From the NCBI RefSeq assembly GCF_000014005.1, contig NC_008009.1, positions 4,650,001 through 4,714,000 on the forward strand: a DNA stretch of 64,000 nt, read 5' to 3'. Below, one piece after another: positions 1 through 64,000 of this stretch. Source of the stretch: Candidatus Koribacter versatilis Ellin345 (lineage in GTDB: Bacteria > Acidobacteriota > Terriglobia > Terriglobales > Acidobacteriaceae). The translations under genes and the position numbers were made by a program. The notes below the pieces were generated by a model that saw only the letters and a program-made list of their open reading frames with translations, ran no database searches and was not told the origin of the DNA. Positions within the stretch are counted from its first letter, which is position 1; each line of letters starts with the position of its first letter.

Positions 1-2360
1 TCGGTTGCCGCAAACATCGTGTTCGGAAAATCGGGATCGTAAGCCAGGTCGTTCACCGGCGCATTCGGCAGATTGCCGCTGACGTCGGTGCAGGTGTTAC
101 TGGTGATCGAACACAGGAACACATGTCCCACGCTATCGCCAAAGCCGCTGAAGCCTGCGTAGGCCGCAAAGACTTTCGTACTATCGAGCGGATCGGCCAT
201 CACGCGAGTCACCGGACGATACGGCAGGATGCTGCGGATGTGCGCCCAGTTCACGCCGCCGTTCGTCGAGTAGTTCACCGACGAATCGTTGGATCCCGCG
301 AACAGCGTGTCGTTCGTCACCGATGTAATTGCCGAGGTGCTGGCTCTTACCGTCCCTTGGTGTCCGCCATTCTGCGCAAGTGCCGTGTCCAAGGTCGTAG
401 TCGCTCCTCCGAATTCCGCGATCGCTGCACTGCCGAGGTCTTCCCACGTGGGCGCCGAGGGATCCGTTGCATTTGTGGATTGATAGATGTGCGTCGTACC
501 GTAGAGCATCGTCGGCAACCCAGGATAGGGAACGAAGAGGATCGGAGGATAGAACGCCGAGTTGTCGGCCAGATTGATTCCGGTCGTCATCGGGTTCCAC
601 GTCCCCGGATCACCTCCCGTAAGCGACACTTGCGGGCCGCCATTGGCCGGAGAACACGCCACGAACATCGCGACTGAAGCGTTCGGATCGAAAACCGCCG
701 GGGTTCCCTGACAACGCATATTGATCACTTTGATGGTTGTGGGCGTGACCTGATACATTCCCGAGCCAATCGGGAACTCCTGCGCTTGCACAGCCTTTTT
801 ACGGCGCCCGTTGTATGCCGTGTAGTAAGCGTCGTAGTAGCCCCCGTAATAGTTGGGGTCGTTTGGGTCATTCAGCTCTTCCCACGTCGGTCCGTTCAGG
901 TTCTTCGCCGCGGGCGGAGCTGCGGACAGCGTCGTCGTCTTCCAAAGCCCCTTGTCTCCGCCTACGAACGCGCCTCCAGCAGCGATGAATGCAAACGCGT
1001 GGATCCCTGGGGGAATCTTGAACCCCGCTGTGCCAGTATTCAGCGACTTCCACGCACTCGATCCGGTCGTACCTCCCGTCGTGTCCGTGTATAAGCTGTC
1101 GCCGTTAGTTCCTCCGACGACGACGTTGTTCGCGTTCGCCGGATCGACGGCAATCACCATGGAGTGCCAGCAGAAACTTCCGCAGAAATCATTCGTCGTT
1201 CCCCCCGCGTTCAATGGCGTCGAGATCGGGTTCCACGTTGTGCCACCGTCAGTGGTCTTGTAGAGGTTCTGGAGACCACCGCCGGTGGATACTTCTTCCG
1301 CAGCGAGATAAATCGTTCCCGGTGTGCTCACGGCGGGCGCCATCACGATGGTCCCGAAATCCGTGCCCACTGGCAACGCATGCCCAGTCGAGCCATTCAC
1401 TGGCGTCCAGGTCGCACCGCTATCGGTGGACTTGTAAACACCACCAGGCACCGATGCATATCCGTAAACATTTCCGATCGCCGCGTACGCCGTCGTATTG
1501 TTTAACCAGAAGATCGAGGTTCCAAAGGCATACGGGATGTCTGTGCTGGAGTCTGGGAGAACGCGGTTCCATGTGGTGCCGCCATCGGTGGAACGCCAGA
1601 TGCCTGACTCGCTCTTGTGCGTGCTGTCTTGATAACCGTAGGCGGTCCCGGCCAGAACCACGGGTGTTCCGCTCGGCACGCTCGGCTGCACCGCGATCGC
1701 TCCGATACGCGCCGGACCATTGTAGGTAAACGACGCTCCCTCCACCGCTCCGAAGGTACTCTGGCCGACCATGCTCCAGGTGGTTCCGCCATTCGTGGAT
1801 TTCAGAACTCCACCGCCGTAATAAGAATCGGCTGCGAAATCGAGTTCCCCGGTGCCTGCGTAGATGATGCTGTGATTGTTGGGATCAATCGCCAACGAAC
1901 CGATCGTCAGGTTTGCCTGCGTATCGGTCAGGGGGGTCCAAGTCGTACCTGAATCGGTGCTCTTCCACACGCCTCCGCCACCGGTGCCGATGTAGACCGT
2001 GAGGCTCGCGCCGGAAGTTGTCGGATCGATCGCGATTGCAGTCACTCGTCCGGTCGTGATTCCGTTGCCATTCGCGCTGTCGTCATTCGCATTCGGCTTC
2101 GCCGGTGACCACGCTGGCAGCGAAGTATTCGTTCCCGCTGCCAATTCCCGGGCGCGGATCGCGCGCGCCTGCTCTACAGCTTTTGCATAGGCTCCAGCCG
2201 GAATGCCCTTACCGGGAACGGATCGCTGTTCGAGGAACTCCCGCTGCGAAGGACTCAGGTGCTTCGCATCAGGGCCTGAAGCTTGTTGAGCAAAGCTCAC
2301 GGAAAGGAACACACAAAGAAACGCCGCAGGGCCCCAAACGGACGCGAAGAACTTTCTCAT
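1..2360 (-). CDS. Secreted BNR/sortilin-like beta-propeller protein (3' end outside window)
   Basis: The frame stays open from about 2369 to the left edge, giving about 787 residues of N-terminal part; the stop lies outside the window. ATG at 2360 is chosen because GAGG sits 9 bases upstream; an in-frame ATG at 2369 has no usable spacing. The protein begins MRKFF followed by a hydrophobic stretch ending SVSFAQQ, a likely Sec signal peptide. The rest holds repeated Asp-box-like units such as GGGGVWKSTDSGTTW, GVLKSTNGGTTW, GVYKSTDSGATW and LYKTTDGGTTW, typical of BNR/VPS10-type propellers. Such proteins are large exported proteins in Acidobacteriota. The substrate is unknown, and nothing visible supports calling it a sialidase. 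Confidence 0.85.
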   Translation of the reverse strand, partial: MRKFFASVWGPAAFLCVFLSVSFAQQASGPDAKHLSPSQREFLEQRSVPGKGIPAGAYAKAVEQARAIRARELAAGTNTSLPAWSPAKPNANDDSANGNGITTGRVTAIAIDPTTSGASLTVYIGTGGGGVWKSTDSGTTWTPLTDTQANLTIGSLAIDPNNHSIIYAGTGELDFAADSYYGGGVLKSTNGGTTWSMVGQSTFGAVEGASFTYNGPARIGAIAVQPSVPSGTPVVLAGTAYGYQDSTHKSESGIWRSTDGGTTWNRVLPDSSTDIPYAFGTSIFWLNNTTAYAAIGNVYGYASVPGGVYKSTDSGATWTPVNGSTGHALPVGTDFGTIVMAPAVSTPGTIYLAAEEVSTGGGLQNLYKTTDGGTTWNPISTPLNAGGTTNDFCGSFCWHSMVIAVDPANANNVVVGGTNGDSLYTDTTGGTTGSSAWKSLNTGTAGFKIPPGIHAFAFIAAGGAFVGGDKGLWKTTTLSAAPPAAKNLNGPTWEELNDPNDPNYYGGYYDAYYTAYNGRRKKAVQAQEFPIGSGMYQVTPTTIKVINMRCQGTPAVFDPNASVAMFVACSPANGGPQVSLTGGDPGTWNPMTTGINLADNSAFYPPILFVPYPGLPTMLYGTTHIYQSTNATDPSAPTWEDLGSAAIAEFGGATTTLDTALAQNGGHQGTVRASTSAITSVTNDTLFAGSNDSSVNYSTNGGVNWAHIRSILPYRPVTRVMADPLDSTKVFAAYAGFSGFGDSVGHVFLCSITSNTCTDVSGNLPNAPVNDLAYDPDFPNTMFAAT

Positions 2361-2565
2361 TCGCTTCATCCTCGTGCATGGAGTCACGGCCCCGATCGGG
2401 TCGGAGCATCGTTTTTATGAGTGGGCCGGGCGGGGAAGGCGACAAGAAAATTACCATAACTATCCGGCAACTCTGATGAATAAAATCGAGGCTAGCGCCA
2501 AAGTGCTAGTTGGCTTCTGCCGCTCCGATTGCTCGTGTCGGAACGCCGAAACCGGTTCCACCACT

Positions 2566-2592
2566 GAGACAAACTGTCTCGCCAGATACAAT
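2566..2592 (+). promoter_or_regulatory. Possible operator palindrome and -10 box upstream of the M64 gene
   Basis: GAGAC-AAACT-GTCTC forms a perfect 5-base inverted repeat at 2566-2580. A TACAAT hexamer follows at 2587-2592, only 6 bases before the ATG at 2599, and no Shine-Dalgarno lies between them. This fits a leaderless start, with the palindrome as a possible regulator site. No convincing -35 box is visible. Confidence 0.3.
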
Positions 2593-2598
2593 CCCCGC

Positions 2599-4035
2599 AT
2601 GAAGCCGACCGGCAGAATTCTTTTGTGCTCCTTCCTCTTTCTTCTTCTTCTTTCTCTGGGCCGCTCGCCGCACGTGGTCGCGCGCCAATCTAGCGACGCG
2701 TCCGTTTCGCGCACTATGCGGGTGGACTACTACCACAACGGCAACGCCAAGGAACAATGGTTCAGCCTCGATCGCATTGTGCTTGAACCACTTCCGTGGC
2801 CCGGCAATCCTCGCAAGGCGATAGATGACACCCAGATGGGCAACTACCGCTTCGAAGTCCGCGAGCACGCGGGCGGCAGGCTCGTCTATTCACGGGGTTT
2901 CAACTCTATTTACGGCGAGTGGCGCGAAACCGACGAGGCCAAGAACGCCAATCGCTCGTTCTCCGAGTCATTGCGCTTCCCTACGCCATCCGTTCCGGTC
3001 GACATCTCGCTGCAGGAACGGAAAGACGAGCGCTATGTCGAAATCTGGAAGACTTCCGTCGATCCTGCCGACAAGTTCATCGACACATCGCGTCCCGCCT
3101 CGCCGGGTGCACTCATTGAGTTGCAGAAGTCCGGTCCGTCCTCCGACAAAGTGGACCTCCTCGTGATGGGCGATGGCTACACCGCCGACGAGCGCGGTAA
3201 GTTCGAAACCGATGCGAAGAAGTTCATCGAGACGCTCTTCGCGACCTCGCCATTCAAAGAACATCGTCAGGACTTCAATGTCTGGGGTCTCTGCCCGCCG
3301 GCTGCAGAATCCGGAATCTCGCGTCCGTCTACCGGCATTCATCATCGTTCGCCGCTGGGCACAACCTACGACACTTTCGACAGCGAGCGCTATATCCTGA
3401 CCACCGAAAATCGCGCGATGCGTGATGCCGCTTCCTTCGCGCCCTATGAGTTCGTCGAAATACTCGTTAACGGCAAGACCTACGGTGGCGGCGGAATCTT
3501 CAATCTCTACGGCACGGTTGCGATTGATAACGCCTGGGCCAACTACGTCGGCGTCCACGAGTTCGGCCACCACTTCGCTGGCCTCGCGGATGAGTACTAC
3601 ACCTCCGACGTCGCCTACAACTCCGAGACGAAGCGCAAAGAACCGTGGGAGCCAAACGTGACAGCGCTCCTCGATCCCGCCAATCTCAAGTGGAAAGACC
3701 TGGTCGAAAACGGAACGCCCTTACCCACGCCCTGGAAGAAAACCGAATTCGAGGAATTTGAAAAAGGCATCCAGGCCGAGCGCCGCAAGCTGCGCGCCGA
3801 TCGCCGTCCCGAAACAGAGATGGAAGAACTCTTCCGCCGCGAGCGCGAGAAAGAAGAAGCGCTCTTCCGCGACGATCAGTACCCGAGCAAAGTCGGCGCC
3901 TTCGAAGGCGCGAACTACGAAGCCAAGGGCTACTACCGACCGGAAGAGAACTGCATCATGTTCACTCGCCACACGAAGTTCTGCCGCGTCTGTAGCCGGG
4001 CAATCGAACGCATCATCTCGATGTATTCAAACTAA
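2599..4035 (+). CDS. Secreted zinc metallopeptidase, M64 (IgA peptidase) family
   Basis: 478 residues. The ATG at 2599 is chosen over the longer frame from 2374 because it starts directly at a signal peptide (MKPTGRILLC, then a Leu-rich core). Residues of about 185-475 carry the M64 signature region: LLVMGDGYTADERGKF near 187, then the zinc motif HEFGHHFAGLADEYY at 320-334, in which His320, His324 and probably Asp331 bind zinc and Glu321 is catalytic. The N-terminal part of about 150 residues resembles the beta domain found in these proteins. A Lys/Glu-rich segment lies near 390-430. It probably cleaves proteins outside the cell; the name comes from a clostridial IgA protease and does not imply that substrate. 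A terminator-like hairpin follows. Confidence 0.85.
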   Translation: MKPTGRILLCSFLFLLLLSLGRSPHVVARQSSDASVSRTMRVDYYHNGNAKEQWFSLDRIVLEPLPWPGNPRKAIDDTQMGNYRFEVREHAGGRLVYSRGFNSIYGEWRETDEAKNANRSFSESLRFPTPSVPVDISLQERKDERYVEIWKTSVDPADKFIDTSRPASPGALIELQKSGPSSDKVDLLVMGDGYTADERGKFETDAKKFIETLFATSPFKEHRQDFNVWGLCPPAAESGISRPSTGIHHRSPLGTTYDTFDSERYILTTENRAMRDAASFAPYEFVEILVNGKTYGGGGIFNLYGTVAIDNAWANYVGVHEFGHHFAGLADEYYTSDVAYNSETKRKEPWEPNVTALLDPANLKWKDLVENGTPLPTPWKKTEFEEFEKGIQAERRKLRADRRPETEMEELFRREREKEEALFRDDQYPSKVGAFEGANYEAKGYYRPEENCIMFTRHTKFCRVCSRAIERIISMYSN

Positions 4036-4042
4036 TCCGGGT

Positions 4043-4080
4043 GCCCCGTCCTTATCGCGAAGCGATAGGGCGGGGATTTT
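4043..4080 (+). terminator. Imperfect GC hairpin plus TTTT after the M64 gene
   Basis: CCCCGTCC..ATCGC-GAA-GCGAT..GGCGGGG is followed by ATTTT. It fits a rho-independent terminator for the gene ending at 4035. It opens with GGGTGCCCC, the same opening as the hairpins at 20993 and 46402, so it also belongs to a dispersed repeat family. Confidence 0.6.
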
Positions 4081-4158
4081 CCCTTCCGCAGCCAGCGCGC
4101 AGAGTCATCTTGACTCCCCCTCCGATACCAACTAGCATCCAACCCTCCCCACAGGCCA

Positions 4159-6399
4159 ATGGAAAACATCATCGGACAGACGCTCTCTCACTACGTTGTA
4201 TCCCGCAAGCTCGGCAGCGGTGGGATGGGTGTGGTTTACCAAGCCGAGGACACGACTCTCGGCCGCCACGTTGCGCTCAAATTTCTGCCCGATTCCCTCG
4301 CGCAGGACAGCCACGCACTTGAACGTTTCCAGCGCGAAGCACGCGCGTCTTCCGCGCTCAATCACCCGAACATCTGCACCGTGTACGCCATCGAGCAGCA
4401 TGAGCGCCAGCACTTCATCGTGATGGAACTGCTAGAAGGCCAATCGCTCGCCGCGATGATCGGCAAGAGTGCTTTCGAAATCGAACAACTGCTTGCACTC
4501 GCCATTCAAATTGCCGACGCCCTCGAATCGGCTCATGCCAAGGGCATCGTGCATCGCGATATCAAGCCCGCAAACATCTTCGTCACCCCGCGTGGTCAGG
4601 TGAAGATCCTCGACTTCGGTCTCGCCAAGATGGAGCTGCTCAAACCTTCCGTCGGTGTGGCCACAGTCTCTCAGATGGAAACTGTCGGACAGCGCGATGA
4701 CCTCACCATCCCTGGCACCGCTCTCGGAACTGTCGCCTACATGTCTCCAGAGCAAGCCCGCGGCCAGTTCACTGATTCGCGCACCGATCTCTTCTCGCTC
4801 GGCACCGTGCTCTATCAAATGGGTACAGGAGTGCTGCCCTTCCAGGGCGACACAACCGCAGTGGTCTATGAAGCGATCCTCAATCGTGATCCCGTGCCAG
4901 TTGCCGAGGTCAACGGCGCATTGCCGCAAGCTTTCGCCCGCATCGTGGAGAAGGCGTTAGAGAAAGACCGCACGCTGCGCTATCAGACCGCGAATGACAT
5001 CAAGACCGATCTCACTCGCCTTAAACGCGATCTCGACTCCCGCGAACGCCGTGCCTCCAGCCAGAGTGAGTCGCGCACTGCTGCCGCGAAGCCCGCAGCG
5101 AAATCGGTCGCCGTGCTGTACTTCGAAAATCTCTCAGGTTCGAAGGAAGACGAATACTTCCGCGACGGCATCACCGAAGACATCATCACCGAACTCTCTA
5201 AGATCAAAGGCCTGAATATTTTCTCGCGCCCCACGGTGCTCGCCTATCGCGACAAACAGGTCACGCCCGCGCACATCGGCCAGCAGCTCCGCGCGGCGTA
5301 TGTCCTCGCCGGCAGCCTTCGCCGCTCCGGCAATCGTCTTCGCATCACGACCCAACTCGTAGATACCACCACCGACTTTCCCATCTGGTCGGAGCGTTAC
5401 GATCGCGAGATGAAAGACGTCTTTGAAGTCCAGGACGAGATCGCCGGTAAAATCGCGCAGGCCTTGCGTGTGACGCTTTCGCCGCAGGAGCAACAAGAGA
5501 TCGCCGCCAAGCCCACCGACAATCTCCAGGCCTACGACCTCTACCTACGCGGCAAGAGCTACGCCCGCCGTCTCCAACGCCAGGACCTCGAGTTCGCCCT
5601 GCAGATGTTCGAGAACGCCGTCATTCTCGATCCCAACTTCGCGCTCGCCTTCGCTGCGATCGCCAACGTCTGCGCGCAGAACCACTACAACTACGGCCGC
5701 GATCCGGAATGGATGCAGCGCGCCATGCATGCCTCTGAAACCGCCGTTGTATTACGTCCCGATCTCCCGGAAGTACAAGTCGGCCAGGCGTGGATTCTCT
5801 ACGCCAACAACAAGTACGACGAAGCCACCGCCGTCATCCAGCGCGCCATCGAGCGCAAGCGAGATTGCGAAGGCGCGTACTACATTCTCTTCCGAACACT
5901 CTTTTCGGCCGGCCGCTATCAGGAAGTTGCCAATCTCGCGGAAGCCGCGGTCGAGGCCAGCGGCGACGACTACAACATCTATGTTCCGATCATGAATTCG
6001 CTCGGCGCATTGGGGAAAACCGAAGCGCTCCGCAACTTCCGCCAGCGCGACATCTCCGCCCTCGAGCGCCATCTCAAGCAGGTTCCCGAAGACGCTCGCG
6101 CCCGTATCCTGCTCGCCACCGACTACGCCACCGAAGGCCGCATGGAAGAAGCTGCCCGCGAGACCAGCCTTGCTATGACCTTGCGCCCCAACGAGGCCAC
6201 CGTCCTCTACAACGCCGCCTGCGTCTTCTGCACTATGAACAAAAAATCGGAAGCCATGGACGCGCTCGCCAAAGCCTGGCACGCCGGCTTCAAAGACCCA
6301 GCATGGGTGCGCCGCGATCCCGACCTCGAACTGCTCCATGGCGATCCCGAGTTCGAGCGCCTGTATCCACCCAACGCTACCGGCGCCATCGCCAACTAA
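4159..6399 (+). CDS. Serine/threonine protein kinase with TolB-like and TPR regions (soluble)
   Basis: 746 residues. The kinase domain spans about 12-275: glycine loop GSGGMG at 19-24, Lys41, catalytic HRDIKPAN at 132-139, DFG at 152-154 and SPEQARG in the activation segment. A short basic linker leads to a TolB/FlgO-like nucleotide-free domain ([13 protein letters not shown], about 313-450) and then TPR-type helical repeats to the end. Unlike the second kinase at 56040, no transmembrane segment separates kinase and sensor parts, so it should be cytosolic. This architecture is common in Acidobacteriota. The ligand and substrate cannot be read from sequence. The first ATG after the terminator is used. 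Confidence 0.9.
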
Positions 6400-6454
6400 G
6401 CTCGGCTTGAAGGAACACGCGCACTCGTTCGTGCTCTAAAATATCCCTTCATTC

Positions 6455-7885
6455 ATGGACACCCTCGCCCTCCTCTTCGAGCAGCACTTCGGCAGTGCAC
6501 CCACGCGCATGCATCCCGTGCAAGGCGGACTCGGCGGCTCCGGACGCATCATTACCCGCCTCGCCAACGACACGCATTCGGCCATCGGCATCCTCAACGA
6601 AAACACCAAAGAGAACGCTGCCTTCCTCGAGTTCTCTGACCATTTCCGGAAGTACGACCTCGCGGTCCCCGAAATCTATCGCGTAGCCGAGACTCGCAAC
6701 GCGTACCTCGAACAAGATCTCGGCGACACTACGCTCTTCCACTTCCTCGCGCGGAACCGTAGCGGGTCTGAGATCGCTCCCGAGGCCGTCAACGCCTATC
6801 GCAAAGTTGTGGAAGCTCTGCCACGCTTCCAGGTCGTCGCCGGGCGCGACCTCGACTACTCCGTCTGCTACCCGCGCCCGAGCTTCGACCGCCGCTCCAT
6901 CGCGTGGGACCTGAACTATTTCAAGTACTACTTCCTTAAGCTGTCTGAAATTCCGTTCCACGAAGAGGCGCTCGAAGAAGATTTCGACAAGCTCACCGAA
7001 TACCTTCTCAGCGCTCGGCGCGATTACTTCCTTTACCGCGACTTTCAATCACGCAACGTCATGCTGCACGACGGCCAGCCCTATTTCCTCGATTACCAGG
7101 GTGGACGCCACGGCGCGCTGCAGTACGACATCGCTTCGCTCCTCTTCGACGCGAAAGCCGAGTTGCCACCCGCTTTGCGCGAAGAGCTGCTCAATCACTA
7201 TCTCGACGCACTTGCCGAGCACATCCCTGTCGATCGACAGGACTTCCTCGCGCATTACTATCCCTACGTTTACATCCGCATCATGCAGGCACTCGGGGCC
7301 TACGGCTACCGCGGCTTCTTCGAGCGCAAAGTGCACTTCCTGCAAAGCGTGCCGTATGCGTTGCAGAACATCCGGTGGCTGCTCCACAACGTAACGCTGC
7401 CGATCGAATTGCCTGCATTGATGGAAGCCTTCTCCGCCATGCTCGGCTCGGAAAAACTGCAGAAGCTCGCGATCACCGAGAAGAAGGAGCTCACGATCGT
7501 CGTCACCAGTTTCTCTTTCCATCGCGGACCGGTGCAGGATGAGAGCGGCAACGGCGGCGGCTTTGTCTTCGACGCCCGTGCCCTCCCCAATCCTGGACGC
7601 GAGGAGCAATTCAAGAAGCTCAGTGGCCGCGATGCCGAAGTGATCGAATATCTTGAGGCCGAAGAATCTGTCAGCCAATACCTCGAGAACGCGATGAACA
7701 TGGTCAACGCCAGCGTGCGCGCCTACAAAAAGCGCCGCTTCACCCACCTGATGGTTTCGTATGGCTGCACCGGCGGCCAGCACCGCTCGGTCTATCTCGC
7801 CGAGCAGACGGCGAAACGACTCGCCGGAATTGACGGATTAAAAGTCATTCTGCGCCACCGCGAAGAGGAGAGTTGGGTCCGATGA
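6455..7885 (+). CDS. amgK: AmgK-like amino-sugar kinase fused to a RapZ C-terminal domain
   Basis: 476 residues. Residues 1-335 are an APH-type phosphotransferase: the catalytic-loop variant YRDFQSRN at 194-201 (Asp196, Asn201), the metal site FLDYQGG at 211-217, and YDIASLL, as in AmgK, the kinase that makes MurNAc-1-P or GlcNAc-1-P in cell-wall recycling. Residues 344-476 match the C-terminal half of RapZ, including the signature GCTGGQHRSV at 437-446 that lines the glucosamine-6-phosphate pocket in Escherichia coli RapZ. The RapZ N-terminal P-loop kinase half is absent. The next gene, a MurU-like enzyme, overlaps by ATGA, supporting a shared pathway. A TAAAAT hexamer 13 bases before the ATG and no Shine-Dalgarno suggest a very short leader. 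The kinase substrate is inferred from context. Confidence 0.8.
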   Translation: MDTLALLFEQHFGSAPTRMHPVQGGLGGSGRIITRLANDTHSAIGILNENTKENAAFLEFSDHFRKYDLAVPEIYRVAETRNAYLEQDLGDTTLFHFLARNRSGSEIAPEAVNAYRKVVEALPRFQVVAGRDLDYSVCYPRPSFDRRSIAWDLNYFKYYFLKLSEIPFHEEALEEDFDKLTEYLLSARRDYFLYRDFQSRNVMLHDGQPYFLDYQGGRHGALQYDIASLLFDAKAELPPALREELLNHYLDALAEHIPVDRQDFLAHYYPYVYIRIMQALGAYGYRGFFERKVHFLQSVPYALQNIRWLLHNVTLPIELPALMEAFSAMLGSEKLQKLAITEKKELTIVVTSFSFHRGPVQDESGNGGGFVFDARALPNPGREEQFKKLSGRDAEVIEYLEAEESVSQYLENAMNMVNASVRAYKKRRFTHLMVSYGCTGGQHRSVYLAEQTAKRLAGIDGLKVILRHREEESWVR

Positions 7886-8628
7886 AGGCGATGGTCCTCG
7901 CCGCCGGCCTCGGCACGCGCCTGCGTCCGCTCACGGACGATCGCCCGAAGGCGCTCGTCGAACTCAACGGACGCGCCCTGCTCGAAATAACGCTCACTCG
8001 CCTGCGCAGCTATGGCATCCGCGAAGTCATCATTAACGTCCACCACTTCGCCGACCAAGTTGTGGACTACCTCCGCGCCCACGACAACTTCGGCATGACG
8101 ATCGAAATCTCACGCGAAGCTGAGCTACTCGACACGGGCGGCGGGCTTAAACGCGCTGCCCACTTGTTTCTTCGCGACAGCAACGACGAACCCTTCGTCC
8201 TGCACAACGTGGACATTCTCACTAACATCGATCTCGAAGCGATGCTCCGCTTTCACCGCGAGCACCAGGCCCTCGCCACACTCGCGGTCAAGCAGCGCCC
8301 CAGTTCGCGCCAGCTTCTCTTCGACGCGAACGGGCAACTCTGCGGTCGTCGTAACGGCCACGACGCTGCTCCCGAAATCGTGCGGCCCTCAGAGACGGCA
8401 GAAGAACTAGGCTTTTGCGGCATCCACATCCTCTCGCCAAACATCCTCCCCCGTCTCGACGACGCTGAGATTTTCTCCATCATCCCGACCTATCTCCGCG
8501 TCGCCGCCGCGGGCGAACCCATCGTTGCGTTTCGTGCCGACAGCTTTTATTGGCGCGATGTCGGATCCCCTGCTAGCCTGCGCGAAGCCGCCACAGAAGT
8601 GGCGCGAAACAACATCCTGCCCTCGTAA
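7882..8628 (+). CDS. murU: MurU-like sugar-1-phosphate nucleotidyltransferase
   Basis: 248 residues. ATG 7882 is chosen because GAGGAGAG lies at 7865-7872 and the ATG overlaps the previous stop (ATGA), a translational-coupling arrangement; the in-frame TTG at 7873 is less likely. The NTP_transferase fold is clear: AAGLGTRLRPLTDDRPK at residues 7-23 binds nucleotide and metal, followed by LDTGGGLKRA and the metal Asp in LHNVDIL. In Pseudomonas, MurU converts MurNAc-1-P to UDP-MurNAc after AmgK; the overlap with an AmgK-like kinase supports that role here. Close relatives act on mannose-1-P or glucose-1-P, so substrate is inferred, not seen. Confidence 0.78.
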   Translation: MKAMVLAAGLGTRLRPLTDDRPKALVELNGRALLEITLTRLRSYGIREVIINVHHFADQVVDYLRAHDNFGMTIEISREAELLDTGGGLKRAAHLFLRDSNDEPFVLHNVDILTNIDLEAMLRFHREHQALATLAVKQRPSSRQLLFDANGQLCGRRNGHDAAPEIVRPSETAEELGFCGIHILSPNILPRLDDAEIFSIIPTYLRVAAAGEPIVAFRADSFYWRDVGSPASLREAATEVARNNILPS

Positions 8629-8688
8629 ACTTCCGAGTTGACGCACCCTTGGTTCTCGGTCTAAACCATCCTCACTGTTGGGGGTCCC

Positions 8689-10692
8689 ATGCCGGAAACC
8701 GAGCCAGCCGCGGAACCGAAGTCGCCGAAAACGACCCGCATTCCCTTCCGCACCAAAATTCCGCAGCCCAAGCTCGAATACCAGTCTGCCTTCGGCCAAT
8801 GGTTAATGCGCGGAGAGTCGGTGGGTGAGGGCGGAGGACACGAGGTGACCACCCAGCCCTGGTGGAAGGTCATCTGGCTCACCGGCGTGGATTACTTCTC
8901 CACTCTCGGATACCAGCCCGGCATTGCACTGCTCGCCGCCGGTGCAGTCGCCCCAATTGCCACAGTCATCCTCATTCTCGTCACGCTGCTCGGCGCTCTC
9001 CCGGTGTACGCGCAAGTCGCGGGCCGCAGTTTCGCCGGACAAGGCTCCATCGCCCTACTCGAAAACCTGCTCAAGGAGTGGTACGGGAAACTCCTCGTCC
9101 TTGTGTTGCTCGGTTTCGCCGCCACCGATTTCGTCATCACCATGACGCTCTCTGCCGCCGACGCTGCCAAGCACGCCGTCGAGAACCCATTCCTGCACGG
9201 CACGCTCGGCGATCACCAGATGCTTATCACCCTGGTAATCCTCACCGTCCTTGCCATCGTCTTCCTCAAAGGCTTCAGTGAAGCCATCGGTCTGGCATCC
9301 GCCGCAGCGTTGCCCTATCTTGCGCTGAATGTCATCGTTCTCGCGCGCTGCGCATGGGAGATCTCTCGTCGCCCCGTGCTTATCGGCAATTGGCAGGCTG
9401 CCATCCATGCGAAGGGAGACATCTCGCTCGTCATCATCGGCGCTCTGCTGGTCTTCCCGAAGCTCGCTCTCGGCCTCAGTGGATTTGAAACCGGCGTCTC
9501 TGTGATGCCGCTGATTGACGGCGGCGAAACTGACAAGGGCTACGATCCCCGTAAAGATGGCGTTCCAAAAGGCCGCGTACGTAACACTCGTAAGCTCCTC
9601 ACCACCGCGGCCATCATCATGAGCACGATGTTGCTCTGCTCCAGCTACATCACTACGCTTCTGATCACGCCCTACGACTACTCCACCGGCGGCAAGGCAG
9701 AAGGGCGCGCCCTCGCTTTCCTCGCGCACCGCTACCTCGGCGACATCTTCGGCACCATCTACGATCTCTCGACGATCTTCATCCTTGGACTCGCCGGCGC
9801 CTCCGCCATGGCCGGCCTTTTGCATCTCATTCCGCGCTATCTTCCACGCTTTGGAATGGCGCCACGTTGGGCGACTCTCTCGCGGCCGCTCGTCCTCACC
9901 TTCTTTGTCATCGACGTGATCGTCACGCTCGTATTCCGGGCCGACGTCGAATTGCAGAGCGGCGCCTACGCGACCGGGGTCCTCGTCCTTATTCTCTCGG
10001 CCGCGTTTGCCGCCACCCTCGCGCTCTGGCGCGAACGCCGCTATCCACTGTCGCTGTACTCAGGCCTGCTGACGCTGGTCTTCCTCTACACGCTGGGCGA
10101 CAACTGCCTCGAGCGCCCGGATGGCCTCATCATCGGCAGCATCTTCACCATCTTGCTTATTCTGGTGTCCGGACTCAGTCGCTCCATCCGCTCCTTCGAG
10201 TTCCGTATTACTGAGGGCTATTTCGCCGACGTCGAAAGCTGGCGCATCGGCCCGGAGCTGAAAGGCAAGAAAGTCCACCTCGTGCCGGTGCGCGGGAGTT
10301 CGCCCGAAACTCTCGAGAGGAAACGCGCCGAGATCCGCCGCCACTACAACGCACGCGGACCGTTCCTCTTCCTGCATGTCCATCTCACCGATAACCGCAG
10401 CGAGTTCCAATCCACACTCGACACCACGCTGCGCAAAAACGGTGACGACTACATCGCCGAGATCCATGGCGCTCCCGCGATCGCCAACACCATCGCATAC
10501 ATCAGCGAATGCATCGATCCAATCTCGATATTCATCGGGCTGACGCGCAAAGATTTAATGGGACAGGCGTTCCGATACCTGCTCTTCGGTGAAGGCGAAA
10601 CCGGGCTGATGGTTTATACAATCCTCCAGCGTTATTGGGACTGGACCCCCGAAGACGATGTCCGTCCGCTCATCTTCCTCATGAGCAATTGA
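8689..10692 (+). CDS. APC-superfamily amino acid permease with cytosolic C-terminal domain
   Basis: 667 residues. After a hydrophilic N-terminus of about 60 residues come some 12 hydrophobic helices (about 62-500). The helix-1 region reads GVDYFSTLGYQPGIALLAAG, a typical APC unwound Gly-rich segment. The last 165 residues are soluble (from about SIRSFEFRITEGYF) and carry a segment rich in charged residues, unusual for short APC carriers but known in KUP-like and long APC members. It probably imports amino acids or a similar cation-coupled substrate; the substrate cannot be assigned. It starts 60 bases after murU in the same direction and may be co-transcribed. Confidence 0.8.
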   Translation: MPETEPAAEPKSPKTTRIPFRTKIPQPKLEYQSAFGQWLMRGESVGEGGGHEVTTQPWWKVIWLTGVDYFSTLGYQPGIALLAAGAVAPIATVILILVTLLGALPVYAQVAGRSFAGQGSIALLENLLKEWYGKLLVLVLLGFAATDFVITMTLSAADAAKHAVENPFLHGTLGDHQMLITLVILTVLAIVFLKGFSEAIGLASAAALPYLALNVIVLARCAWEISRRPVLIGNWQAAIHAKGDISLVIIGALLVFPKLALGLSGFETGVSVMPLIDGGETDKGYDPRKDGVPKGRVRNTRKLLTTAAIIMSTMLLCSSYITTLLITPYDYSTGGKAEGRALAFLAHRYLGDIFGTIYDLSTIFILGLAGASAMAGLLHLIPRYLPRFGMAPRWATLSRPLVLTFFVIDVIVTLVFRADVELQSGAYATGVLVLILSAAFAATLALWRERRYPLSLYSGLLTLVFLYTLGDNCLERPDGLIIGSIFTILLILVSGLSRSIRSFEFRITEGYFADVESWRIGPELKGKKVHLVPVRGSSPETLERKRAEIRRHYNARGPFLFLHVHLTDNRSEFQSTLDTTLRKNGDDYIAEIHGAPAIANTIAYISECIDPISIFIGLTRKDLMGQAFRYLLFGEGETGLMVYTILQRYWDWTPEDDVRPLIFLMSN

Positions 10693-10707
10693 CATCTCAC
10701 CGCGTGC

Positions 10708-12174
10708 TCAGAACTGAGGCGCAGTCGCTGGCAGCGCCGCCGAATCTATTCCTTCGCATCGGGAGTAATCGACAGTGAAGTTGCCCTGCCCATCGAAAGT
10801 CACCGTCCAGAGGCTGTCGTAATCCAACGGAGACCACGTCGGCACCACCGGCGCTCCCCCGTTCGGATAATAGCTTGCGAACAAAGCGTTGATGATTTGC
10901 TGGTTCTGAACGTACATCCACCCGAGAAGTACTTTGCGCTGCGAGAACCTGCCTCCGGTGAAGAAGAACTGGCTGCTCTGCGACGCCGAGGCCGCCGCCG
11001 TCATGTCGAAGCCAGCCACCAGGTGATAGGGAAGGTCCTTAGCGATCACGTAAGGCACTACGGTCAAGGGTGGCGCTACGCCTGAAAAATAGTTTTGGCC
11101 CGTATTGCTCATCGTTCCCATTCCGAACGACGACGGGTCTCCTGACCACACCTCGTCGGGATTGCTCTTGCCTTCCAACGCGGAAGGAAGGGCCAATGCG
11201 CGCCAGTTGCCGGCTGCGACATAGTTGTTGTCCGACCAATATCCCTGCGGGTGCGCCTCCGCATGCCGGATCATGTACAGCACTTCGTCGGTATTGGCAT
11301 TCGCCGGAACCACCGCGCCATCTACGCCACCCGTTACCGTCACACTCTCGGGAGTCCGAACCGTGCAGGTGGTAGTTGGAACTGGCGCGGGCAGCGTTGG
11401 ATAAGACGCGCCCGGATTTGCCTTGGTGTCATAGTCAACGAGGCTTGCGCTGCCGGAAGGCGCAACCGCTATGGCATAGATCGTGTTCGGCCCGGGATAT
11501 TCCTCCGGAAGTTGCAAGGCATATCCTTCCGTCCGATCGGCATTCACCATTAACTCGCGGACCGTCTCCCACGGCGCGACGAACACGTAGAAACCCGGGG
11601 TCTTCGCGGTTAAGACCTTGCTTACGACCGCTTCGTTGTCACCACCCACATCGGAAAAATCCAACCCTTGGCAAGCCGGGCAGAATTGCAGCGGAGCCAG
11701 CACATCCGGCGGCACTGCGTTCGGAGAATACGATGCATTGATGGGAAAGTTTTGGCCCGTGAATGGCGTGCCTCCGGACTGGTCACTGGACAACGTGACT
11801 TGGTTCAACACTGCGAATTGTTGCGCCATCTCCAGCGCAGCCATGTCGGGATACTGGCTTGCCGTCTGCAAGTGCGTCATTGGCTCCAGCGCATAGATTC
11901 CATTCACATTCTGGTTAGCGAGCACGTTCTTGCGCAGGAAAGCTGCATTGAGCAGAACTCTCTGCAGCCCTTGGTTCGTAAGGTTTGCCGTAGCCTCGCT
12001 GACGTCGCCGGAAGCGTGGTGCGCCAAATCTTCGCTAGAGACAAAAATCAGGTTGAGATTTTCCGCGCTCAGCGGCGGCGCAGGTTGCACCGCCAGCGGA
12101 GACGATCCACATCCCACCAGCAGTGAAACCGCGAAGATCACAACGCTGAAAAACGGGATGCCGTAGTTCTTCAT
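10708..12174 (-). CDS. Lipoprotein with a lone histidine-phosphatase-like RHAE motif
   Basis: 488 residues. ATG 12174 is chosen because GGAG lies 4 bases upstream and the product begins with a lipoprotein signal, hydrophobic core then LLVGC, so Cys should be lipidated. Most of the sequence is unfamiliar. Near residue 317 it reads VLYMIRHAEAHPQGYW, which resembles the RHGE catalytic loop of the histidine phosphatase superfamily. A second catalytic His is not obvious, so activity is uncertain. It may be an Acidobacteria-specific cell-envelope protein. The gene converges with the permease gene, and the ends are 15 bases apart. Confidence 0.65.
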   Translation of the reverse strand: MKNYGIPFFSVVIFAVSLLVGCGSSPLAVQPAPPLSAENLNLIFVSSEDLAHHASGDVSEATANLTNQGLQRVLLNAAFLRKNVLANQNVNGIYALEPMTHLQTASQYPDMAALEMAQQFAVLNQVTLSSDQSGGTPFTGQNFPINASYSPNAVPPDVLAPLQFCPACQGLDFSDVGGDNEAVVSKVLTAKTPGFYVFVAPWETVRELMVNADRTEGYALQLPEEYPGPNTIYAIAVAPSGSASLVDYDTKANPGASYPTLPAPVPTTTCTVRTPESVTVTGGVDGAVVPANANTDEVLYMIRHAEAHPQGYWSDNNYVAAGNWRALALPSALEGKSNPDEVWSGDPSSFGMGTMSNTGQNYFSGVAPPLTVVPYVIAKDLPYHLVAGFDMTAAASASQSSQFFFTGGRFSQRKVLLGWMYVQNQQIINALFASYYPNGGAPVVPTWSPLDYDSLWTVTFDGQGNFTVDYSRCEGIDSAALPATAPQF

Positions 12175-12265
12175 AGTTCTCCAACGGGCATAGGAGCGCC
12201 CGTACCAGAGAGCTATCGGCAAAGAGTGGCGCGGACAATAGCGTTCGAATCACGGCAGGCATGAC

Positions 12266-12295
12266 AAAGGGCTGGAAAACAGTCTTCCAGCCCTT
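12266..12295 (-). terminator. Hairpin after the TPR gene
   Basis: AAGGGCTGGAA and TTCCAGCCCTT pair perfectly around a 7-base loop, 28 bases beyond the minus-strand stop at 12323. Only a short T run follows on the minus strand, so termination is plausible but not textbook. Confidence 0.55.
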
Positions 12296-12322
12296 CGCTT
12301 TTCGAGAATTGGAATTTACAAC

Positions 12323-13300
12323 CTACTTCGCCGGGGCTTCCAATTTCGCCAGGGCTTCTTTCACCTTGGGGGCCATCGGCGAGTTGGAATCTTCTTTCAG
12401 GAAAACGTGATACTCGTCTTTCGCGTGCTGATTGTCGCCCTTGTCGGCATATACCTCGGCAGCGATCAGATGCGCTGCAGCGAATTTCTTATGGTCAGGC
12501 AACGCATGCACTTTCTGCGCGGTCGCGAGTGCTTCGTCGTTCTGCCCATTCCTTAATTGGCTGTTCGCAAGAGCCAGCAGCAGCTGTGCGTTCTTCGGAT
12601 CGTCTTTGGTGGCATGAACCAGATACGGCTCGGCGTCCTTGAACTGGTGGTTCTCGTAATAGAACTGGCCGAGAAACAGGTTCGCCTGTTTCAAATGTTC
12701 ATCCAACTGCGCCGCCGTCTTGAACGCCTCCACCGCCTTGGGGCCCTGGTTTAAGTGCATGTACACCAAACCCAGGTCGTTGTAGGCCATCGCATACTTG
12801 GGATAGATCGTGACTGCTTTTTCCAAATGCTCCCGCGCAGCGTTGTAATCTTTCCCTTGCGACTTGTCCTCGCCCTTATCGAATTCTTTCCTAGCATCCG
12901 CTGGGATATTCGCGTCCACAGTCGCTCCCGGCGCCGAATCGCCCATCTGGCCGGACGGCTTCACCGGCACCGTTTGGTTGGAGCGCGGGCCTGCATCAGT
13001 GAGGTCAATGACAGGTGTTTCCGTCGTCACGATTCCGGGTCCCGACACTCGCAATCTGTAGTTGCCCGGGTCCATCCTTGGAAACGTCACCTGGCCCGAC
13101 GTATCCGTAGATCCAGAGGTCACGCTGCCTCCGTACTGGCCCAATACCTCGACGCGATTGTTAGGTCCAGCGGAACGCCCGTTCTCGAAAACCACGCGCA
13201 CGGAGAGGTCTGTCACCTTCGGGATGCTCGCCGGAGCTTGGGCCGCAAGTTGCATCGCAAACGCTGCGATGAAAAGAACACCTAGGTAAATGGGCTTCAT
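12323..13300 (-). CDS. Secreted TPR protein with N-terminal carboxypeptidase-regulatory-like domain
   Basis: 325 residues. GGGAG lies 6 bases before the ATG. The protein starts with a signal peptide (MKPIYLGVLFIAAFAMQLAAQA). Residues of about 30-110 look like a carboxypeptidase regulatory-like beta sandwich (VEVLGQYGGSVTSGSTDTSG, then the MDPGNYRLRV type strand). From about 135 to 320 there are several TPR units, for example NAAREHLEKAV and AMAYNDLGLVYMHLNQGPKA. It is probably a periplasmic or surface scaffold. A hairpin at 12266-12295 follows, and the next upstream gene is divergent. Confidence 0.8.
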   Translation of the reverse strand: MKPIYLGVLFIAAFAMQLAAQAPASIPKVTDLSVRVVFENGRSAGPNNRVEVLGQYGGSVTSGSTDTSGQVTFPRMDPGNYRLRVSGPGIVTTETPVIDLTDAGPRSNQTVPVKPSGQMGDSAPGATVDANIPADARKEFDKGEDKSQGKDYNAAREHLEKAVTIYPKYAMAYNDLGLVYMHLNQGPKAVEAFKTAAQLDEHLKQANLFLGQFYYENHQFKDAEPYLVHATKDDPKNAQLLLALANSQLRNGQNDEALATAQKVHALPDHKKFAAAHLIAAEVYADKGDNQHAKDEYHVFLKEDSNSPMAPKVKEALAKLEAPAK

Positions 13301-13468
13301 AGCGAACTCCCGTGAAGCAGGTCTGAGAAGCGCCCAATTCTACCGCAAGCGAAGCTGCTGGTCAGCCATCGTATTTACCCGACTGCACGCAACACAGGTT
13401 GCATCCGCACGTCCGACAGTTGTATCGTCAGCCTCCATACGAACACCACGCGGAGATTAGCAGGAGAA

Positions 13469-14266
13469 ATGGCGAATAACATGGTAGTCAGCGCGACCAA
13501 TGCGGGAGCCGCCGCCGCTTCCGTGGCGACGACGCGCCTGAAACCCGCCGGAGTCCGCCCACCGCCGCGCCACGCCGCCTTCGTTCGCGTGACGCACTGG
13601 CTCAGCGCGATCGCCTTCCTCGCACTACTCGTCACCGGATGCGAGATCGTTCTTTCGCACCCGCGCTTCTACTGGGGAGAAACTGGAAACGTCAACACCG
13701 GCACTCTCTTCAAGATTCCGGTGCCATCTTCCCGCGCTCTCGTTCCCACCGGATACGGATACGTGCTCCCCGACCAGAATGGCTGGAGCCGCGCCCTTCA
13801 CTTCCAGTCGGCTTGGCTCATCGTCTTCGTCGGCATTATTTATGTCGGGATCGGCTTCGCCAAAGGTCACTTCTGGCGGACTCTGTTGCCCTCCCGATCT
13901 CAGCTCTCGCCCCGCGCGCTTGCGTCGTCCTGCGCCGATCATCTGCGCTTCAAGCATCCAAGCGAAGACGAGGCTTACTCCTACAACGTCCTCCAGCGCC
14001 TCTCCTATCTCGCTGTGATCTTCGTCGCGATTCCAATGATCGTCTGGACCGGCCTCGCCATGTCGCCCGCATTCACGTCGGCCTTCCCGTCGTCTGTCAT
14101 ATTGCTCGGCGGCCGCCAGACGGCGCGCACGCTGCATTTCTTCCTCACGATCCTCCTGACGCTCTTCCTGCTCGTACACGTCTTCATGGTCTTTTTTGCC
14201 GGATTCCGAAAACGCATGGCGGCTATGATCACCGGACGCGTGCCGCAACCGAAGGAGCGTGCATGA
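13469..14266 (+). CDS. Membrane cytochrome b subunit paired with a molybdopterin oxidoreductase
   Basis: 265 residues. After a hydrophilic N-terminus of about 35 residues there are four or five membrane helices. Candidate heme His ligands sit in VTHWLSAIAF (helix 1), ALHFQSAWLIV (helix 2) and TLHFFLTILLTLFLLVHVFMV-type helices near the C-terminus, as in Ni/Fe-hydrogenase or b561-type cytochromes b. AGGAG lies 5 bases upstream of the ATG. The stop overlaps the ATG of the molybdopterin gene (ATGA at 14263-14266), so the two proteins are made together. The cytochrome likely passes electrons between the quinone pool and the exported partner. Confidence 0.8.
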   Translation: MANNMVVSATNAGAAAASVATTRLKPAGVRPPPRHAAFVRVTHWLSAIAFLALLVTGCEIVLSHPRFYWGETGNVNTGTLFKIPVPSSRALVPTGYGYVLPDQNGWSRALHFQSAWLIVFVGIIYVGIGFAKGHFWRTLLPSRSQLSPRALASSCADHLRFKHPSEDEAYSYNVLQRLSYLAVIFVAIPMIVWTGLAMSPAFTSAFPSSVILLGGRQTARTLHFFLTILLTLFLLVHVFMVFFAGFRKRMAAMITGRVPQPKERA

Positions 14267-15024
14267 GCAAGATCTCTCGCCGCGGATTCATCACCACCGG
14301 GATCGCCGCTGCCGCAAGCCTCTCCGGCGTGGCCGTTGCGGCCAAGCTCGCCGGAAAATACGGGCTCGTTCCACCCGATCACGGCGGGCTCTACGGTCCC
14401 GGCGAGACCCTCACTTACGCCGCGCAGCGCCTGCTAACGCGCCACTCCGTGGCTCGTGAATTCGATCGCAGCCAGATTTCCGCCAAACCACTCGCTAACG
14501 AGATCACTCCACTGCCCGCCGAATTCAAGCGCCACGAAGCCGCAGGCTTCACGGACTGGCGCCTCATGGTCGAAGGCATGGCCGCGATGCCCACATCGTT
14601 CTCCGTCGACGAATTAAAGAGCTTCCCCTCGCACAGCCACATCACAGAGATCGCCTGCGAGGAGGGCTGGTCCTACGTCGCCGAGTGGAAGGGCGTCCCG
14701 CTCTCGTACATCCTCGATCGCGTCGGCGCGCTCCCGCAGACCCGCTACGTCGTCTATCAGTCGATCCAAATGCCGGATTGGTGGGACAGCCTCGATATGG
14801 CCGACGCGCTCCACCCGCAAACACTCATCGCAACCCACATCAACGGCGCGGACCTTCCTGTCGGCTTCGGCGGCCCTCTGCGCATGCGCGTTCCGCGCCA
14901 ACTCGGCTACAAGAATATTAAGTTCATCAACAAGCTCATCCTTACTGACAACATCAAGCGCTTCGGCAAAGGCCTCGGCTCGTCGTCGCCCGAAGCCGGT
15001 TACGCCTGGTACGCGGGAATCTAA
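14263..15024 (+). CDS. Tat-exported sulfite-oxidase-family molybdopterin protein
   Basis: 253 residues. The start is the ATG overlapping the previous stop. The N-terminus has a twin-arginine signal, SRRGFITTG, followed by an Ala-rich hydrophobic stretch. The body matches the oxidoreductase molybdopterin fold of the YedY/sulfite oxidase family: ITEIACEEGW supplies the probable Mo-ligand Cys, and GGPLRMRVPRQLGYK-type residues fit the cofactor pocket near the C-terminus. With its membrane cytochrome b it recalls the MsrP/MsrQ periplasmic repair pair, but the cytochrome does not look like MsrQ, so the substrate is open. A strong bidirectional terminator follows. Confidence 0.82.
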   Translation: MSKISRRGFITTGIAAAASLSGVAVAAKLAGKYGLVPPDHGGLYGPGETLTYAAQRLLTRHSVAREFDRSQISAKPLANEITPLPAEFKRHEAAGFTDWRLMVEGMAAMPTSFSVDELKSFPSHSHITEIACEEGWSYVAEWKGVPLSYILDRVGALPQTRYVVYQSIQMPDWWDSLDMADALHPQTLIATHINGADLPVGFGGPLRMRVPRQLGYKNIKFINKLILTDNIKRFGKGLGSSSPEAGYAWYAGI

Positions 15025-15043
15025 GGAATCTGTTACGGCCAAG

Positions 15044-15071
15044 AAAAATCCCAGCTCGCGCTGGGATTTTT
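15044..15071. terminator. Bidirectional rho-independent terminator
   Basis: AAAAATCCCAGC and GCTGGGATTTTT form a perfect 12-base stem around a 4-base loop, with A and T runs on both sides. It lies between the convergent genes ending at 15024 (+) and 15094 (-) and serves both. Confidence 0.9.
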
Positions 15072-15093
15072 CGTTATCGAAACTCTGATTCGC

Positions 15094-15534
15094 TTACTTC
15101 GCCGGACAGGTTCCGTTGCCCTTGCCAACCTTGCTGACGGCAATCGAGTCCGCCTTCACGTCGCCCATCACCTGCACTGACTCGCCGACATGTGCTGACA
15201 ACTTCGACCCGTCAGCATTCGCGGGAAGATTCAGTTTGAATGACTTTCCTGAGGCATCCGTAAGCGTGAAGTTTGGACTGCTGCCGCCAAGACAGCCCTC
15301 GGTGATCGCACCACCCGCTGCCGGTGCACCACTTGCCTGAGGCGTAGCCTCGGGCGAAGTGCTCTGCCCTGCCGCGCCCGGCGCTGCCGAAGTATCAGGC
15401 ATCGAAGAAGATTGCCCCTGGGACGCGCCCGGCGCACCCGCCGGCGCCCCGCTCTGGCCTGCTGCGGGCTGCTGTACTCCCGCCCAAGCCAACGTGGACA
15501 GCATAAACGTCGCGAAAATCATTGCTTTCTTCAT
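15094..15534 (-). CDS. Small secreted protein with Pro/Ala/Gly-rich linker and compact C-terminal domain
   Basis: 146 residues. ATG 15534 has GGAGG 11 bases upstream and begins with a signal peptide (MKKAMIFATFMLSTLAWA). A low-complexity linker rich in Gly, Ala, Pro, Ser and Gln covers about 22-75. The C-terminal 70 residues look like a small beta domain beginning ITEGCLGGSSPNFTLTD and ending in a Cys; the two Cys residues could form a disulfide. Similar short secreted proteins are frequent in Acidobacteriota, but I cannot name a function. It has its own terminator. Confidence 0.7.
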   Translation of the reverse strand: MKKAMIFATFMLSTLAWAGVQQPAAGQSGAPAGAPGASQGQSSSMPDTSAAPGAAGQSTSPEATPQASGAPAAGGAITEGCLGGSSPNFTLTDASGKSFKLNLPANADGSKLSAHVGESVQVMGDVKADSIAVSKVGKGNGTCPAK

Positions 15535-15816
15535 CAGACTAAAACCTCCAGAGATTTGCGCGCTGTTTTCACACCGCAGCAAACCTCGCCAGAGGCCGCG
15601 GCACTTGCGCATCGTCCTTTAGAGGCAGGATGGTGGTCCGGTGTCTCCTCCGAACATGAAAATTCGAGGTACTCACGTCGTTGCCTGGGATCTCGAGGCC
15701 ATGGCCCCGATCAACGTCCCCATACCAACGTCTGATTGTTCCCCACGGCAAGCTTCTGCTCTGATGTCCCTATTGCGGTACACGGCGCAAGTGATCGTGA
15801 GTTGAGGAACAAACCC

Positions 15817-16662
15817 ATGCCAAACAGCGTTCATGAAGTGAATCACAACCTGCCCGCCCTCTCAACGATCTCCTTTTCCATAGAAGAGCGCGTGCTTTTT
15901 GCAGAACTTTCTGCTCCACCCATGAACCTCCTCGGCCCAGATCTGGCGCGCGACCTGGTCTCTCTTATCAAATACGCTGAGTCCGACGACAAAATTCAAG
16001 TGCTCGTCTTCAAAAGCGCCGATCCCGCTTACTTCATCTCGCACGTGGACATGACGAGAGTTGGCGAACTCAAAGCCGAAGTATCGAAACTCGAAGGCGC
16101 TGACTCGCTGGCCCTCCTCTTTCACCATCTCAGTGCAAGCCGCCTGATCACCATCGCCCAGATCGAGGGCCGGGTACGCGGCGTTGGCAGCGAGTTTGTT
16201 CTCGCGTGCGATATGCGCTTCGCCGCCCGTGAAACTGGCATCTTCGGCCAGCCCGAAGCCGCGTTCGGCCTCATTCCCGGCACGGGCGCTGCGCAACACC
16301 TCACACGTCTCGGTGGCCGCGCTCGGGCCCTCGAGATCCTGCTCAGCGCCAACGATTACGACGCCGACCTCGCTGAACGCTACGGCTGGATCAATCGCGC
16401 GCTGCCCGCCGCCGAACTCGATGGCTTCGTCAAATCACTCGCGCATCGCATTGCCCAGTTCCCCGCCGCCGGCCATGTCACCATCAAGCAGCGGGTCAAT
16501 GCAATCGCCCTCGTAGCCGCCGATGAAGTCAGCCGCGACTCCAACCTATTCGTCGAGGGCGTGCGCAATCCCGAAAGCCAGCAGCGAATTCAATCAGCTA
16601 TGAAGAAGGGCTTGCAAACTCGCGACGGCGAAATGGAGCTAGGACGCATGCTCGGCGAGTGA
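15817..16662 (+). CDS. Enoyl-CoA hydratase/isomerase family protein
   Basis: 281 residues. ATG 15817 is preceded by GAGGAA at a good distance; the longer frame from 15736 has no ribosome site. The crotonase fold is shown by the region QIEGRVRGVGSEFVLACDMR (about 113-132), which forms the oxyanion hole, and by FGLIPGTGAAQHLTRLGGR further on. The usual catalytic Glu positions are not both evident, so it may be a hydratase, isomerase or another crotonase activity. No beta-oxidation gene is next to it. A secondary role acting on non-CoA substrates cannot be excluded. Confidence 0.82.
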   Translation: MPNSVHEVNHNLPALSTISFSIEERVLFAELSAPPMNLLGPDLARDLVSLIKYAESDDKIQVLVFKSADPAYFISHVDMTRVGELKAEVSKLEGADSLALLFHHLSASRLITIAQIEGRVRGVGSEFVLACDMRFAARETGIFGQPEAAFGLIPGTGAAQHLTRLGGRARALEILLSANDYDADLAERYGWINRALPAAELDGFVKSLAHRIAQFPAAGHVTIKQRVNAIALVAADEVSRDSNLFVEGVRNPESQQRIQSAMKKGLQTRDGEMELGRMLGE

Positions 16663-16731
16663 TGCAGACAAAGCACAAGTCAGGCATTACACTCATCCTT
16701 CCTATCGCGTGACAACCGAACGGGTAAAGGG

Positions 16732-18000
16732 ATGATCCCCTGGAAGAACCGCATCGTTTTGCTGACCGTGGCTCTCCTGAGCATCTCTCTTCCCATCTTT
16801 CTGATGACCGGCTACACCGCCCTTTACTGGGCGTGGCTCCGGGCCAATCTGAATGCGGCTCTCCCATACCTGCCGTGGGCTAGAAATTTTGGAATGATTG
16901 CCGTGCTGGCCGCTGCTGCGGCTCTGGCCATCCTGTTCTCTTCGAAGACCTTCCCGATCTCCCCGAAGATTCGACTCGTGCTTTCGCTGCTAAGCACCGC
17001 TGCGATCGGCTTTTTTGCCGAGTTCAGAAACGAAGGCAAGTTTTATTTCAAGACTCGCGTCCATGTTTTCGGACCGGGAACGTGGATCCACGATGGACTG
17101 AACCATGTCGGCTCTTCCGCCGGCGATGCTATCTATCGCATCGAGTACTCGCATTGGAACGATTTCCTGATGGGCCCGGCGATCGTCAGCGTCCTCTTTG
17201 TCCTGGTGTTCGCTAAGATCTACAATGCTTCCCAAAATCAAGGCCCCGTCGGCCTAAGCCCATCCAGTTCGGATGACCTCGATCATGCCCTGCGCTTCGC
17301 GCGCATTCTCATGAACGTCGGCCTCTTCTGGTTTTTCCTCCAGGCGTGGGGCGAGAAAGCAGGCTACTGGCGCAATCCCCACTCCAACGATGAGATCGAC
17401 CTGCCTTTCGAGTTCGCCGGAACCATGCTCGGCTTCTGGATGGCGCGCACCCTCACCAAACCCTTCGGCAAGGAGCCGGAAAAGTTCCGCTCTACGTTCT
17501 TGATCGATTTCGTGTCATCCGGAGCTATCGGACTTCTGTACACGCTCATCGTCGGTCCGCTGACGGAGAGTGTTGCGGGCAGCGTTGCGCACGCCCTGTA
17601 TCCGGTTGTTCCCGGCTCGCTGGACGCCCACGAATACACGCCGCTGCAGCAACACCTGCGCCCGCTTGAACTGCTGCTGCTCGCCGCAGCCATGTGGTGG
17701 GGTCTCAACCGCGCAGCCAGACATGAAGATCTGCAGAGCATCAGCGGCGACTACGAACCGTCGACAGAGGTCGAGAACAGGTGGAGCGTGCCAATGACGA
17801 TCGCCAAAGCTCTCGCAATCGTCACTGCCTATCTGCTGATCCTTGCGGCAATTCTTTCGCTCATGGAGCCGCAAGGCGTCCTCTGGACGCTGACGGCGAT
17901 AGGCGCGGCATTCGGCGCCGGGACCGCGGCGCTCCTTCTGATCTGGCACGCCGCGCGACAAGGCTTTACCACAGCCCTCGGGAACAAATCTTCCCGATAA
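16732..18000 (+). CDS. Uncharacterised polytopic membrane protein
   Basis: 422 residues; AAAGGG lies directly upstream of the ATG. At least eight hydrophobic segments alternate with short loops, starting with a helix at about 8-30, another near 48-68, and the last two near 352-410. A soluble stretch near 90-130 is rich in Phe, Gly, His and Trp (VFGPGTWIHDGLNHVG). I recognise no family. The gene is alone between an enoyl-CoA hydratase gene and a convergent beta-helix gene, so context gives no role. Its composition is typical of the surroundings. Confidence 0.7.
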   Translation: MIPWKNRIVLLTVALLSISLPIFLMTGYTALYWAWLRANLNAALPYLPWARNFGMIAVLAAAAALAILFSSKTFPISPKIRLVLSLLSTAAIGFFAEFRNEGKFYFKTRVHVFGPGTWIHDGLNHVGSSAGDAIYRIEYSHWNDFLMGPAIVSVLFVLVFAKIYNASQNQGPVGLSPSSSDDLDHALRFARILMNVGLFWFFLQAWGEKAGYWRNPHSNDEIDLPFEFAGTMLGFWMARTLTKPFGKEPEKFRSTFLIDFVSSGAIGLLYTLIVGPLTESVAGSVAHALYPVVPGSLDAHEYTPLQQHLRPLELLLLAAAMWWGLNRAARHEDLQSISGDYEPSTEVENRWSVPMTIAKALAIVTAYLLILAAILSLMEPQGVLWTLTAIGAAFGAGTAALLLIWHAARQGFTTALGNKSSR

Positions 18001-18018
18001 ACAGCCACGCTCGAACCC

Positions 18019-19422
18019 TTACGGCGCACCGGTCGAAACGGTTCCCGTCAACTCCTGTCCGGCCTTCTGCATGGCAGTGAAGGAAATCCAGGTGGATCCG
18101 CCCCACAACCAGTGATAGTACCCACCGTTCTTCTTGTAGTACTTGTCGTTGTTGAAAGTCACGTTGGTCGCGGTATCGAGATTTCCTGAGAGCCCAGTGC
18201 GACCCGACTTTGTTCCGTCGAAGATCATGATGTTGTCGTGCACGTGAACGTCGTGGGTGTTCATCCCGTCGCGTTGACCTTCCGCGACCCGGATCGCGTC
18301 AATCCCGTTCACCGGAACTTCCGCGGTATTGCCATAGACCTCCGCATACCGGGAAAGCGAAATCAGGATGCCCATCTTCCTGTTGCCGCGCACGACATTG
18401 TTCCTGAGCGTCAGGTTCGACGCGAACTCTTCGGCAATACCCACCAGGTTGTTAATGCTGGTGTTGTTTTCGACGACCGAGTCAGTGTTGTACATGTCTT
18501 CCCACAATCCCGTGCCGAGGTTGTCGTGAACGTAGTTGTAGCCAAGCAGCAAATGGCTGGTATCCGTGACTTTTGCGCCTCCCGCTTCCCAGAAGTTCAT
18601 GTAGCTGGCCTGGTTATTGTAGGCGAAGGTGTTGTGTTCAATCGTGATATACGCGCCGTGGCCGGCAAGCCCCTCCTGGCCGTTGCTCGACGAGTTGCAG
18701 TACATCACCTTGCTGTAGTTTCCGATGGCAATCCCGGCCCCGTGATTGTGCATGACATTCACGTTGTGGATGTACCAATGCTCCGCCTTGCCGTTCGGCC
18801 CTCCGATCGCACCCGCTTGCGGGGGCGTCGCATAGTTCTTCACGGTGAGAAAGCTGATTTGCACACCGGTCGCGGCTCCCCGGAAGGCATACGTGGTATA
18901 GGCCCACTCCACCACGTGTCCAGCCGGATTGGTGCTGATGTAAATCGTTCCCGTGGTGAGGTTGTAATACCAGTGTCCCGCCGCCAGACTGCTGAGCGAA
19001 CTCACCGGGCGTTGCAACTTTCCATCAATGAACAGATCGTTCAGGATGTAGCAACGCGCGTGTCCCGGATTGCAATGGTTTGCGACGTAAACCGTTGGAT
19101 TCAGCGGCTCGATTTTCGTCCAGTACTTGCCATTCGGTTCCATCGTTAGAACCTTGGCGCCATTCAGGATGACGCCGGTCGATGATTGCCCGACAAAGAT
19201 ATCGTTGTCTTTCGGAATGATCGATTGCATGCGATACGTACCCGGAGTGAATACGAAGGTTGACCCTGCAGGAGCGTTCGCGACCGCTGCGGCCACGTTT
19301 TCGCCCGGTTTAAGTGTGACTGTGCTGGCAATCGCCCTGCTCCCCCAAAGCATGACGAACTGTAAAGTGACAACTGCGAACAACCCCATGGTTCGGCCCA
19401 TTGCGTTTCTGCTTTCACACAT
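18019..19422 (-). CDS. Secreted right-handed parallel beta-helix protein
   Basis: 467 residues. Start options in one frame are 19422, 19401 and 19389; the first is kept, and the last (MGLFAVVTLQFVMLWGS) begins right at the signal peptide. Residues 35-110 resemble the N-terminal cap of pectate-lyase-like proteins (GENVAAAVANAPAGSTFVF). Then follow many short coils rich in Asn, Gly and Val, such as NTSINNLVGIAEEFASNLTL and NNVVRGNRKMGILI, the NosD/PbH1 repeat pattern. Proteins of this kind bind or cleave polysaccharides. Catalytic residues are not identifiable here. It converges with the membrane protein gene. Confidence 0.8.
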   Translation of the reverse strand: MCESRNAMGRTMGLFAVVTLQFVMLWGSRAIASTVTLKPGENVAAAVANAPAGSTFVFTPGTYRMQSIIPKDNDIFVGQSSTGVILNGAKVLTMEPNGKYWTKIEPLNPTVYVANHCNPGHARCYILNDLFIDGKLQRPVSSLSSLAAGHWYYNLTTGTIYISTNPAGHVVEWAYTTYAFRGAATGVQISFLTVKNYATPPQAGAIGGPNGKAEHWYIHNVNVMHNHGAGIAIGNYSKVMYCNSSSNGQEGLAGHGAYITIEHNTFAYNNQASYMNFWEAGGAKVTDTSHLLLGYNYVHDNLGTGLWEDMYNTDSVVENNTSINNLVGIAEEFASNLTLRNNVVRGNRKMGILISLSRYAEVYGNTAEVPVNGIDAIRVAEGQRDGMNTHDVHVHDNIMIFDGTKSGRTGLSGNLDTATNVTFNNDKYYKKNGGYYHWLWGGSTWISFTAMQKAGQELTGTVSTGAP

Positions 19423-19800
19423 CCGTTTTGGTGTACTTTTCGCACACGTAGCAATGGATGCACCTGCTCATTTGTAGGTGCGTTGCGGAACATGCGCCAG
19501 AATGCGACGGAATCTCTGTTTTTTATTCGCGACAGATGCATTAAGGCAGACAACCCGAAGCGGAGTTGCTTGATTGCGAAACATTGCAATCGTCAGCGGG
19601 AGCCGAAAAGCGTCATTCGTTGCTACGTCACCTTCGCGCTAAGCCTCTGAACCTAAAGTGCTTTCACGCAAATTCCACGCCGCGTTTGCATCTCCGTGAC
19701 ATTGCTGGTTTGTAGCGGGAGCAGTGTTAGCGATGGTTATGTAAGCCCCCGCGACCCGATTCCCCTGCGTGTTGGCTTCGTCACCCAGGAGGTTTCCGAC
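19423..19800. other. Divergent intergenic region (378 bases)
   Basis: No convincing gene is seen. It separates the divergent beta-helix and NHL genes and must hold both promoters. A hairpin GCACCT...AGGTGC lies at about 19459-19482. AGGAGG at 19787-19792 is the ribosome site of the NHL gene. Confidence 0.5.
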
Positions 19801-20916
19801 ATGAGTCTCTTCAGGAAGTGCGCATCCACGTTGTGTCTCGTTACCGCGATCGCATTCGTACCAGCAAGCGCGAATGCAAGTTCGTTCATAGGACCGTTGC
19901 ATGTCACGCCCGGTCCATCAACAGTGCCCGCCAACGGCGACGTGAATCCATACGGAATTGTCGTTGTGCAGAAAAGTTCGGGCAAGCTGATCCGGGGACA
20001 CGTCCTGATCAGCAACTTTAACAACAGTGCCAATCTGCAAGGAACCGGAACAACCATTGTTGATATCGCTCCCAACGGCTCGCTCAATGTGTTCGCGGAA
20101 ATCAGCGCCGCGGGCCTGCCCGGTCCATGTCCGGGCGGCGTTGGCCTGACCACCGCGCTCTCGGTGCTGAACAACGGTTGGGTGATTGTCGGCAGTCTTC
20201 CTACCCGCGATGGCACTTCCGCGACCGCCAAACCCGGATGCCTGCTCGTGCTTAATAACATGGGCAAAGTCGTAGAAACATTTTCCGGCGTCAAATGGAA
20301 TGCCAACATCAACGGCCCGTGGGACATGACGGCGCTCGACTTCGGCAACTTTGCTGAACTATTCGTGACCAATGTTCTGAACGGCACTGTCGCCGCAAAC
20401 GGCAGCGTAGTACATCGCGGCACGGTAGTTCGCATCATCATTTCTGTTCCGACACCTTCTTCCGGCAAGATGCCGCAGGAACTGCTGCGCACCGTTGTCG
20501 GCTCCGGCTTCGCGGAACGTACGGATCCGGCCGCTCTCGTCCTTGGACCCACAGGTCTTGGTCTCTCCGAAGACGGCACGCTCTACGTGGCTGACACGCT
20601 GAACAACCGCATCGCCTCGATTCACGACGCAGTTCTCCGTCTCAGTTCGGCAGGTACCGGACACACTGTCTCGATGGGCTCTCATCTCAACCAGCCGCTC
20701 GGAGTAACCGTAGCACCGAACGGCAACATCCTCACCGTCAACGCGGGAGACGGGAACATTGTTGAGATCTCGCCTTCAGGTTCACAGGCGGCGGTAAAGA
20801 CGATTGATACCAGCGGCGCCGGTGCCGGCACGCTCTTCGGAATCGTGCTCACCCTCGACAGGAAAGGCCTCTACTTCGTGGATGACGGCGACAATACGCT
20901 GGATCTGCTTCACTAA
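19801..20916 (+). CDS. Secreted NHL/SMP-30-like beta-propeller protein
   Basis: 371 residues. ATG 19801 has a perfect AGGAGG 8 bases upstream and starts a signal peptide (MSLFRKCASTLCLVTAIAFV). The rest holds repeated propeller blades such as GLSEDGTLYVADTLNNRIAS and QPLGVTVAPNGNILTVNAGD, typical of NHL or SMP-30-like domains. It is probably a surface or periplasmic binding protein; no catalytic set can be identified. Codon use is like its neighbours. It is followed by a GC hairpin of the GGGTGCCCC repeat family. Confidence 0.8.
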   Translation: MSLFRKCASTLCLVTAIAFVPASANASSFIGPLHVTPGPSTVPANGDVNPYGIVVVQKSSGKLIRGHVLISNFNNSANLQGTGTTIVDIAPNGSLNVFAEISAAGLPGPCPGGVGLTTALSVLNNGWVIVGSLPTRDGTSATAKPGCLLVLNNMGKVVETFSGVKWNANINGPWDMTALDFGNFAELFVTNVLNGTVAANGSVVHRGTVVRIIISVPTPSSGKMPQELLRTVVGSGFAERTDPAALVLGPTGLGLSEDGTLYVADTLNNRIASIHDAVLRLSSAGTGHTVSMGSHLNQPLGVTVAPNGNILTVNAGDGNIVEISPSGSQAAVKTIDTSGAGAGTLFGIVLTLDRKGLYFVDDGDNTLDLLH

Positions 20917-20991
20917 CCATGTCGCTGCAGAAGCCCCGGCATCGCCCCGGGGTCTCTGTTTCCAACCAAAAACAAAAGTGGAGCGACAGCA

Positions 20992-21028
20992 GGGTGCCCC
21001 GGGTCTCGTGTTTTTCGAGACCTGGGTC
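20992..21028. repeat. GGGTGCCCC-family hairpin between convergent genes
   Basis: CCCGGGTCTCG (20998-21008) pairs with CGAGACCTGGG (21016-21026) with a single G-T pair, around a T-rich loop. It begins GGGTGCCCC like the elements at 4039 and 46402. It lies between convergent genes and could terminate transcription. Confidence 0.6.
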
Positions 21029-21043
21029 CAGCGAAACTTAATA

Positions 21044-22267
21044 TCACTTCCCCGCTTTGCACTTCGGGTCGGCGATCTCCACCCGGCGATTCTTCATGCG
21101 GCCATCGTCAGTCTTGTTATCGGCGACAGGCATTGTCTTTCCGTAGCCCTTCGCAGTCATCCGCCCTGGTGCCACGCCGTGCTGCGTCAGCCACGTCATC
21201 ACCGACTTCGCGCGCGCCTCCGAGAGCGTCTGGTTATACGCGTCTGTACCAACGTTGTCCGTATGCCCCTGCACTTCAACATTCAGTGAGGAGTTCGCCG
21301 TGAGCAACGCGCCGACTTGTCCCAGCGGCCCATCCGATTCAGGTTGCAGTGTCGCCTTATTGAAGTCGAACAACACGCCGTAGATCGCCACGTGGCAGTC
21401 CGCAATGAGCTTCGACTTCATCTGATCCGGTGCGGCCTCTTTACCAACCCGAAAGCTGTACTCCTCGCCATGATCGATGAGGTATGCCCACAAATTGCGC
21501 CCATGTTTGCCATAGTGCGCCACGATCACTTCCGCGTTAGGCGTTTCCTGTTCAATGTCCCAGCCCGCTTTGAGAAGCGCGTCGTGATACACGGCTACGA
21601 ATAAGATCTGCGAGCCATCGTTCAGCGAATAGTTCCGCAGTACCGAACCGTTGGCCACAATCTCGTCCTGGCTCGCTCCCTTGGGTGTCAGACGGAAGGG
21701 CGTATCTTCTTCTTGGCCGCCGTGCGCTACTGACCCCGGCATCGGTGTGAGATACGGGAAGTCGCCCTTCCCTCCTGTCGGCATCTTCTCCGGCGTTTGC
21801 GCCGGCTCATGCAACGTCATCGAGATCGGTGGCGGCGTCACTTCGATAAGGTCCATGGTGAAGCGCATCGGTGAGGCCCCATCGTCGACGCTGGCGTTCG
21901 CCCAGGCGTCCACGCCGTTCTGGTTGTAGCGCAGCACGATTAGCAGGCCTCCATGGGGGTTCTCCGAAATGATGGTCCAACCGCTCTTCACGACCGTCGG
22001 CTTCACCGCAGCCCAGGTTTCGTAGCGGTCTTTATAAGATCCTGGAATCGGCACCCAGAGGTCCCAGTGTCGCCCGCGCCGGTTGATCTGGTTCTCTCCG
22101 TAATGAGGAAATGTCGATTGCCCAAAGTTCTCGTACGGATAGCGCTGCTGGATTTTTCCCCACGTGGAAAGGAAATCGACTTCAGCTGGGGGTTTGGAGT
22201 TTTGCGCGACAGAAGGAATCGCAAGGACTACCGCAACGAGCAGCAGGTAAATCCGCGCCGATGGCAT
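21044..22267 (-). CDS. OmpA-family envelope protein with a novel N-terminal region
   Basis: 407 residues with a signal peptide (MPSARIYLLLVAVVLAIPSVAQ). The N-terminal 270 residues are not familiar; they read like two small alpha/beta units, each with ...KSGWTIISE and ...KAGWDIEQE, followed by GGLLIVLRY or AEVIVAHYG. The C-terminal 110 residues are an OmpA-like peptidoglycan-binding domain: YGVLFDFNKATL, then VEVQGHTDNVG, SEARAKSVMTWL and the final NRRVEI. It should anchor in the periplasm on the cell wall. No OmpA beta-barrel precedes the domain. No clear ribosome site precedes the ATG. Confidence 0.85.
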   Translation of the reverse strand: MPSARIYLLLVAVVLAIPSVAQNSKPPAEVDFLSTWGKIQQRYPYENFGQSTFPHYGENQINRRGRHWDLWVPIPGSYKDRYETWAAVKPTVVKSGWTIISENPHGGLLIVLRYNQNGVDAWANASVDDGASPMRFTMDLIEVTPPPISMTLHEPAQTPEKMPTGGKGDFPYLTPMPGSVAHGGQEEDTPFRLTPKGASQDEIVANGSVLRNYSLNDGSQILFVAVYHDALLKAGWDIEQETPNAEVIVAHYGKHGRNLWAYLIDHGEEYSFRVGKEAAPDQMKSKLIADCHVAIYGVLFDFNKATLQPESDGPLGQVGALLTANSSLNVEVQGHTDNVGTDAYNQTLSEARAKSVMTWLTQHGVAPGRMTAKGYGKTMPVADNKTDDGRMKNRRVEIADPKCKAGK

Positions 22268-22497
22268 CGCGGAATGCTAAACGATGCTTTGCCTGTCCGA
22301 AAACTGCGCTTAGGTGGTGAAAACCTCGGCGACTCACTCTCTCTCTCTTTGGAGATGCGCTGACCAAAAGCGGGTCGCAGGGTCGGCTTTTGGCCACGAA
22401 TCACCGTGTACTCGTCCCAGCGGCGACAAACTCTCCCCAAGTCTCGCGAGAATAGCGAGTCAAATTTGGGCGACGAAACTTCAGGAGCTAACAACGA

Positions 22498-24567
22498 ATG
22501 ACTTTCAATCGGCGCGAGTTTCTCGCCATGGCTGCGGTGCTGGGTGCGAACGCAGCATGGGGACGCGGATTAGGTTCACCATCGAGCGTTGCGTGGCAGG
22601 AGCGGCGCGATTTCTACCCGGAAGGTGTCGCGTCGGGTGATCCTGATAGCAATAGCGTTCTGCTGTGGACGCGGCATCTGCCCGGCAGTTCACCGGTTGA
22701 AGAACTGACTGTCGAAGTAGCACTTGATGAATCGTTCCGTAAAGTGATCGCCAAGCACACCGCCAAGGTCTCACCAGCAGCCGACTGGACTTGTCGTGTA
22801 CTGGTAGGCGGTCTGAACCCGGGACACGTTTATTGGTACAGATTTACCGACCACAACGGCTTCGGCAGTCGAATCGGTCGAACCATGACGGCGCCGAGCG
22901 ACGACGATCCGCGCCCGGTGAGATTCGCGTTTGTGAGTTGCCAGAACGCCAACCTTGGTGCTCAGAACGCTTACCGCCGCATGATTTTTGAAGACGAGCG
23001 AGCCGACGAAGCCAACCGCCTCGGGTTTGTGCTTCACCTCGGTGACTTCATCTACGAACTCGTTTGGTATCCGGAAGACAAGGCCACCTATTACGATCGC
23101 CAGGTCCAGGACATCGTTCGCTACCCGAAAGGTGAAAAGGTCAGCAACTTTCATATTCCTGTGGATGTAGATGACTATCGCGCTGTCTACCGCAGCTACC
23201 TGCACGATCCCGATCTCCAGGACGCGCGCGCGCGATTTCCGTTTGTTCCCATGTGGGACAACCACGAGTTCAGTTGGCAAGGATGGCAAAGCTTCGAGGT
23301 GTTCGACGGAAAAACGAGACCGGCGCAGACGCGCAAGGTAGCGGCCATGCAGGCGTTCTTCGAGTATCAGCCGGCGCGAATGGCGAAGCCCAGCGGTCCT
23401 TCGCTCGAACAGTTCAATCCGCCGACCGTCGCTGATGTCGCAGTGACGAAATTCGACGACAACGGTCTCGGACAAGAACCGAATAACCTCGCAGCCATCA
23501 ACAGCCTTAAGGGCTACAGGTCGTTGCGCTGGGGGAAGCATGTCGAATTGATCATCACCGACGAACGAAGCTACCGTTCGCCGGACCCCGGAACCGACCT
23601 CGACGGCGATGCGCTGTTCAACAAGGATTTCTCCGAGTTCATTCCGGAAGAAGTCATGGAGATCATTGACGCTGGTCGCGAATATAACGGCGGCAAACCT
23701 CCGGACGCGATTCCCTTTGGCGATAAGAAGGTCGCGAACACGCAAAAGAACCGCCCGCCCCAGACCATTCTCGGCGCAGAGCAGAAAAAGTGGTTTTTTG
23801 ATCAGTTGCGAGAATCGAAGGCGACCTGGAAGATTTGGGGAAGCACTACGGCCACGCTTCCGCAGCGGGCAGATCCGCAAAACCTGCCGCCAGGCATTAC
23901 CTCCAGTAAATGGCCCGGCGAAGCGTATGCGAGCATGGGCGGCGCCGATATGAGCACGGCCTCCCACGAACTAGGCCAAATCTATGACTTCGTCCGGCAG
24001 CATGAAATCACAGGCTTCGCTGCCGTCGCGGGCGACAGGCACAGCTTCTGGGCAGGGTTAGCTTCGAAATCTCTTCCCCCAAAACCATTCGATCCCGTCG
24101 GCGTGGCATTTGTCGTGGGTTCCATTTCGTCTCCCGGCGGTTTGGAAGCTTATGAACACAAAATGGCAAAAGACGAGCCCTTGCGCTCACTCTTTATAGG
24201 TCAAGCCCCCGCAGACACCAAGCCGCAGCCGACCATCAACATGCTCTTAATGCACGGCGTTCGCTCCTGCCTCGAATACTGCAAGAGCGGTGACCTCGCG
24301 AAAGCACGCGCACTCTCAAATCCCAGCATGGCGCCGCAGATGTCGTTCGTCGACATCGGCGGACACGGCTATGCGGTCGTCCAGGCCGCAGCGAATGAGC
24401 TCGAAACAGAATTCGTTTGCATTCCGCGCCCGGTGCGTCGCATTGACAGCCCGGATGGAGGTCCAATCCTCTACCGCGCGCGTAACCATAGCCGGCTGTG
24501 GCGAGCGGGCGAGCCGCCAAAGCTAGAGAGCACAGTGGTGGAAGGAGAAGCACGATTTTCGGTTTGA
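22498..24567 (+). CDS. phoD: Alkaline phosphatase D (PhoD) family phosphodiesterase, Tat-exported
   Basis: 689 residues, starting with a twin-arginine-type signal NRREFLAMAAVLGANAAWG. The N-terminal fibronectin-like domain (about 35-130) begins FYPEGVASGDPDSNSVLLWT, the PhoD hallmark. The metallophosphatase core follows: FVSCQNAN, HLGDFIYE near residue 178, MWDNHEFS near 252 and AVAGDRHSFWAG near 508 contribute Asp, Asn and His metal ligands. It should hydrolyse phosphodiesters or phosphomonoesters outside the cytoplasm and help phosphate scavenging. AGGAG lies 11 bases before the ATG. It is somewhat longer than Bacillus PhoD. Confidence 0.88.
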   Translation: MTFNRREFLAMAAVLGANAAWGRGLGSPSSVAWQERRDFYPEGVASGDPDSNSVLLWTRHLPGSSPVEELTVEVALDESFRKVIAKHTAKVSPAADWTCRVLVGGLNPGHVYWYRFTDHNGFGSRIGRTMTAPSDDDPRPVRFAFVSCQNANLGAQNAYRRMIFEDERADEANRLGFVLHLGDFIYELVWYPEDKATYYDRQVQDIVRYPKGEKVSNFHIPVDVDDYRAVYRSYLHDPDLQDARARFPFVPMWDNHEFSWQGWQSFEVFDGKTRPAQTRKVAAMQAFFEYQPARMAKPSGPSLEQFNPPTVADVAVTKFDDNGLGQEPNNLAAINSLKGYRSLRWGKHVELIITDERSYRSPDPGTDLDGDALFNKDFSEFIPEEVMEIIDAGREYNGGKPPDAIPFGDKKVANTQKNRPPQTILGAEQKKWFFDQLRESKATWKIWGSTTATLPQRADPQNLPPGITSSKWPGEAYASMGGADMSTASHELGQIYDFVRQHEITGFAAVAGDRHSFWAGLASKSLPPKPFDPVGVAFVVGSISSPGGLEAYEHKMAKDEPLRSLFIGQAPADTKPQPTINMLLMHGVRSCLEYCKSGDLAKARALSNPSMAPQMSFVDIGGHGYAVVQAAANELETEFVCIPRPVRRIDSPDGGPILYRARNHSRLWRAGEPPKLESTVVEGEARFSV

Positions 24568-24683
24568 GGCGGACCGAGTTGAGGGAAAACAGATCGAACG
24601 GAAGCGCGACAAACGATCGCATTACATTGGATAAGATCAACGAACACCTTCGTTTTCGCCGATCCGCTTGATCTCTCAGATCC

Positions 24684-25151
24684 CTAAAGATTCGGTCGTC
24701 GATTCCCGATCCGCTCCACAGTATAAGTCGGACTCAGACAGCCCGACCGATAGCTGAAAACTAGGAACCATATCTCGCCGTTGATCGCTTGATCATGCTC
24801 GGACTTGAGAATTTTCTCCACCGCTGTCGTGATTGCCTGTTTGTGGCGCTCGAATAACTCTCCCGCAACTTTCGAGGCTTTGCTTTCATCGACCGTCAAC
24901 ACTGTGCTTTGCCCGCCGAAGCTTTCCGAGTTGTACTGAGCGGTCAATAATTTAAGCGATATAACCCCTGTCGCGTTCCTTGCAAATGAAATGTCTAGCG
25001 AGGCCTCTTTTGCGGACACATCATCAAGCTCCGGATTTCTGATCTCAGGCGATTGGCAATCCACCGCAGCGCGAGGTCCCTTGAATTGAGTGTGCCCAAT
25101 TGCCGTAACGACGAGAACCACGAGCGTAGAAAACAGGAAATGTCTTAGCAT
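24684..25151 (-). CDS. Small exported protein resembling a TonB-C type domain
   Basis: 155 residues. ATG 25151 is taken because the product starts with a signal-like stretch (MLRHFLFSTLVVLVVTAIGH) and GGAGG lies 12 bases upstream; the longer frame to 25433 runs through the promoter region of the ArsR gene. After cleavage the protein has two Cys residues (VDCQSPE and GCLSPTYTV) that may pair. The middle part (YNSESFGGQSTVL) is reminiscent of short secreted proteins in this phylum. No function can be assigned. The gene is divergent from the arsR gene. Confidence 0.6.
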   Translation of the reverse strand: MLRHFLFSTLVVLVVTAIGHTQFKGPRAAVDCQSPEIRNPELDDVSAKEASLDISFARNATGVISLKLLTAQYNSESFGGQSTVLTVDESKASKVAGELFERHKQAITTAVEKILKSEHDQAINGEIWFLVFSYRSGCLSPTYTVERIGNRRPNL

Positions 25152-25215
25152 CTTAAAAAGGCGCCTCCGGGACGATTTTAGAGCTCTCGCCCTGCCGATC
25201 TGACGCTGTCCTTCT

Positions 25216-25248
25216 CCCACTTCTCGAAATCGCGAGAAGTGGGGCACC
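25216..25248. repeat. Intergenic hairpin repeat (TTCTCG...CGAGAAGTGGGGCACC)
   Basis: CCCACTTCTCG (25216-25226) and CGAGAAGTGGG (25233-25243) form a perfect 11-base stem. The right flank GGGGCACC is the complement of the GGTGCCCC that opens related elements at 4041, 20994 and 46403. A diverged copy lies at 27487-27513 and a half copy at 27747-27762. Confidence 0.65.
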
Positions 25249-25306
25249 GTGCGCACTTTCATCGTCAGGTGAATGAGCCACGGTTCAGGAATCGCCAAAT
25301 ACACAT

Positions 25307-25346
25307 TTGACATCGATACAAAATCCACTACCATATGGTTGTGGAT
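25307..25346 (+). promoter_or_regulatory. Putative ArsR promoter and operator over the start codon
   Basis: TTGACA at 25307-25312 is a perfect -35 box. At 25323-25346 a 24-base inverted repeat, ATCCAC...ACCATATGGT...GTGGAT with one mismatched pair, is centred on CATATG and includes the ATG at 25335. Such palindromes at the start of ArsR genes are typical autorepressor sites. Confidence 0.55.
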
Positions 25347-25682
25347 AGTCTCGACACAACATTCGCGGCTTTGTCCGATCCAACCCGTCGGGCGATGATC
25401 GAACGGCTTTCCCGTGGGCCGGCCTCGGTGCATGGATTGACGAAGCCCTTTGCCCTCTCGCAGCAGATGATTTCAAAACATATTGCCTACCTCGTGCGAG
25501 CGCGGATCGTGATCAAGACCAAGCGTGGACGCGAGAGTATTTGCACCCTTAGGCCACAGGCGATAAAGACCGTCAGCGACTGGACGATGGGTTATCGCCA
25601 ATTCTGGGAAGAGAGTTTCGACAAGCTGGACGCAGTTGTGAAGCAAATGAAAAAAGCGGAGGTCGGACATGACAAAAAATGA
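25335..25682 (+). CDS. ArsR-family winged-helix regulator
   Basis: 115 residues. It reads as a standard small ArsR protein: LDTTFAALSDPTRRAMIERL at 6-25, then a recognition helix region ALSQQMISKHIAYLVRARIV (about 45-64) and a beta wing with KTKRGRESICTL. No CxC metal site is present, so it is not an arsenite or cadmium sensor of the classic kind; this subgroup sits beside AHSA1 proteins. It overlaps the AHSA1 gene by 14 bases. The start codon lies inside a palindrome that is probably its own operator. Confidence 0.88.
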   Translation: MVVDSLDTTFAALSDPTRRAMIERLSRGPASVHGLTKPFALSQQMISKHIAYLVRARIVIKTKRGRESICTLRPQAIKTVSDWTMGYRQFWEESFDKLDAVVKQMKKAEVGHDKK

Positions 25683-26166
25683 GCCCGAGCGGATGGTTGT
25701 CACCAGAATTTTTGATGCCCCACGCGAATTGGTTTGGAAGGCGTGGACAGACCCGAAATACGTGATGCAGTGGTGGGGGCCGAAAGGTTTTACAGCACCT
25801 GTTTGCCAGATAGATTTTCGCGTGGGAGGAAAATTTCTCTTCTGCATGAGAACGCCGGATGGGCAGGTGGGCTGGAATGGCGGTGAATACCATGAGATTG
25901 TTCTGCACGAGAAGATCGTTTCCTCCATGTACTTTTCCGACGAGGAGGGAAACAGGCTTGAGCCCGCGCAATACGGAAGCGAGCATGAGTCCATAGATGC
26001 GTACGACGTGGTCCTGTTTGAGGATCTTGGAAACGGCCGGACGAAACTCACCTTCATTGGAAATGAAACCATGCAGAACGCAATCCAGAGCGGTCAGTTC
26101 GAGGGTTGGAAAGAGACACTTGATAAAGTTGCCGTCGTTGTTGCGGGGATGACGCAGGCGAAATAG
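25669..26166 (+). CDS. AHSA1/SRPBCC-fold protein
   Basis: 165 residues. The N-terminus VVTRIFDAPRELVWKAWTDP is the classic start of activator-of-Hsp90-like SRPBCC proteins, followed by WWGPKGFT and FRVGGKFLFCM. The fold is a hydrophobic-ligand cavity; a ligand is unknown. It overlaps the arsR gene by 14 bases, with GGAGG at 25659-25663, so the two are made together. ArsR-AHSA1 pairs are widespread and the AHSA1 protein is commonly the regulated partner. A DinB-type gene follows 43 bases on. Confidence 0.88.
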   Translation: MTKNEPERMVVTRIFDAPRELVWKAWTDPKYVMQWWGPKGFTAPVCQIDFRVGGKFLFCMRTPDGQVGWNGGEYHEIVLHEKIVSSMYFSDEEGNRLEPAQYGSEHESIDAYDVVLFEDLGNGRTKLTFIGNETMQNAIQSGQFEGWKETLDKVAVVVAGMTQAK

Positions 26167-26209
26167 GAAGCTGAACCGTGGTTCGCGAAACTCAATCCTG
26201 GAGATAGAA

Positions 26210-26773
26210 ATGAAAAGACTTTCGCTTCTCGCTATCGTCCTGCTGGCATTCGCATTTCCCGGGAATGCCCAGGACTCAATTAAAAAACATCCAGCCGTCA
26301 AACCTGCCGATCCGGAATTGAAAGTCGTGCTCGATTCCTGGAATGACATTGGCCGCAAGCTCACCGAGATGGCCGAAGATTTCCCGGAGGACAAATATGA
26401 CTTCAAGCCAACCCCCGCGCAGCGCAGCTTCGCCGAGCAGTTGCTGCACGCGGCCGGTTCAACCTACTACTTCACCAATCCAGCGATGGGGCTGAAGCCT
26501 CCCGCGGCAGAAGATCCGAAGCGTGACCAGTACAAAACCAAGGCCGATATCGTCGCCTTCGTAAAGAAATCCTTTGCCGACGGAGCCGCCGCCATCCAGT
26601 CGAAAGGCGACAAAGGCCTGTTGACGGAGGTCGTTTATTTGCCTGACCAGAAAGCGCGCGTTCTCGACATCGCATACGGCCTCATCGAACATAGCGGTGA
26701 ACACTACGGCCAGCTCGTTGTGTACTACCGCCTCGCAGGCCTTGTGCCTCCGGAGTCGCGGCCCAAGAAGTAA
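26210..26773 (+). CDS. Exported DinB-like protein
   Basis: 187 residues. GGAGA lies 5 bases upstream of the ATG. The protein begins with a signal peptide (MKRLSLLAIVLLAFAFPGNAQ), which cytosolic DinB proteins lack. The four-helix DinB-like pattern follows: KYDFKPTPAQRSFAEQLLHA near 62-81, with a metal His candidate in LLHAAG and another in IEHSGEHYGQLV near 164. DinB-type proteins bind metals and some are thiol-dependent transferases, but export suggests another role. It may belong to the arsR-AHSA1 transcript. Confidence 0.8.
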   Translation: MKRLSLLAIVLLAFAFPGNAQDSIKKHPAVKPADPELKVVLDSWNDIGRKLTEMAEDFPEDKYDFKPTPAQRSFAEQLLHAAGSTYYFTNPAMGLKPPAAEDPKRDQYKTKADIVAFVKKSFADGAAAIQSKGDKGLLTEVVYLPDQKARVLDIAYGLIEHSGEHYGQLVVYYRLAGLVPPESRPKK

Positions 26774-26847
26774 AGCTTAAGAAAGCCGGCGACAAGCCGG
26801 ACGCTGCGTTGGCGAGTTCAACCGAACATGTGAGCGGGGACAAACAA

Positions 26848-26879
26848 TGGTCGGAACGGGCAGACTCGAACTGCCGAAC
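26848..26879. repeat. Degenerate tRNA-Pro 3'-end copy (putative left attachment scar)
   Basis: On the plus strand TGGTCGGAACGGGCAGACTC continues into GAACTGCCGAA. This matches the 3' end of the tRNA-Pro gene at 39838-39869 at 28 of 32 positions (three of the four differences fall in the first 31). Read on the minus strand it has a T-arm and acceptor with CCA but no rest of a tRNA. It looks like an old attachment-site duplicate at the left edge of an island. Confidence 0.55.
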
Positions 26880-26883
26880 TCAC

Positions 26884-27369
26884 CTAAACAAGATCCCCAA
26901 ATGCCCGCGCGTGGCGTAGTTCTCCACTTGTCGCGCCGAGCGATGGCGATAGCTGAAGCATCATGAAATGTGGTCCAGCATAGATCGACGTAAAGCCCGC
27001 AGCGGCGCCTTTATCAAAACCAAATCGTTGGTAGTAGCTAGGGTCACCGAGAACGAAGATTGCGTCCCAACCCTCGCTGCGGGCGCGCTCCACAACGCAC
27101 CTGATCAGCGCCGCACCAACACCGTTACGCTGCCTCGAAGGGACCACCGCCACTGGAGCAAGCGCCAATGCGGCGAACGGAGCGCTCATCTTCGACAGCA
27201 ACACATGACCGACGATCTGACCGTCCTGCTCAGCCACCAGCGAGATGACGCTGTCGCCCTCTTTTCGCAAGGCATCGACAAGCATCGCCTCAGCCGAGTG
27301 TCCAAACGCTGACGTGATGACCTGGAAAACGGCGTTCCAATCACGCGGATCTTCGTCGCGAATGTTCAT
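26884..27369 (-). CDS. GNAT-family N-acetyltransferase
   Basis: 161 residues. The acetyl-CoA binding region reads VAVVPSRQRNGVGAALIRCV (about 73-92), the R/Q-x-x-G-x-G/A signature; GDPSYYQRFGFDKGAA further on is typical of YhbS-like GNAT proteins. The acceptor is unknown. The stop lies only a few bases from the tRNA-like scar at 26848-26879, so it is the first gene inside the putative island, or was the last chromosomal gene before it. Confidence 0.88.
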   Translation of the reverse strand: MNIRDEDPRDWNAVFQVITSAFGHSAEAMLVDALRKEGDSVISLVAEQDGQIVGHVLLSKMSAPFAALALAPVAVVPSRQRNGVGAALIRCVVERARSEGWDAIFVLGDPSYYQRFGFDKGAAAGFTSIYAGPHFMMLQLSPSLGATSGELRHARAFGDLV

Positions 27370-27551
27370 CTTCGAATCATAGCGAATGATAGTGAGGCGG
27401 GAGCCCGCTTAAAAATAGTCGCGCATCGCGGCGGGTGGCTCACATCTAACCTACTCTTTCTATTTTCAACAACTCTTCGGGTTCCCGGCTTCTCGCGATT
27501 TCCGAGAAGTGGGAAAACGATGATCTCAATCGGAAAAGTTATAGGAGAAAC

Positions 27552-27583
27552 AATGGTCGGCTTTAGCAGACGATTTTAGAACT
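27552..27583. repeat. 32-base direct repeat, copy 1 (AATGGTCGG type)
   Basis: It starts AATGGTCGGCTTTAGCAGAC and ends TTTTAGAACT. The minus-strand reading ends CCGACCATT, as does the tRNA-Pro gene at 39836. The second copy is 93 bases downstream. Confidence 0.7.
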
Positions 27584-27644
27584 CTGGTTTTACGCGCAGA
27601 AAATTTGAACTCGGCTTCTCAGTAAGATAGGCGCGATTTTGTGA

Positions 27645-27676
27645 AATGGTCGGCCTTAGCAGACGATTTTAGAACT
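27645..27676. repeat. 32-base direct repeat, copy 2 (AATGGTCGG type)
   Basis: It is identical to the copy at 27552 except for one C/T change at the eleventh base. Both copies share AATGGTCGG with the tRNA-Pro end at 39836-39844 and the scar at 26846. Confidence 0.7.
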
Positions 27677-27834
27677 TTTGGGTTCCCGGGAGCGGGTCTA
27701 AGCGGAATTGAATGAGAAGTCGAGAGCGACGCTTTTCCATTCAAAAGTCGCGAGAAGTGGGGCAACCGAACGGTTTTTGAGAATGATAGATATAACAGAA
27801 ACTTAAAGATGTGGGCCGCCCTGGCCCTCGTTTC

Positions 27835-28764
27835 TCAAATTCCTCTCGCCTTCATGCGCTGACGATAGTGGCCGTCGTACAGCTCTTTAATCTCGAACAC
27901 CGGCATCAGAGCGTCCCACATTTCATGGATTCGCTCGTTGATGCGTGCCCCATCGTCATCGAACTTAAAGTGGGCCTGCAACTCCGTAATGATGCACAGC
28001 AATAAGCCTGCCGCACGTCCGATGTGCATAAACAAGACGAGCTCAAATCTTTGTTCGATCATCTCCCTATTGTCGTGTGGCGCAGTGTCCGCGACGTAAT
28101 ACATCGCAGTCGGCATGAGCCCTTCGAATGTGCTATGTGACATTGCCGAATATTCACGCCAGTTGCCGTACGCAAAAGTTCTCAGAAAGTCTTGGTGTGC
28201 GGTGGTGCGGCCGCCCGGCTTATACGACAGATACTGCCCCAATGTGTGCCACGCCCACTTCTGCGAATTTATTTCGGCTAAGGTGAAACCACTCTCCCGT
28301 AGCCCAAGGTCAATCATCGAGCGCCCGCGCGCGATGTACTCATCCCATTTGGGCTGTCCCCCGTATCGCTGCTCTTCGTCGTCGAGAGCCCTGAGAGACT
28401 TCTGAAACCCGCTTTTCCGAAAGAGCGCGCCGTTCGCTGCTGGAGCTTGCAATATCGTGGTGATGTTGTACAAGCAGTCGATCATTGTTCGTATCAACGA
28501 AAGCGCTAGCACGGAGTACGCGGACCTCCAATAGCAATCACTGTTTCTCCTCTCATCGGCATTGAGATAGAAAAGTAAGTCGTATGTGCGCATTGCTTTC
28601 CGCATCAAGACGAACAGGTCGACAGCGACAAAGGTCGGCGCGGGAAGCAACTTGGGGGCTTCTCGGTGCAATTTCTGCGCCAGCACCTCCGCCAGTTGTC
28701 CGAGTGGCTTCTGGAAGGTCGAAGCGTCGAGATGAACCAATCCATCTGAGGCAGATGCAGTCAT
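27835..28764 (-). CDS. Uncharacterised helical protein, possibly DUF5677/HEPN-like
   Basis: 309 residues. No signal peptide or clear membrane segment. The sequence is mostly helical, with conserved-looking positions such as SLIRTMIDCLYNITTILQ (about 94-111), YSAMSHSTFEGLMPTAMYYV and a terminal acidic helix. The arrangement of Arg and His in long helices recalls DUF5677 or HEPN-like proteins, but no RxxxxH motif is confidently visible. It lies near the left end of the putative island, alone and divergent from the outer-membrane gene. Function unknown. Confidence 0.65.
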   Translation of the reverse strand: MTASASDGLVHLDASTFQKPLGQLAEVLAQKLHREAPKLLPAPTFVAVDLFVLMRKAMRTYDLLFYLNADERRNSDCYWRSAYSVLALSLIRTMIDCLYNITTILQAPAANGALFRKSGFQKSLRALDDEEQRYGGQPKWDEYIARGRSMIDLGLRESGFTLAEINSQKWAWHTLGQYLSYKPGGRTTAHQDFLRTFAYGNWREYSAMSHSTFEGLMPTAMYYVADTAPHDNREMIEQRFELVLFMHIGRAAGLLLCIITELQAHFKFDDDGARINERIHEMWDALMPVFEIKELYDGHYRQRMKARGI

Positions 28765-29150
28765 TCGATTCCCCTTTGGGGAGATGGTGTATTACCACTA
28801 ATCGTGCCACAACGCGAGTACTTGAGATAAGGGGATTTCATTCGGCGTCGGTCCCCACGAGCTCCTTACAGCCTCCAGAGACGGACGTCAACCTGCGCCA
28901 TTCCAAAGGAGGACGGCATCCTCCTGAGATCGAGCGCTTGGATCGTGGTCGATTGTTCCGACAACTACAGGCTCAAATATGCGCTTTCGACCAAGCGTTC
29001 ACTGGCAAAAATAACAGTTTCGGCGACTGCCGGACTCCCACTACCGTCAACCGCACCAATCGCTTTGGCTAGACTGCGCAACAGTCATCCGCCGAACTTC
29101 TCGACCAATCGAGACGAAGCTGTGGTCAGCGGCCTCCGTGGGGAACACAA
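28765..29150. other. Divergent intergenic region (386 bases)
   Basis: No convincing gene is seen. The region separates two divergent genes and should carry their promoters. A perfect inverted repeat AGGAGGA...TCCTCCT with a 5-base loop lies at about 28907-28925. Confidence 0.45.
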
Positions 29151-30077
29151 GTGGGAATTCGATTGCCAAATTCTTCAGGCGGTAGCGCGGGCGCTCTGTG
29201 GTCAAGGGGAGCACGAACCGCGCTCATCCTCAGCATAATCTTTCTGAATGCCGTGCTTTCTTCGGCACAAGAAAGCGAGGAGTGTGTGCCCGCACATTGT
29301 GGACTCAACGCCGGAGTCATCGCCGAGGCGGGGTTCGCCAGTCCACAGGCAAGTGCACAGATGCCAGCAAGCACAACGCCGGTTAGCAGTTCTGCTCCTG
29401 ATTCTAATTGGCATTTTGCGGCAACTCCTTATCTCTGGTTTTCCGGAGTCCATGGGACGTTAGGCGTACGCGGCTTCGACGCAAGTATTCACGCGGGGTT
29501 CGGAGATGTTTTCTCCAACCTCGATATTGGGCTGATGGCGGTGTCAGAAGTACGCTATAAGCGACTGTTACTGCCCGTTGACTTGATGTGGATCAAGCTT
29601 TCCGACGACAAAGCCCTCCCTATTCAGGTGGTAGCGATCACGGCAAAAGCTAAGGTACAAAACTTCTTCCTTAGCCCCGAAGTGGGATATCGCTTAGTGG
29701 AGAGGCAACGCCTGAGCGTCGATGCCTTCACCGGATTTCGTTATTGGCACCTGGGGGCAAGTCTCAGGTTCGAGCCCAGTCTCTTGGGAAGAACGTTCTC
29801 CACGAGTCAAAATTGGGCCGACCCTTTGCTAGGCGCGCGGTTCCAGACGCCCTTGGGCCAAAAGCTCCGCTTTACCTTGTTTGGTGATGTTGGAGGGTTC
29901 GGCGCAGGCTCACAGTTGGAATGGCAGGTGGTGCCTCTGCTGGGATATCAGGTTCATAAGAAAATCACTTTGCAGACGGGCTATCGGTATCTAAGTCTCG
30001 ACTACCGCAATGGCGGATTTAAGTATGACGTGCGCATGAGCGGCTTGCTTTTGGGAACAACCATCCAGCTCAAGTAA
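29151..30077 (+). CDS. Outer-membrane beta-barrel protein
   Basis: 308 residues if the GTG at 29151 is the start; an internal start before the signal peptide core (ALILSIIFLNAVLSSAQ at about 24-40) is possible. After a short linker with two Cys, residues 85-308 alternate hydrophobic and polar residues in strands, many with aromatic ends: HFAATPYLWFSGVHG, FFLSPEVGYRLVE, LQTGYRYLSLDYRNGGFKY, and a C-terminal strand ending IQLK. This fits an 8-stranded barrel. It lies 15 bases upstream of the alkylsulfatase gene and may let sulfated substrates in, though that is inference. Confidence 0.7.
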   Translation: MGIRLPNSSGGSAGALWSRGARTALILSIIFLNAVLSSAQESEECVPAHCGLNAGVIAEAGFASPQASAQMPASTTPVSSSAPDSNWHFAATPYLWFSGVHGTLGVRGFDASIHAGFGDVFSNLDIGLMAVSEVRYKRLLLPVDLMWIKLSDDKALPIQVVAITAKAKVQNFFLSPEVGYRLVERQRLSVDAFTGFRYWHLGASLRFEPSLLGRTFSTSQNWADPLLGARFQTPLGQKLRFTLFGDVGGFGAGSQLEWQVVPLLGYQVHKKITLQTGYRYLSLDYRNGGFKYDVRMSGLLLGTTIQLK

Positions 30078-30092
30078 TAAGAGGAGGTCAGA

Positions 30093-32168
30093 ATGCAAAA
30101 TCCCAGACTCTCACCTTTGGCGATTCTTGTAGTCGTAGCCGCAGCCCTGGGAAGCGTAAGAGTGATAGATGCGCAGGAAACACGGCATTTCAATCCCAAG
30201 GGAAAGCCGCCTTCGCAGTACACGGTCCAAGCACAACAGGAGCAGAGAAGAGTTCTCCCTCTCGCCGATAGGCAAGATTTTGACGAAGCGAAACGTGGCT
30301 TTATTGCAGCGCCCTCCTACCGCAAGATCATGAATGACAAGGGCGATGTGGCCTGGAACATGGATAACTGGAGCTTTCTTCTCAGCGGAACGGATTACGA
30401 CACCATCCATCCTTCGCTGCAGCGCCAAGCGACGCTCAACATGGAGTACGGCCTTTTCGAGGTAGTCCCGGGCATTTACCAGGTACGCGGATTCGACCTT
30501 GCAAACATCTCCTTCATCAAAGGCAAGACCGGATGGATCGTGATCGATCCGCTGACCGTGAAAGAAACCTCGAGGGCTGCTCTCAAGTTCGTAAACGAAA
30601 AGCTTGGAGCAAGGCCCGTTGTAGCCGTCATCATCTCGCACTCTCACGGTGATCATTTTGGCGGTGTACGCGGTGTTGTCGATCCGGACGCGCTCGCGGC
30701 TGGCAAGGTGCAGATCATCGCACCCAAGGGCTTCATGTACGAGTCGATCTCGGAGAACCTCTTCGGCGGCAATGCAATGACGCGCCGCAAGTCCTACACC
30801 TACGCTGACCTCGTGCCAGCTAGCCCCTACGGTCATGTCGATCAGGCGATTGGAAAGGGCGTTGCCAGCGGCGATGTCGGCATTCTTCCGCCCACGAAGC
30901 TAATCGAGCAGCCGATCGAGGAGATGACGATCGACGGCGTCAGGATGCAGTTTCAGAACACACCTGGCACCGAGGCGCCCGCCGAGATGAACACGTGGTT
31001 CCCCGACTTCAAAGCCTTCTGGGCAGCCGAGAACATCGTCGCCGGTCAGCACAACATCCTCACACTGCGTGGCGCGCAGGTGAGAGATGCGCTGGCATGG
31101 TCGAAATTCATCAACGAAGCTCTGTACCGTTTCGGCGACCAGGCCGAGGTGATGTTCGCCTCGCATAGCTGGCCGCGCTGGGGCAAAGACAGGATTCAGG
31201 AAGTAATGCGAGGCCAGCGGGACATGTATGCAAATCTGAATAACCAGGTTATGCATCTCGCTAACACGGGCGTGACGATCAATCAGATCCACAACGTCTA
31301 TCAACCGCCCAAGAGCTTGCAGCAGCTGTGGTACACGCACGCTTATCACGGGTCCTACGAGCACAACAGCCGCGCGGTCATCCAGCGTTATTTTGGCTAT
31401 TGGGATTTGAACCCAGCAACTCTAGTGCCGCTCTCGCCCGAAGACTCCGCGCCCCTCTATGTAGAGATGATGGGAGGTGCGGACAAAATTATTGCCAAAG
31501 GTCGCGAGCTGTACGATGCGGGCAAATACCGTTACGCAATGGAAATCCTAAATAAGCTGGTTTACGCGCAACCCGATAACCAGACGGCCAAAGACCTTCT
31601 AGCCGATAACTACGAACAGCTCGGCTATCAAAGCGAGAGCGTCGCCCTGCGCAACGGTTACCTGTCGGGAGCCAAAGAGCTGCGAGATGGAATCATTGCC
31701 GTCAAGACCGCAAAAGCGGGCAGCCCTGATTTCGTGCGTGGCACCAGTACCGAACTTTTCCTGAACTATCTTGGAATCCAGATGGACAGCCGTAAGGCTG
31801 AGGGAATGAAGTTCAAGATTAACCTTGAGACACCGGACAACGGCGAGAAATTCGTGGTCGAAATGAGCAATGCAACGCTGACCACCATCGCCGGTTACCA
31901 GGCAAAGGATGCCGATCTGACCCTCACTATTGACCGACGTGAACTGGAAGACGTGATGATCGGGAACGCCAAGTTGACCGACAAGGTCGCCGCCGGGAAG
32001 GCAAAAATGGTGGGCAACCCCCAGGTTCTTGCGCAGCTAGCTTCAACCATGGTGCAGTTCGATAACTGGTTCGAGGTTCTGCCTGGCACAAAGCGCAAAG
32101 GCTCTGAGGCCCCGAAGCAAGAACTGTTCTTGGATGACGCTCGGTTTGAGCCGTTACCAGAGGAATAA
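30093..32168 (+). CDS. Alkyl sulfatase (SdsA/BDS1-type metallo-beta-lactamase fold), exported
   Basis: 691 residues. GAGGAGG lies 7 bases before the ATG, and a signal peptide (MQNPRLSPLAILVVVAAALG) follows. The metallo-beta-lactamase domain contains SHSHGDHFGG (about 184-193), giving the His and Asp ligands of a two-zinc site, and NTPGTEAPAEMNTWFPD further on. The middle part is the helical dimerisation domain of class III alkyl sulfatases, and the last 130 residues are an SCP2-like domain (FKINLETPDNGEKFVVEMSN). The enzyme should hydrolyse primary alkyl sulfate esters such as SDS to alcohol and sulfate. It is the centre of the island cargo. Confidence 0.9.
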   Translation: MQNPRLSPLAILVVVAAALGSVRVIDAQETRHFNPKGKPPSQYTVQAQQEQRRVLPLADRQDFDEAKRGFIAAPSYRKIMNDKGDVAWNMDNWSFLLSGTDYDTIHPSLQRQATLNMEYGLFEVVPGIYQVRGFDLANISFIKGKTGWIVIDPLTVKETSRAALKFVNEKLGARPVVAVIISHSHGDHFGGVRGVVDPDALAAGKVQIIAPKGFMYESISENLFGGNAMTRRKSYTYADLVPASPYGHVDQAIGKGVASGDVGILPPTKLIEQPIEEMTIDGVRMQFQNTPGTEAPAEMNTWFPDFKAFWAAENIVAGQHNILTLRGAQVRDALAWSKFINEALYRFGDQAEVMFASHSWPRWGKDRIQEVMRGQRDMYANLNNQVMHLANTGVTINQIHNVYQPPKSLQQLWYTHAYHGSYEHNSRAVIQRYFGYWDLNPATLVPLSPEDSAPLYVEMMGGADKIIAKGRELYDAGKYRYAMEILNKLVYAQPDNQTAKDLLADNYEQLGYQSESVALRNGYLSGAKELRDGIIAVKTAKAGSPDFVRGTSTELFLNYLGIQMDSRKAEGMKFKINLETPDNGEKFVVEMSNATLTTIAGYQAKDADLTLTIDRRELEDVMIGNAKLTDKVAAGKAKMVGNPQVLAQLASTMVQFDNWFEVLPGTKRKGSEAPKQELFLDDARFEPLPEE

Positions 32169-32342
32169 TTTGCCCAAATCGAGAGGTTTGCCTGACTGCA
32201 GCGCGGAACGTGTGCCCCGTACACATCAAAGCCCGCTCACAGGAGAGTCGCTCGAAGATTCCCGGGCTCCGTTGATAAGTTTTCCGAACTCCATTCGCAC
32301 TTGCAAGCTATCCGTCAGAGTTTATCGAAGGAGGATAGATCT

Positions 32343-33095
32343 ATGAATTTCAATTCGCCCAAAACCTTCTTGAGTGATTCCAATTTTCTCCGCCGTCACT
32401 TTCTGGCAGGTGCGTTTGCCGCAGCTGCGGTCGCTCCAGTCGCGCTGTGGCCCTTCCAGCTCGGAACCCCCGAAAGCGGTTCCCTGACCAAAGAAGAGCG
32501 TGATCGCATGACACCTGCACAGATCATCTCGGAGTTAAAGAAGGGCAATGAGCGGTTTCGAACAGGGAATCCGGCTCCCCACAATTACCTAGCCCAAAAA
32601 AGATCGAGTGCCGCTGGCCAGTACCCCGCAGCCATGATTCTGGGATGTATTGACTCGCGGGCACCGGCCGAAATCATTTTTGATACGGGCATCGGGGACA
32701 CCTTCAACGGACGTGTGGCGGGCAACGTGGTCAATGACGACCTCCTCGGCAGCATGGAGTTCGCTTGTGCAGTGGCAGGCGCGAAAGTGATTCTTGTACT
32801 TGGACACACCGCCTGTGGCGCGGTCAAGGGAGCTATCGACGATGTTGAAATGGGCAACCTGACCGGGCTGCTCGCCCGAATCAAACCAGCCATCACGGCG
32901 ACGAAGTTTGATGTCGATAAAACGAGCAAGAATCCAGCCTACGTTGACGCCCTAGCGAAGACGAATGTGGTTCTCGCGCTGGAGACCATCCAGCGGCGAA
33001 GCCCGATTCTGGAAGATTTGGTGAAAAAAGGAAGCATTCAAGTGGTTGGAGCAATGTATGACGTCGCCACTGGCGTGGCGCAGTTCATCAGTTAG
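32343..33095 (+). CDS. Exported beta-class carbonic anhydrase
   Basis: 250 residues. ATG 32343 has AGGAGG 9 bases upstream. The N-terminus FLRRHFLAGAFAAAAVAPVA resembles a twin-arginine signal, so the enzyme is likely periplasmic; most beta carbonic anhydrases are cytosolic. The catalytic set is complete: Cys102-x-Asp104-x-Arg106 in CIDSR, and His155 and Cys158 in HTACG. It interconverts CO2 and bicarbonate. It sits between the alkylsulfatase and VWFA genes; the gap to the latter is 8 bases, suggesting co-transcription. Confidence 0.9.
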   Translation: MNFNSPKTFLSDSNFLRRHFLAGAFAAAAVAPVALWPFQLGTPESGSLTKEERDRMTPAQIISELKKGNERFRTGNPAPHNYLAQKRSSAAGQYPAAMILGCIDSRAPAEIIFDTGIGDTFNGRVAGNVVNDDLLGSMEFACAVAGAKVILVLGHTACGAVKGAIDDVEMGNLTGLLARIKPAITATKFDVDKTSKNPAYVDALAKTNVVLALETIQRRSPILEDLVKKGSIQVVGAMYDVATGVAQFIS

Positions 33096-33103
33096 GAGAG
33101 AAT

Positions 33104-34192
33104 ATGAAAAACTTGAAAGGGTTGTTTGCAGTACTCTGCGCGTTCTATGTATTGACATTCGCGGTCCCGTTCGGTATTTCGCAAGAGAAAGCCGCCTCTG
33201 CCACTGTTCAGGTTCACGTTGTGATTACGGACGCAGCCCTTCGGGAAGACGCTGAACTCCCACCTCTGCAAAAACAAGATATAAAAGTTAAACAAGGCAA
33301 GAGTTTCCTGCCTGTTTCGCAAGTGATTCCTGCTCAGGGTGAGAACGCCGCGCTCCAGCTGATGATTTTGATTGACGATACTCTGAACCCCTCGGTTGGT
33401 AACAATCTCCAGGACCTTAAGGATTTCATTAGCGCTCAACCGTCCTCCACAGTTATTGGTGTCGCTTACATGTCAAACGCCACTATCAATGTTGCTCAGA
33501 ACTTTACTCCTGACCACGATCTCGCTCTTAAAGCGGTGCGCTTACCCCGAGGAGCTTTCTCGACGATGGATAGCCCATACCTGTCGCTGATTAGCCTTCT
33601 TAAGGGCTGGCAACAGGAGAAGGTACGGCGCGAGGTTTTGATGGTCACGGATGGGATCGACCGGCTCCGGGGAGAAACTCCTCAACCCTCTCGCGTCGGA
33701 CCGACTTCTCAGAGTGGACCGAACTCTCAGAGTAGACCGAAGTCAAGTACTGCGACCAACTCTCCTGCTGGATTAAATTCTCGCCTTGGACCAGATTTCG
33801 GGACCGTGTATCACAGCATGCCGGCTATCAGTGTTGACGCCACCTCTGCCAGCGAAATGAGCCAGCGCTTCAATGTTGTCGTTTATTCGATTTATGCGGC
33901 TGGCGTGGGCCGAGCTGGCCGAAGCGGATGGGATTTGCAGCTCGGACTTTCGGGTCTCACAAAAATTGCGGACGAAACTGGAGGGGAATGTTATTCCCTG
34001 GGCACCTCGCCCCTGGTCAGCTTCAAGCCGCACTTGGAACGTCTGCAAAAGTTGCTCTCAAATCAGTACTACGTCTTGTTCGACGCGGTTCCACGAAAGA
34101 AAGCAGGTTTCCAACGAGTCAATATTCAGACTGAGCTGCCAAATTCCGAAATCCTGGCTCCGGACAATGTATGGGTTCGCGCCGCCGAGTGA
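33104..34192 (+). CDS. Secreted VWFA-related protein
   Basis: 362 residues with a signal peptide (MKNLKGLFAVLCAFYVLTF) and AGGAG near the ATG. The von Willebrand A-like core starts LQLMILIDDTLNPSVG near 87 (MIDAS-like Asp-x-T rather than DxSxS) and continues with REVLMVTDGIDR near 178. A Ser/Pro/Asn-rich insert with repeated short SQSGPNSQSRP-type units occupies about 195-230. Acidobacteriota carry many such VWFA-related exported proteins; partners are unknown. It follows the carbonic anhydrase gene by 8 bases. Confidence 0.78.
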   Translation: MKNLKGLFAVLCAFYVLTFAVPFGISQEKAASATVQVHVVITDAALREDAELPPLQKQDIKVKQGKSFLPVSQVIPAQGENAALQLMILIDDTLNPSVGNNLQDLKDFISAQPSSTVIGVAYMSNATINVAQNFTPDHDLALKAVRLPRGAFSTMDSPYLSLISLLKGWQQEKVRREVLMVTDGIDRLRGETPQPSRVGPTSQSGPNSQSRPKSSTATNSPAGLNSRLGPDFGTVYHSMPAISVDATSASEMSQRFNVVVYSIYAAGVGRAGRSGWDLQLGLSGLTKIADETGGECYSLGTSPLVSFKPHLERLQKLLSNQYYVLFDAVPRKKAGFQRVNIQTELPNSEILAPDNVWVRAAE

Positions 34193-34329
34193 ACGCGGTC
34201 GGGCACGAAGGGATGATTGATCCCCGCGCGAAAACGAGTTCTCGTTCAAGTAGAGGATCTACGCTCGCGAGAGTGGTAGTTCGAAGCATGCATTCAAGTC
34301 CGAAATATTGTTTTGAAAAAAGGTTCAGA

Positions 34330-35064
34330 ATGTCCCAAAGACGAGCGCTCGGATATGTCCTATTGACATTTGCAATCCTGTACGTCTTGTTCCCTCCCTA
34401 CATCCGAGCGCAGCAACAAAAACCAGAGGACCCGGAAGATGAAAAGAACATCGGACTCTGGCTGGACCAGGCGATGTCGGTCCCCTTTTCAGCGAGCAAC
34501 TCTGTGGAGGTCGAATTCCATCAGAGGTTCGACGAAGGCGGATCGCGATTCTTCGAGCACTTGGTTCAGACCGGCGTTGCTTTTCGTCCGCGGCCTTGGC
34601 TGACCGTCACACCGAGCTATCGTTATCAGCGCTTCCCCGGCAATCCCGCGATTGAGTACGAAAACCGCCTGCTGCTCAATCTAGCTTTGAGCACATCGCG
34701 AGGTCCGTGGCGCTATAACCTGCGCACGCTCGTCGAAGGCCGATTTCCAGACAATCGTCCTGCTTCCGCGCGCCTCCGCTTTCGCCCAGGAATCGACTAC
34801 AGTGTGCCTCTTCGGACAACGTGGCGTCCGACAGTCGTGGTAAGTAACGAGTTTTTAGTCGTTCCGTGGTTTAACCCTTTTGCCAATGGCGGTACCAGCT
34901 TCACGCAGAACCGTTTCCAGGTCGGAGTTCGGTTGCCAATCTCAGCCACACTTTCTATCCGGCCGTATTACATGCTGCAGTCGGTGAACCTCCCTCCAGG
35001 CTGGGACACCAACACAATCGTCGGTATCTCGGTGCTCTTCAAAGCTCCAAATAAATTCAGGTGA
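34330..35064 (+). CDS. DUF2490-type exported outer-membrane protein
   Basis: 244 residues. ATG 34330 begins a signal peptide (MSQRRALGYVLLTFAILYVL); the longer frame from 34171 is rejected. DUF2490 features are visible: IGLWLDQAMSVPFSASNSVE, then EFHQRFDEG and RPRPWLTVTPSYRYQRFPG, strands of a small beta barrel, and a C-terminal VGISVLFKAP strand. It ends the alkylsulfatase cluster and has a 137-base gap from the VWFA gene, so it may have its own promoter. Role unknown; transport of a sulfated or lipid substrate is only a guess. Confidence 0.75.
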   Translation: MSQRRALGYVLLTFAILYVLFPPYIRAQQQKPEDPEDEKNIGLWLDQAMSVPFSASNSVEVEFHQRFDEGGSRFFEHLVQTGVAFRPRPWLTVTPSYRYQRFPGNPAIEYENRLLLNLALSTSRGPWRYNLRTLVEGRFPDNRPASARLRFRPGIDYSVPLRTTWRPTVVVSNEFLVVPWFNPFANGGTSFTQNRFQVGVRLPISATLSIRPYYMLQSVNLPPGWDTNTIVGISVLFKAPNKFR

Positions 35065-35318
35065 TGAGCTGGCGTAGAAGGTAAATCGGATGGCGTCGGC
35101 GAGCCGCTAACTCATGCGGAGCGTTCAAAGGCCGCGACTCGGTGCGTGGAAGCTCCGAGGGTGAGCGGGCGTGATCTGAAAGAGGTTAACTGCATTCTTG
35201 AGCTCTGTCAGCGTCCATGCAAGGTGCGGCGCAAAGTGATGTTCCCTGTTCAAATAACCTGACTTTCACTTAAACGGATGCCTGACGGCTGGGTATCACC
35301 GACCATTTCAGCCCTCAC

Positions 35319-36335
35319 CTACGATCCTCCGCTCGTGCGGGAAAGCTTCTGCTCCTCTGCTCGGATTCTGTCGGCGGCACTCCGCACTTTTCTCCCGAGT
35401 TCAAATTTCTCGAAGATTCTGAAAGGCAATGCTCGTGCAGGGAGGCGGGAAATGACGGTCTTTTTGACTGCACTCGTCAGATAAAACCAATCCTCACTAA
35501 GAACTCGTTTTGCATCCCTCAATTTGGCTCGCTCTCCCTGAATTCCGGATTTGAGCAAGCGCAGCGTTTCCCTTCTTGATCGAGGTGCGGATTCCAGCGC
35601 AGCTGAAACCACGACAAACATCTCGTAAGTCATAGACGGACGAGATTGGAATTGTGCGCAGCGCTCTGCCGATGTGCGCCAGCTGACCTCCGGCAGTCCA
35701 GCCATCGCATTGGCAAACTTTTCCGGTTCGCGTGAATATCTCCCTTCCGAACGGATGAATTCCAAGAGCTCCGACTGTGAGAGATAGGCCTCGCTCTTTT
35801 CCAATTCATCGCTCAAATGCTTCAACGAAATTCCGTGTGCATCCCAGGCAGCCTTAGCCGATTCATTTTGCTGCTCTCTCTTTGCCAGGGCCTCCCTCAT
35901 ATCCGCTTGATCTTCCTTAGTCACGGATTCTTGGAGCGCGATTCTCACCGTGTGCAGGCTCTCTTCGGCAGATATTGCTTCCCGATAGAGTTTTGGCCCA
36001 GCGCGTTTCATGGAGTCAATCTCTTTCCGGAGTTGGGCAATCCTCGATTTGTTGCACTTGGCGGTAAGCTCATTTCGAAACCGGTCGAGTTCGTGGCAAT
36101 TCAAGCCTTGCGTCTTGCTCAGCGCCTTGCGGATTGCAGCAAGTGTGTTTGCAGTTTGGAGCTCCCATCCGATTTGCGCCCAGCATTCCTCAAGTGGCCA
36201 GAGCAGCGCATTCCGCCTGTGCTTTAGGGTTTCATCGCTGATATCAAAGGGATGCCCCCGCCCTCGTTTCTTTTCCGCCCCCATCGCCTGCATGAGAGAC
36301 TCGCCGAATGTGTTCAACGCTTCGACTCCGCGCAA
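35319..36335 (-). CDS. Uncharacterised coiled-coil protein of the island
   Basis: 338 residues from a TTG at 36335; the ATG at 36293 (MQAMGAEKKRGRG) is an equally possible start, as neither has a strong ribosome site. Residues of about 85-200 are strongly helical and charged (KCNKSRIAQLRKEIDSMKRA, then long E/K/R runs), predicting a coiled coil. The C-terminal 110 residues are basic. No known domain is recognised. It points away from the Rep-recombinase module and lies directly beside it, so it may be element cargo or a regulator. Confidence 0.55.
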   Translation of the reverse strand: MRGVEALNTFGESLMQAMGAEKKRGRGHPFDISDETLKHRRNALLWPLEECWAQIGWELQTANTLAAIRKALSKTQGLNCHELDRFRNELTAKCNKSRIAQLRKEIDSMKRAGPKLYREAISAEESLHTVRIALQESVTKEDQADMREALAKREQQNESAKAAWDAHGISLKHLSDELEKSEAYLSQSELLEFIRSEGRYSREPEKFANAMAGLPEVSWRTSAERCAQFQSRPSMTYEMFVVVSAALESAPRSRRETLRLLKSGIQGERAKLRDAKRVLSEDWFYLTSAVKKTVISRLPARALPFRIFEKFELGRKVRSAADRIRAEEQKLSRTSGGS

Positions 36336-36397
36336 ATCGTGAATCGCAAGTAGTCACCACCAGTTAATTCGTGACACTCAGCCTACTATCTCCGGCT

Positions 36398-36420
36398 AAA
36401 TGCCAAAATCGGCATTTTTT
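36398..36420 (+). terminator. Hairpin with T run at the start of the Rep module
   Basis: AAATGCC-AAAATC-GGCATTTTTT is a compact stem with a T run on the plus strand. No plus-strand gene ends nearby, so it may insulate the module from upstream transcription or attenuate its leader. Confidence 0.5.
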
Positions 36421-36712
36421 GGGTTGCGACAAATTTTCCCGTTTCGCCTAGTGTCGAATTGTGCAGCGACAAGCACAACACGTGGGCGAGCGGGATGACG
36501 TCCGAATTCGAAATTCCGGGCAGACGGCGTCGCGAGCCGTTCCGGGGCTCAGAGTAGGGCAAACACTCCCACTGACAGCTGGCCGAAAACCAGAGGCTCG
36601 CCCTCCCATTTCTGCCGGATGCTGCGGTGAATCCGGGGCAGTTGCTTTTAAGCCCCGCGCAGCGGGGCTCTCTGAGCCTAAAAACGCGCAGGGGTTTGGG
36701 GACGGAGTCCCC
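36421..36712. other. Apparently non-coding leader of the Rep module with GC hairpins
   Basis: Overlapping frames on both strands exist, but none looks real. AAGCCCCGC-GCA-GCGGGGCTC lies at 36650-36672. GGGGAC-GGA-GTCCCC at 36698-36712 ends right at the ATG of the next small ORF. By position it could carry an origin for the putative Rep, but this is inference. Confidence 0.4.
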
Positions 36713-36832
36713 ATGAGCGTCGAGCGCCGAGCGCTCGACCTCTCCGAAGAAGACGTATCGAAGCTCATCGAGGTTTTCCAACTGCTAGACCGCTGGGATC
36801 GGGAGGGCTCGCATGGAACGACCACCATGTAG
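36713..36832 (+). CDS. Putative 39-residue helical protein
   Basis: It reads MSVERRALDLSEEDVSKLIE followed by a helix with LLDRWDREG and a short tail. GGAG lies 5 bases before the ATG but inside a GGGGAC...GTCCCC hairpin. It overlaps the next ORF by 20 bases, an operon-like arrangement. Such tiny acidic-amphipathic proteins are common in mobile elements. No function is known; the case rests on spacing, frame and ribosome site. Confidence 0.4.
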   Translation: MSVERRALDLSEEDVSKLIEVFQLLDRWDREGSHGTTTM

Positions 36833-37208
36833 CCGTTGCACCCGCCCAGCCACTGTTTCACTCTCCGCTCTTTGGTCCACTCTCGGCATTCGACCACGTC
36901 GCCAGAAGCTCAGCCGCTCGATTTCCCTCTGTACCGCGTGTGCTCACGCTCTGCTCGACTTCCTAGCTGCCTCACCCCTTCACAGCCTTCACCAGTCGCT
37001 CTCAGCCGCGTATACAAGCGTCCAGAACCATTTAGGGGAATCATGCCATCCCGAAAACAACACCACGACGACTCTCTCAACCGAGGACCACCACGGCAGC
37101 AACCACGCAGCCGCGAGTTGCAGGCCCTGTCTAACAGCCTGCAACTCACGTCAAATTGACGAGGATGACGGGGTTTCACCGGCCCCGAGGAGCGGGGCCG
37201 GTGCTTGA
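36813..37208 (+). CDS. Putative small Cys-rich protein of the Rep module
   Basis: 131 residues. GGGAGGG lies 6 bases before the ATG, a strong ribosome site. The N-terminal part has CSRC (residues 6-9) and CTAC (about 40-43), a possible zinc ribbon, and a helix LHSLHQSLSAAYTSV after it. The rest is low complexity and rich in Thr, His and Asn. The end overlaps the Rep GTG start by 8 bases. The order small ORF, Cys protein, Rep, recombinase suggests one transcript. Confidence 0.5.
   Translation: MERPPCSRCTRPATVSLSALWSTLGIRPRRQKLSRSISLCTACAHALLDFLAASPLHSLHQSLSAAYTSVQNHLGESCHPENNTTTTLSTEDHHGSNHAAASCRPCLTACNSRQIDEDDGVSPAPRSGAGA
37179..37203 (+). promoter_or_regulatory. GC hairpin covering the Rep ribosome site
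   Basis: ACCGGCCCCG-AGGA-GCGGGGCCGGT is a 10-base perfect stem with a 4-base loop AGGA (37179-37202). It includes the putative Shine-Dalgarno AGGAG and ends at the GTG at 37201. Folding would hide or present the ribosome site of the Rep gene. Confidence 0.5.
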
Positions 37209-38418
37209 TAAGGTCGAGATTCGGGTCAAAGGTTACGTCCCGTTTCAGCCTGAGCTGAACCATTGGATTCGACAAATCCCATATGCAGGGTTTGAGGGGG
37301 CTGTGCGCCGATCTAGGCACTACAGCGGAACCATAGACGCACGCCAATCACTCGAAATCGATGCCATCGTGCATGTGCATTTCCGATGGAACCAAGAAAG
37401 CGACCACAAGGTGGAAATTCTCGAATCAGGTCGCAAGACGATTTCGGAGATTCGCGAGATCGTTTCGACGCTGTTCGAGGTGGACCCCGACGAGTGCGGT
37501 CTCATGCGCATTGATTTCGCCGCCGACATGCCGGGCCTTCCGATTCATCATGCGCAATCCAGCTTGCGAGTGAAATTCAAGCGTTCGTCGGACGAGCGCG
37601 GGGAACGTGATTACGAGGAAGTGGGCGGAAAGCTACTGGAATACTTCCGATATGGCAAGTCACCGAACTGCATCCGGGTTTACGACAAGGAACGCGAATG
37701 TCAGACCCGATATCCGGAGTTCCTTAAACGCGCAAGTCGCGATGCGGAGCCGCCGACGTTCGAGGATTGTTTCGGGTTTAAAGAGCACGCAATCCTGACG
37801 CGAATCGAACGCCAGGTCGGTGGCGGCAGGCTGCCGAAGGAACTCCGCATCTTTGCCGACCTGCAGAACGCTGCCGAATTCGATCCTTTCGCTTCAATCG
37901 AAGTAGTCCCGAACGTCTTTCCAATCCCTGATGTGAAGACCTATGGCGAGTCGGAAATGGTGAAGATTATTGGCATTCATTCGCTCGTTGATCGTTTCGG
38001 CTTACAGAATGCTCGGGGCATGTTGAACCTCAACGGTAACGCCGCTCGTCTCATGGAACCGTATTTCGAATTTACCCGCGACGTGAGCGGTTCCAAATTC
38101 ACTCGGGACGATATCGTTCGCGCGTATCGGGAATCCACACTCAGACAAACGACGAGTTCTCTGATTCTGAGCTTGACAGATGCTAACCCCTTAGCACAAT
38201 CGAGGACCATGATCGACATGCCGGACGAATTGCGAGAGTACTTCCGCCAGCAGGGCAAAATCGGGGCCAAGAAACGAACGAAAATGCTCACCGCTGAGCA
38301 GCGAAAGGAAATTGCGCGGAATGCCGCTAACGCGAGGTGGGCATCAAGGAACCGAAAGCGGGAGAACGCGAAGGCAAGTTTAAAGAAAAGCCCTAAAAAA
38401 TCGGGGCGGGAGGTTTAA
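37201..38418 (+). CDS. Putative rolling-circle replication initiator (Rep_trans-like)
   Basis: 405 residues from the GTG at 37201, chosen because AGGAG lies 8 bases upstream and the region before it is a hairpin; an ATG at 37165 in frame is the alternative. The pattern resembles plasmid and phage Rep proteins of the Rep_trans type: DKVEIRVKGYVPFQPEL at the start, a metal-site candidate MRIDFAADMPGL (about 101-112), CIRVYDKERE (about 157-166) with a candidate catalytic Tyr, and ILTRIERQVGG. The C-terminus ends in a basic tail with TAEQRKEIARNAANARW. It sits 3 bases upstream of the recombinase gene, supporting a mobile-element role. Family assignment is by eye. Confidence 0.6.
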   Translation: MLDKVEIRVKGYVPFQPELNHWIRQIPYAGFEGAVRRSRHYSGTIDARQSLEIDAIVHVHFRWNQESDHKVEILESGRKTISEIREIVSTLFEVDPDECGLMRIDFAADMPGLPIHHAQSSLRVKFKRSSDERGERDYEEVGGKLLEYFRYGKSPNCIRVYDKERECQTRYPEFLKRASRDAEPPTFEDCFGFKEHAILTRIERQVGGGRLPKELRIFADLQNAAEFDPFASIEVVPNVFPIPDVKTYGESEMVKIIGIHSLVDRFGLQNARGMLNLNGNAARLMEPYFEFTRDVSGSKFTRDDIVRAYRESTLRQTTSSLILSLTDANPLAQSRTMIDMPDELREYFRQQGKIGAKKRTKMLTAEQRKEIARNAANARWASRNRKRENAKASLKKSPKKSGREV

Positions 38419-38421
38419 GGA

Positions 38422-39903
38422 ATGGACGCCGTTATTTACGCAAGAGTTTCGAGTCGCGAACAGCAGCAAGAGGGGTTTTCGATTCAGTCCCAACAACGAA
38501 GCTGCCGCGCCTACGCTACTAAGAACGGATTTAGGATCACACGCGAATTTATCGACGTCGAAAGCGCAAAGCAATCGGGCCGGAAGCACTTCGGCGAGAT
38601 GGTCGATTTCCTTAAAAGAACTAAGAACCCGGTTTGCCTATTGGTAGAGAAGATGGACCGTCTCTGTCGCAACTTCGACGACCTGGGCCTGCTTGAAAAA
38701 CTCGGCACGGAGATTCACTTCGTAAAAACCGGCACCGTGCATTCGAAAAACGCGAAAGCGCAAACGAAATTCATGCACGGCATCGAGGTCGTTTCCGCGA
38801 AGTTTTATTCCGATAACTTGCGCGAAGAAGTCATTAAGGGAATGCGCGAAAAAGCCGAGCAGGGCATTTATCCGGGACGTGCCCCGTTCGGTTATCGGAA
38901 CAATCAAATACTTAGAACCATCGAAGTGCATTCCGAAAATTCCGAAATCGTGAAATTCGCGTTCGAGCAATACGCGACCGGCGGATTTTCTTTAATCACT
39001 TTAAGGAACGCGATTCGAGAACGATTCGGAAAAACCGTCAACCGGAGTTACCTGCACACCATCCTGACGAATCCGGTTTACACCGGAGTTTTCGAGTGGG
39101 CCGGAAGGACCTACACCGGCAGTCATCCAACACTGATTTCATCGAATTTATTCGAGAGCGTACAAGCGGTGATTCGTGGTTTTAACAAAGGCAAATATCG
39201 CAAGGTCGATATCGCGTTTCGTGGGATGCTCACTTGCGCTCACGACGACTGCACCGTGACGGCAGAGCTCAAGAAAAACAAATACGTCTACTACCGGTGC
39301 AGTGGCGGTCGGGGCAAGTGCGACCTTCCGCGTTTCCGGGAACAGGAGATTTCCGACAAACTCGGGACTCTGCTCAAAGACATTTACGTCCCCGACGACG
39401 TTGTCGCGAAGATCACCGCAGCGCTCGAGCAGGACGAACAGAACTCCAAAGCCGAGATCGAACGCCAGCGCCAGCGACTGGCAACGCAGAAAACACTCAT
39501 TCACGAACGCATGGACAAAGCGTATGCCGACAAACTCGACGGCAAGATTCCGGAAGAGTTCTGGCAGCGCAAGATGGCCGATTGGCAGACGGAAGAACGT
39601 CGAATCATCGACGCGGAGGCCGGGTTAACGACACCAGCAGCCGAGCGCACCCTGAATGCGAAAAGGATTTTAGAACTCGCGAATAAGGCGCATTTTCTAT
39701 ACGTTACGAGGAAACCGCACGAACAAGCCGAATTGCTCAAAAAGGTACTTTTGAACTGCTCGATAGACGGCGTAAGTCTTTATCCAACTTACAGAAAGCC
39801 CTTCGATGTGATCTTTGAAAGGGCGAAAAGTAATGAATGGTCGGGACGGGCAGATTTGAACTGCCGACCCCTCGCACCCCAAGCGAGTGCTCTACCAGGC
39901 TGA
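38422..39903 (+). CDS. Large serine recombinase (site-specific integrase) reading into tRNA-Pro
   Basis: 493 residues; GGGAGG lies 11 bases before the ATG. The N-terminal resolvase domain (1-140) starts AVIYARVSSREQQQEGFSIQ, where Ser of ARVSS is the catalytic Ser, and includes LLVEKMDRLCRN. The recombinase domain follows (GIYPGRAPFGYRNN near 152), then a zinc ribbon with CAHDDC and YYRCSGGRGKC, and a long coiled coil (390-440). The final 21 residues or so, from WSGRADLNCRPLAP, are encoded by the tRNA-Pro gene on the other strand, meaning that the gene abuts the attachment site. It should catalyse integration and excision of the element. Confidence 0.92.
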   Translation: MDAVIYARVSSREQQQEGFSIQSQQRSCRAYATKNGFRITREFIDVESAKQSGRKHFGEMVDFLKRTKNPVCLLVEKMDRLCRNFDDLGLLEKLGTEIHFVKTGTVHSKNAKAQTKFMHGIEVVSAKFYSDNLREEVIKGMREKAEQGIYPGRAPFGYRNNQILRTIEVHSENSEIVKFAFEQYATGGFSLITLRNAIRERFGKTVNRSYLHTILTNPVYTGVFEWAGRTYTGSHPTLISSNLFESVQAVIRGFNKGKYRKVDIAFRGMLTCAHDDCTVTAELKKNKYVYYRCSGGRGKCDLPRFREQEISDKLGTLLKDIYVPDDVVAKITAALEQDEQNSKAEIERQRQRLATQKTLIHERMDKAYADKLDGKIPEEFWQRKMADWQTEERRIIDAEAGLTTPAAERTLNAKRILELANKAHFLYVTRKPHEQAELLKKVLLNCSIDGVSLYPTYRKPFDVIFERAKSNEWSGRADLNCRPLAPQASALPG

Positions 39904-39914
39904 GCCACGTCCCG
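39838..39914 (-). tRNA. tRNA-Pro, anticodon GGG
   Basis: 77 bases on the minus strand including encoded CCA. The cloverleaf is complete: acceptor CGGGACG pairs with CGTCCCG, D-arm GCTC...GAGC, anticodon arm CTCGC-TTGGGGT-GCGAG with anticodon GGG, variable GGGTC, T-arm GGCAG-TTCAAAT-CTGCC, discriminator A. The first C of the acceptor and A73 are right for proline. The 3' end overlaps the recombinase gene and is the right edge of the island. Confidence 0.95.
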
Positions 39915-39961
39915 ACGCGTTCTCTTCTCAGGCGAGAAGAAGGGGTAACTCCGATTTTACA

Positions 39962-40225
39962 CTAGTGCGACGGCGGTACGAACTCCTTCGGCGCCTCTGA
40001 GCCCTCACCGAAGAAATAGGCTTCCATCTGCTGTACCAGGAACTCCTGGTGCTCCTTCTTCCACGGCTGCAGACGATACTCGTTCAAGAGCATCTTCTGG
40101 TGCTCCGTCCACCCCCGCCATGCTTCCGCCGATACGTTGTTGTAAATCTTCTGGCCGAGTTCGCTGTCGAACGGAGGCTCTTCCAAACCCTCCGCCTCGC
40201 GGCCAAGCTTCACGCACTTCACCAT
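39962..40225 (-). CDS. yggX: Fe(2+)-trafficking / oxidative damage protection protein YggX
   Basis: 87 residues from ATG 40225 (an ATG three codons earlier, at 40234, gives 90). The family hallmark VKCVKLGREAEGLEEPPF is at the N-terminus, with the conserved Cys, followed by LGQKIYNNVSAEAWRGW and HQKMLLNEYRLQ. Known YggX proteins are about 90 residues and protect iron-sulfur proteins. It ends 47 bases from the tRNA-Pro gene and starts 24 bases downstream of rnr on the same strand, so the two are probably co-transcribed. Confidence 0.93.
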   Translation of the reverse strand: MVKCVKLGREAEGLEEPPFDSELGQKIYNNVSAEAWRGWTEHQKMLLNEYRLQPWKKEHQEFLVQQMEAYFFGEGSEAPKEFVPPSH

Positions 40226-40248
40226 ATGTGCCATAAGAAAATTGTAAA

Positions 40249-42732
40249 TCAGCGCGACTTCTTGTGCTTTCCCTCCGCCCGGTGCGGCTCGTCTTCCACC
40301 ACCGCAAACTGCAACTTCCGCTGCATGCGATCAATGCGGTCGAGGATCACGCGCACCTTGTCGCCGAGCGAGTACGTCTTCCGGCTGCGCTCCCCAATGA
40401 GTTGCTTGGTGTTCTCGTGATAGTTGAAATGGTCGCCCTGTAGCGTAAGCAGCGGCACCAGACCCTCGACGAACAAATCCGTCAGTTCCACGAAGAGCCC
40501 GTACTTGGTCACGCTCACGATCAGGCCGGTGAACTCCTCGCCGACACGGTCCTGCATGAACTTGATCTTCTTCCACTCCAGCAGCTCGCGCTCGGCGTCG
40601 TCGGCGCGACGCTCGGCATCGCTGCTCTCTTCCGCAATCTGCCGTAACTGTTCTTCGGGAATCGGCCCCGTGAGCGGCGGACGATCTTCGTGTTGCTGCT
40701 TGCCCTTGCGCTCGTGCCCGTCGCGCTTGCTCCACGGCGAGTGTCCGTCGACTTCGTTCACCGCACCGCCAACCCCGACGGGCACACCGTGATCGTTCTT
40801 CTCGGCTTGCTCCTTCAACACTTGTTTCAGGATGCGGTGCACGATCAAGTCCGGATACCGTCGGATGGGCGACGTGAAGTGCGTATAGCTCGTAGCCGCC
40901 AGCGCGAAGTGGCCTTCGTTCTTCTCCGAGTAGCGCGCTTGGCGCAGCGACCGCAGCATCAGGTAGCTCAGGATGCGCTCTTCCGGCTTGCCTTCGAGCT
41001 TCTGCGTCAGCTTCTGGTACATCCGCGGCGTAATGTGCACATCCTTCGGTATCTCGATTGGCTCCGAGCGCCTGCCGGTTCCATGCCGCGCGCGCTTATC
41101 GGCCTTCAGGTGTACGCGTTCAATCGGTAGCGAACCCACGCCCAGCGAATATCCGAAGCTCGCCGCCAGCGTCTCAAACTCGTACACGCGCTTCGGGTCC
41201 GGCTTCTCGTGGATGCGATACAGCGAAGCAATCTTCCGCGCCTCGAGATACGTCGCGACGCTCTCGTTCGCTGCCAGCATGAACTCTTCGATGAGCCGAT
41301 GCGCCTCGTTGCGCTCCGAACGGGTCACGCCCTTCATGAGCCCGTTCTCGTCGAACTCGATCACCGGCTCCGGCAAATCGAAATCGATCGACCCGCGCTT
41401 TTGTCGTTTCTTGTTCAGGATCGACGCCAGGTCGCGCATCAACTCGAAGTTCTTCACTAGCGGCGCATAACGCGTGCGCAACTCCGTATCACCTTGCAGC
41501 ACGCCGTGCACGGCGGTGTACGTCATACGTTCAGCCGAGCGGATCACGCCTTCGTTCAACTCGTAGCCCACGATCTCGCCCTGGTGGTCGATCTCCATCA
41601 CGCACGAGAGCACCAGTCGCTCCACCTGCGGCCGCAGCGAGCAGATGTCGGTCGAGAGCTCCAGCGGCAGCATCGGCACCGCGCGGTCCGGAAAGTACAC
41701 CGACGTCCCGCGCAGCCGCGCCTCAAGGTCAATGTCTGACTCATCGGTCACGTAGTGCGCCACGTCCGCAATGTGCACCTGCAGTTCGAAGTTCCCGTTC
41801 GGCAGGTGGCTCACCAGCACCGCATCGTCGAAGTCGCGCGCGGTCTCGCCGTCGATGGTCACGATCGGCAGCTCACGATAATCCCGCCGATGCTTGATTT
41901 CCTTCGCCGGAATCTCCGGGCTGAAGCTGCGCGCCTCGCTCAGCACCGCTGCCGGAAACTGGTGCGGCAGGTGGTGCTTACGGATCATGATCTCGGTATC
42001 CACACCGAAATCGTCCTCGTACCCGAGGATCTCCACCACCCGCCCGCGCGGGCTCTGCGTCGGCGACGGCCACTCCGTGATCTCCACGTTCACTACGAGG
42101 TTGTCGAGGTCCGTCCACTCCCGCCGCTTCGCCTCCGTGCCAATCACGCGATCTTGCTCCGAGCGCTTCTTGCGCTTCTCACCTTCCTCGCGCTCCACGT
42201 CCGGAGGCCACTCCATGCCCTTCGGAATCACGATGTCCTGGGTGATCTTCTCGTCGATCGGCCGCACGAAATTGACCTTGTCGTAGTGGAACGTGCCGAC
42301 CACGCTGGTGTGTGCCCGGTTCAGCGTGCGGAGAATACGCCCCTCGGCGCGACCGTCCTTCTTCGTCGCCACGATCTCGGCCAGCACCTCATCGCCATGC
42401 ATTGCCGAGCCAATCGCGTGCGGCGGAATGTAGATGTCGCCCTCGATCGCGCTCTTCACCTCGGCCGCGCCCGGCATCACGAACCCATACCCATCGCGAT
42501 GCATGCTGAGTTTTCCGGCAATCAGGTTCTGCGCCCGCGTTGTCTTCACCATGGCATAGCGCCCGGCGGCGGCCGTTACGAGTTTTCCGCGCTTCACCAG
42601 TGATTCCAGCCGACGCCCCAGTTGGTCGCGGTCTGGCCCGCGCAGCCGCATTTCACGCACCAATTGCTTGAAATTCGCAGACTGGTGCGCCTGCCGTTCT
42701 ATGTGGTCCAGGATCTGTTGGTCAGTGAGCAT
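40249..42732 (-). CDS. rnr: Ribonuclease R
   Basis: 827 residues from ATG 42732, which has GGA 5 bases upstream; the TTG at 42741 is less likely. Domains in order: a winged helix at 1-60, cold-shock domains at about 75-220, the RNB catalytic domain from about 265 to 600 with IDGETARDFDDAVLVS holding catalytic Asp residues, and an S1 domain near 715-800 (VGEEFTGLIVSVTKYGLFVE). The tail is basic. It degrades structured RNA from 3' to 5'. An acidic, low-complexity insert rich in Lys, His and Gly near 655-695 is longer than usual. Downstream lies yggX. Confidence 0.95.
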   Translation of the reverse strand: MLTDQQILDHIERQAHQSANFKQLVREMRLRGPDRDQLGRRLESLVKRGKLVTAAAGRYAMVKTTRAQNLIAGKLSMHRDGYGFVMPGAAEVKSAIEGDIYIPPHAIGSAMHGDEVLAEIVATKKDGRAEGRILRTLNRAHTSVVGTFHYDKVNFVRPIDEKITQDIVIPKGMEWPPDVEREEGEKRKKRSEQDRVIGTEAKRREWTDLDNLVVNVEITEWPSPTQSPRGRVVEILGYEDDFGVDTEIMIRKHHLPHQFPAAVLSEARSFSPEIPAKEIKHRRDYRELPIVTIDGETARDFDDAVLVSHLPNGNFELQVHIADVAHYVTDESDIDLEARLRGTSVYFPDRAVPMLPLELSTDICSLRPQVERLVLSCVMEIDHQGEIVGYELNEGVIRSAERMTYTAVHGVLQGDTELRTRYAPLVKNFELMRDLASILNKKRQKRGSIDFDLPEPVIEFDENGLMKGVTRSERNEAHRLIEEFMLAANESVATYLEARKIASLYRIHEKPDPKRVYEFETLAASFGYSLGVGSLPIERVHLKADKRARHGTGRRSEPIEIPKDVHITPRMYQKLTQKLEGKPEERILSYLMLRSLRQARYSEKNEGHFALAATSYTHFTSPIRRYPDLIVHRILKQVLKEQAEKNDHGVPVGVGGAVNEVDGHSPWSKRDGHERKGKQQHEDRPPLTGPIPEEQLRQIAEESSDAERRADDAERELLEWKKIKFMQDRVGEEFTGLIVSVTKYGLFVELTDLFVEGLVPLLTLQGDHFNYHENTKQLIGERSRKTYSLGDKVRVILDRIDRMQRKLQFAVVEDEPHRAEGKHKKSR

Positions 42733-42787
42733 TGATTCCAATTTGATGCGGGCTATCTACACAGGGCGCTGTCGCGCATTCGGCTGC

Positions 42788-42856
42788 TTTGTATCAAGGC
42801 GTGGCTTCAGCCACGCCGTAAGCTTTCGCAAAAACTCCGGGGCTTTAGCCCCTGCG
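42788..42856. repeat. TTTGTATCA-type bipartite palindromic repeat
   Basis: TTTGTATCAA is followed by GGCGTGGC-TTCA-GCCACGCC (42798-42817) and then by GGGGC-TTTA-GCCCC at about 42839-42853. The same design, with other stem bases but the same TTCA and TTTA loops, recurs at 44051-44116. The region 42857-43043 shows no gene. Confidence 0.7.
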
Positions 42857-43043
42857 CCTGATCCTACGGCGTTCGGCCTAGTTCGCATGTTAAGTCTTCG
42901 CAGTCTCCCACGCTAGGGCGATAAGCTGATATAAGAAATGCCAACACTGTTGGAATATTTACGCAAGACAGTGGCGAGTATCCCGGCGCGGCGTTAGACT
43001 GAGCCCACGGAACCCCGCGTAAATCCAGCTATTCTGCTTGTTT

Positions 43044-43072
43044 TTGCGTGTGGATTTCCTTTGGACTATAAC
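43044..43072 (+). promoter_or_regulatory. Sigma-70-like promoter for the bactofilin gene
   Basis: TTGCGT at 43044-43049 and TATAAC at 43067-43072 are separated by 17 bases. The predicted start site is about 40 bases before the ATG at 43119, and AAAGGA lies in that leader. Confidence 0.55.
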
Positions 43073-43118
43073 GTGCGGGTAATTACTCGCTCATCCCCCG
43101 AAAGGAAATTGTTGTCCC

Positions 43119-43625
43119 ATGATGTGGAAGCCCAACGCCACCCCCGGTAGCACTGCAACTCCCGAGCCCATCCGGCCCACGCCGACGCCTGCCCCGAGCG
43201 CCGGCCCGGTCATCGAACCCACGCCCGCTCCCGCCCCGCGTAACGCCGCGGTGAACACCGCCGAGCAGGCCACCATCGGCAAGTCGCTCGTCATCAAGGG
43301 CGAGGTCACCGGCTCCGAATCTCTCTACATTGACGGCCGCGTCGAAGGCTCCATCAACCTTCCCGGTAACCGCGTTACGGTTGGCCGCAACGGCATCGTT
43401 TCCGCCAACATTAATGCCCGCGAAGTCGTCGTCCTCGGCAAGGTGAAGGGGAACCTCACCACCAGCGATCGCGTCGACATTCGCAACGAAGGCTCGTTGA
43501 CCGGTGACGTCGTCGCCCAGCGCATCAGCATTGAAGACGGCGCGTTCTTTAAGGGCGGCATCGACATCCGCAAGCCCGGCCAGAAAGACGCTGATAAGGA
43601 AACCGCCACCGCGAAGACCGCGTAA
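43119..43625 (+). CDS. Bactofilin (polymer-forming cytoskeletal protein)
   Basis: 168 residues. The first 45 residues are Pro/Thr/Ala-rich and disordered. The bactofilin domain follows at about 50-150: TIGKSLVIKGEVTGSESLYI, then a regular run of short beta turns with Gly and Asn every six residues (VEGSINLPGNRVTVGRNGIV), which is the beta-helix core. The tail is charged. Bactofilins polymerise without nucleotide and organise cell-wall enzymes or polarity. The gene stands alone, followed by a small Cys-containing ORF. Confidence 0.93.
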   Translation: MMWKPNATPGSTATPEPIRPTPTPAPSAGPVIEPTPAPAPRNAAVNTAEQATIGKSLVIKGEVTGSESLYIDGRVEGSINLPGNRVTVGRNGIVSANINAREVVVLGKVKGNLTTSDRVDIRNEGSLTGDVVAQRISIEDGAFFKGGIDIRKPGQKDADKETATAKTA

Positions 43626-43728
43626 GCGTTTCGTCGAAAACGAATCAAGGGCGAAGGCCGCAACCTTCGCCCCGTCCCAAACCATCCGGTGTGCGCCCGC
43701 CGAATGGATCAACTCCCCGAGGTGCACG

Positions 43729-43935
43729 ATGTTCCAAAAGCTGTTGCAGGCCCTGTCTTTCGGATGCCATCACCGCCGCATGTCCAAACCCTTTGCGGCC
43801 GCCCGCACCCAACACTCATCTGCCGGTGACTGGGATTCCCTCGAACCGCAACAAGGCGGCAGCCACTACGTCGTTTGCCTCGAATGCGGCAAGAAGTTCG
43901 GCTACGACTGGTCGCAGATGAAACTCATTCGCTAG
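43729..43935 (+). CDS. Small conserved-looking protein with CxxC near the C-terminus
   Basis: 68 residues. GAGGTG lies 6 bases before the ATG. The sequence includes GCHHRRMSKPF in the N-terminal part and GGSHYVVCLECGKKFGYDW near the end; the CxxC with the earlier Cys/His residues could bind zinc. It lies 103 bases after bactofilin. The short length and Arg-rich start are typical of small Acidobacteriota proteins of unknown role. Confidence 0.6.
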   Translation: MFQKLLQALSFGCHHRRMSKPFAAARTQHSSAGDWDSLEPQQGGSHYVVCLECGKKFGYDWSQMKLIR

Positions 43936-43937
43936 AG

Positions 43938-44116
43938 CTTTGTATCGCGACGGTTTTGTATCAGGGCACTGCCGTTGACACCGCGCTTTGTATCGCTAGG
44001 GCTTTGTATCAGGCCAGCGCCGTTGACACCGCGCTTCGTATCGCTAGGGTTTTGTATCAGGGCAGCGCTTCAGCGCTGCCGATTCGCCGCCGATAAAAAG
44101 TCTGGGCTTTAGCCCT
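43938..44116. repeat. 48-base tandem repeat and bipartite palindrome
   Basis: TTTGTATCAGG starts at 43955, 44003 and 44051, an exact period of 48 bases. The unit continues with CCGTTGACACCGCGCTT and TATCGCTAGGG. The third copy runs into the palindrome GGCAGCGC-TTCA-GCGCTGCC and then GGGC-TTTA-GCCC, the same composite as at 42788. It fills the gap between the small CxxC gene and murJ. Confidence 0.8.
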
Positions 44117-44122
44117 GCACCG

Positions 44123-45745
44123 CTAAACGCCCGCGCTCGTGTCTTCCGCAATCTCCGTCGAAGGCTCTGCCGTTGCCTTCTTCCGCCGCATAGCGCCCGG
44201 CAACTCCGATCGCATCACCTTCAGCCCGATCCACGCCACCACCGCCCACACCATCGTCCGCACCGCGAACGCCGCCAGGTTTTGTGCCTTCGACGTGCTC
44301 ACCGGAAGCATGTACGACGCGTAATACGCCGCGGCGCCCGCCGCTACCGCCGTCAGGAACGCCTTCCCGATCTCTTTCCACTGCAGGTCGCGCACCCGCA
44401 CCAATCCGCCACGATCCAACAGGATCACCATCGCCAGCGTATTCAGCAGAATCCCGGCATCCGATGCGATCGCCAAGCCCACCACACCATGGGTACGGTA
44501 GAGCACGCTGTAGATGGGGATCGACGCGATCGTCAGGAGCGTGCTTGCAACCATGGGCGTAAGCGTGTTGCCCGCCGCGTAGAATGCCCGCGAATACAGC
44601 GCCTGCGCCGACCATAGCGCCAGCGACAATGCAAACCAGAAGAAATACACCGCGGTCTCACGCGAATCCTGGAAGTGGAACCGCCCGCGCCGGTACACGA
44701 GATCAATAATCGGCAGCGCTGCGGCCATCATCCATGCGCTCATCAGCAGAGACGCCGCCACCAGCTTATACACCGACTCATTCACCAGCCGCGCAAATTC
44801 CTCACGCTTACCTTCGCCGAACAACCGCGCAAAGAACGGCAAGGATGCCTGCCCCGTTGCCTGCCCCAGCACCGCAATCGGCACCGCGAACAACCGTTTC
44901 GCGTAGTTCAGTCGCGTGATGTCACCCGCCCCGTGGCTGGCGAAGAAGCGGAGGATCCAGTCGTCCGCCGTGACCAGCGAAACGCCCAGCATGAGCGGGA
45001 TAGAAAGCTTGATCCACTCGCGAAAGCCCTGGTCGCGAAAATCAAAATTCAGCCGGAAGCCGATATCGGTCTTCGCCGCTCCCAATGCGTTCACCAGGAA
45101 TGGCCCAGCGAATGCCCCGACGAGCGCGCCAATTGCCAGAGACGAGATTCCATATCGCCGCGCGCCCACCACGCCGCCGACGATGATGAAGACGTTGTAG
45201 AGGAGCGGCCCGAGCGCCGGCAACAGGAACAACCGCTTCGACAGCAGCACCGCCGAAACCACTCCGCCCACATAGAAGAAAATCTGCGCCGGCAGCAGGA
45301 TTCGCGTCAGTTGCGCGCAGAGCAGTACCTGGTCTTCGGTGAACCCGCGAAAGTACCAGCGCGTGAAGGCCGTGGTGTAGAACTCCGCGAAGACAATCAT
45401 GATCACGAGGATGGTCGTGATGATCGTGATGATCGCCGAAAACGTCTTCTTCGCGTCCTGCTGCTTATCTTGCGAAAGATAGCGCGTGTAGATCGAGATG
45501 AACGTGATCGATGCAGTGCCACCGGCAAGGATGTAGTTCAGCCAGTCCGGCAAGGTGAACGCCGCCACGTATGCGTCGGTCTGGGTGCCCGCGCCAAACG
45601 CCCACGCGATGTACGCCTCGCGCACGTAGCCGATCACACGCGAGAGCATCACCGCCACCATCAGCAGGAGCGTGGCCGAGAACGCAGAATGCTGATGGGA
45701 AGGACGCAATGCGCGCGCCGCGCGGCTGAAGAAACCTGATGCCAT
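44123..45745 (-). CDS. murJ: Lipid II flippase MurJ (MviN)
   Basis: 540 residues and about 14 membrane helices, matching the MOP/MviN family. The first helix region reads ATLLLMVAVMLSRVIGYVRE, with the conserved Arg of the cavity, and GAGTQTDAYVAAF follows. Also typical is VYRRGRFHFQDSR in the middle. It moves lipid II across the membrane for peptidoglycan synthesis. No ribosome site is obvious before the ATG. Its convergent partner side is filled by the tandem repeat. Confidence 0.93.
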   Translation of the reverse strand: MASGFFSRAARALRPSHQHSAFSATLLLMVAVMLSRVIGYVREAYIAWAFGAGTQTDAYVAAFTLPDWLNYILAGGTASITFISIYTRYLSQDKQQDAKKTFSAIITIITTILVIMIVFAEFYTTAFTRWYFRGFTEDQVLLCAQLTRILLPAQIFFYVGGVVSAVLLSKRLFLLPALGPLLYNVFIIVGGVVGARRYGISSLAIGALVGAFAGPFLVNALGAAKTDIGFRLNFDFRDQGFREWIKLSIPLMLGVSLVTADDWILRFFASHGAGDITRLNYAKRLFAVPIAVLGQATGQASLPFFARLFGEGKREEFARLVNESVYKLVAASLLMSAWMMAAALPIIDLVYRRGRFHFQDSRETAVYFFWFALSLALWSAQALYSRAFYAAGNTLTPMVASTLLTIASIPIYSVLYRTHGVVGLAIASDAGILLNTLAMVILLDRGGLVRVRDLQWKEIGKAFLTAVAAGAAAYYASYMLPVSTSKAQNLAAFAVRTMVWAVVAWIGLKVMRSELPGAMRRKKATAEPSTEIAEDTSAGV

Positions 45746-45845
45746 TCAAGCCGATTCTACATGGCATTTACCGCGCATCGAATGCAGGTGCCGCGCTGGT
45801 AAAATCAAGGCAAGGCCCTAATCTTCAAGAAAGCTCACATACTCA

Positions 45846-46400
45846 ATGATTCATCCCTGGCACGACATCAGCCCCGGCGAACACATCCCGCAGGAATGCA
45901 ACGCCGTCATCGAAATTCCCTTCGGCTCGAGCGTGAAGTACGAGCTCGACAAGCAGAGCGGCATGATCAAGCTCGACCGCATGCTCTACTCCGCGGCCTA
46001 CTATCCCGCGAACTACGGCTTCATCCCGCAAACGCTCGCCGAAGACGACGACCCGCTCGACATCCTCGTCTTTTGCCAGGAACCCGTGGTGCCGCTCACC
46101 ATCATCCAGGCCCGCACCATCGGCCTCATGACGATGATTGACAGCGGCAAGGCCGACCAGAAGATCATCGCCGTGGCCAGCAAGGATCCGGAGTTCAACT
46201 CATACAACGAAGCTGACGAGATGCCACCGCACCGCCTGCAAATGCTTCGCCGCTTCTTCCAGGATTACAAAGTCCTCGAAGGCAAAGAAGTCGAGGTCGA
46301 CGAGATCCAGCACGCCTCCGCAGCGTACCCGATCATCGAAGACGCGCTGGCCCGCTACAGCAAGCAGCGCCGCAAAGGCTTCTCGAAAAACAGTTTGTAA
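45846..46400 (+). CDS. ppa: Inorganic pyrophosphatase (family I)
   Basis: 184 residues. Conserved family I features: [14 protein letters not shown] (about 22-35, with Glu and Lys of the site), [11 protein letters not shown] near 52, and the metal site [10 protein letters not shown] near 67. Asp and Lys residues further on ([12 protein letters not shown]) complete it. It hydrolyses pyrophosphate to two phosphates with Mg and drives biosynthesis. The length fits the bacterial family. It is followed by a GC hairpin. Confidence 0.95.
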
Positions 46401-46437
46401 GTGGGTGCCCCACCCTTCCCCGAAGGGGAGGGTGGGA
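46401..46437. repeat. GGGTGCCCC-family hairpin after ppa
   Basis: GGGTGCCCCACCCTTCCCCG is followed by AAGGGGAGGGTGGG, a stem of CCCACCCT/CCCC pairs with one unpaired base. It opens like the elements at 4039 and 20992 and may act as a terminator for ppa. Confidence 0.6.
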
Positions 46438-46458
46438 GTGCATGACCGTCAAATTTCC

Positions 46459-47085
46459 ATGACTCTCACAAATCTGACTCTCACTGGCCAACACGTCCGC
46501 CTCGAACCGCTAACGCTCGCCCATGCCGACGCCCTAGCCGCTGCGTCAGCCGGTGATCCGGAACTCTATCTTTGGAGCCCGGTTCCTCGGACGCCGTCCG
46601 ATGCAGAGAAGTACATCGAGACCGCCCTCGCCATGCGCGACGCCGCTACGGGAGTGCCCTTCGCGGTCGTGCGTCTCGCCGATAGAATGGTTATCGGCTC
46701 CACGCGCTTCTTCAATATCGAGCGCTGGCCCTGGCCCGCCGGCCACGCCGAGCATAACCGCCCCACGCCCGATGCCGTCGAGATCGGCTACACCTGGTAT
46801 TCACCCACGGCGATCCGTACCGCAGTCAACACCGAGTGCAAGCTCCTGCTGCTAACACACGCGTTTGAGGGGTGGAAGGTACATCGCGTCTGTCTGCACA
46901 CCGACATTCGCAATCAGCGTTCGCGCTCAGCGATGGAACGCCTCGGCTGCAAGTTCGAGGGAATCCTGCGCGCCCATCGCATGGCCGCTGACCTTATCCC
47001 GCGCGATTCAGCCCGTTATTCCATCACCGCGTCGGAATGGCCCGAAGTAAAAACGCGCTTAACCGAGCGTCTCACGCGAAGTTAA
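46459..47085 (+). CDS. RimJ/RimL-type GNAT acetyltransferase
   Basis: 208 residues from ATG 46459. The start GQHVRLEPLTLAHADALAAA is typical of RimJ/RimL-like proteins. The middle part IEIGYTWYSPTAIRTAVNTE-type segment (about 113-131) and RSAMERLGCKFEGILRAH near 155-172 form the acetyl-CoA pocket and the final strands. The usual Q/RxxGxG loop is replaced by IRTAVNTE, as in some of this subfamily. The acceptor is unknown. It begins 58 bases after ppa. Confidence 0.85.
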   Translation: MTLTNLTLTGQHVRLEPLTLAHADALAAASAGDPELYLWSPVPRTPSDAEKYIETALAMRDAATGVPFAVVRLADRMVIGSTRFFNIERWPWPAGHAEHNRPTPDAVEIGYTWYSPTAIRTAVNTECKLLLLTHAFEGWKVHRVCLHTDIRNQRSRSAMERLGCKFEGILRAHRMAADLIPRDSARYSITASEWPEVKTRLTERLTRS

Positions 47086-47090
47086 GCGCT

Positions 47091-47152
47091 CTTGTCATCC
47101 TGAGCGGAGAATCCGCATAACAAATGCGGATTCTCAGTCGAAGAACCCCTTT
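47091..47152. repeat. CTTGTCATCCTGAGCG repeat, copy 1
   Basis: It begins CTTGTCATCCTGAGCGGAGA and ends CAGTCGAAGAACCCCTT, around a perfect stem GAGAATCCGCAT...ATGCGGATTCTC. The same element lies inverted at 53701-53760 and, shortened, at 61074-61124. It may also terminate the GNAT gene. Confidence 0.8.
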
Positions 47153-47193
47153 TCGACACCGCTCAGCGTTCGGTGACCGAATCTCGACACCGC

Positions 47194-47688
47194 TCAGATC
47201 TTCAGCAGCCGGTCAAAGAACGACCGATAGCGTTGCAACGCGACCCGCAAGTCTTCGGTGGAAACGTTGTCGCCGCGGTCCCACTGCTTCTCGAGTCCGG
47301 CGCGCTCATTCGCGAAGCCTTCCGCCAGTTTCTTCATCAACTGCGCCACCAGGCCGTCGGCGTCTTCCACGGCTCGCCGCGGTTCATCCACGAAGCCGGT
47401 CTGGATGTTGTTCCACCGGTTCCGGAAGTCGCCGACTTCGTTGTCCGAGAACAGCGGCGAGATCGCCGTGCTCGCCATGCCGCGGTTCAGGGTCGCGACC
47501 TTGCGATCTTCGGCGTCGAACGACTCATCGCGCGCGATGTTTTCCTCATTGCGGATGGTCTCGTTCTGCAGCGGATACGCTTCGTCGTTCCGAACCAACT
47601 GCGGCCGGCGGTCGCTCTCCGGAGTCGTGTTGGTGCCGGCGAGATCTGCTGTCGTGAGTTCCTGGTCTTTGCGCTTAAGTTCCGCCAT
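47194..47688 (-). CDS. Soluble partner of a paralogous pair
   Basis: 164 residues. It is hydrophilic and charged, without signal peptide or membrane segment. The part from about 90 to 164 shares a pattern with the gene upstream at 47688-48251: FRNRWNNIQTGFVDEPRRAV-type followed by DAD, LM, STEDLRVALQRYRSFFDRLL. The start ATG overlaps the upstream stop by one base (TAATG), so translation is coupled. No family is recognised with certainty; the shared domain suggests duplication. Confidence 0.7.
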   Translation of the reverse strand: MAELKRKDQELTTADLAGTNTTPESDRRPQLVRNDEAYPLQNETIRNEENIARDESFDAEDRKVATLNRGMASTAISPLFSDNEVGDFRNRWNNIQTGFVDEPRRAVEDADGLVAQLMKKLAEGFANERAGLEKQWDRGDNVSTEDLRVALQRYRSFFDRLLKI

Positions 47689-48251
47689 TATGCAACCTCT
47701 CTTGTCCTGGTTTCACCGGGCCTATGCCCGTCCAAAAGGTCTTCAAAGAGCGACCGGTAATGAATCATTGCCTGCCGCAGGTCTTCTGTACTGGCTTGGC
47801 CCGCACGATGCCGAAGTGCAATGGCGTGCGCTGCGCGGTAGTTTTCGACCACTCTCGGGTGATCGACAGAGAGGTCTGCAGCGCGTTGGTCGAAATCCGT
47901 CATCGGGTAGCCGCGCGTGCCCATCAGCAGGCCTACGCTTTCGTCCGCGTCGTTCACGGCCCCGCGAGGATCGTCTACGAAGCGTGCCTGGACCTTGCGC
48001 CAGTGCTCCGCGTACTGTTCCCGCTCGGTTTCGCTGAGATCTCGGATGTTGAACTTCGAAACCCGCCGTTCGCGCTCCGCAAGCACGCTCTGCGCCGCCC
48101 GCTCTGAACCGCGTTCCTTGACCGCGCGTTCGTATTCCGGTCCAAAGCGCTGCCGCAACGCCAATTTGCGACGTTGACTGAAAATGACCATCGCAACCAC
48201 CGCGATCACGACAATAACGGCCACAATCGCTATAAGGATCTTGGGATCCAT
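47688..48251 (-). CDS. Membrane-anchored partner of a paralogous pair
   Basis: 187 residues. GGAGG lies 4 bases before the ATG. One N-terminal membrane helix (ILIAIVAVIVVIAVVAMVIF, about 5-24) with a basic stop (SQRRKLALRQRF) puts the rest in the cytoplasm. The domain WRKVQARFVDDPRGAVNDAD near 85-104 and STEDLRQAMIHYRSLFEDLL near 154-173 is shared with the soluble partner. The pair is made from one transcript. Function unknown; a membrane scaffold with soluble binding partner is a possible reading. Confidence 0.75.
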   Translation of the reverse strand: MDPKILIAIVAVIVVIAVVAMVIFSQRRKLALRQRFGPEYERAVKERGSERAAQSVLAERERRVSKFNIRDLSETEREQYAEHWRKVQARFVDDPRGAVNDADESVGLLMGTRGYPMTDFDQRAADLSVDHPRVVENYRAAHAIALRHRAGQASTEDLRQAMIHYRSLFEDLLDGHRPGETRTREVA

Positions 48252-48550
48252 AGAACCTCCAACTGGGGGTGCAGTCGGTTAGAGGTCATCGCGCGCACGG
48301 CTGTTGTCCTCCTCAGGTTGTGGAAGACGGTTTGCGCATAGTTGCCTGAGCGAAGAAGGCCCCTGTCAGCTCCGCAATCTTTCTTTGCGTAACGCCGCAG
48401 AGACACCTGCCCGCCGGCAACTTTATTCAGTTGTCAAAGAACTCTTGGTTTTCTTGGGACTAACCCACGGTCGCAGAGTACAACGGCCTTGTCGAGAAAA
48501 TCTGTGACCGGCGACACGTCACCGCGTGTCGGTCGTCACACGACATTGTG
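48252..48550. other. Intergenic region (299 bases)
   Basis: No convincing gene. It contains an imperfect palindrome at about 48503-48540 (CGACAC...GTGTCG within GTGAC...GTCAC) that may end the soxR transcript on the minus strand, and the promoter of the paralogous pair. Confidence 0.4.
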
Positions 48551-49000
48551 CTAAGGCTCCGGATCAAGAAACCGCGGCCCCGGCCCCTGCTCTGCCACTC
48601 GATCGCCAGGATTACGCAACGGACAAGTCGCCAGCGACAGGCATCCGCAACCGATGCAGCCATCGAGTTGATTCCGCAACCGCGTCAGCCGTTCAATCCG
48701 GTCGTCGAGTTCGCCACGCCACATCGCCGCCATCTTCGACCATTCTTCCTTCGTCGCCGCCCGGCCCTGCGGCAGAGTGCTCAGGGCTTCGCGAATCTGC
48801 GCCAGCGGGATCCCGGTCTTCTGCGCGACCTTGATGATTGCGATCCGTCGCAGCACCTCGCGGCCAAACCGGCGCTGGTTCCCAGCCGTCCGCCAGCTCC
48901 GGATCAGCCCCTCAGTCTCGTAAAAGTGGACCGCTGAAACCGCCACTCCGCTTCGTTTCGCGACCTCGCCCACCGTCAGTTCCGCTGCAATTTCAGGCAT
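48551..49000 (-). CDS. soxR: Redox-sensing regulator SoxR
   Basis: 149 residues, MerR family. The N-terminus [20 protein letters not shown] is the helix-turn-helix; [17 protein letters not shown] is the wing. A dimer helix follows. The iron-sulfur cluster site [12 protein letters not shown] near 115-126 has the C-x2-C-x-C-x5-C spacing of SoxR. The protein is activated by redox-cycling compounds and twists DNA at a 19-base promoter spacer. Its gene is divergent from a flavin reductase gene with the matching promoter between them. Confidence 0.95.
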
Positions 49001-49014
49001 TTACAAAAATCCTC

Positions 49015-49045
49015 TTGACCTCAAGTTTACTTGAGGTTTTAAGCT
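49015..49045 (+). promoter_or_regulatory. SoxR-type promoter with operator
   Basis: CCTCAAGTTTACTTGAGG at 49019-49036 differs by one base from the SoxR box of the Escherichia coli soxS promoter. TTGACC (49015-49020) and TAAGCT (49040-49045) are 19 bases apart, the long spacer that SoxR needs. It points to the flavin reductase gene. Confidence 0.9.
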
Positions 49046-49085
49046 CCTGCTTGTGAATCTTCGAACCGAGGAGTTTCAGCGACTT

Positions 49086-49622
49086 ATGACCGACACCGTT
49101 CGGGTAGCACTTATCTACGGCAGCACGCGTACTGGCAGGCTTTGCGATAAGGTCGCCGGCTGGGCTGCCAAACAGATCGCGCGCACCGGCAACTTCGCCA
49201 TCGAAACCATTGATCCCGCCGCGACACCGATGAACGAAATCCGCGAGGGCCTTGCCGCATCGGATGCGATCGTCGTGGTGACTCCGGAGTACAACCACGG
49301 TTATCCCGCCCCGCTGAAGCAACTGATCGATTCCTTCAACACCGAGTGGCACGCCAAGCCAGTAGCGTTCGTCTCGTATGGCGGAATGTCGGGCGGCATT
49401 CGCGCGGTGGAGCAACTGCGGCAGGTTTTCGTCGAGTTGCACGCCATGACGGTCCGCGATGGCGTCACTTTCCCCAATGCATGGCAGCAGTTCGAAACCG
49501 AAACTCCGCAAGACAGCGCGCGCGCCGAACGCTCCATGGCGGTGATGCTCGAGCGCCTGCACTGGTGGGCGATTGCGTTGCGGATCGCGCGCACGGCCAC
49601 ACCCTACACGATCGCAGCATAG
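49086..49622 (+). CDS. NADPH-dependent FMN reductase-like flavoprotein
   Basis: 178 residues from ATG 49086. This start is chosen because the SoxR promoter predicts transcription beginning near 49052, which leaves a leader containing GAGGAG; GTG 49053 would have no leader. The flavodoxin-like FMN site reads LIYGSTRTGRLC near the N-terminus, followed by TPEYNHGYPAPLKQLIDS and SYGGMSGGIRAVEQL. It probably reduces quinones or FMN with NAD(P)H and defends against redox-cycling agents sensed by SoxR. Confidence 0.9.
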   Translation: MTDTVRVALIYGSTRTGRLCDKVAGWAAKQIARTGNFAIETIDPAATPMNEIREGLAASDAIVVVTPEYNHGYPAPLKQLIDSFNTEWHAKPVAFVSYGGMSGGIRAVEQLRQVFVELHAMTVRDGVTFPNAWQQFETETPQDSARAERSMAVMLERLHWWAIALRIARTATPYTIAA

Positions 49623-49631
49623 GAGACGACG

Positions 49632-50027
49632 ATGACGAATAAGGAGCTAGTGCAGCAGCTCTTCCACGACGGGTTCAACGCAAAGAATCCTGCCGCCATC
49701 CAGCAGGTCGTCGCCGACGACTTTGTTGGAGGTCGCGGCGAGAACGGTCCCGCCGAATATGCCAAGACCCTGGAGCAGTTGTGGCGTGGATTTCCCGACG
49801 CCCAGTTCGCGATCGAAGACATCCTCGCCGAAGAAGACCGCGTGGCCGTCCGTTTCCGCATGCAAGGCACCCACCAAGGCCTGTTCGCCGGCCGCGAGCC
49901 TAGCGGCAATCGTGTGGAGGTGACCTCCACCGCGATCTACCGCATTGCCGACGGCAAGATCAATCGCGTGTGGCTGCAATCCGACCGGCTCGCCATGATG
50001 CAGCAGATCGGCGCGTTACCGAAATAG
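49632..50027 (+). CDS. SnoaL-like (NTF2-fold) ester cyclase family protein
   Basis: 131 residues. GGAG lies 7 bases before the ATG. The SnoaL pattern is clear: LFHDGFNAKNPAAIQQVVAD, YAKTLEQLWRGFPDAQFAIE and VAVRFRMQGTHQG. Members degrade or cyclise small aromatic compounds or have unknown function. It begins 9 bases after the flavin reductase gene and should belong to the SoxR regulon; it may act on the same redox-active compounds, which is inference. Confidence 0.87.
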   Translation: MTNKELVQQLFHDGFNAKNPAAIQQVVADDFVGGRGENGPAEYAKTLEQLWRGFPDAQFAIEDILAEEDRVAVRFRMQGTHQGLFAGREPSGNRVEVTSTAIYRIADGKINRVWLQSDRLAMMQQIGALPK

Positions 50028-50073
50028 AAACCACCGTCGAGACGAGCGGCTGTGGTGAAATGGAAGCCAACGC

Positions 50074-51525
50074 ATGGCTTCCGCCCCACAGCCCAGCAGC
50101 GCTGCGACCGGACGACGCTTCAGTCCATTTGCATGGGCGATCTTCGCGCTGGGGCTGGTGTTGCGCCTGCTCTACCTCGGCCACAAGAGCCTGTGGCTCG
50201 ACGAAGCCGCCACCTACACCCTCTGCCGGCTTCCCTTCCGCGAATTCGCGCACGCTTGGTGGACACACGAAGCCAACATGACCGTGTACTACGGTTTCAT
50301 GCGGCTGTGGGTGCACCTCGGCAGCAGCGAGTTCATGTTGCGACTGCCTTCGGCGCTGTGTGGCGCAGCAGCCGTCCCGGTGCTCTACGAGATCGCGCGG
50401 CGACTGTTCGATCGCAACGTCGCGTGGATGGCGGCGCTTCTGCTCGCGGTGAATCCGTCATTTATCGAACTGTCGCAGGACGCGCGCAGCTATCCCATGA
50501 CTCTGTTGCTGGTACTCGCGAGTGCTTGGTTCTATATCGACGCACTCGAGACCGATAGCATCCGCTCGTGGACAGGGTACGTTTCGTTCGCCAGCATTGC
50601 GGTCTACGCGCACTTTTTCGCGGCGCTCATCATCGCCGCCTTCTTCTTTGCCTTTCTGGCGAAGGCGCGCGCCGAGCGTCGCTGGCTTCGCGGCATGCTG
50701 GCATATGTGGCGCTCGGACTGCTCTGCTTGCCGGCGGCGGCGTTCGTGGTCTTCCGCAGCCAGACGCTGGATCTTTACTGGCTCGACACGCCCAGCGCGA
50801 AGATGCTGTGGAACTTTGCGAAGTTCCTGTTCGGCAGCGGCGCGAAGGTCGTGATTGCGCTTCTGCTCTTGGTTCTAGGTGCGTGGTTCGTCTGGAGCCA
50901 CCGCGAATGGCGCTGGCGCGCGTTCTTCCTCTCGCTCTGGTTGCTGCTCCCTGTCGCGATTACCGCACTCGGATCCATGCATCACAGCATCTTCGCGTTC
51001 AAATACCTGCTGATCTGCCTGCCCGCTGGATTGCTTCTCTGTACAGTCGGCGCGGCGCGACTGCCGTGGCGCTGGGGATGCATCGTGGTCGCGGTGCTGA
51101 CCGCCGCATCGATCTTTACCGACGTGCAGTTCTATCGCAAGCCGCGCGAGGACTGGCGCGCACTCAACCAATTTGTCGTCACCCGATATCAGCCAGGCGA
51201 TGCCGTCACTTTCTATCCGTGGTACACGCGCACAGCCTTCGACTATTACCACGAGCGCACCGGCCCCGCTGGTCTCGCTTTCGGCGTGCCGATGGTTCCC
51301 CCAGATGATCTCGCGGGAACCGCGGAAGATCGCGCACATCCCGAGCGCGTAGTGGAAGGGCTCACGAATCCGCGGATATGGGTCGTGATCTATCACCCCG
51401 ACCGTCCGGTGCCGCACGAAAACGAGCGCGTCCAAACGCTGGTCTCGGCGGTTCCGGCCGGATACGCGCAGGTGGAGAAGAAAGACTTCCCGAACCTTGA
51501 ATTGCGGCTTTTCGAAAAGCGCTAG
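50074..51525 (+). CDS. GT-C fold glycosyltransferase (ArnT/PMT-like)
   Basis: 483 residues and about 11-13 membrane helices. The first periplasmic loop reads HKSLWLDEAATYTLCRL, with the Asp-Glu pair of PMT_2/ArnT-type enzymes, and LSQDARSYPMTLLLV follows in a later loop. A soluble C-terminal part of about 110 residues begins near 370. It should transfer sugar from a polyprenyl phosphate to a surface acceptor. The stop overlaps the convergent MFS gene by four bases. Confidence 0.85.
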   Translation: MASAPQPSSAATGRRFSPFAWAIFALGLVLRLLYLGHKSLWLDEAATYTLCRLPFREFAHAWWTHEANMTVYYGFMRLWVHLGSSEFMLRLPSALCGAAAVPVLYEIARRLFDRNVAWMAALLLAVNPSFIELSQDARSYPMTLLLVLASAWFYIDALETDSIRSWTGYVSFASIAVYAHFFAALIIAAFFFAFLAKARAERRWLRGMLAYVALGLLCLPAAAFVVFRSQTLDLYWLDTPSAKMLWNFAKFLFGSGAKVVIALLLLVLGAWFVWSHREWRWRAFFLSLWLLLPVAITALGSMHHSIFAFKYLLICLPAGLLLCTVGAARLPWRWGCIVVAVLTAASIFTDVQFYRKPREDWRALNQFVVTRYQPGDAVTFYPWYTRTAFDYYHERTGPAGLAFGVPMVPPDDLAGTAEDRAHPERVVEGLTNPRIWVVIYHPDRPVPHENERVQTLVSAVPAGYAQVEKKDFPNLELRLFEKR

Positions 51526-52745
51526 AGCGCGGCGACCCGGCGCTGGAACAGCAGGTAGTAAATCGCAATCAGCACCAGCAATCCCCCGCTCGCACCGACG
51601 ACGATTGGCGCAGTGTAGATCGGAACCAGTTGGCCGGTGACGAGGTTGCCCATCGGCATGCCGCCACGGAAGGCGCAGTTATAGACGCTCATCACGCGCC
51701 CGCGCATTTCGTTTGTCGTAATCAATTGCACCAGCGAGGTCACGGTGGCGAAGACGGCCATCATGGAAGCACCCACGATGATCACCGAGAAATAACTGAA
51801 CGGCAGAGCGCGAGAGAGCGCAAAGGCGGAAATCGCCGCGCCGAGGCAGGTCATGGTGACCAGCGCCACGCGCCCTTTGTTGTGGATGTTGCCGCGGCTC
51901 GCGATGATCAGCGAGCCAATGATCGAGCCAATGCCCATGGCTGACAGCAGCCAACCGTACGTCTCGGCGCCGCGGTGGAAGATGTCTTTCACGAAGACTG
52001 GGAAGTAGGTGCGCATGGGCGCGGTGAGGGCGGTCATGCAGAACGCGAGCACAATCAGCGCAACCATCGCTTCGCGCTGCCGAACAAAACTGATGCCCTG
52101 CTTCAGGCTGGTGAGCACGCTCTCTTTGGTGCGCTGCGGCTGGAACCGCGCCGAGATGATCAGGAGAGAGAGCACCGGCGCCAGGAACGACACCGCATTC
52201 AGGCCGAAGCACCACTTCTCTCCGAGCTTGGCGAGCGTGATGCCTGCCAGCGCTGGGCCAACCGTCACCGCCATGTTGAACTGGATGGAGTTCAGCGCAA
52301 TCGCGTTCGGCATGTCTTCGCGGTCCACCAGCGTCGGGATCAGCGCGGAATAAGCCGGTCCGCCGAAAGCCTGCGCCACGCCGGAGACGAAGGACAAGGT
52401 GATGATCATCCACACATCGTGTGCAGTTTTCAGGTAGTTCGTCGCGACTAAGACGGTGAGGGTGATGGCGCTCGCCATCTGGATGAACTGCGAGATCAGC
52501 AGAACTTTGCGGCGTTCGACGCGATCGGCCACCACGCCGCCGATCAGGGTGAGGACGAAGATCGGAATGCCGCCCATGAACTGGTCCAACGCAAGCAGGA
52601 AGGCGGAATGACTCAGCCGGTAAATGAGCCAGCCCTGCGCGACGATCTGCATCCACGTGCCAATACTGGAGGTGCACGCCCCAAACCACATGAGGCGGAA
52701 GTCGCGATAGGAGAATGCCTTGAAGACCTTGCGAAGGGTGAGCAT
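51522..52745 (-). CDS. MFS transporter (EntS/MFS_3 type)
   Basis: 407 residues from ATG 52745; a longer frame exists but homologues start at FRLMWFGACTSSIGTWMQ, near the N-terminus. About 11-12 helices are visible, and GGVVADRVERRKVLLISQ (residues about 60-77) is the MFS motif A region. This subgroup includes enterobactin exporter EntS and macrolide pumps. The substrate is unknown. It overlaps the convergent GT-C gene by four bases and is divergent from the Hsp15-like gene. Confidence 0.87.
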   Translation of the reverse strand: MLTLRKVFKAFSYRDFRLMWFGACTSSIGTWMQIVAQGWLIYRLSHSAFLLALDQFMGGIPIFVLTLIGGVVADRVERRKVLLISQFIQMASAITLTVLVATNYLKTAHDVWMIITLSFVSGVAQAFGGPAYSALIPTLVDREDMPNAIALNSIQFNMAVTVGPALAGITLAKLGEKWCFGLNAVSFLAPVLSLLIISARFQPQRTKESVLTSLKQGISFVRQREAMVALIVLAFCMTALTAPMRTYFPVFVKDIFHRGAETYGWLLSAMGIGSIIGSLIIASRGNIHNKGRVALVTMTCLGAAISAFALSRALPFSYFSVIIVGASMMAVFATVTSLVQLITTNEMRGRVMSVYNCAFRGGMPMGNLVTGQLVPIYTAPIVVGASGGLLVLIAIYYLLFQRRVAAL

Positions 52746-52828
52746 GAATGGGCGCGAACTGTAGGGTAACGAACAAACGACGCTTTGGGCAATTCGCCCG
52801 TTAACCGGATTTGCGGCAGAATGGAGGG

Positions 52829-53209
52829 ATGAACGGCGTGCGTATGGACAAATGGCTGTGGGCGGCGCGGTTTTACAAGACGCGAGGCCTTGCCGCAAAA
52901 GCTTGCGAGTTGGGACGAGTGCTGTCAAAAGGCCAGACCGTGAAGGCCGCCCGCGAGGTCAAAGTCGGCGATCGACTGAACATCACCACCGAGGGCGGCG
53001 TCTACGACGTGGACGTTCTTGAGTTGAGCGAAGTACGCGGGCCGGCGCCGGAAGCACACAAACTTTTTTGCGAAACCGACGAGAGCAAAGCCGCTCGCGC
53101 GAGGGAAGCCGAGATACGGCGGATGAACCGCGAGTTCACGCCGGCACCGGTGGGAAGGCCGTCGAAGAAAGACCGGCGGAGGATTATTCAGTTCAGAGGT
53201 GGAAGATAG
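52829..53209 (+). CDS. S4-domain RNA-binding protein, Hsp15-like
   Basis: 126 residues from ATG 52829; ATG 52844 (MDKWLW) is the alternative. The S4 domain is complete: RMDKWLWAARFYKTRGLAAK, GRVLSKGQTVKAAREVKVGD and the final strand. A basic tail with GRPSKKDRRRII follows. Hsp15 (HslR) rescues stalled 50S subunits with nascent chains. No heat-shock promoter is evident. The divergent MFS gene starts 84 bases away. Confidence 0.88.
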   Translation: MNGVRMDKWLWAARFYKTRGLAAKACELGRVLSKGQTVKAAREVKVGDRLNITTEGGVYDVDVLELSEVRGPAPEAHKLFCETDESKAARAREAEIRRMNREFTPAPVGRPSKKDRRRIIQFRGGR

Positions 53210-53213
53210 AGGT

Positions 53214-53681
53214 ATGGCGAACGCGGTTGACAAGATGGTCCGAACCGTCATCACGTTCGCCAGCTCGCGCTTCAACACCACCGATCCGAAGCCGTACTTC
53301 ATCAACGAGTGCTGCTTCGGAGATGACATCGCAAATTGGCTGATCGGAGAGCTTCGAAATCGCGGAGTGCAAGTCGACGAAACACCGGGACAGGAGGACT
53401 TCGGCTGGTATATCAACTTCAAAGTTGCCGACACGGGTCACTCTTTCGTTATAGGTAATCGCCCGGATGAGCCGATGCCGACGTGGATCGGGTGGGTCGA
53501 GAGAACGCCCGGTCCATTGGCCACGCTTTTTGGCGGGCGTCATCGAGGTATAACGGCAGAGGCCGTCACCCTCATTCACAGAATTCTTGCAAGCGACCCA
53601 AGCGTTTGCGATTTGCGCTGGCACTTGAAGAGCGACTTCGACGCCGGACAAGAAGACGGCGGGGCGACCCAACCAACGTAG
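53214..53681 (+). CDS. Uncharacterised cytosolic protein
   Basis: 155 residues from ATG 53214, with AGAGG close upstream. No signal peptide or membrane helix. It has Cys pairs in INECCFGDDIANWL and a Trp-rich middle (DFGWYINFKVADTGHSFVIG). The composition suggests an alpha/beta protein of the kind found as immunity or single-domain house-keeping protein, but I recognise no family. It starts only 5 bases after the Hsp15-like gene and may share its transcript. The inverted CTTGTCATCC repeat follows. Confidence 0.65.
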   Translation: MANAVDKMVRTVITFASSRFNTTDPKPYFINECCFGDDIANWLIGELRNRGVQVDETPGQEDFGWYINFKVADTGHSFVIGNRPDEPMPTWIGWVERTPGPLATLFGGRHRGITAEAVTLIHRILASDPSVCDLRWHLKSDFDAGQEDGGATQPT

Positions 53682-53700
53682 AACAGCAGTACGGCAGCCA

Positions 53701-53760
53701 TAGGGGTCCTTCGACTGCGAATCCGCATCGGTAGGCGGATTCTCCGCTCGGGATGACAAG
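53701..53760. repeat. CTTGTCATCCTGAGCG repeat, copy 2 (inverted)
   Basis: On the plus strand it begins TAGGGGTCCTTCGACTGCGA and ends GGATGACAAG, with a stem GAATCCGC...GCGGATTC. The minus-strand reading aligns along its whole length with the copy at 47091. Confidence 0.8.
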
Positions 53761-53803
53761 CGCGCGTAAGTAGCAGACAATGTGCTCGTCCGAAAAGACA
53801 GCC

Positions 53804-54748
53804 ATGACTATCCTCACCCGCCTCGAGCAGTGGAAGGAACAAGGCGCCATCTCGCCGGAGCAGCACAAGTATCTGTCGGGCCTCGCTCAAGGCGATCCGT
53901 TTTCTCTTTTTCTTGAATTGAACGTTTTGCTCTATGCCGGGGTGCTGGCGTTTGTCGGCGGCCTAGGCTGGACGGTGACCACATGGTCGCGGCAACTCGG
54001 CGATGTACTTGTTCTGACCGTTCTTACCGGCTTGCTCGCGGCTGCGTTCTGGTATTGCTTTTCGCGCGCAAGTGCGTGGTCGCCGCAAGAAACACCTTCG
54101 CCGAATGCGATCTTCGATTACGTGCTCTATCTCGGCGCGCTGGTTTGGGGCATCGAACTTGCTTATATCGAGCAGCGGCTGCACCTGCTCTCCGGGCAGT
54201 GGGACGACTATCTCCTCGCGACTGCCATCCTGTTTCTGTTCCTCGCCTATCGCTTTGACAATCGCTTCGTGCTCTCGCTCGCTCTGTCGTCGCTGGCAGG
54301 ATATTTCGGTCTCACGATTTCGCGCTGGCCGGAGCATCAGGACGCGACCTATCGGCAATATGCGCTCATTTATTGCGTGGTCGTCGGCGTTGTCGCGGTG
54401 CTACTGCAGCGTCGCGGTCTGAAGCCGCATTTCCTCGGCACCTACATGAACATTGTGGCCAACGTGCTGTTCTGGGCGTTGCTCTCTGGCGTGTTCCAGC
54501 GGGAAGGCTACGGCCTGTGGTTTCTCGCCCTACTTGTCGCGTGCGGCGCATCTCTCGGCTGGGGGTTGAAGCGGCGGCAGTTCGTCTTCGTCGCTTATGC
54601 CGCGGTATATGGGTATGTCGGTGTAAGCGCAGTGCTCCTCCGGAACGTATCGGATTTCAGCGCGACCCTTGCCTATTTCGTATTCACCGCGAGCGGAATG
54701 CTGGTGGCGCTGGTGGTGATCGCTCGTCGCTTCGGGAGGCACGCGTGA
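53804..54748 (+). CDS. DUF2157-type membrane protein
   Basis: 314 residues from ATG 53804; an in-frame ATG at 53780 gives 322. The first 25 residues are hydrophilic (LTRLEQWKEQGAISPEQHKY), the usual DUF2157 start, then about nine helices cover the rest. It overlaps the next gene, a protein of the same type, by four bases (GTGA). The pair may form a complex in the inner membrane. Function unknown. Confidence 0.75.
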   Translation: MTILTRLEQWKEQGAISPEQHKYLSGLAQGDPFSLFLELNVLLYAGVLAFVGGLGWTVTTWSRQLGDVLVLTVLTGLLAAAFWYCFSRASAWSPQETPSPNAIFDYVLYLGALVWGIELAYIEQRLHLLSGQWDDYLLATAILFLFLAYRFDNRFVLSLALSSLAGYFGLTISRWPEHQDATYRQYALIYCVVVGVVAVLLQRRGLKPHFLGTYMNIVANVLFWALLSGVFQREGYGLWFLALLVACGASLGWGLKRRQFVFVAYAAVYGYVGVSAVLLRNVSDFSATLAYFVFTASGMLVALVVIARRFGRHA

Positions 54749-55944
54749 GAATCTACAGCGCCGATAGCGAAGAGAACCTGCGCGCCCGCAAACTCCTGAA
54801 GGACTGGACCGGCGAAGGCTTCCTTACGAAGGAGCAGCGCGAGCGTCTCGACAAGGAGACCGTCGTTGAGTTGCGCACCACGAACATCTTTCTGCGGATC
54901 GTTTTATTCGTTTTCACCGTACTTTGCGTGGCCGCCGCCGTCGGATTGTTCTTCGAGCTTTTCCTTTCCCACGCCCGCGAGCAAACCATCGGAGCGTTTC
55001 TCCTGGTCTTCGCTGTCGGTTCTTATGCGGCCGCCGAAGCGTTGGTTTCGGGCACGCGTTTTTATCGCCACGGCATAGAAGAAGCACTCACTGCCTGCTC
55101 GGTCGCTTTTCTGTGCGTGGGAATGTTCACCGCTTTCTTCGGCTCGTACACGGCGAGGCCGCTCGAGTGGATCGCGCTCGCTGGCGGCGCCGCGCTTTCG
55201 CTCTGGATATGGCATCGCTTCGGGCTCTGGTACGGGTTCCTTGCAGCGATGATTTTTGCAATTTTTTTGCCGGCCGACTGGACCTCGTCCGCGTCGGTGA
55301 AACATGTCCTTGTCGCCGCCTTCTATGCGATTGGACTGGCATGTATCTCCGCTGTTCGCACGCGCCACCGCTTCGATTTTCTTGACGGAGAATATTCTCT
55401 CGCCGAAGCGTTGCTCTGGCTGGGCATCTACCTGGCGATCAACCTCAAGCTTTCGTCACTCGATTCCCTCTCGCATTTTGGGGAACTTGGCATTCGCGAC
55501 TATTCCGAGTTCTCGAAGCCTTTCTACTGGACGACCTGGGTTCTCACCTGGGCTCTCCCACCACTCATACTCGCACGCGGGATTCGCAGCAAGGACCGCT
55601 TTGTCATGGGAGTAGGCGCTATCACGGCCGTCTTGACGCTCGTCACCAACAAACCGTATCTCGGCTGGGAGCGGCATACCTGGGACCCGATGCTGCTCGG
55701 CATTTTGTTGATCGGCATCGCGCTGTACCTTCGGCGCTGGCTCGCACGGATGCCTGGCGGAGTTCGTCGCGGCTTTACCGCTGCGCGTTTGTCCGGGAAG
55801 GACAAACAGTGGATGAATGTCGCATCACCTGCATTGGGACTCGTATCGGCTCAAGCCGTTACATCCGGCGCGCAAGCGAGCAGCGCGGGATCTCCTTTTG
55901 GCGGTGGTGCTTCTGGCGGCGGCGGCGCGAGCGGCAATTTTTAG
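54745..55944 (+). CDS. Second DUF2157-like membrane protein with Gly/Ser-rich tail
   Basis: 399 residues. The GTG start overlaps the previous stop as GTGA, and GGGAGG lies 6 bases upstream, so coupling is clear; the longer out-of-context frame from 54373 is rejected. The first 45 residues are charged (RKLLKDWTGEGFLTKEQRER), then about ten helices follow. The last 30 residues are Ser, Gly and Ala (SPFGGGASGGGGASGNF), an unusual flexible end. It is paralogous in layout to its upstream partner. Role unknown. Confidence 0.78.
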   Translation: MRIYSADSEENLRARKLLKDWTGEGFLTKEQRERLDKETVVELRTTNIFLRIVLFVFTVLCVAAAVGLFFELFLSHAREQTIGAFLLVFAVGSYAAAEALVSGTRFYRHGIEEALTACSVAFLCVGMFTAFFGSYTARPLEWIALAGGAALSLWIWHRFGLWYGFLAAMIFAIFLPADWTSSASVKHVLVAAFYAIGLACISAVRTRHRFDFLDGEYSLAEALLWLGIYLAINLKLSSLDSLSHFGELGIRDYSEFSKPFYWTTWVLTWALPPLILARGIRSKDRFVMGVGAITAVLTLVTNKPYLGWERHTWDPMLLGILLIGIALYLRRWLARMPGGVRRGFTAARLSGKDKQWMNVASPALGLVSAQAVTSGAQASSAGSPFGGGASGGGGASGNF

Positions 55945-56039
55945 GTCGCTCACCCTCAACTCCGGCTCTGGCAAGCCTTTCGTTGACTGTCGCCAGCGTG
56001 CTCCGTAAGATGTAGCCACTCTCGGGGGCAACTCTCCAT

Positions 56040-59000
56040 TTGATCGGGCAGACGATATCGCACTACCGCATTGTCGAAAAACTCGGCGGCGGCGGCATGG
56101 GAGTGGTGTACAAGGCGGAAGACACGCGCCTGCACCGCTTTATCGCGCTCAAGTTCCTACCCGATAACGTAGCCGCAGATCCGCAGGCTCTGGCGCGCTT
56201 TCAGCGCGAGGCGCAGGCCGCATCGGCGTTGAATCATCCGAACATCTGCACCATTCACGACATTGGCGAAGAGAACGGCAAGGCCTTCATCGCCATGGAG
56301 TACCTCGACGGCGTGACGCTGAAGCATTTGATCGAGGGGCGTCCGCTGGACATGGAGCGACTGCTGCCGATCGCCATTGATGTAGCCGATGCACTCGACG
56401 CCGCGCACGCCGTGGGCGTGGTGCATCGCGACATCAAGCCGGCGAACATCTTCGTGACCAAGCGCGGGCACGCGAAAATCCTCGACTTCGGCCTGGCGAT
56501 GGTGTCGCCGAGGAGCGAATCCGCGACGGTAATCGCTTCAGCGAACACCATGTCCGCGGCCATCGCGAAGGAACAGCTCACTAGCCCAGGCTCGACGCTG
56601 GGGACCGTCGCATACATGTCGCCAGAGCAGGCACGCGCGAAGGAACTCGACGCGCGCACCGATCTGTTCTCGTTTGGTGCGGTGCTCTATGAGATGGCGA
56701 CGGGCACGCTGCCCTTCCGCGGCGATAGCACCGCGACCATCTTTGACGCCATCCTGAACCGCGCGCCGGTCGCGCCGGTGCGACTCAATCCCGATCTGCC
56801 GGCAAAGCTCGAAGACATCATTAACAAGGCCCTGGAGAAAGACCGCAACCTGCGCTACCAGAGCGCCGCAGAGATGCGTGCCGACTTGCAGCGGTTGAAG
56901 CGGGATACCGAGACGGGCCGCAGTTCGATACTCACCGAGCCGACAGAGGAAGAGTCATCGCGCACCGAAGCAGTTCCCAAGGCGGCGAGCACCCCGAAAA
57001 CCCTCGCAGCAGTAACGTCCTCGTCCACTCCCGCGAGCAGCACGCAGATCGTAGTGCAACGCAGGACGGTGGGCGTGGCCGCGATCATGGTCGCGGTTCT
57101 GGTTGTGGCCGTGAGCGTGGGCGCATTCTTCCTGTTCCGCGGCAACAAGCCGAGCAGTGGGACCGCGAGCGGTAAGCCGCACAAAGCCGTGGCTGTTCTC
57201 TATTTCAGCAATCTCACCCAGGACCCCGCGCTGAACTGGCTCGACAATGGCTTGACCGACATGCTCACCACCAACCTGGCACAGGTGAAGGGACTCGACG
57301 TCCTCGCCAGTGATCGTGTGATGAGCGCCGTGCAGAAAGCCAGCAAAGATGGCAAGACGCTCGATCCCGCGCAGGCGCAGAAGATCGCACGAGACGCCGG
57401 CGCGGACACATACATTACCGGCGCTCTGCTCAAGATTGGCCCCACGCAGTTGCGTCTGGACGTCCGCGCGCAGGACACCAGCACCGGCCAGATCGTTTAC
57501 AGTGACAAGCTCGAAGGCCAGGATGTGCAGAGCATCTTCGGCATGGTGGACCGGCTCACGGCGAAGCTCGCCGGAAGCTTCCTGCCGGAATCGGAGGCCC
57601 CGGAGAAGGGTCCCGCGATTGAGGAAGCATCCACGTCCAACGTGGAGGCTTACAAGCACTACCAGCAAGGCGTGGATGCCTCGACCCGATACCTCTACGC
57701 AGACGCGATCCGTGAGTTTGAGGCGGCCGTGAAGCTGGATCCGAACTTTGCCCTCGCTTACATGGCGTTGGCAGACGAGTACAACCAGGTGGGCGACACT
57801 GAGAAGCGCTTCGAATCTTTCCAAAAAGCGCAAGCTCTTCGCGCACGCCTGCCGCGCTACGAGCAGCTCCGGCTGGGAGTGGCCGAGGCAGACCGTGCTG
57901 GGGATCCGCTGGGCCTGATCCAGGCGCAGGAGGCGCTCGTCGCCGAGTTCCCGCGCGACGGCTTTACGCGTGGCGTGCTTGCGTCGCAACTGAACAATGC
58001 CGGGGAACCGGAGAAAGCACTGACCTACATCGAGGAGGGCCTCAAGCTAAACCCGAAGGAGGAGGTGCTGCTTAATTTCCGCTCGTATATCCTCGCCAAT
58101 CTCGGCGACTTCCCCGAAGCGTTGGCTTCGAACGAAGCCTATATGGCGCTGCGTCCTGGAGATCCGAACCCGCTCGATACCCATGGCGACATCCTGTTCA
58201 TTGCCGGGAGGGATGACGAAGCCCTCGCCGCCTATCGCAAGGTGATGGAAGTGAGACCGGATTTTGGGAGTTCCAGCGAATATTTCAAGCTTGCGGTGGT
58301 GTATACCGACCAGAAGAAGCGAGACCTGGCAAAGATTGCCACGGACCAGTTCGCGGCGAAGACTAATGCGCTTACAAAAGCGTACCTCCCCGCGTTCGAA
58401 GCACAGTTCCAGCAGAGTAATGGCGACTTCGACGGCGCGATCGCAGGGTATAAAGACGCGGTAAAAAGACTGAAGGCCGCCAACCAACTCGGCCCCGCGG
58501 GACGATTGATAACTCCGGTGGTGATCCTTTCTGCGCTAACCGGCAAGACGAAGGAAGGGCTGGCGTTTGCGCAAGCGCAGAAGCTGGACGGCTATGAACT
58601 TACATCCCTGGCGCTGGCGCAACGGTTGGCAGGAGACCGCGACGCAGCCATGCAGACTCTGCAGAAGCGTATGACCGTGCAGCCCTGGACCTCACCGCGC
58701 GCCATCGAGTTCAACCAGGCCGGCCAGGAAGCTGAAGCAGCCGTGGAAAGTGGAGACGGCGCCGGCGCACTCTCCGCTTTGGGTCCATATGTGAAATTTC
58801 ACAATCCGCCGCTGTTGTTCATCCGTGCCCGCGCGCATCTGTTGACCAAGGACTACAGTACGGCAGAAGCGGAGTTCCGGGGCGCGATCCGCATTACCCG
58901 TAACATGGCTAATTTTGGGAGCATTCTCAATCGCTTACCCGCCATCGAAATGCTCTCGCACTTCTATCTCGGCCAAATCTATGACCAGACCGGAAAGCGC

Positions 59001-59111
59001 GACCAGGCGATCAACGAGTACCAGGACTTCCTATCCCACTTCGAACACTCGTCGGCAAAGTTGCCGCAAATTGAAATCGCGCGCGCGGCCGTGAAACGGC
59101 TGATGCAGTAA
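56040..59111 (+). CDS. Receptor-type serine/threonine kinase with TolB-like and TPR domains
   Basis: 1023 residues from the TTG at 56040; the N-terminus [18 protein letters not shown] aligns with the first kinase, supporting it. The kinase domain has Lys38, HRDIKPAN at 129-136, DFG at 149-151 and SPEQAR near 194. A linker rich in Ser, Thr and Pro leads to one membrane helix at about 344-367. Outside the membrane lie a TolB-like domain ([20 protein letters not shown], about 381-520) and TPR repeats to the end. It probably senses envelope conditions and phosphorylates cytosolic targets; the ligand is unknown. Confidence 0.9.
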
Positions 59112-59119
59112 TTGGCGAT

Positions 59120-59635
59120 CTACTTCAGGTAGCGTTCCCGCAAGATTTTCAGATGATGGGCGACATGGCCCGGAATGATGTAGGCCAGGGCGCGTACCGT
59201 GAAGCGGTTGTCGCTGGCAATGCCGCTGCGCGTCCACGCATCCTGCGGGAGATTGCGGAAGAACGAGAGCGTAGCGAGGCGCACGTTGCGCAACTCGTCG
59301 ATATGATCGTGCCACGGGATGCTGTTCGCATTGGCGCCTGCAGCGGAGATCTCCTGGTCGTAGCTCGGCAGCGGAGCTTCGAAGCCGCGGGCAAACCAGA
59401 GTGCACGGAATACGAAGGCGCGCTCGGTGTCGGTAACGTGGTTCAGCATCTGGCGGATCGTCCACTTCCCCGGTTCGTAGCGATGCAGGGAGCGCTCGTC
59501 CGAGATGGCGGTGAAGACGGCGTCCACCTCTTCGACTTGGTGGTCCATCACGGCCTGCGGGTCGTCGCCCGGCACCAGGTTGATGTACTTCCAGTAATAC
59601 AGGGCAGCTTCGGATTCTTGTGGGCGACCGATCAT
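59120..59635 (-). CDS. DinB-family protein
   Basis: 171 residues from ATG 59635, chosen because MIGRPQESEAALYYWKYI is the usual DinB start; the frame extends to 59671. The metal-site pattern is seen: KWTIRQMLNHVTDTERAFVF (about 70-89, first His) and AYIIPGHVAHHLKILRERYL (two His) at the end. Unlike the protein at 26210 it has no signal peptide. The family binds metal and may transfer thiols. The gene converges with the kinase gene, 8 bases apart. Confidence 0.88.
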   Translation of the reverse strand: MIGRPQESEAALYYWKYINLVPGDDPQAVMDHQVEEVDAVFTAISDERSLHRYEPGKWTIRQMLNHVTDTERAFVFRALWFARGFEAPLPSYDQEISAAGANANSIPWHDHIDELRNVRLATLSFFRNLPQDAWTRSGIASDNRFTVRALAYIIPGHVAHHLKILRERYLK

Positions 59636-59662
59636 ACAAAGAGCATGAGGCAAAAGTGATGC

Positions 59663-59688
59663 GGGGCGCAAGACATTGCGCCCCTTTT
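59663..59688. terminator. GC hairpin with T run between minus-strand genes
   Basis: GGGGCGCAA-GACA-TTGCGCCCC is a perfect 9-base stem followed by TTTT on the plus strand. It lies between two minus-strand genes. The T run is on the plus strand, so its role for the amidohydrolase transcript is uncertain. Confidence 0.5.
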
Positions 59689-59696
59689 ACAACGAA

Positions 59697-61034
59697 TTAT
59701 TCGATTGCAGCGACCGCCGTATTCGCGATCTTGTCCTTGTAAACCACCCCGCCCTTCATCACGAACTGCACGTTCTCCAGCGCCTGCACGTTCGCGAGCG
59801 GATCGTCGCTGACGGCGATGATGTCGGCGAATTTCCCGGCTTCGACGGTGCCGACGTCTTTACTGCGGCCGATGAGGTCGGCGGCATTGAACGTGGCGGC
59901 GCGGATCGCCTGCGCAGGGGTCATGCCGAATTGCACCATGTATTTAAACTGCTTCGCGTTGTCGCCGTGCGGGTAGACGCCGGCGTCGGTGCCGAACGCC
60001 ATCTTCACGCCCGCTTTGAACGCCTTCTCAAAGTTCTCGCGCTGGGTGCGGCCGACCATCTTTTCTTTCTCGACGTTCGCCGCGGGCAGGCCGAATTCAA
60101 CGGCTTTGCCGAGAATGTAGTCGTCGTTGTAGATGTCCATGACGAAATACGTGCCGTGCTCCTTGGCAAGCGCGATGTCTTCGTCGTTGGCGAGCGAGGC
60201 GTGCTCGATGGAATCAATGCCCGCGAGTATGGCGCGCTTGATGCCTTCGGCGCCGTGGGCGTGCGCGGCAACCTTGCGGCCCGCAGCGTGGGCTTCGTCG
60301 GCGGCAGTTTTAAGTTCTTCAAAGGTGAATTGCGGCGCGCCGGGGCTATCGCCTTGCGAAAGGACGCCGCCGGTAGCGAGGACTTTAATTACGTCAACGC
60401 CGTATTTCACCTGCGCGCGCACCGTCTGGCGGACCTGGTCCACACCGTCAGCAATGCGGAAGTCGCGCTGGTCGGGGAACAGGGTGACGCGGGTTTCGGG
60501 CGAAAATCCGTTCACGTCGCCGTGTCCGCCGGTGATGGAGAGTGGTGGGCCGCTGGCAACCACGCGCGGGCCGGAGATAAAGCCATCATTGATGGCATTG
60601 CGCAGGTCCACGGCGGCAAACGGCGGCGATCCGACATCGCGCACCGTGGTGAATCCCGCGAGCAGCGTGGAATGTGCGTTACGCACCGCGGCAAACCCCT
60701 CGGTGAACGGCGTTCCCTTGAAGTAATTGATGGGATCGTAGCGGTCGGCGCGCGCGGTCAGGTGGGTGTGGCAATCAATCAGGCCGGGCAGCACTGTAGC
60801 GTTGCGGAGATCGATAACTGTCGATCCGTTCGGGATCGCGAAGCTCCCGGCTTCCACGGATTTAATACGGTCGCCTTCCACGACGATGACCACATTGTCG
60901 CGACGATTGTCGGAGGTGGCGTCGAAGAGGTGGCCGGCGCGGATGTAGGTGACCTTGGGCACGGGCTTCGGCTTGGGTTGTTGCGCGAAAGCAAGCGTGG
61001 TGAGTAAGAGCGCGAGCACGAACTTGGTTTTCAT
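59697..61034 (-). CDS. Secreted amidohydrolase (imidazolonepropionase-like dipeptidase)
   Basis: 445 residues with a signal peptide (MKTKFVLALLLTTLAFAQQ). The metal site is LPGLIDCHTHLTA near 84-96, and a central region with HAHGAEGIKRAI near 238 and DSIEHASLAN near 255 provides the other ligands; FGTDAGVYPHGDN near 355 is the last Asp. This is the Xaa-Pro or lysine dipeptidase group of amidohydrolases. TATAAT lies 8 bases before the ATG without a ribosome site, so translation may be leaderless. Confidence 0.88.
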   Translation of the reverse strand: MKTKFVLALLLTTLAFAQQPKPKPVPKVTYIRAGHLFDATSDNRRDNVVIVVEGDRIKSVEAGSFAIPNGSTVIDLRNATVLPGLIDCHTHLTARADRYDPINYFKGTPFTEGFAAVRNAHSTLLAGFTTVRDVGSPPFAAVDLRNAINDGFISGPRVVASGPPLSITGGHGDVNGFSPETRVTLFPDQRDFRIADGVDQVRQTVRAQVKYGVDVIKVLATGGVLSQGDSPGAPQFTFEELKTAADEAHAAGRKVAAHAHGAEGIKRAILAGIDSIEHASLANDEDIALAKEHGTYFVMDIYNDDYILGKAVEFGLPAANVEKEKMVGRTQRENFEKAFKAGVKMAFGTDAGVYPHGDNAKQFKYMVQFGMTPAQAIRAATFNAADLIGRSKDVGTVEAGKFADIIAVSDDPLANVQALENVQFVMKGGVVYKDKIANTAVAAIE

Positions 61035-61073
61035 TGCGGAGGATTATAGCGGGAGGTAGAGAGAATGAGGCGA

Positions 61074-61124
61074 TAGGGGTCCTTCGACTCCGAACGCTTC
61101 GCGTGCTGCGCTCAGGATGACAGG
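61074..61124. repeat. CTTGTCATCCTGAGCG repeat, copy 3 (inverted, shortened)
   Basis: It reads TAGGGGTCCTTCGACTCCGA, then ACGCTTCGCGTGCTGCGCTC, then AGGATGACAG. The ends match the copies at 47091 and 53701, but the stem region is different and shorter. Confidence 0.7.
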
Positions 61125-61155
61125 GCGGTGCCTGATAAAATACTCGTTTACGCCC

Positions 61156-64000
61156 ATGATGACAGGCTCACAAGTACGCCGCCGCTTTCTGGATTTCTTT
61201 ATCTCCAAGGGCCACAAAGAGGTCCACTCTTCGTCGCTGGTGCCCGCCAACGACCCGACGTTGCTGTTCACCAACGCGGGCATGAACCAATTCAAAGATG
61301 TCTTTCTCGGAGTCGAGAAGCGCGACTACAACCGCGCTACTACCTCGCAGAAGTGCGTCCGCGCGGGCGGCAAACATAACGACCTGGAGAATGTTGGGTT
61401 CACCAACCGTCACCATACCTTCTTCGAGATGCTCGGCAACTTCAGCTTTGGCGACTACTTCAAGAAGGACGCGATTGCCTACGCATGGGAGCTGGTGACA
61501 TCGCCTGACTGGTATGGGATGCAGCAGGACAAGCTCTACGCGACGATTTTCAAGGGCGAGAACGGCGTGCCGCGCGACGACGAGGCCTACCAGCTCTGGC
61601 TCGACGTGGGTGTCCCCAAAGAGCGCGTCTTCGAAATGGGGATGAAAGACAATTTCTGGGCGATGGGCGACACCGGCCCTTGCGGTCCGTGCTCGGAGTT
61701 GCACTACGACATGGGCGTAGCTTCGTCCGACAAGAAGAACCCGGAGTGTGCCGCGGGGGAATGCAAGTTCCCGTGCGAATGCGGGCGGTATGTCGAGATC
61801 TGGAATTTGGTGTTCATGCAGTTCGACCGCGATGCCAGCGGCACACTGAATCCACTGCCGAAGCCTTCGATTGATACCGGCGCCGGCCTGGAGCGCGTGA
61901 CGGCGGTGATGCAGGGTGTGGTGTCGAACTACGACACGGATTTGTTTACGCCGCTGATTAAGCGCGCGGCGGAACTGACCGACGTTGACGAGAAGAGAGA
62001 AGAAGCGAAAGAGTCGCAGTCGAAGAGCGCAGCCTCGTTGCGAGTAATCGCCGACCACTCGCGGGCGGCAACGTTCCTGATCAGTGATGGCGTGATTCCG
62101 GCCAACGAAGGCCGCGGCTACGTGCTGCGCAAGATCATTAGGCGCGGGATTCGCCACGGACGTCTGCTCGGACAGAACAAACCGTTCCTGCACGACATGG
62201 TCTATGCGGTACGCGACCTGATGCAGGATGCGTATCCGGAGCTGAAAGAGACAGCGGACCGGGTGGCGAAGACGGTACTGGCAGAAGAGACACGGTTTGC
62301 GAACACACTGGATATTGGGCTGAAGAAACTGGATGAAGACCTCGCCTCATTGGCAGAGACGACTCGGGAATTGGGCCGGCTTTCGTGGGAAGAGCCAAAG
62401 CCCGTCGAATTTGCGCTTAAGGAAGTTGCTCGCCATGTCTTTGTGGTCGCGCAGATGCTCAGTCCGGGTATGACTTTTGACACGCCCGGTCATGGTTTCT
62501 TACTAAGAAGAGGTATTTACCGGGCCTGGATGGATTTGAAGGCTGTCGGGCTCGACAGAGTCGTGCGACTTTCCGAGATTGCAGAGGCGCTCTCGGAGGG
62601 CGAAACCGGACGTGTTCAAAGTGTTGCTAAGAACCTAGCACACACTAAGCAGATCCTAGACGCAGAGCAGGAACGACTGCAGAGTGCCTCATCTCAACTC
62701 GAGTTCGAATTGGACGCTATGGAAGCTGAGAAAAAGCTCGCAGAAAATCCTGAAATGCTCGCTGAGCAAGTGCGAGAGGTATTCGGACCCGCTCTCGAAG
62801 AGAAGGTAATCAATGAGCTGCGCGGCAAACTGCAAAGCCGTCCCGTCTACTCAGGCGACAAAGCTTTCAAGCTTTACGACACGTTCGGCTTGCCGCTCGA
62901 TTTCATGGTAGATGCCGCACGCGACCAAGGGATCGAATTCGATCAGGCGGGCTTCGACGCGGCGATGGAATCGCAGCGCGAAACGGCACGCGCCTCTTGG
63001 AAGGGGGGATCGAAGTTAAGCGCCAGCCCTATTTATAGAGAACTTGCCGAGGAGCTTGGAACGAAGCCATATCCCGGTCAACTTGCTGGCGGACATCCAA
63101 TGATCACTCCACAGTCGATCTTTGTCGGATACACCAGTACTGAATTCAAGGGAGCCACGGTGCTGGCAATCATTTCGAATGGGGCAAGTGTCGCTCAGCT
63201 AGCTCCGGGAGATGTCGCGGAGATGGTTCTCGATTACACGCCGTTCTATTCGGAATCCGGCGGACAGATTGGCGACACTGGCTGGCTCTACGATTCCACG
63301 GGCAATACGGTTGTCGCGGAAGTCGAGACGGTACAGTCTCCGGTGCAGGGTGTTCGTGCGCACAAGGTGACGGCGCGGCAGAACATCGCCGTCGGCGACA
63401 AGCTGAATGCCGTCGTCAATGCCGACGTCCGGCGCGCGACCATGCGCAATCACACCGGTACGCATCTGCTGCATGCCGCGTTGCGCGAGGTATTGGGCAA
63501 GCACGTGAAGCAGGCGGGATCGCTGGTGGATCCCGCGAAGCTGCGCTTTGATTTCTCGCACTTCACCGGAGTGGCGGATGAAGAACTGCAGGACATTGAA
63601 GACATCGTCAACAAGGAAGTGCTCAAGAACGATCGCGTGGAAGTGATCGAGAACGTGCCGATTGACGTCGCGGTCAACGAGTACAAAGCGATGGCACTCT
63701 TCGGCGAGAAGTACGGGGACCGGGTGCGGGTAATCAAGATCGGCGATTTTTCGACCGAGCTTTGCGGCGGCACCCATACGCTGGCAACCGGTGAGATCGG
63801 CCTGATCAAAGTGCTTCACGAAGGCAGCGTGTCGAGTGGCGTGCGGCGTCTTGAGGCCGTTACCGGCGAAAATTCGGTGCGGCACTTCCGCAAAGATCAC
63901 GAACTCGAAGGCGTGGTTTCGACGATCGTACGTCCGTCGGAAGGCCTCAGCCCGGCGCAGGCGTTGAAGTTCGAGCTTGACCGGCGCGAAGAAGAGATTA
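61156..64000 (+). CDS. alaS: Alanyl-tRNA synthetase with a large internal insertion (3' end outside window)
   Basis: About 948 residues lie in the window. The start is ATG 61156 (or the next codon). The catalytic domain has [18 protein letters not shown] near 29-46. The helical tRNA-binding region ends [14 protein letters not shown] near 395. An insertion of about 165 residues, open in frame, follows at about 397-565 before [17 protein letters not shown]. The editing domain is intact: [12 protein letters not shown] near 766 and CGGTH near 872. The enzyme charges tRNA-Ala and edits mischarged seryl-tRNA. Bases 62344-62850 encode the insertion, which lacks intein motifs. A TAAAAT hexamer lies 18 bases before the ATG. 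Confidence 0.94.

Follow-up and report, generated by a model that had tools for sequence, protein, structure and literature searches.

The locus examined here raises a simple question: what is the C-terminal domain of RapZ (RapZ-C) doing at the end of a kinase that resembles AmgK, immediately upstream of a gene that resembles murU? The locus lies in a window of 64,000 nucleotides, the whole stretch of DNA that was analysed, from the soil bacterium Candidatus Koribacter versatilis Ellin345. Positions are those of the window, and all the features described are on the + strand. The gene runs from 6455 to 7885 (ATG at 6455, stop codon 7883-7885 included), and it encodes, as the preliminary description had proposed, an AmgK-like kinase fused to RapZ-C in one open reading frame of 476 amino acids. 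Both domains exceed their Pfam cut-offs, APH at residues 52-254 (E 1.9e-11) and PF22740, the RapZ C-terminal domain, at residues 347-470 (E 3.1e-33, 115 bits for a cut-off of 27). The kinase domain, of the APH fold, occupies residues 1-340 (6455..7474), with 3csv as the closest solved structure (Z 28.5). It contains the catalytic loop YRDFQSRN (residues 194-201, 7034..7057), whose D196 and N201 are invariant in 41 fusions, and the equally invariant metal-site motif DYQGG (residues 213-217, 7091..7105). A linker of low confidence (residues 340-343, 7472..7483, pLDDT <50) leads to the RapZ C-terminal domain, delimited by Pfam and fold comparison at residues 344-473 (7484..7873). This domain bears GCTGGQHRSV, and all three motifs named at the outset are thus present in the protein. 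The RapZ N-terminal part was also said to be missing, which is right for the fusion gene: the P-loop domain PF03668 is absent from the Pfam matches of its product, and the single PF03668 match of the genome falls in a full-length ordinary RapZ encoded elsewhere.

At the level of NCBIfam, the fusion reaches 107.7 bits with the RapZ equivalog NF003828, below its cut-off of 244. The only enzyme matches of the kinase part are AmgK models, and both equivalogs stay below their cut-offs (45.9 bits for NF045759, cut-off 550; 40.7 bits for NF045698, cut-off 500). In Parabacteroides distasonis too, NCBIfam matches the kinase part of the fusion to AmgK models only and ranks MurU first for the adjoining gene. 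Within the APH fold, the kinase part is nearest to AmgK, and RapZ-C completes the protein. In the predicted monomer both domains are confidently folded (mean pLDDT 91.7), while their relative orientation is not fixed (pTM 0.71, low-confidence linker). The prediction bears out the RapZ-C assignment, the fold being that of the E. coli RapZ C-terminal domain (Z 20.1): E. coli RapZ crystal structures superpose at Z ~20 with an rmsd of 1.4-1.7 Å over 123-126 residues, 5o5s among the matches at Z 20. The kinase part matches 4ocj, a GlcNAc-bound N-acetylhexosamine 1-kinase, at Z 19.9.

The following gene (7882..8628, 248 aa) overlaps the fusion by 4 bases, ATGA, and encodes a MurU-like nucleotidyltransferase. 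NF045761 (MurU) is the best of its 34 NCBIfam matches, at 136 bits for an equivalog cut-off of 250, and the protein matches the solved chain 8hhd_A (E 4.8e-19), which has MurU among its names. The overlap with a MurU-like partner starting at 7882 had been pointed out before, and this tight coupling recurs among relatives: the 4-base overlap is exact in 14 of 14 close relatives. One of them, G060 (L016/L142), has the kinase alone, without RapZ-C, and since kinase and murU overlap are both maintained there, RapZ-C is dispensable in that genome. More broadly, 72 of the 80 fusion loci have a MurU-like gene at most 350 bases downstream, and 45 show the 4-base overlap; no murU-like match was found downstream in 6 of the 80, where 760 to 3,997 bases were available.

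How widespread is this arrangement? The fusion is found in 13 of the 61 genomes searched, the own genome counted; in one of these, G036 (L014), an assembly gap falls inside the gene, and it was kept in A1 despite this gap. All 80 loci kept from a scan of genome contigs carry it in frame, a proportion favoured by the scan itself, in which fusions served both as seeds and for ranking. It had been asked how many phyla share the fusion, and the answer is at least eight named ones. Among 20 Bacteroidota matches counted as fused, 5 were inspected (L106, L164-L167) and 15 were judged from frame length alone. With every one of the 80 kept loci fused, as well as 13 of the 61 genomes searched, we reject a recent or chance fusion and an assembly artefact. 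In three Bacteroidota, kinase, RapZ-C and murU are separate neighbouring genes of a split operon, and the stand-alone RapZ-C of some Bacteroidota measures 133-135 aa. These split versions are nested among the fused ones in the kinase tree (a 'quick' search with midpoint root and no bootstrap, eight close Terriglobia rows and L094 left out). Mean pairwise identity among 41 fusions is 57.2% for RapZ-C and 58.8% for the kinase, so that by this measure the two domains are conserved to the same degree. Canonical RapZ was not found in 20 of the 25 more distant fusion genomes.

The sensor pocket is where the fused domain departs from what was expected of it. We compared 103 fused rows with 32 canonical ones. 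Second copies of a gene (L002, L120, L114, L115, L117) were taken out, as were rows sharing the same last 130 residues, and L094, L104 and L105 are included; among the fused rows only L091, cut by a contig end, is unreadable. The canonical set comprises E. coli (L113), 17 rows from relatives' genomes and 14 further ones, of which four (L170, L175, L179, L180) lie outside the P-loop pattern and are canonical by annotation, length or PF03668/tblastn. The phosphate-binding loop CTGGQHRS (a CxxGxxRS motif, residues 438-445, 7766..7789) is maintained: 101 of the 102 readable fused rows have C-T-G-G-x-H-R-S intact, the other one carrying Ala instead of the first Gly, and so do 31 of the 32 canonical rows, the other one carrying Ser instead of Thr; the C, H, R and S of the loop are conserved in both sets. 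In E. coli RapZ, the pocket residues are H190, T248, G249, H252 and R253 (PMC9841335, PMC5737377). The alignment retains the equivalents of the last four, as well as that of C247, and replaces H190. G381-R382 (7595..7600) stand in place of H190-W191, position 190 being Gly in every one of the 103 fused rows and in none of the 32 canonical ones, and position 191 being Arg in 95 fused rows and Lys in 8. R427 and F429 (7733..7741) replace N236 and R238, as they do in 102 of 102 readable fused rows. Finally, the Gly-rich stretch DESGNGGG (residues 362-369, 7538..7561) contains a 5-residue insertion relative to canonical RapZ, the loop between E. coli positions 172 and 182 being 14 residues long in all 103 fused rows, against 9 in all 32 canonical ones. 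With position 190 turned to Gly, Arg or Lys at 191, the insertion and the replacements at 236 and 238, the fused domain is therefore a distinct RapZ-C subfamily with a rebuilt pocket, for which GlcN6P cannot be assumed as the ligand. Judged by the alignment criterion that the preliminary description itself had set, this speaks in part against its label 'GlcN6P-sensing half': four of the five pocket residues are retained, the fifth is lost and its surroundings are rebuilt, so that the label is not established.

Our favoured explanation, to which we give about an even chance (0.5), is that of an AmgK-type kinase bearing RapZ-C as a phospho-amino-sugar-binding regulatory domain, which would adjust the salvage of cell-wall sugars. 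What is observed, and what it starts from, is which domains the protein has, the order of the genes, their conservation, the altered pocket and the split versions. The kinase would phosphorylate a free amino sugar at C1, with MurNAc and/or GlcNAc as the likeliest substrate, and the overlapping MurU-like enzyme would convert the product to a UDP-sugar for wall synthesis. RapZ-C may bind a phosphorylated amino-sugar metabolite at the CTGGxHRS loop and adjust the flow through this branch, acting in cis within the fusion and in trans as a separate protein, whichever the direction of control. Since the pocket of the fused domain is not that of a GlcN6P-binding RapZ, the ligand is unlikely to be just GlcN6P. 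MurNAc-6-P is the branch point between GlcN6P and UDP-MurNAc. The own genome encodes both AnmK and MurQ, which therefore places MurNAc-6-P at this branch point here. Against the favoured explanation, kinase and neighbour are far below the NCBIfam equivalog cut-offs (45.9/550 and 136/250 bits), the G060 kinase does without RapZ-C, and 6 of 80 fusion loci are without a downstream murU-like match.

One competitor is the earlier proposal that RapZ-C is a GlcN6P sensor here as it is in E. coli, through which the amino-sugar level would feed back on the kinase. The retention of C247, T248, G249, H252 and R253 favours it, as does the fact that the genome encodes both MurQ and the AmgK-MurU branch. 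Moreover, His190 is not universal even in canonical RapZ, 9 of 32 rows having Y (5), N (3) or F (1). Against it, the H190A mutant of E. coli RapZ is inactive (PMC9841335), and this is the very position that the fusions have as Gly; 191, 236, 238 and the 172-182 loop differ as well in every readable fused row. The 2022 E. coli structure paper itself terms the GlcN6P site uncharacterised. We hold direct GlcN6P sensing to be rather unlikely. Just as doubtful is the use of another sugar by the kinase and the nucleotidyltransferase (GlcNAc alone, GalNAc or a different hexose) instead of MurNAc salvage. APH-fold kinases with other substrates reach Z 19-27 against the kinase part, a Bacteroides thetaiotaomicron APH kinase prefers GalNAc (PMC11992087), and the low NCBIfam scores would fit; but AmgK and MurU are the best models for the two adjoining genes, and 15 of 18 loci from other Acidobacteriota likewise place a MurU-like gene beside an AmgK-like kinase, one that lacks RapZ-C.

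Could RapZ-C be instead a dimerisation or docking module holding the kinase and the MurU-like enzyme together, with ligand binding secondary? The E. coli domain does dimerise (PMC5737377, PMC7073468), the genes are tightly coupled, and the separate RapZ-C protein stays within the same operon. A docking surface alone, however, would not need an invariant phosphate loop and invariant Gly-rich residues, and it is there that many of the invariant residues of the fusions sit; we regard docking as unlikely.

Catalysis by RapZ-C itself is of comparably low probability. The domain would be a cysteine phosphatase that removes the 6-phosphate of AnmK-made MurNAc-6-P, after which the kinase phosphorylates C1, so that the fusion would do the work of MupP and AmgK next to MurU. 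In the model, a strand (431-438) ends at C438, the loop follows and a helix (444-457) begins at R444, which resembles dual-specificity phosphatases; CxxGxxR[ST] between strand and helix is what we take to be the signature of PTP/DSP-type phosphatases. The loop is kept in nearly all fused and canonical rows, 25 of the 31 fusion genomes examined for AnmK have it, and Gly at 190 with Arg or Lys at 191 might offer the lactyl group room and charge. In E. coli RapZ, C247A and C247S each abolish activity, the authors suggesting a possibly catalytic -SH, and density in the GlcN6P co-crystal was interpreted as a chemically transformed product (PMC9841335), both of which fit a catalytic Cys. Nevertheless, C247 is required for RNA binding too (PMC9841335), which could explain the mutants without catalysis; dual-specificity phosphatases rise no higher than background when the folds are compared (7ncy with Z 5.0 across 79 residues, 6d66 with Z 4.9 across 86), and the RapZ-C fold has been linked to a phosphofructokinase subdomain (PMC5737377); there is no His before the loop Cys, and a general acid was not identified. 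The G060 kinase, entirely devoid of RapZ-C, argues against it as well. A motif scan for a neighbouring MupP-like HAD phosphatase found none at the 18 loci with a stand-alone kinase and none at the 90 with a fusion or a split version, but with a strict pattern and short stretches this carries no weight either way. Pushed to its end, and quite improbable in our view, this idea would make RapZ-C an ancient cysteine phosphatase or phosphosugar-handling domain, whose kinase-linked branch acts on MurNAc-6-P or MurNAc-1-P and not on GlcN6P, the kinase, RapZ-C and MurU forming a compact machine from MurNAc-6-P to UDP-MurNAc that replaces MupP-AmgK-MurU, and E. coli RapZ being an RNA-binding derivative. 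If true, the last remaining RapZ-C of many Bacteroidota-group genomes would be such an enzyme.

RNA binding as in E. coli, controlling the own or other messages, is very improbable: the E. coli domain binds sRNA (PMC9841335) and R184 is kept in all fused rows, but K170 is kept in only 25 of 103 and is His in 68, position 238 has turned to Phe, and the RNA-binding tail is described as confined to Enterobacteriaceae (PMC7073468). We reject an RNA-adapter role because the N-terminal domain is absent and these RNA-contact residues are mostly replaced.

A RapZ metabolite-binding domain is thus physically tied to a cell-wall salvage kinase in at least eight named phyla, without the RapZ N-terminal domain, and the fusion allows a direct link between cell-wall recycling and the sensing of amino sugars to be tested. 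The original ligand or role of RapZ-C also becomes approachable with the small stand-alone protein of some Bacteroidota. Two gut Bacteroidota proteins publicly named 'RNase adapter RapZ' are kinase fusions, and RNA-regulation functions inferred from this name are therefore doubtful. Our literature searches, with most subscription papers outside their scope, gave no paper joining AmgK and RapZ or RapZ and MurU, and none whose title or opening abstract lines concerned this fusion; a broader search brought up only unrelated microbiome surveys, and for RapZ with B. thetaiotaomicron there was one paper, an E. coli phage screen.

Among known systems, the AmgK-like kinase of other Acidobacteriota similarly adjoins a murU-like gene (the 15 of 18 loci above), but it lacks RapZ-C, has an HRD-type motif in 12 of 18, follows murU where both share a strand, and falls outside the fusion clade in the tree. 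With AmgK, the anomeric MurNAc/GlcNAc kinase of Pseudomonas, the fusion shares its only NCBIfam enzyme match and a MurU-like partner, but it scores far lower and bears RapZ-C. The adjoining gene has MurU, the MurNAc-1-P uridylyltransferase, as best match, yet under the equivalog cut-off. The AmgK and MurU of Tannerella forsythia are a Bacteroidota pair used functionally in E. coli (PMC13041923); P. distasonis, of the Tannerellaceae, has the fusion. Finally, RapZ (YvcJ in B. subtilis) has the same C-terminal fold and the phosphate loop GCTGG-x-HRS, but the fusion dispenses with the N-terminal P-loop domain and carries the Gly-rich insertion together with H190G, W191R, N236R and R238F.

The kinase and the RapZ C-terminal domain (RapZ-C) are encoded by a single gene (window 6455-7885, plus strand), whose product of 476 residues carries two Pfam domains, APH at residues 52-254 (E 1.9e-11) and, at residues 347-470, the C-terminal domain of RapZ (E 3.1e-33). 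The MurU-like gene that follows (7882-8628, plus strand; 248 residues, NTP_transferase by Pfam) starts within the stop of the fusion gene (ATGA). AmgK is the only NCBIfam match of the kinase part (45.9 bits, cut-off 550) and MurU the best one of the next gene (136 bits, cut-off 250); since both scores lie far under their cut-offs, the two enzymes are, by this yardstick, distant members of AmgK and MurU. Directly upstream lies a gene for a protein kinase domain with TPR repeats (4159-6399, Pfam), and an IgA peptidase M64 family gene is found at 2374-4035 (Pfam, E 1.6e-160). The host genome, a single contig of 5,650,368 bases given as 100% complete, also codes for an ordinary RapZ of 307 residues with its P-loop domain, away from the fusion.

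The AlphaFold2 model of this protein, built with 40 other fusions, reaches a mean pLDDT of 91.7 and a pTM of 0.71, with residues 340-343 falling below 50. In fold comparisons, its kinase part matches 3csv (Z 28.5, 309 aligned), the corramycin kinase and the GlcNAc-bound N-acetylhexosamine 1-kinase 4ocj (Z 19.9), and its C part matches E. coli RapZ (5o5o_B and 5o5s; Z 20.1-20.2, rmsd 1.4-1.5 Å over 123-124 residues, 35% identity), with the same fold result when RapZ-C is modelled by itself. Thus, the two halves are predicted to be complete domains, probably held by a flexible tether. RapZ-C is conserved as much as the kinase: among 41 fusions, mean pairwise identity is 57.2% for the former and 58.8% for the latter, with 21.5 and 23.0 invariant positions per 100.

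The fusion is present in 13 of the 61 genomes searched (own and relatives), one further genome having the kinase without RapZ-C, and the murU-like gene is overlapped by 4 bases in all 14 of these genes. The latter genome (G060, loci L016/L142), from the same class, keeps the ATGA overlap and represents a natural loss of the domain. Some match exists in 379 of the 396 genomes sampled from the phylum; among the matches listed, at least 10 genomes hold the full fusion (E < 1e-200) and the remainder match over the RapZ-C part or the kinase part only, so that the fusion is, on sequence matches, patchy within its own phylum. Two Acidobacteriota kinases (L124 and L128, from genomes G075 and G100) have a fusion-like LYRDFQSQN motif and match over the kinase part only; no murU-like gene was found near them, and their position in the kinase tree is unsure. 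A scan of the genome_contigs collection gave at least 567 confirmed relatives, the best 80 of which are all in-frame fusions. Its seeds were fusions and its ranking went by similarity over the whole protein, a bias towards fused relatives that keeps it from being a census. The titles of fusion records name Acidobacteria, Bacteroidetes, Ignavibacteriales, KSB1, Neomarinimicrobiota, Calditrichaeota, Elusimicrobiales and NC10. In these best 80 loci, a murU-like gene lies at most 350 bases downstream in 72 and overlaps by 4 bases in 45; of the eight loci without one, the contig ends in two and leaves 760 to 3,997 bases in six.

Of 198 Bacteroidota genomes, RapZ-C matches occur in 24, once in each: 20 in frames of 478-524 aa, the length of the fusion (the five inspected are all fused), and four in frames of 134-149 aa. 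In three of these four loci, a kinase gene (product of 338-343 aa) is followed on the same strand by one for a stand-alone RapZ-C (133-135 aa) and then by a murU-like gene, parts which Pfam confirmed. The kinase and RapZ-C genes are separated by 3, 42 and 66 bases; as every one of these distances is a multiple of three, each split could stem from a stop arising in a fused frame. At the fourth locus (L161:5035-5436), a stand-alone RapZ-C of the kinase-linked type (133 aa) has no kinase or murU-like match in the 10.4 kb fetched. In a kinase-domain tree of 62 rows, made by a quick method with a midpoint root and some weak inner branches, 40 fused, three split and one kinase-only rows form one group (SH-aLRT 96) that excludes 18 stand-alone Acidobacteriota kinases. 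The three split rows and the kinase-only row fall within the fused ones, which suggests one joining event, with later splits or loss of RapZ-C.

Our literature searches found no paper joining AmgK or MurU with RapZ. Public records call the fusions of Parabacteroides distasonis (L158:5920-7350) and Bacteroides finegoldii (L157:5920-7350) 'RNase adapter RapZ', followed by a 'nucleotidyltransferase family protein'. AmgK and MurU of Tannerella forsythia are described as functional once expressed in E. coli (PMC13041923).

Outside the close Terriglobia, 20 of 25 fusion genomes, mostly metagenome assemblies in which single absences may be gaps, have the fusion as their single RapZ-C and no RapZ-like N-terminal domain. 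Fusion and canonical RapZ occur together in the other five, in five Terriglobia tested and in the own genome. The best supported reading is that the two genes would form an anomeric amino-sugar kinase and nucleotidyltransferase pair, of which RapZ-C would be the putative phosphosugar-binding regulatory domain. MurNAc-6-P can be turned into GlcN6P or, once its 6-phosphate is lost, into UDP-MurNAc. The host genome has both AnmK (E 2e-98) and MurQ (366.7 bits, cut-off 302), as a result of which MurNAc-6-P may go either way, and this fork would be a sensible point of control. Of 31 fusion genomes, counting the host's own, 25 have AnmK and 19 have MurQ above its cut-off.

We aligned RapZ-C from 103 fusions, four stand-alone domains and 32 canonical RapZ (17 from relatives' genomes, E. 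coli, and 14 others from Bacillota, Actinomycetota, Fusobacteriota, Pseudomonadota, NC10, Elusimicrobia, Acidobacteria and unnamed bacteria). S166, D182, R184, N188, P189, G200, C247, G250, H252, R253, S254 and H276 (E. coli numbering) are common to all readable rows, T248 to all but one canonical row and G249 to all but one fused row. The loop C-T-G-G-Q-H-R-S fits CxxGxxR[ST], the cysteine phosphatase signature, and in the predicted model it links a strand to a helix that starts at the Arg. In a bolder reading, RapZ-C might take the 6-phosphate off MurNAc-6-P, fusion and MurU replacing MupP, AmgK and MurU, which we consider unlikely. The fold comparison returned two dual-specificity phosphatases at background only (Z 5.0 and 4.9). 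For E. coli RapZ, a catalytic -SH was suggested and a transformed ligand reported (PMC9841335). The word 'phosphatase' is absent from the main text of both E. coli RapZ structural papers, and PMC7073468 cites, for mutant phenotypes in distant species, a paper whose title carries ATPase and phosphatase activity.

As for a regulatory domain binding a phosphosugar, in E. coli RapZ the residues H190, T248, G249, H252 and R253, with C247 near, hold sulphate or malonate and probably also GlcN6P, and H190A, G249W, R253A, C247A and C247S abolish its activity (PMC9841335, PMC5737377). RapZ-CTD binds GlcN6P (PMC7073468). Two short RapZ-C-only proteins, from the actinobacterial plasmids of Streptomyces globisporus (L182:1501-1983) and Planobispora rosea (L183:1456-1998) and also named RNase adapter RapZ, have a pocket of the canonical type, where 190 is Tyr or His and the loop has 9-10 residues. 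In the fusions, G occupies position 190 in 103 of 103 rows (against H 23, Y 5, N 3 and F 1 in canonical RapZ), and all 103 carry R or K at 191, which is aromatic in every canonical row. In 102 of 102 readable rows 236 is R (canonical: E 30, N 1, D 1) and 238 is F (canonical: K or R), and in readable rows the loop lying between residues 172 and 182 is always 14 residues long instead of 9. The four stand-alone domains have this fused-type pocket, with a loop of 14 or 15 and, in one row each, N at 236 and Y at 238. The preliminary description had proposed, from GCTGGQHRSV, a GlcN6P sensor on a salvage kinase; the motif holds, but its surroundings are changed without exception at 190, 191, 236, 238 and the loop, so the pocket is not that of the GlcN6P-binding RapZ, bearing in mind that 9 of the 32 canonical rows also have no His at 190 and that the putative site has been described as conserved in diverse bacteria (PMC7073468). 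The domain tree splits kinase-linked from canonical RapZ-C (support 99). The added cationic residues would suit a ligand more negative than GlcN6P, such as a muramyl phosphate or a UDP-sugar.
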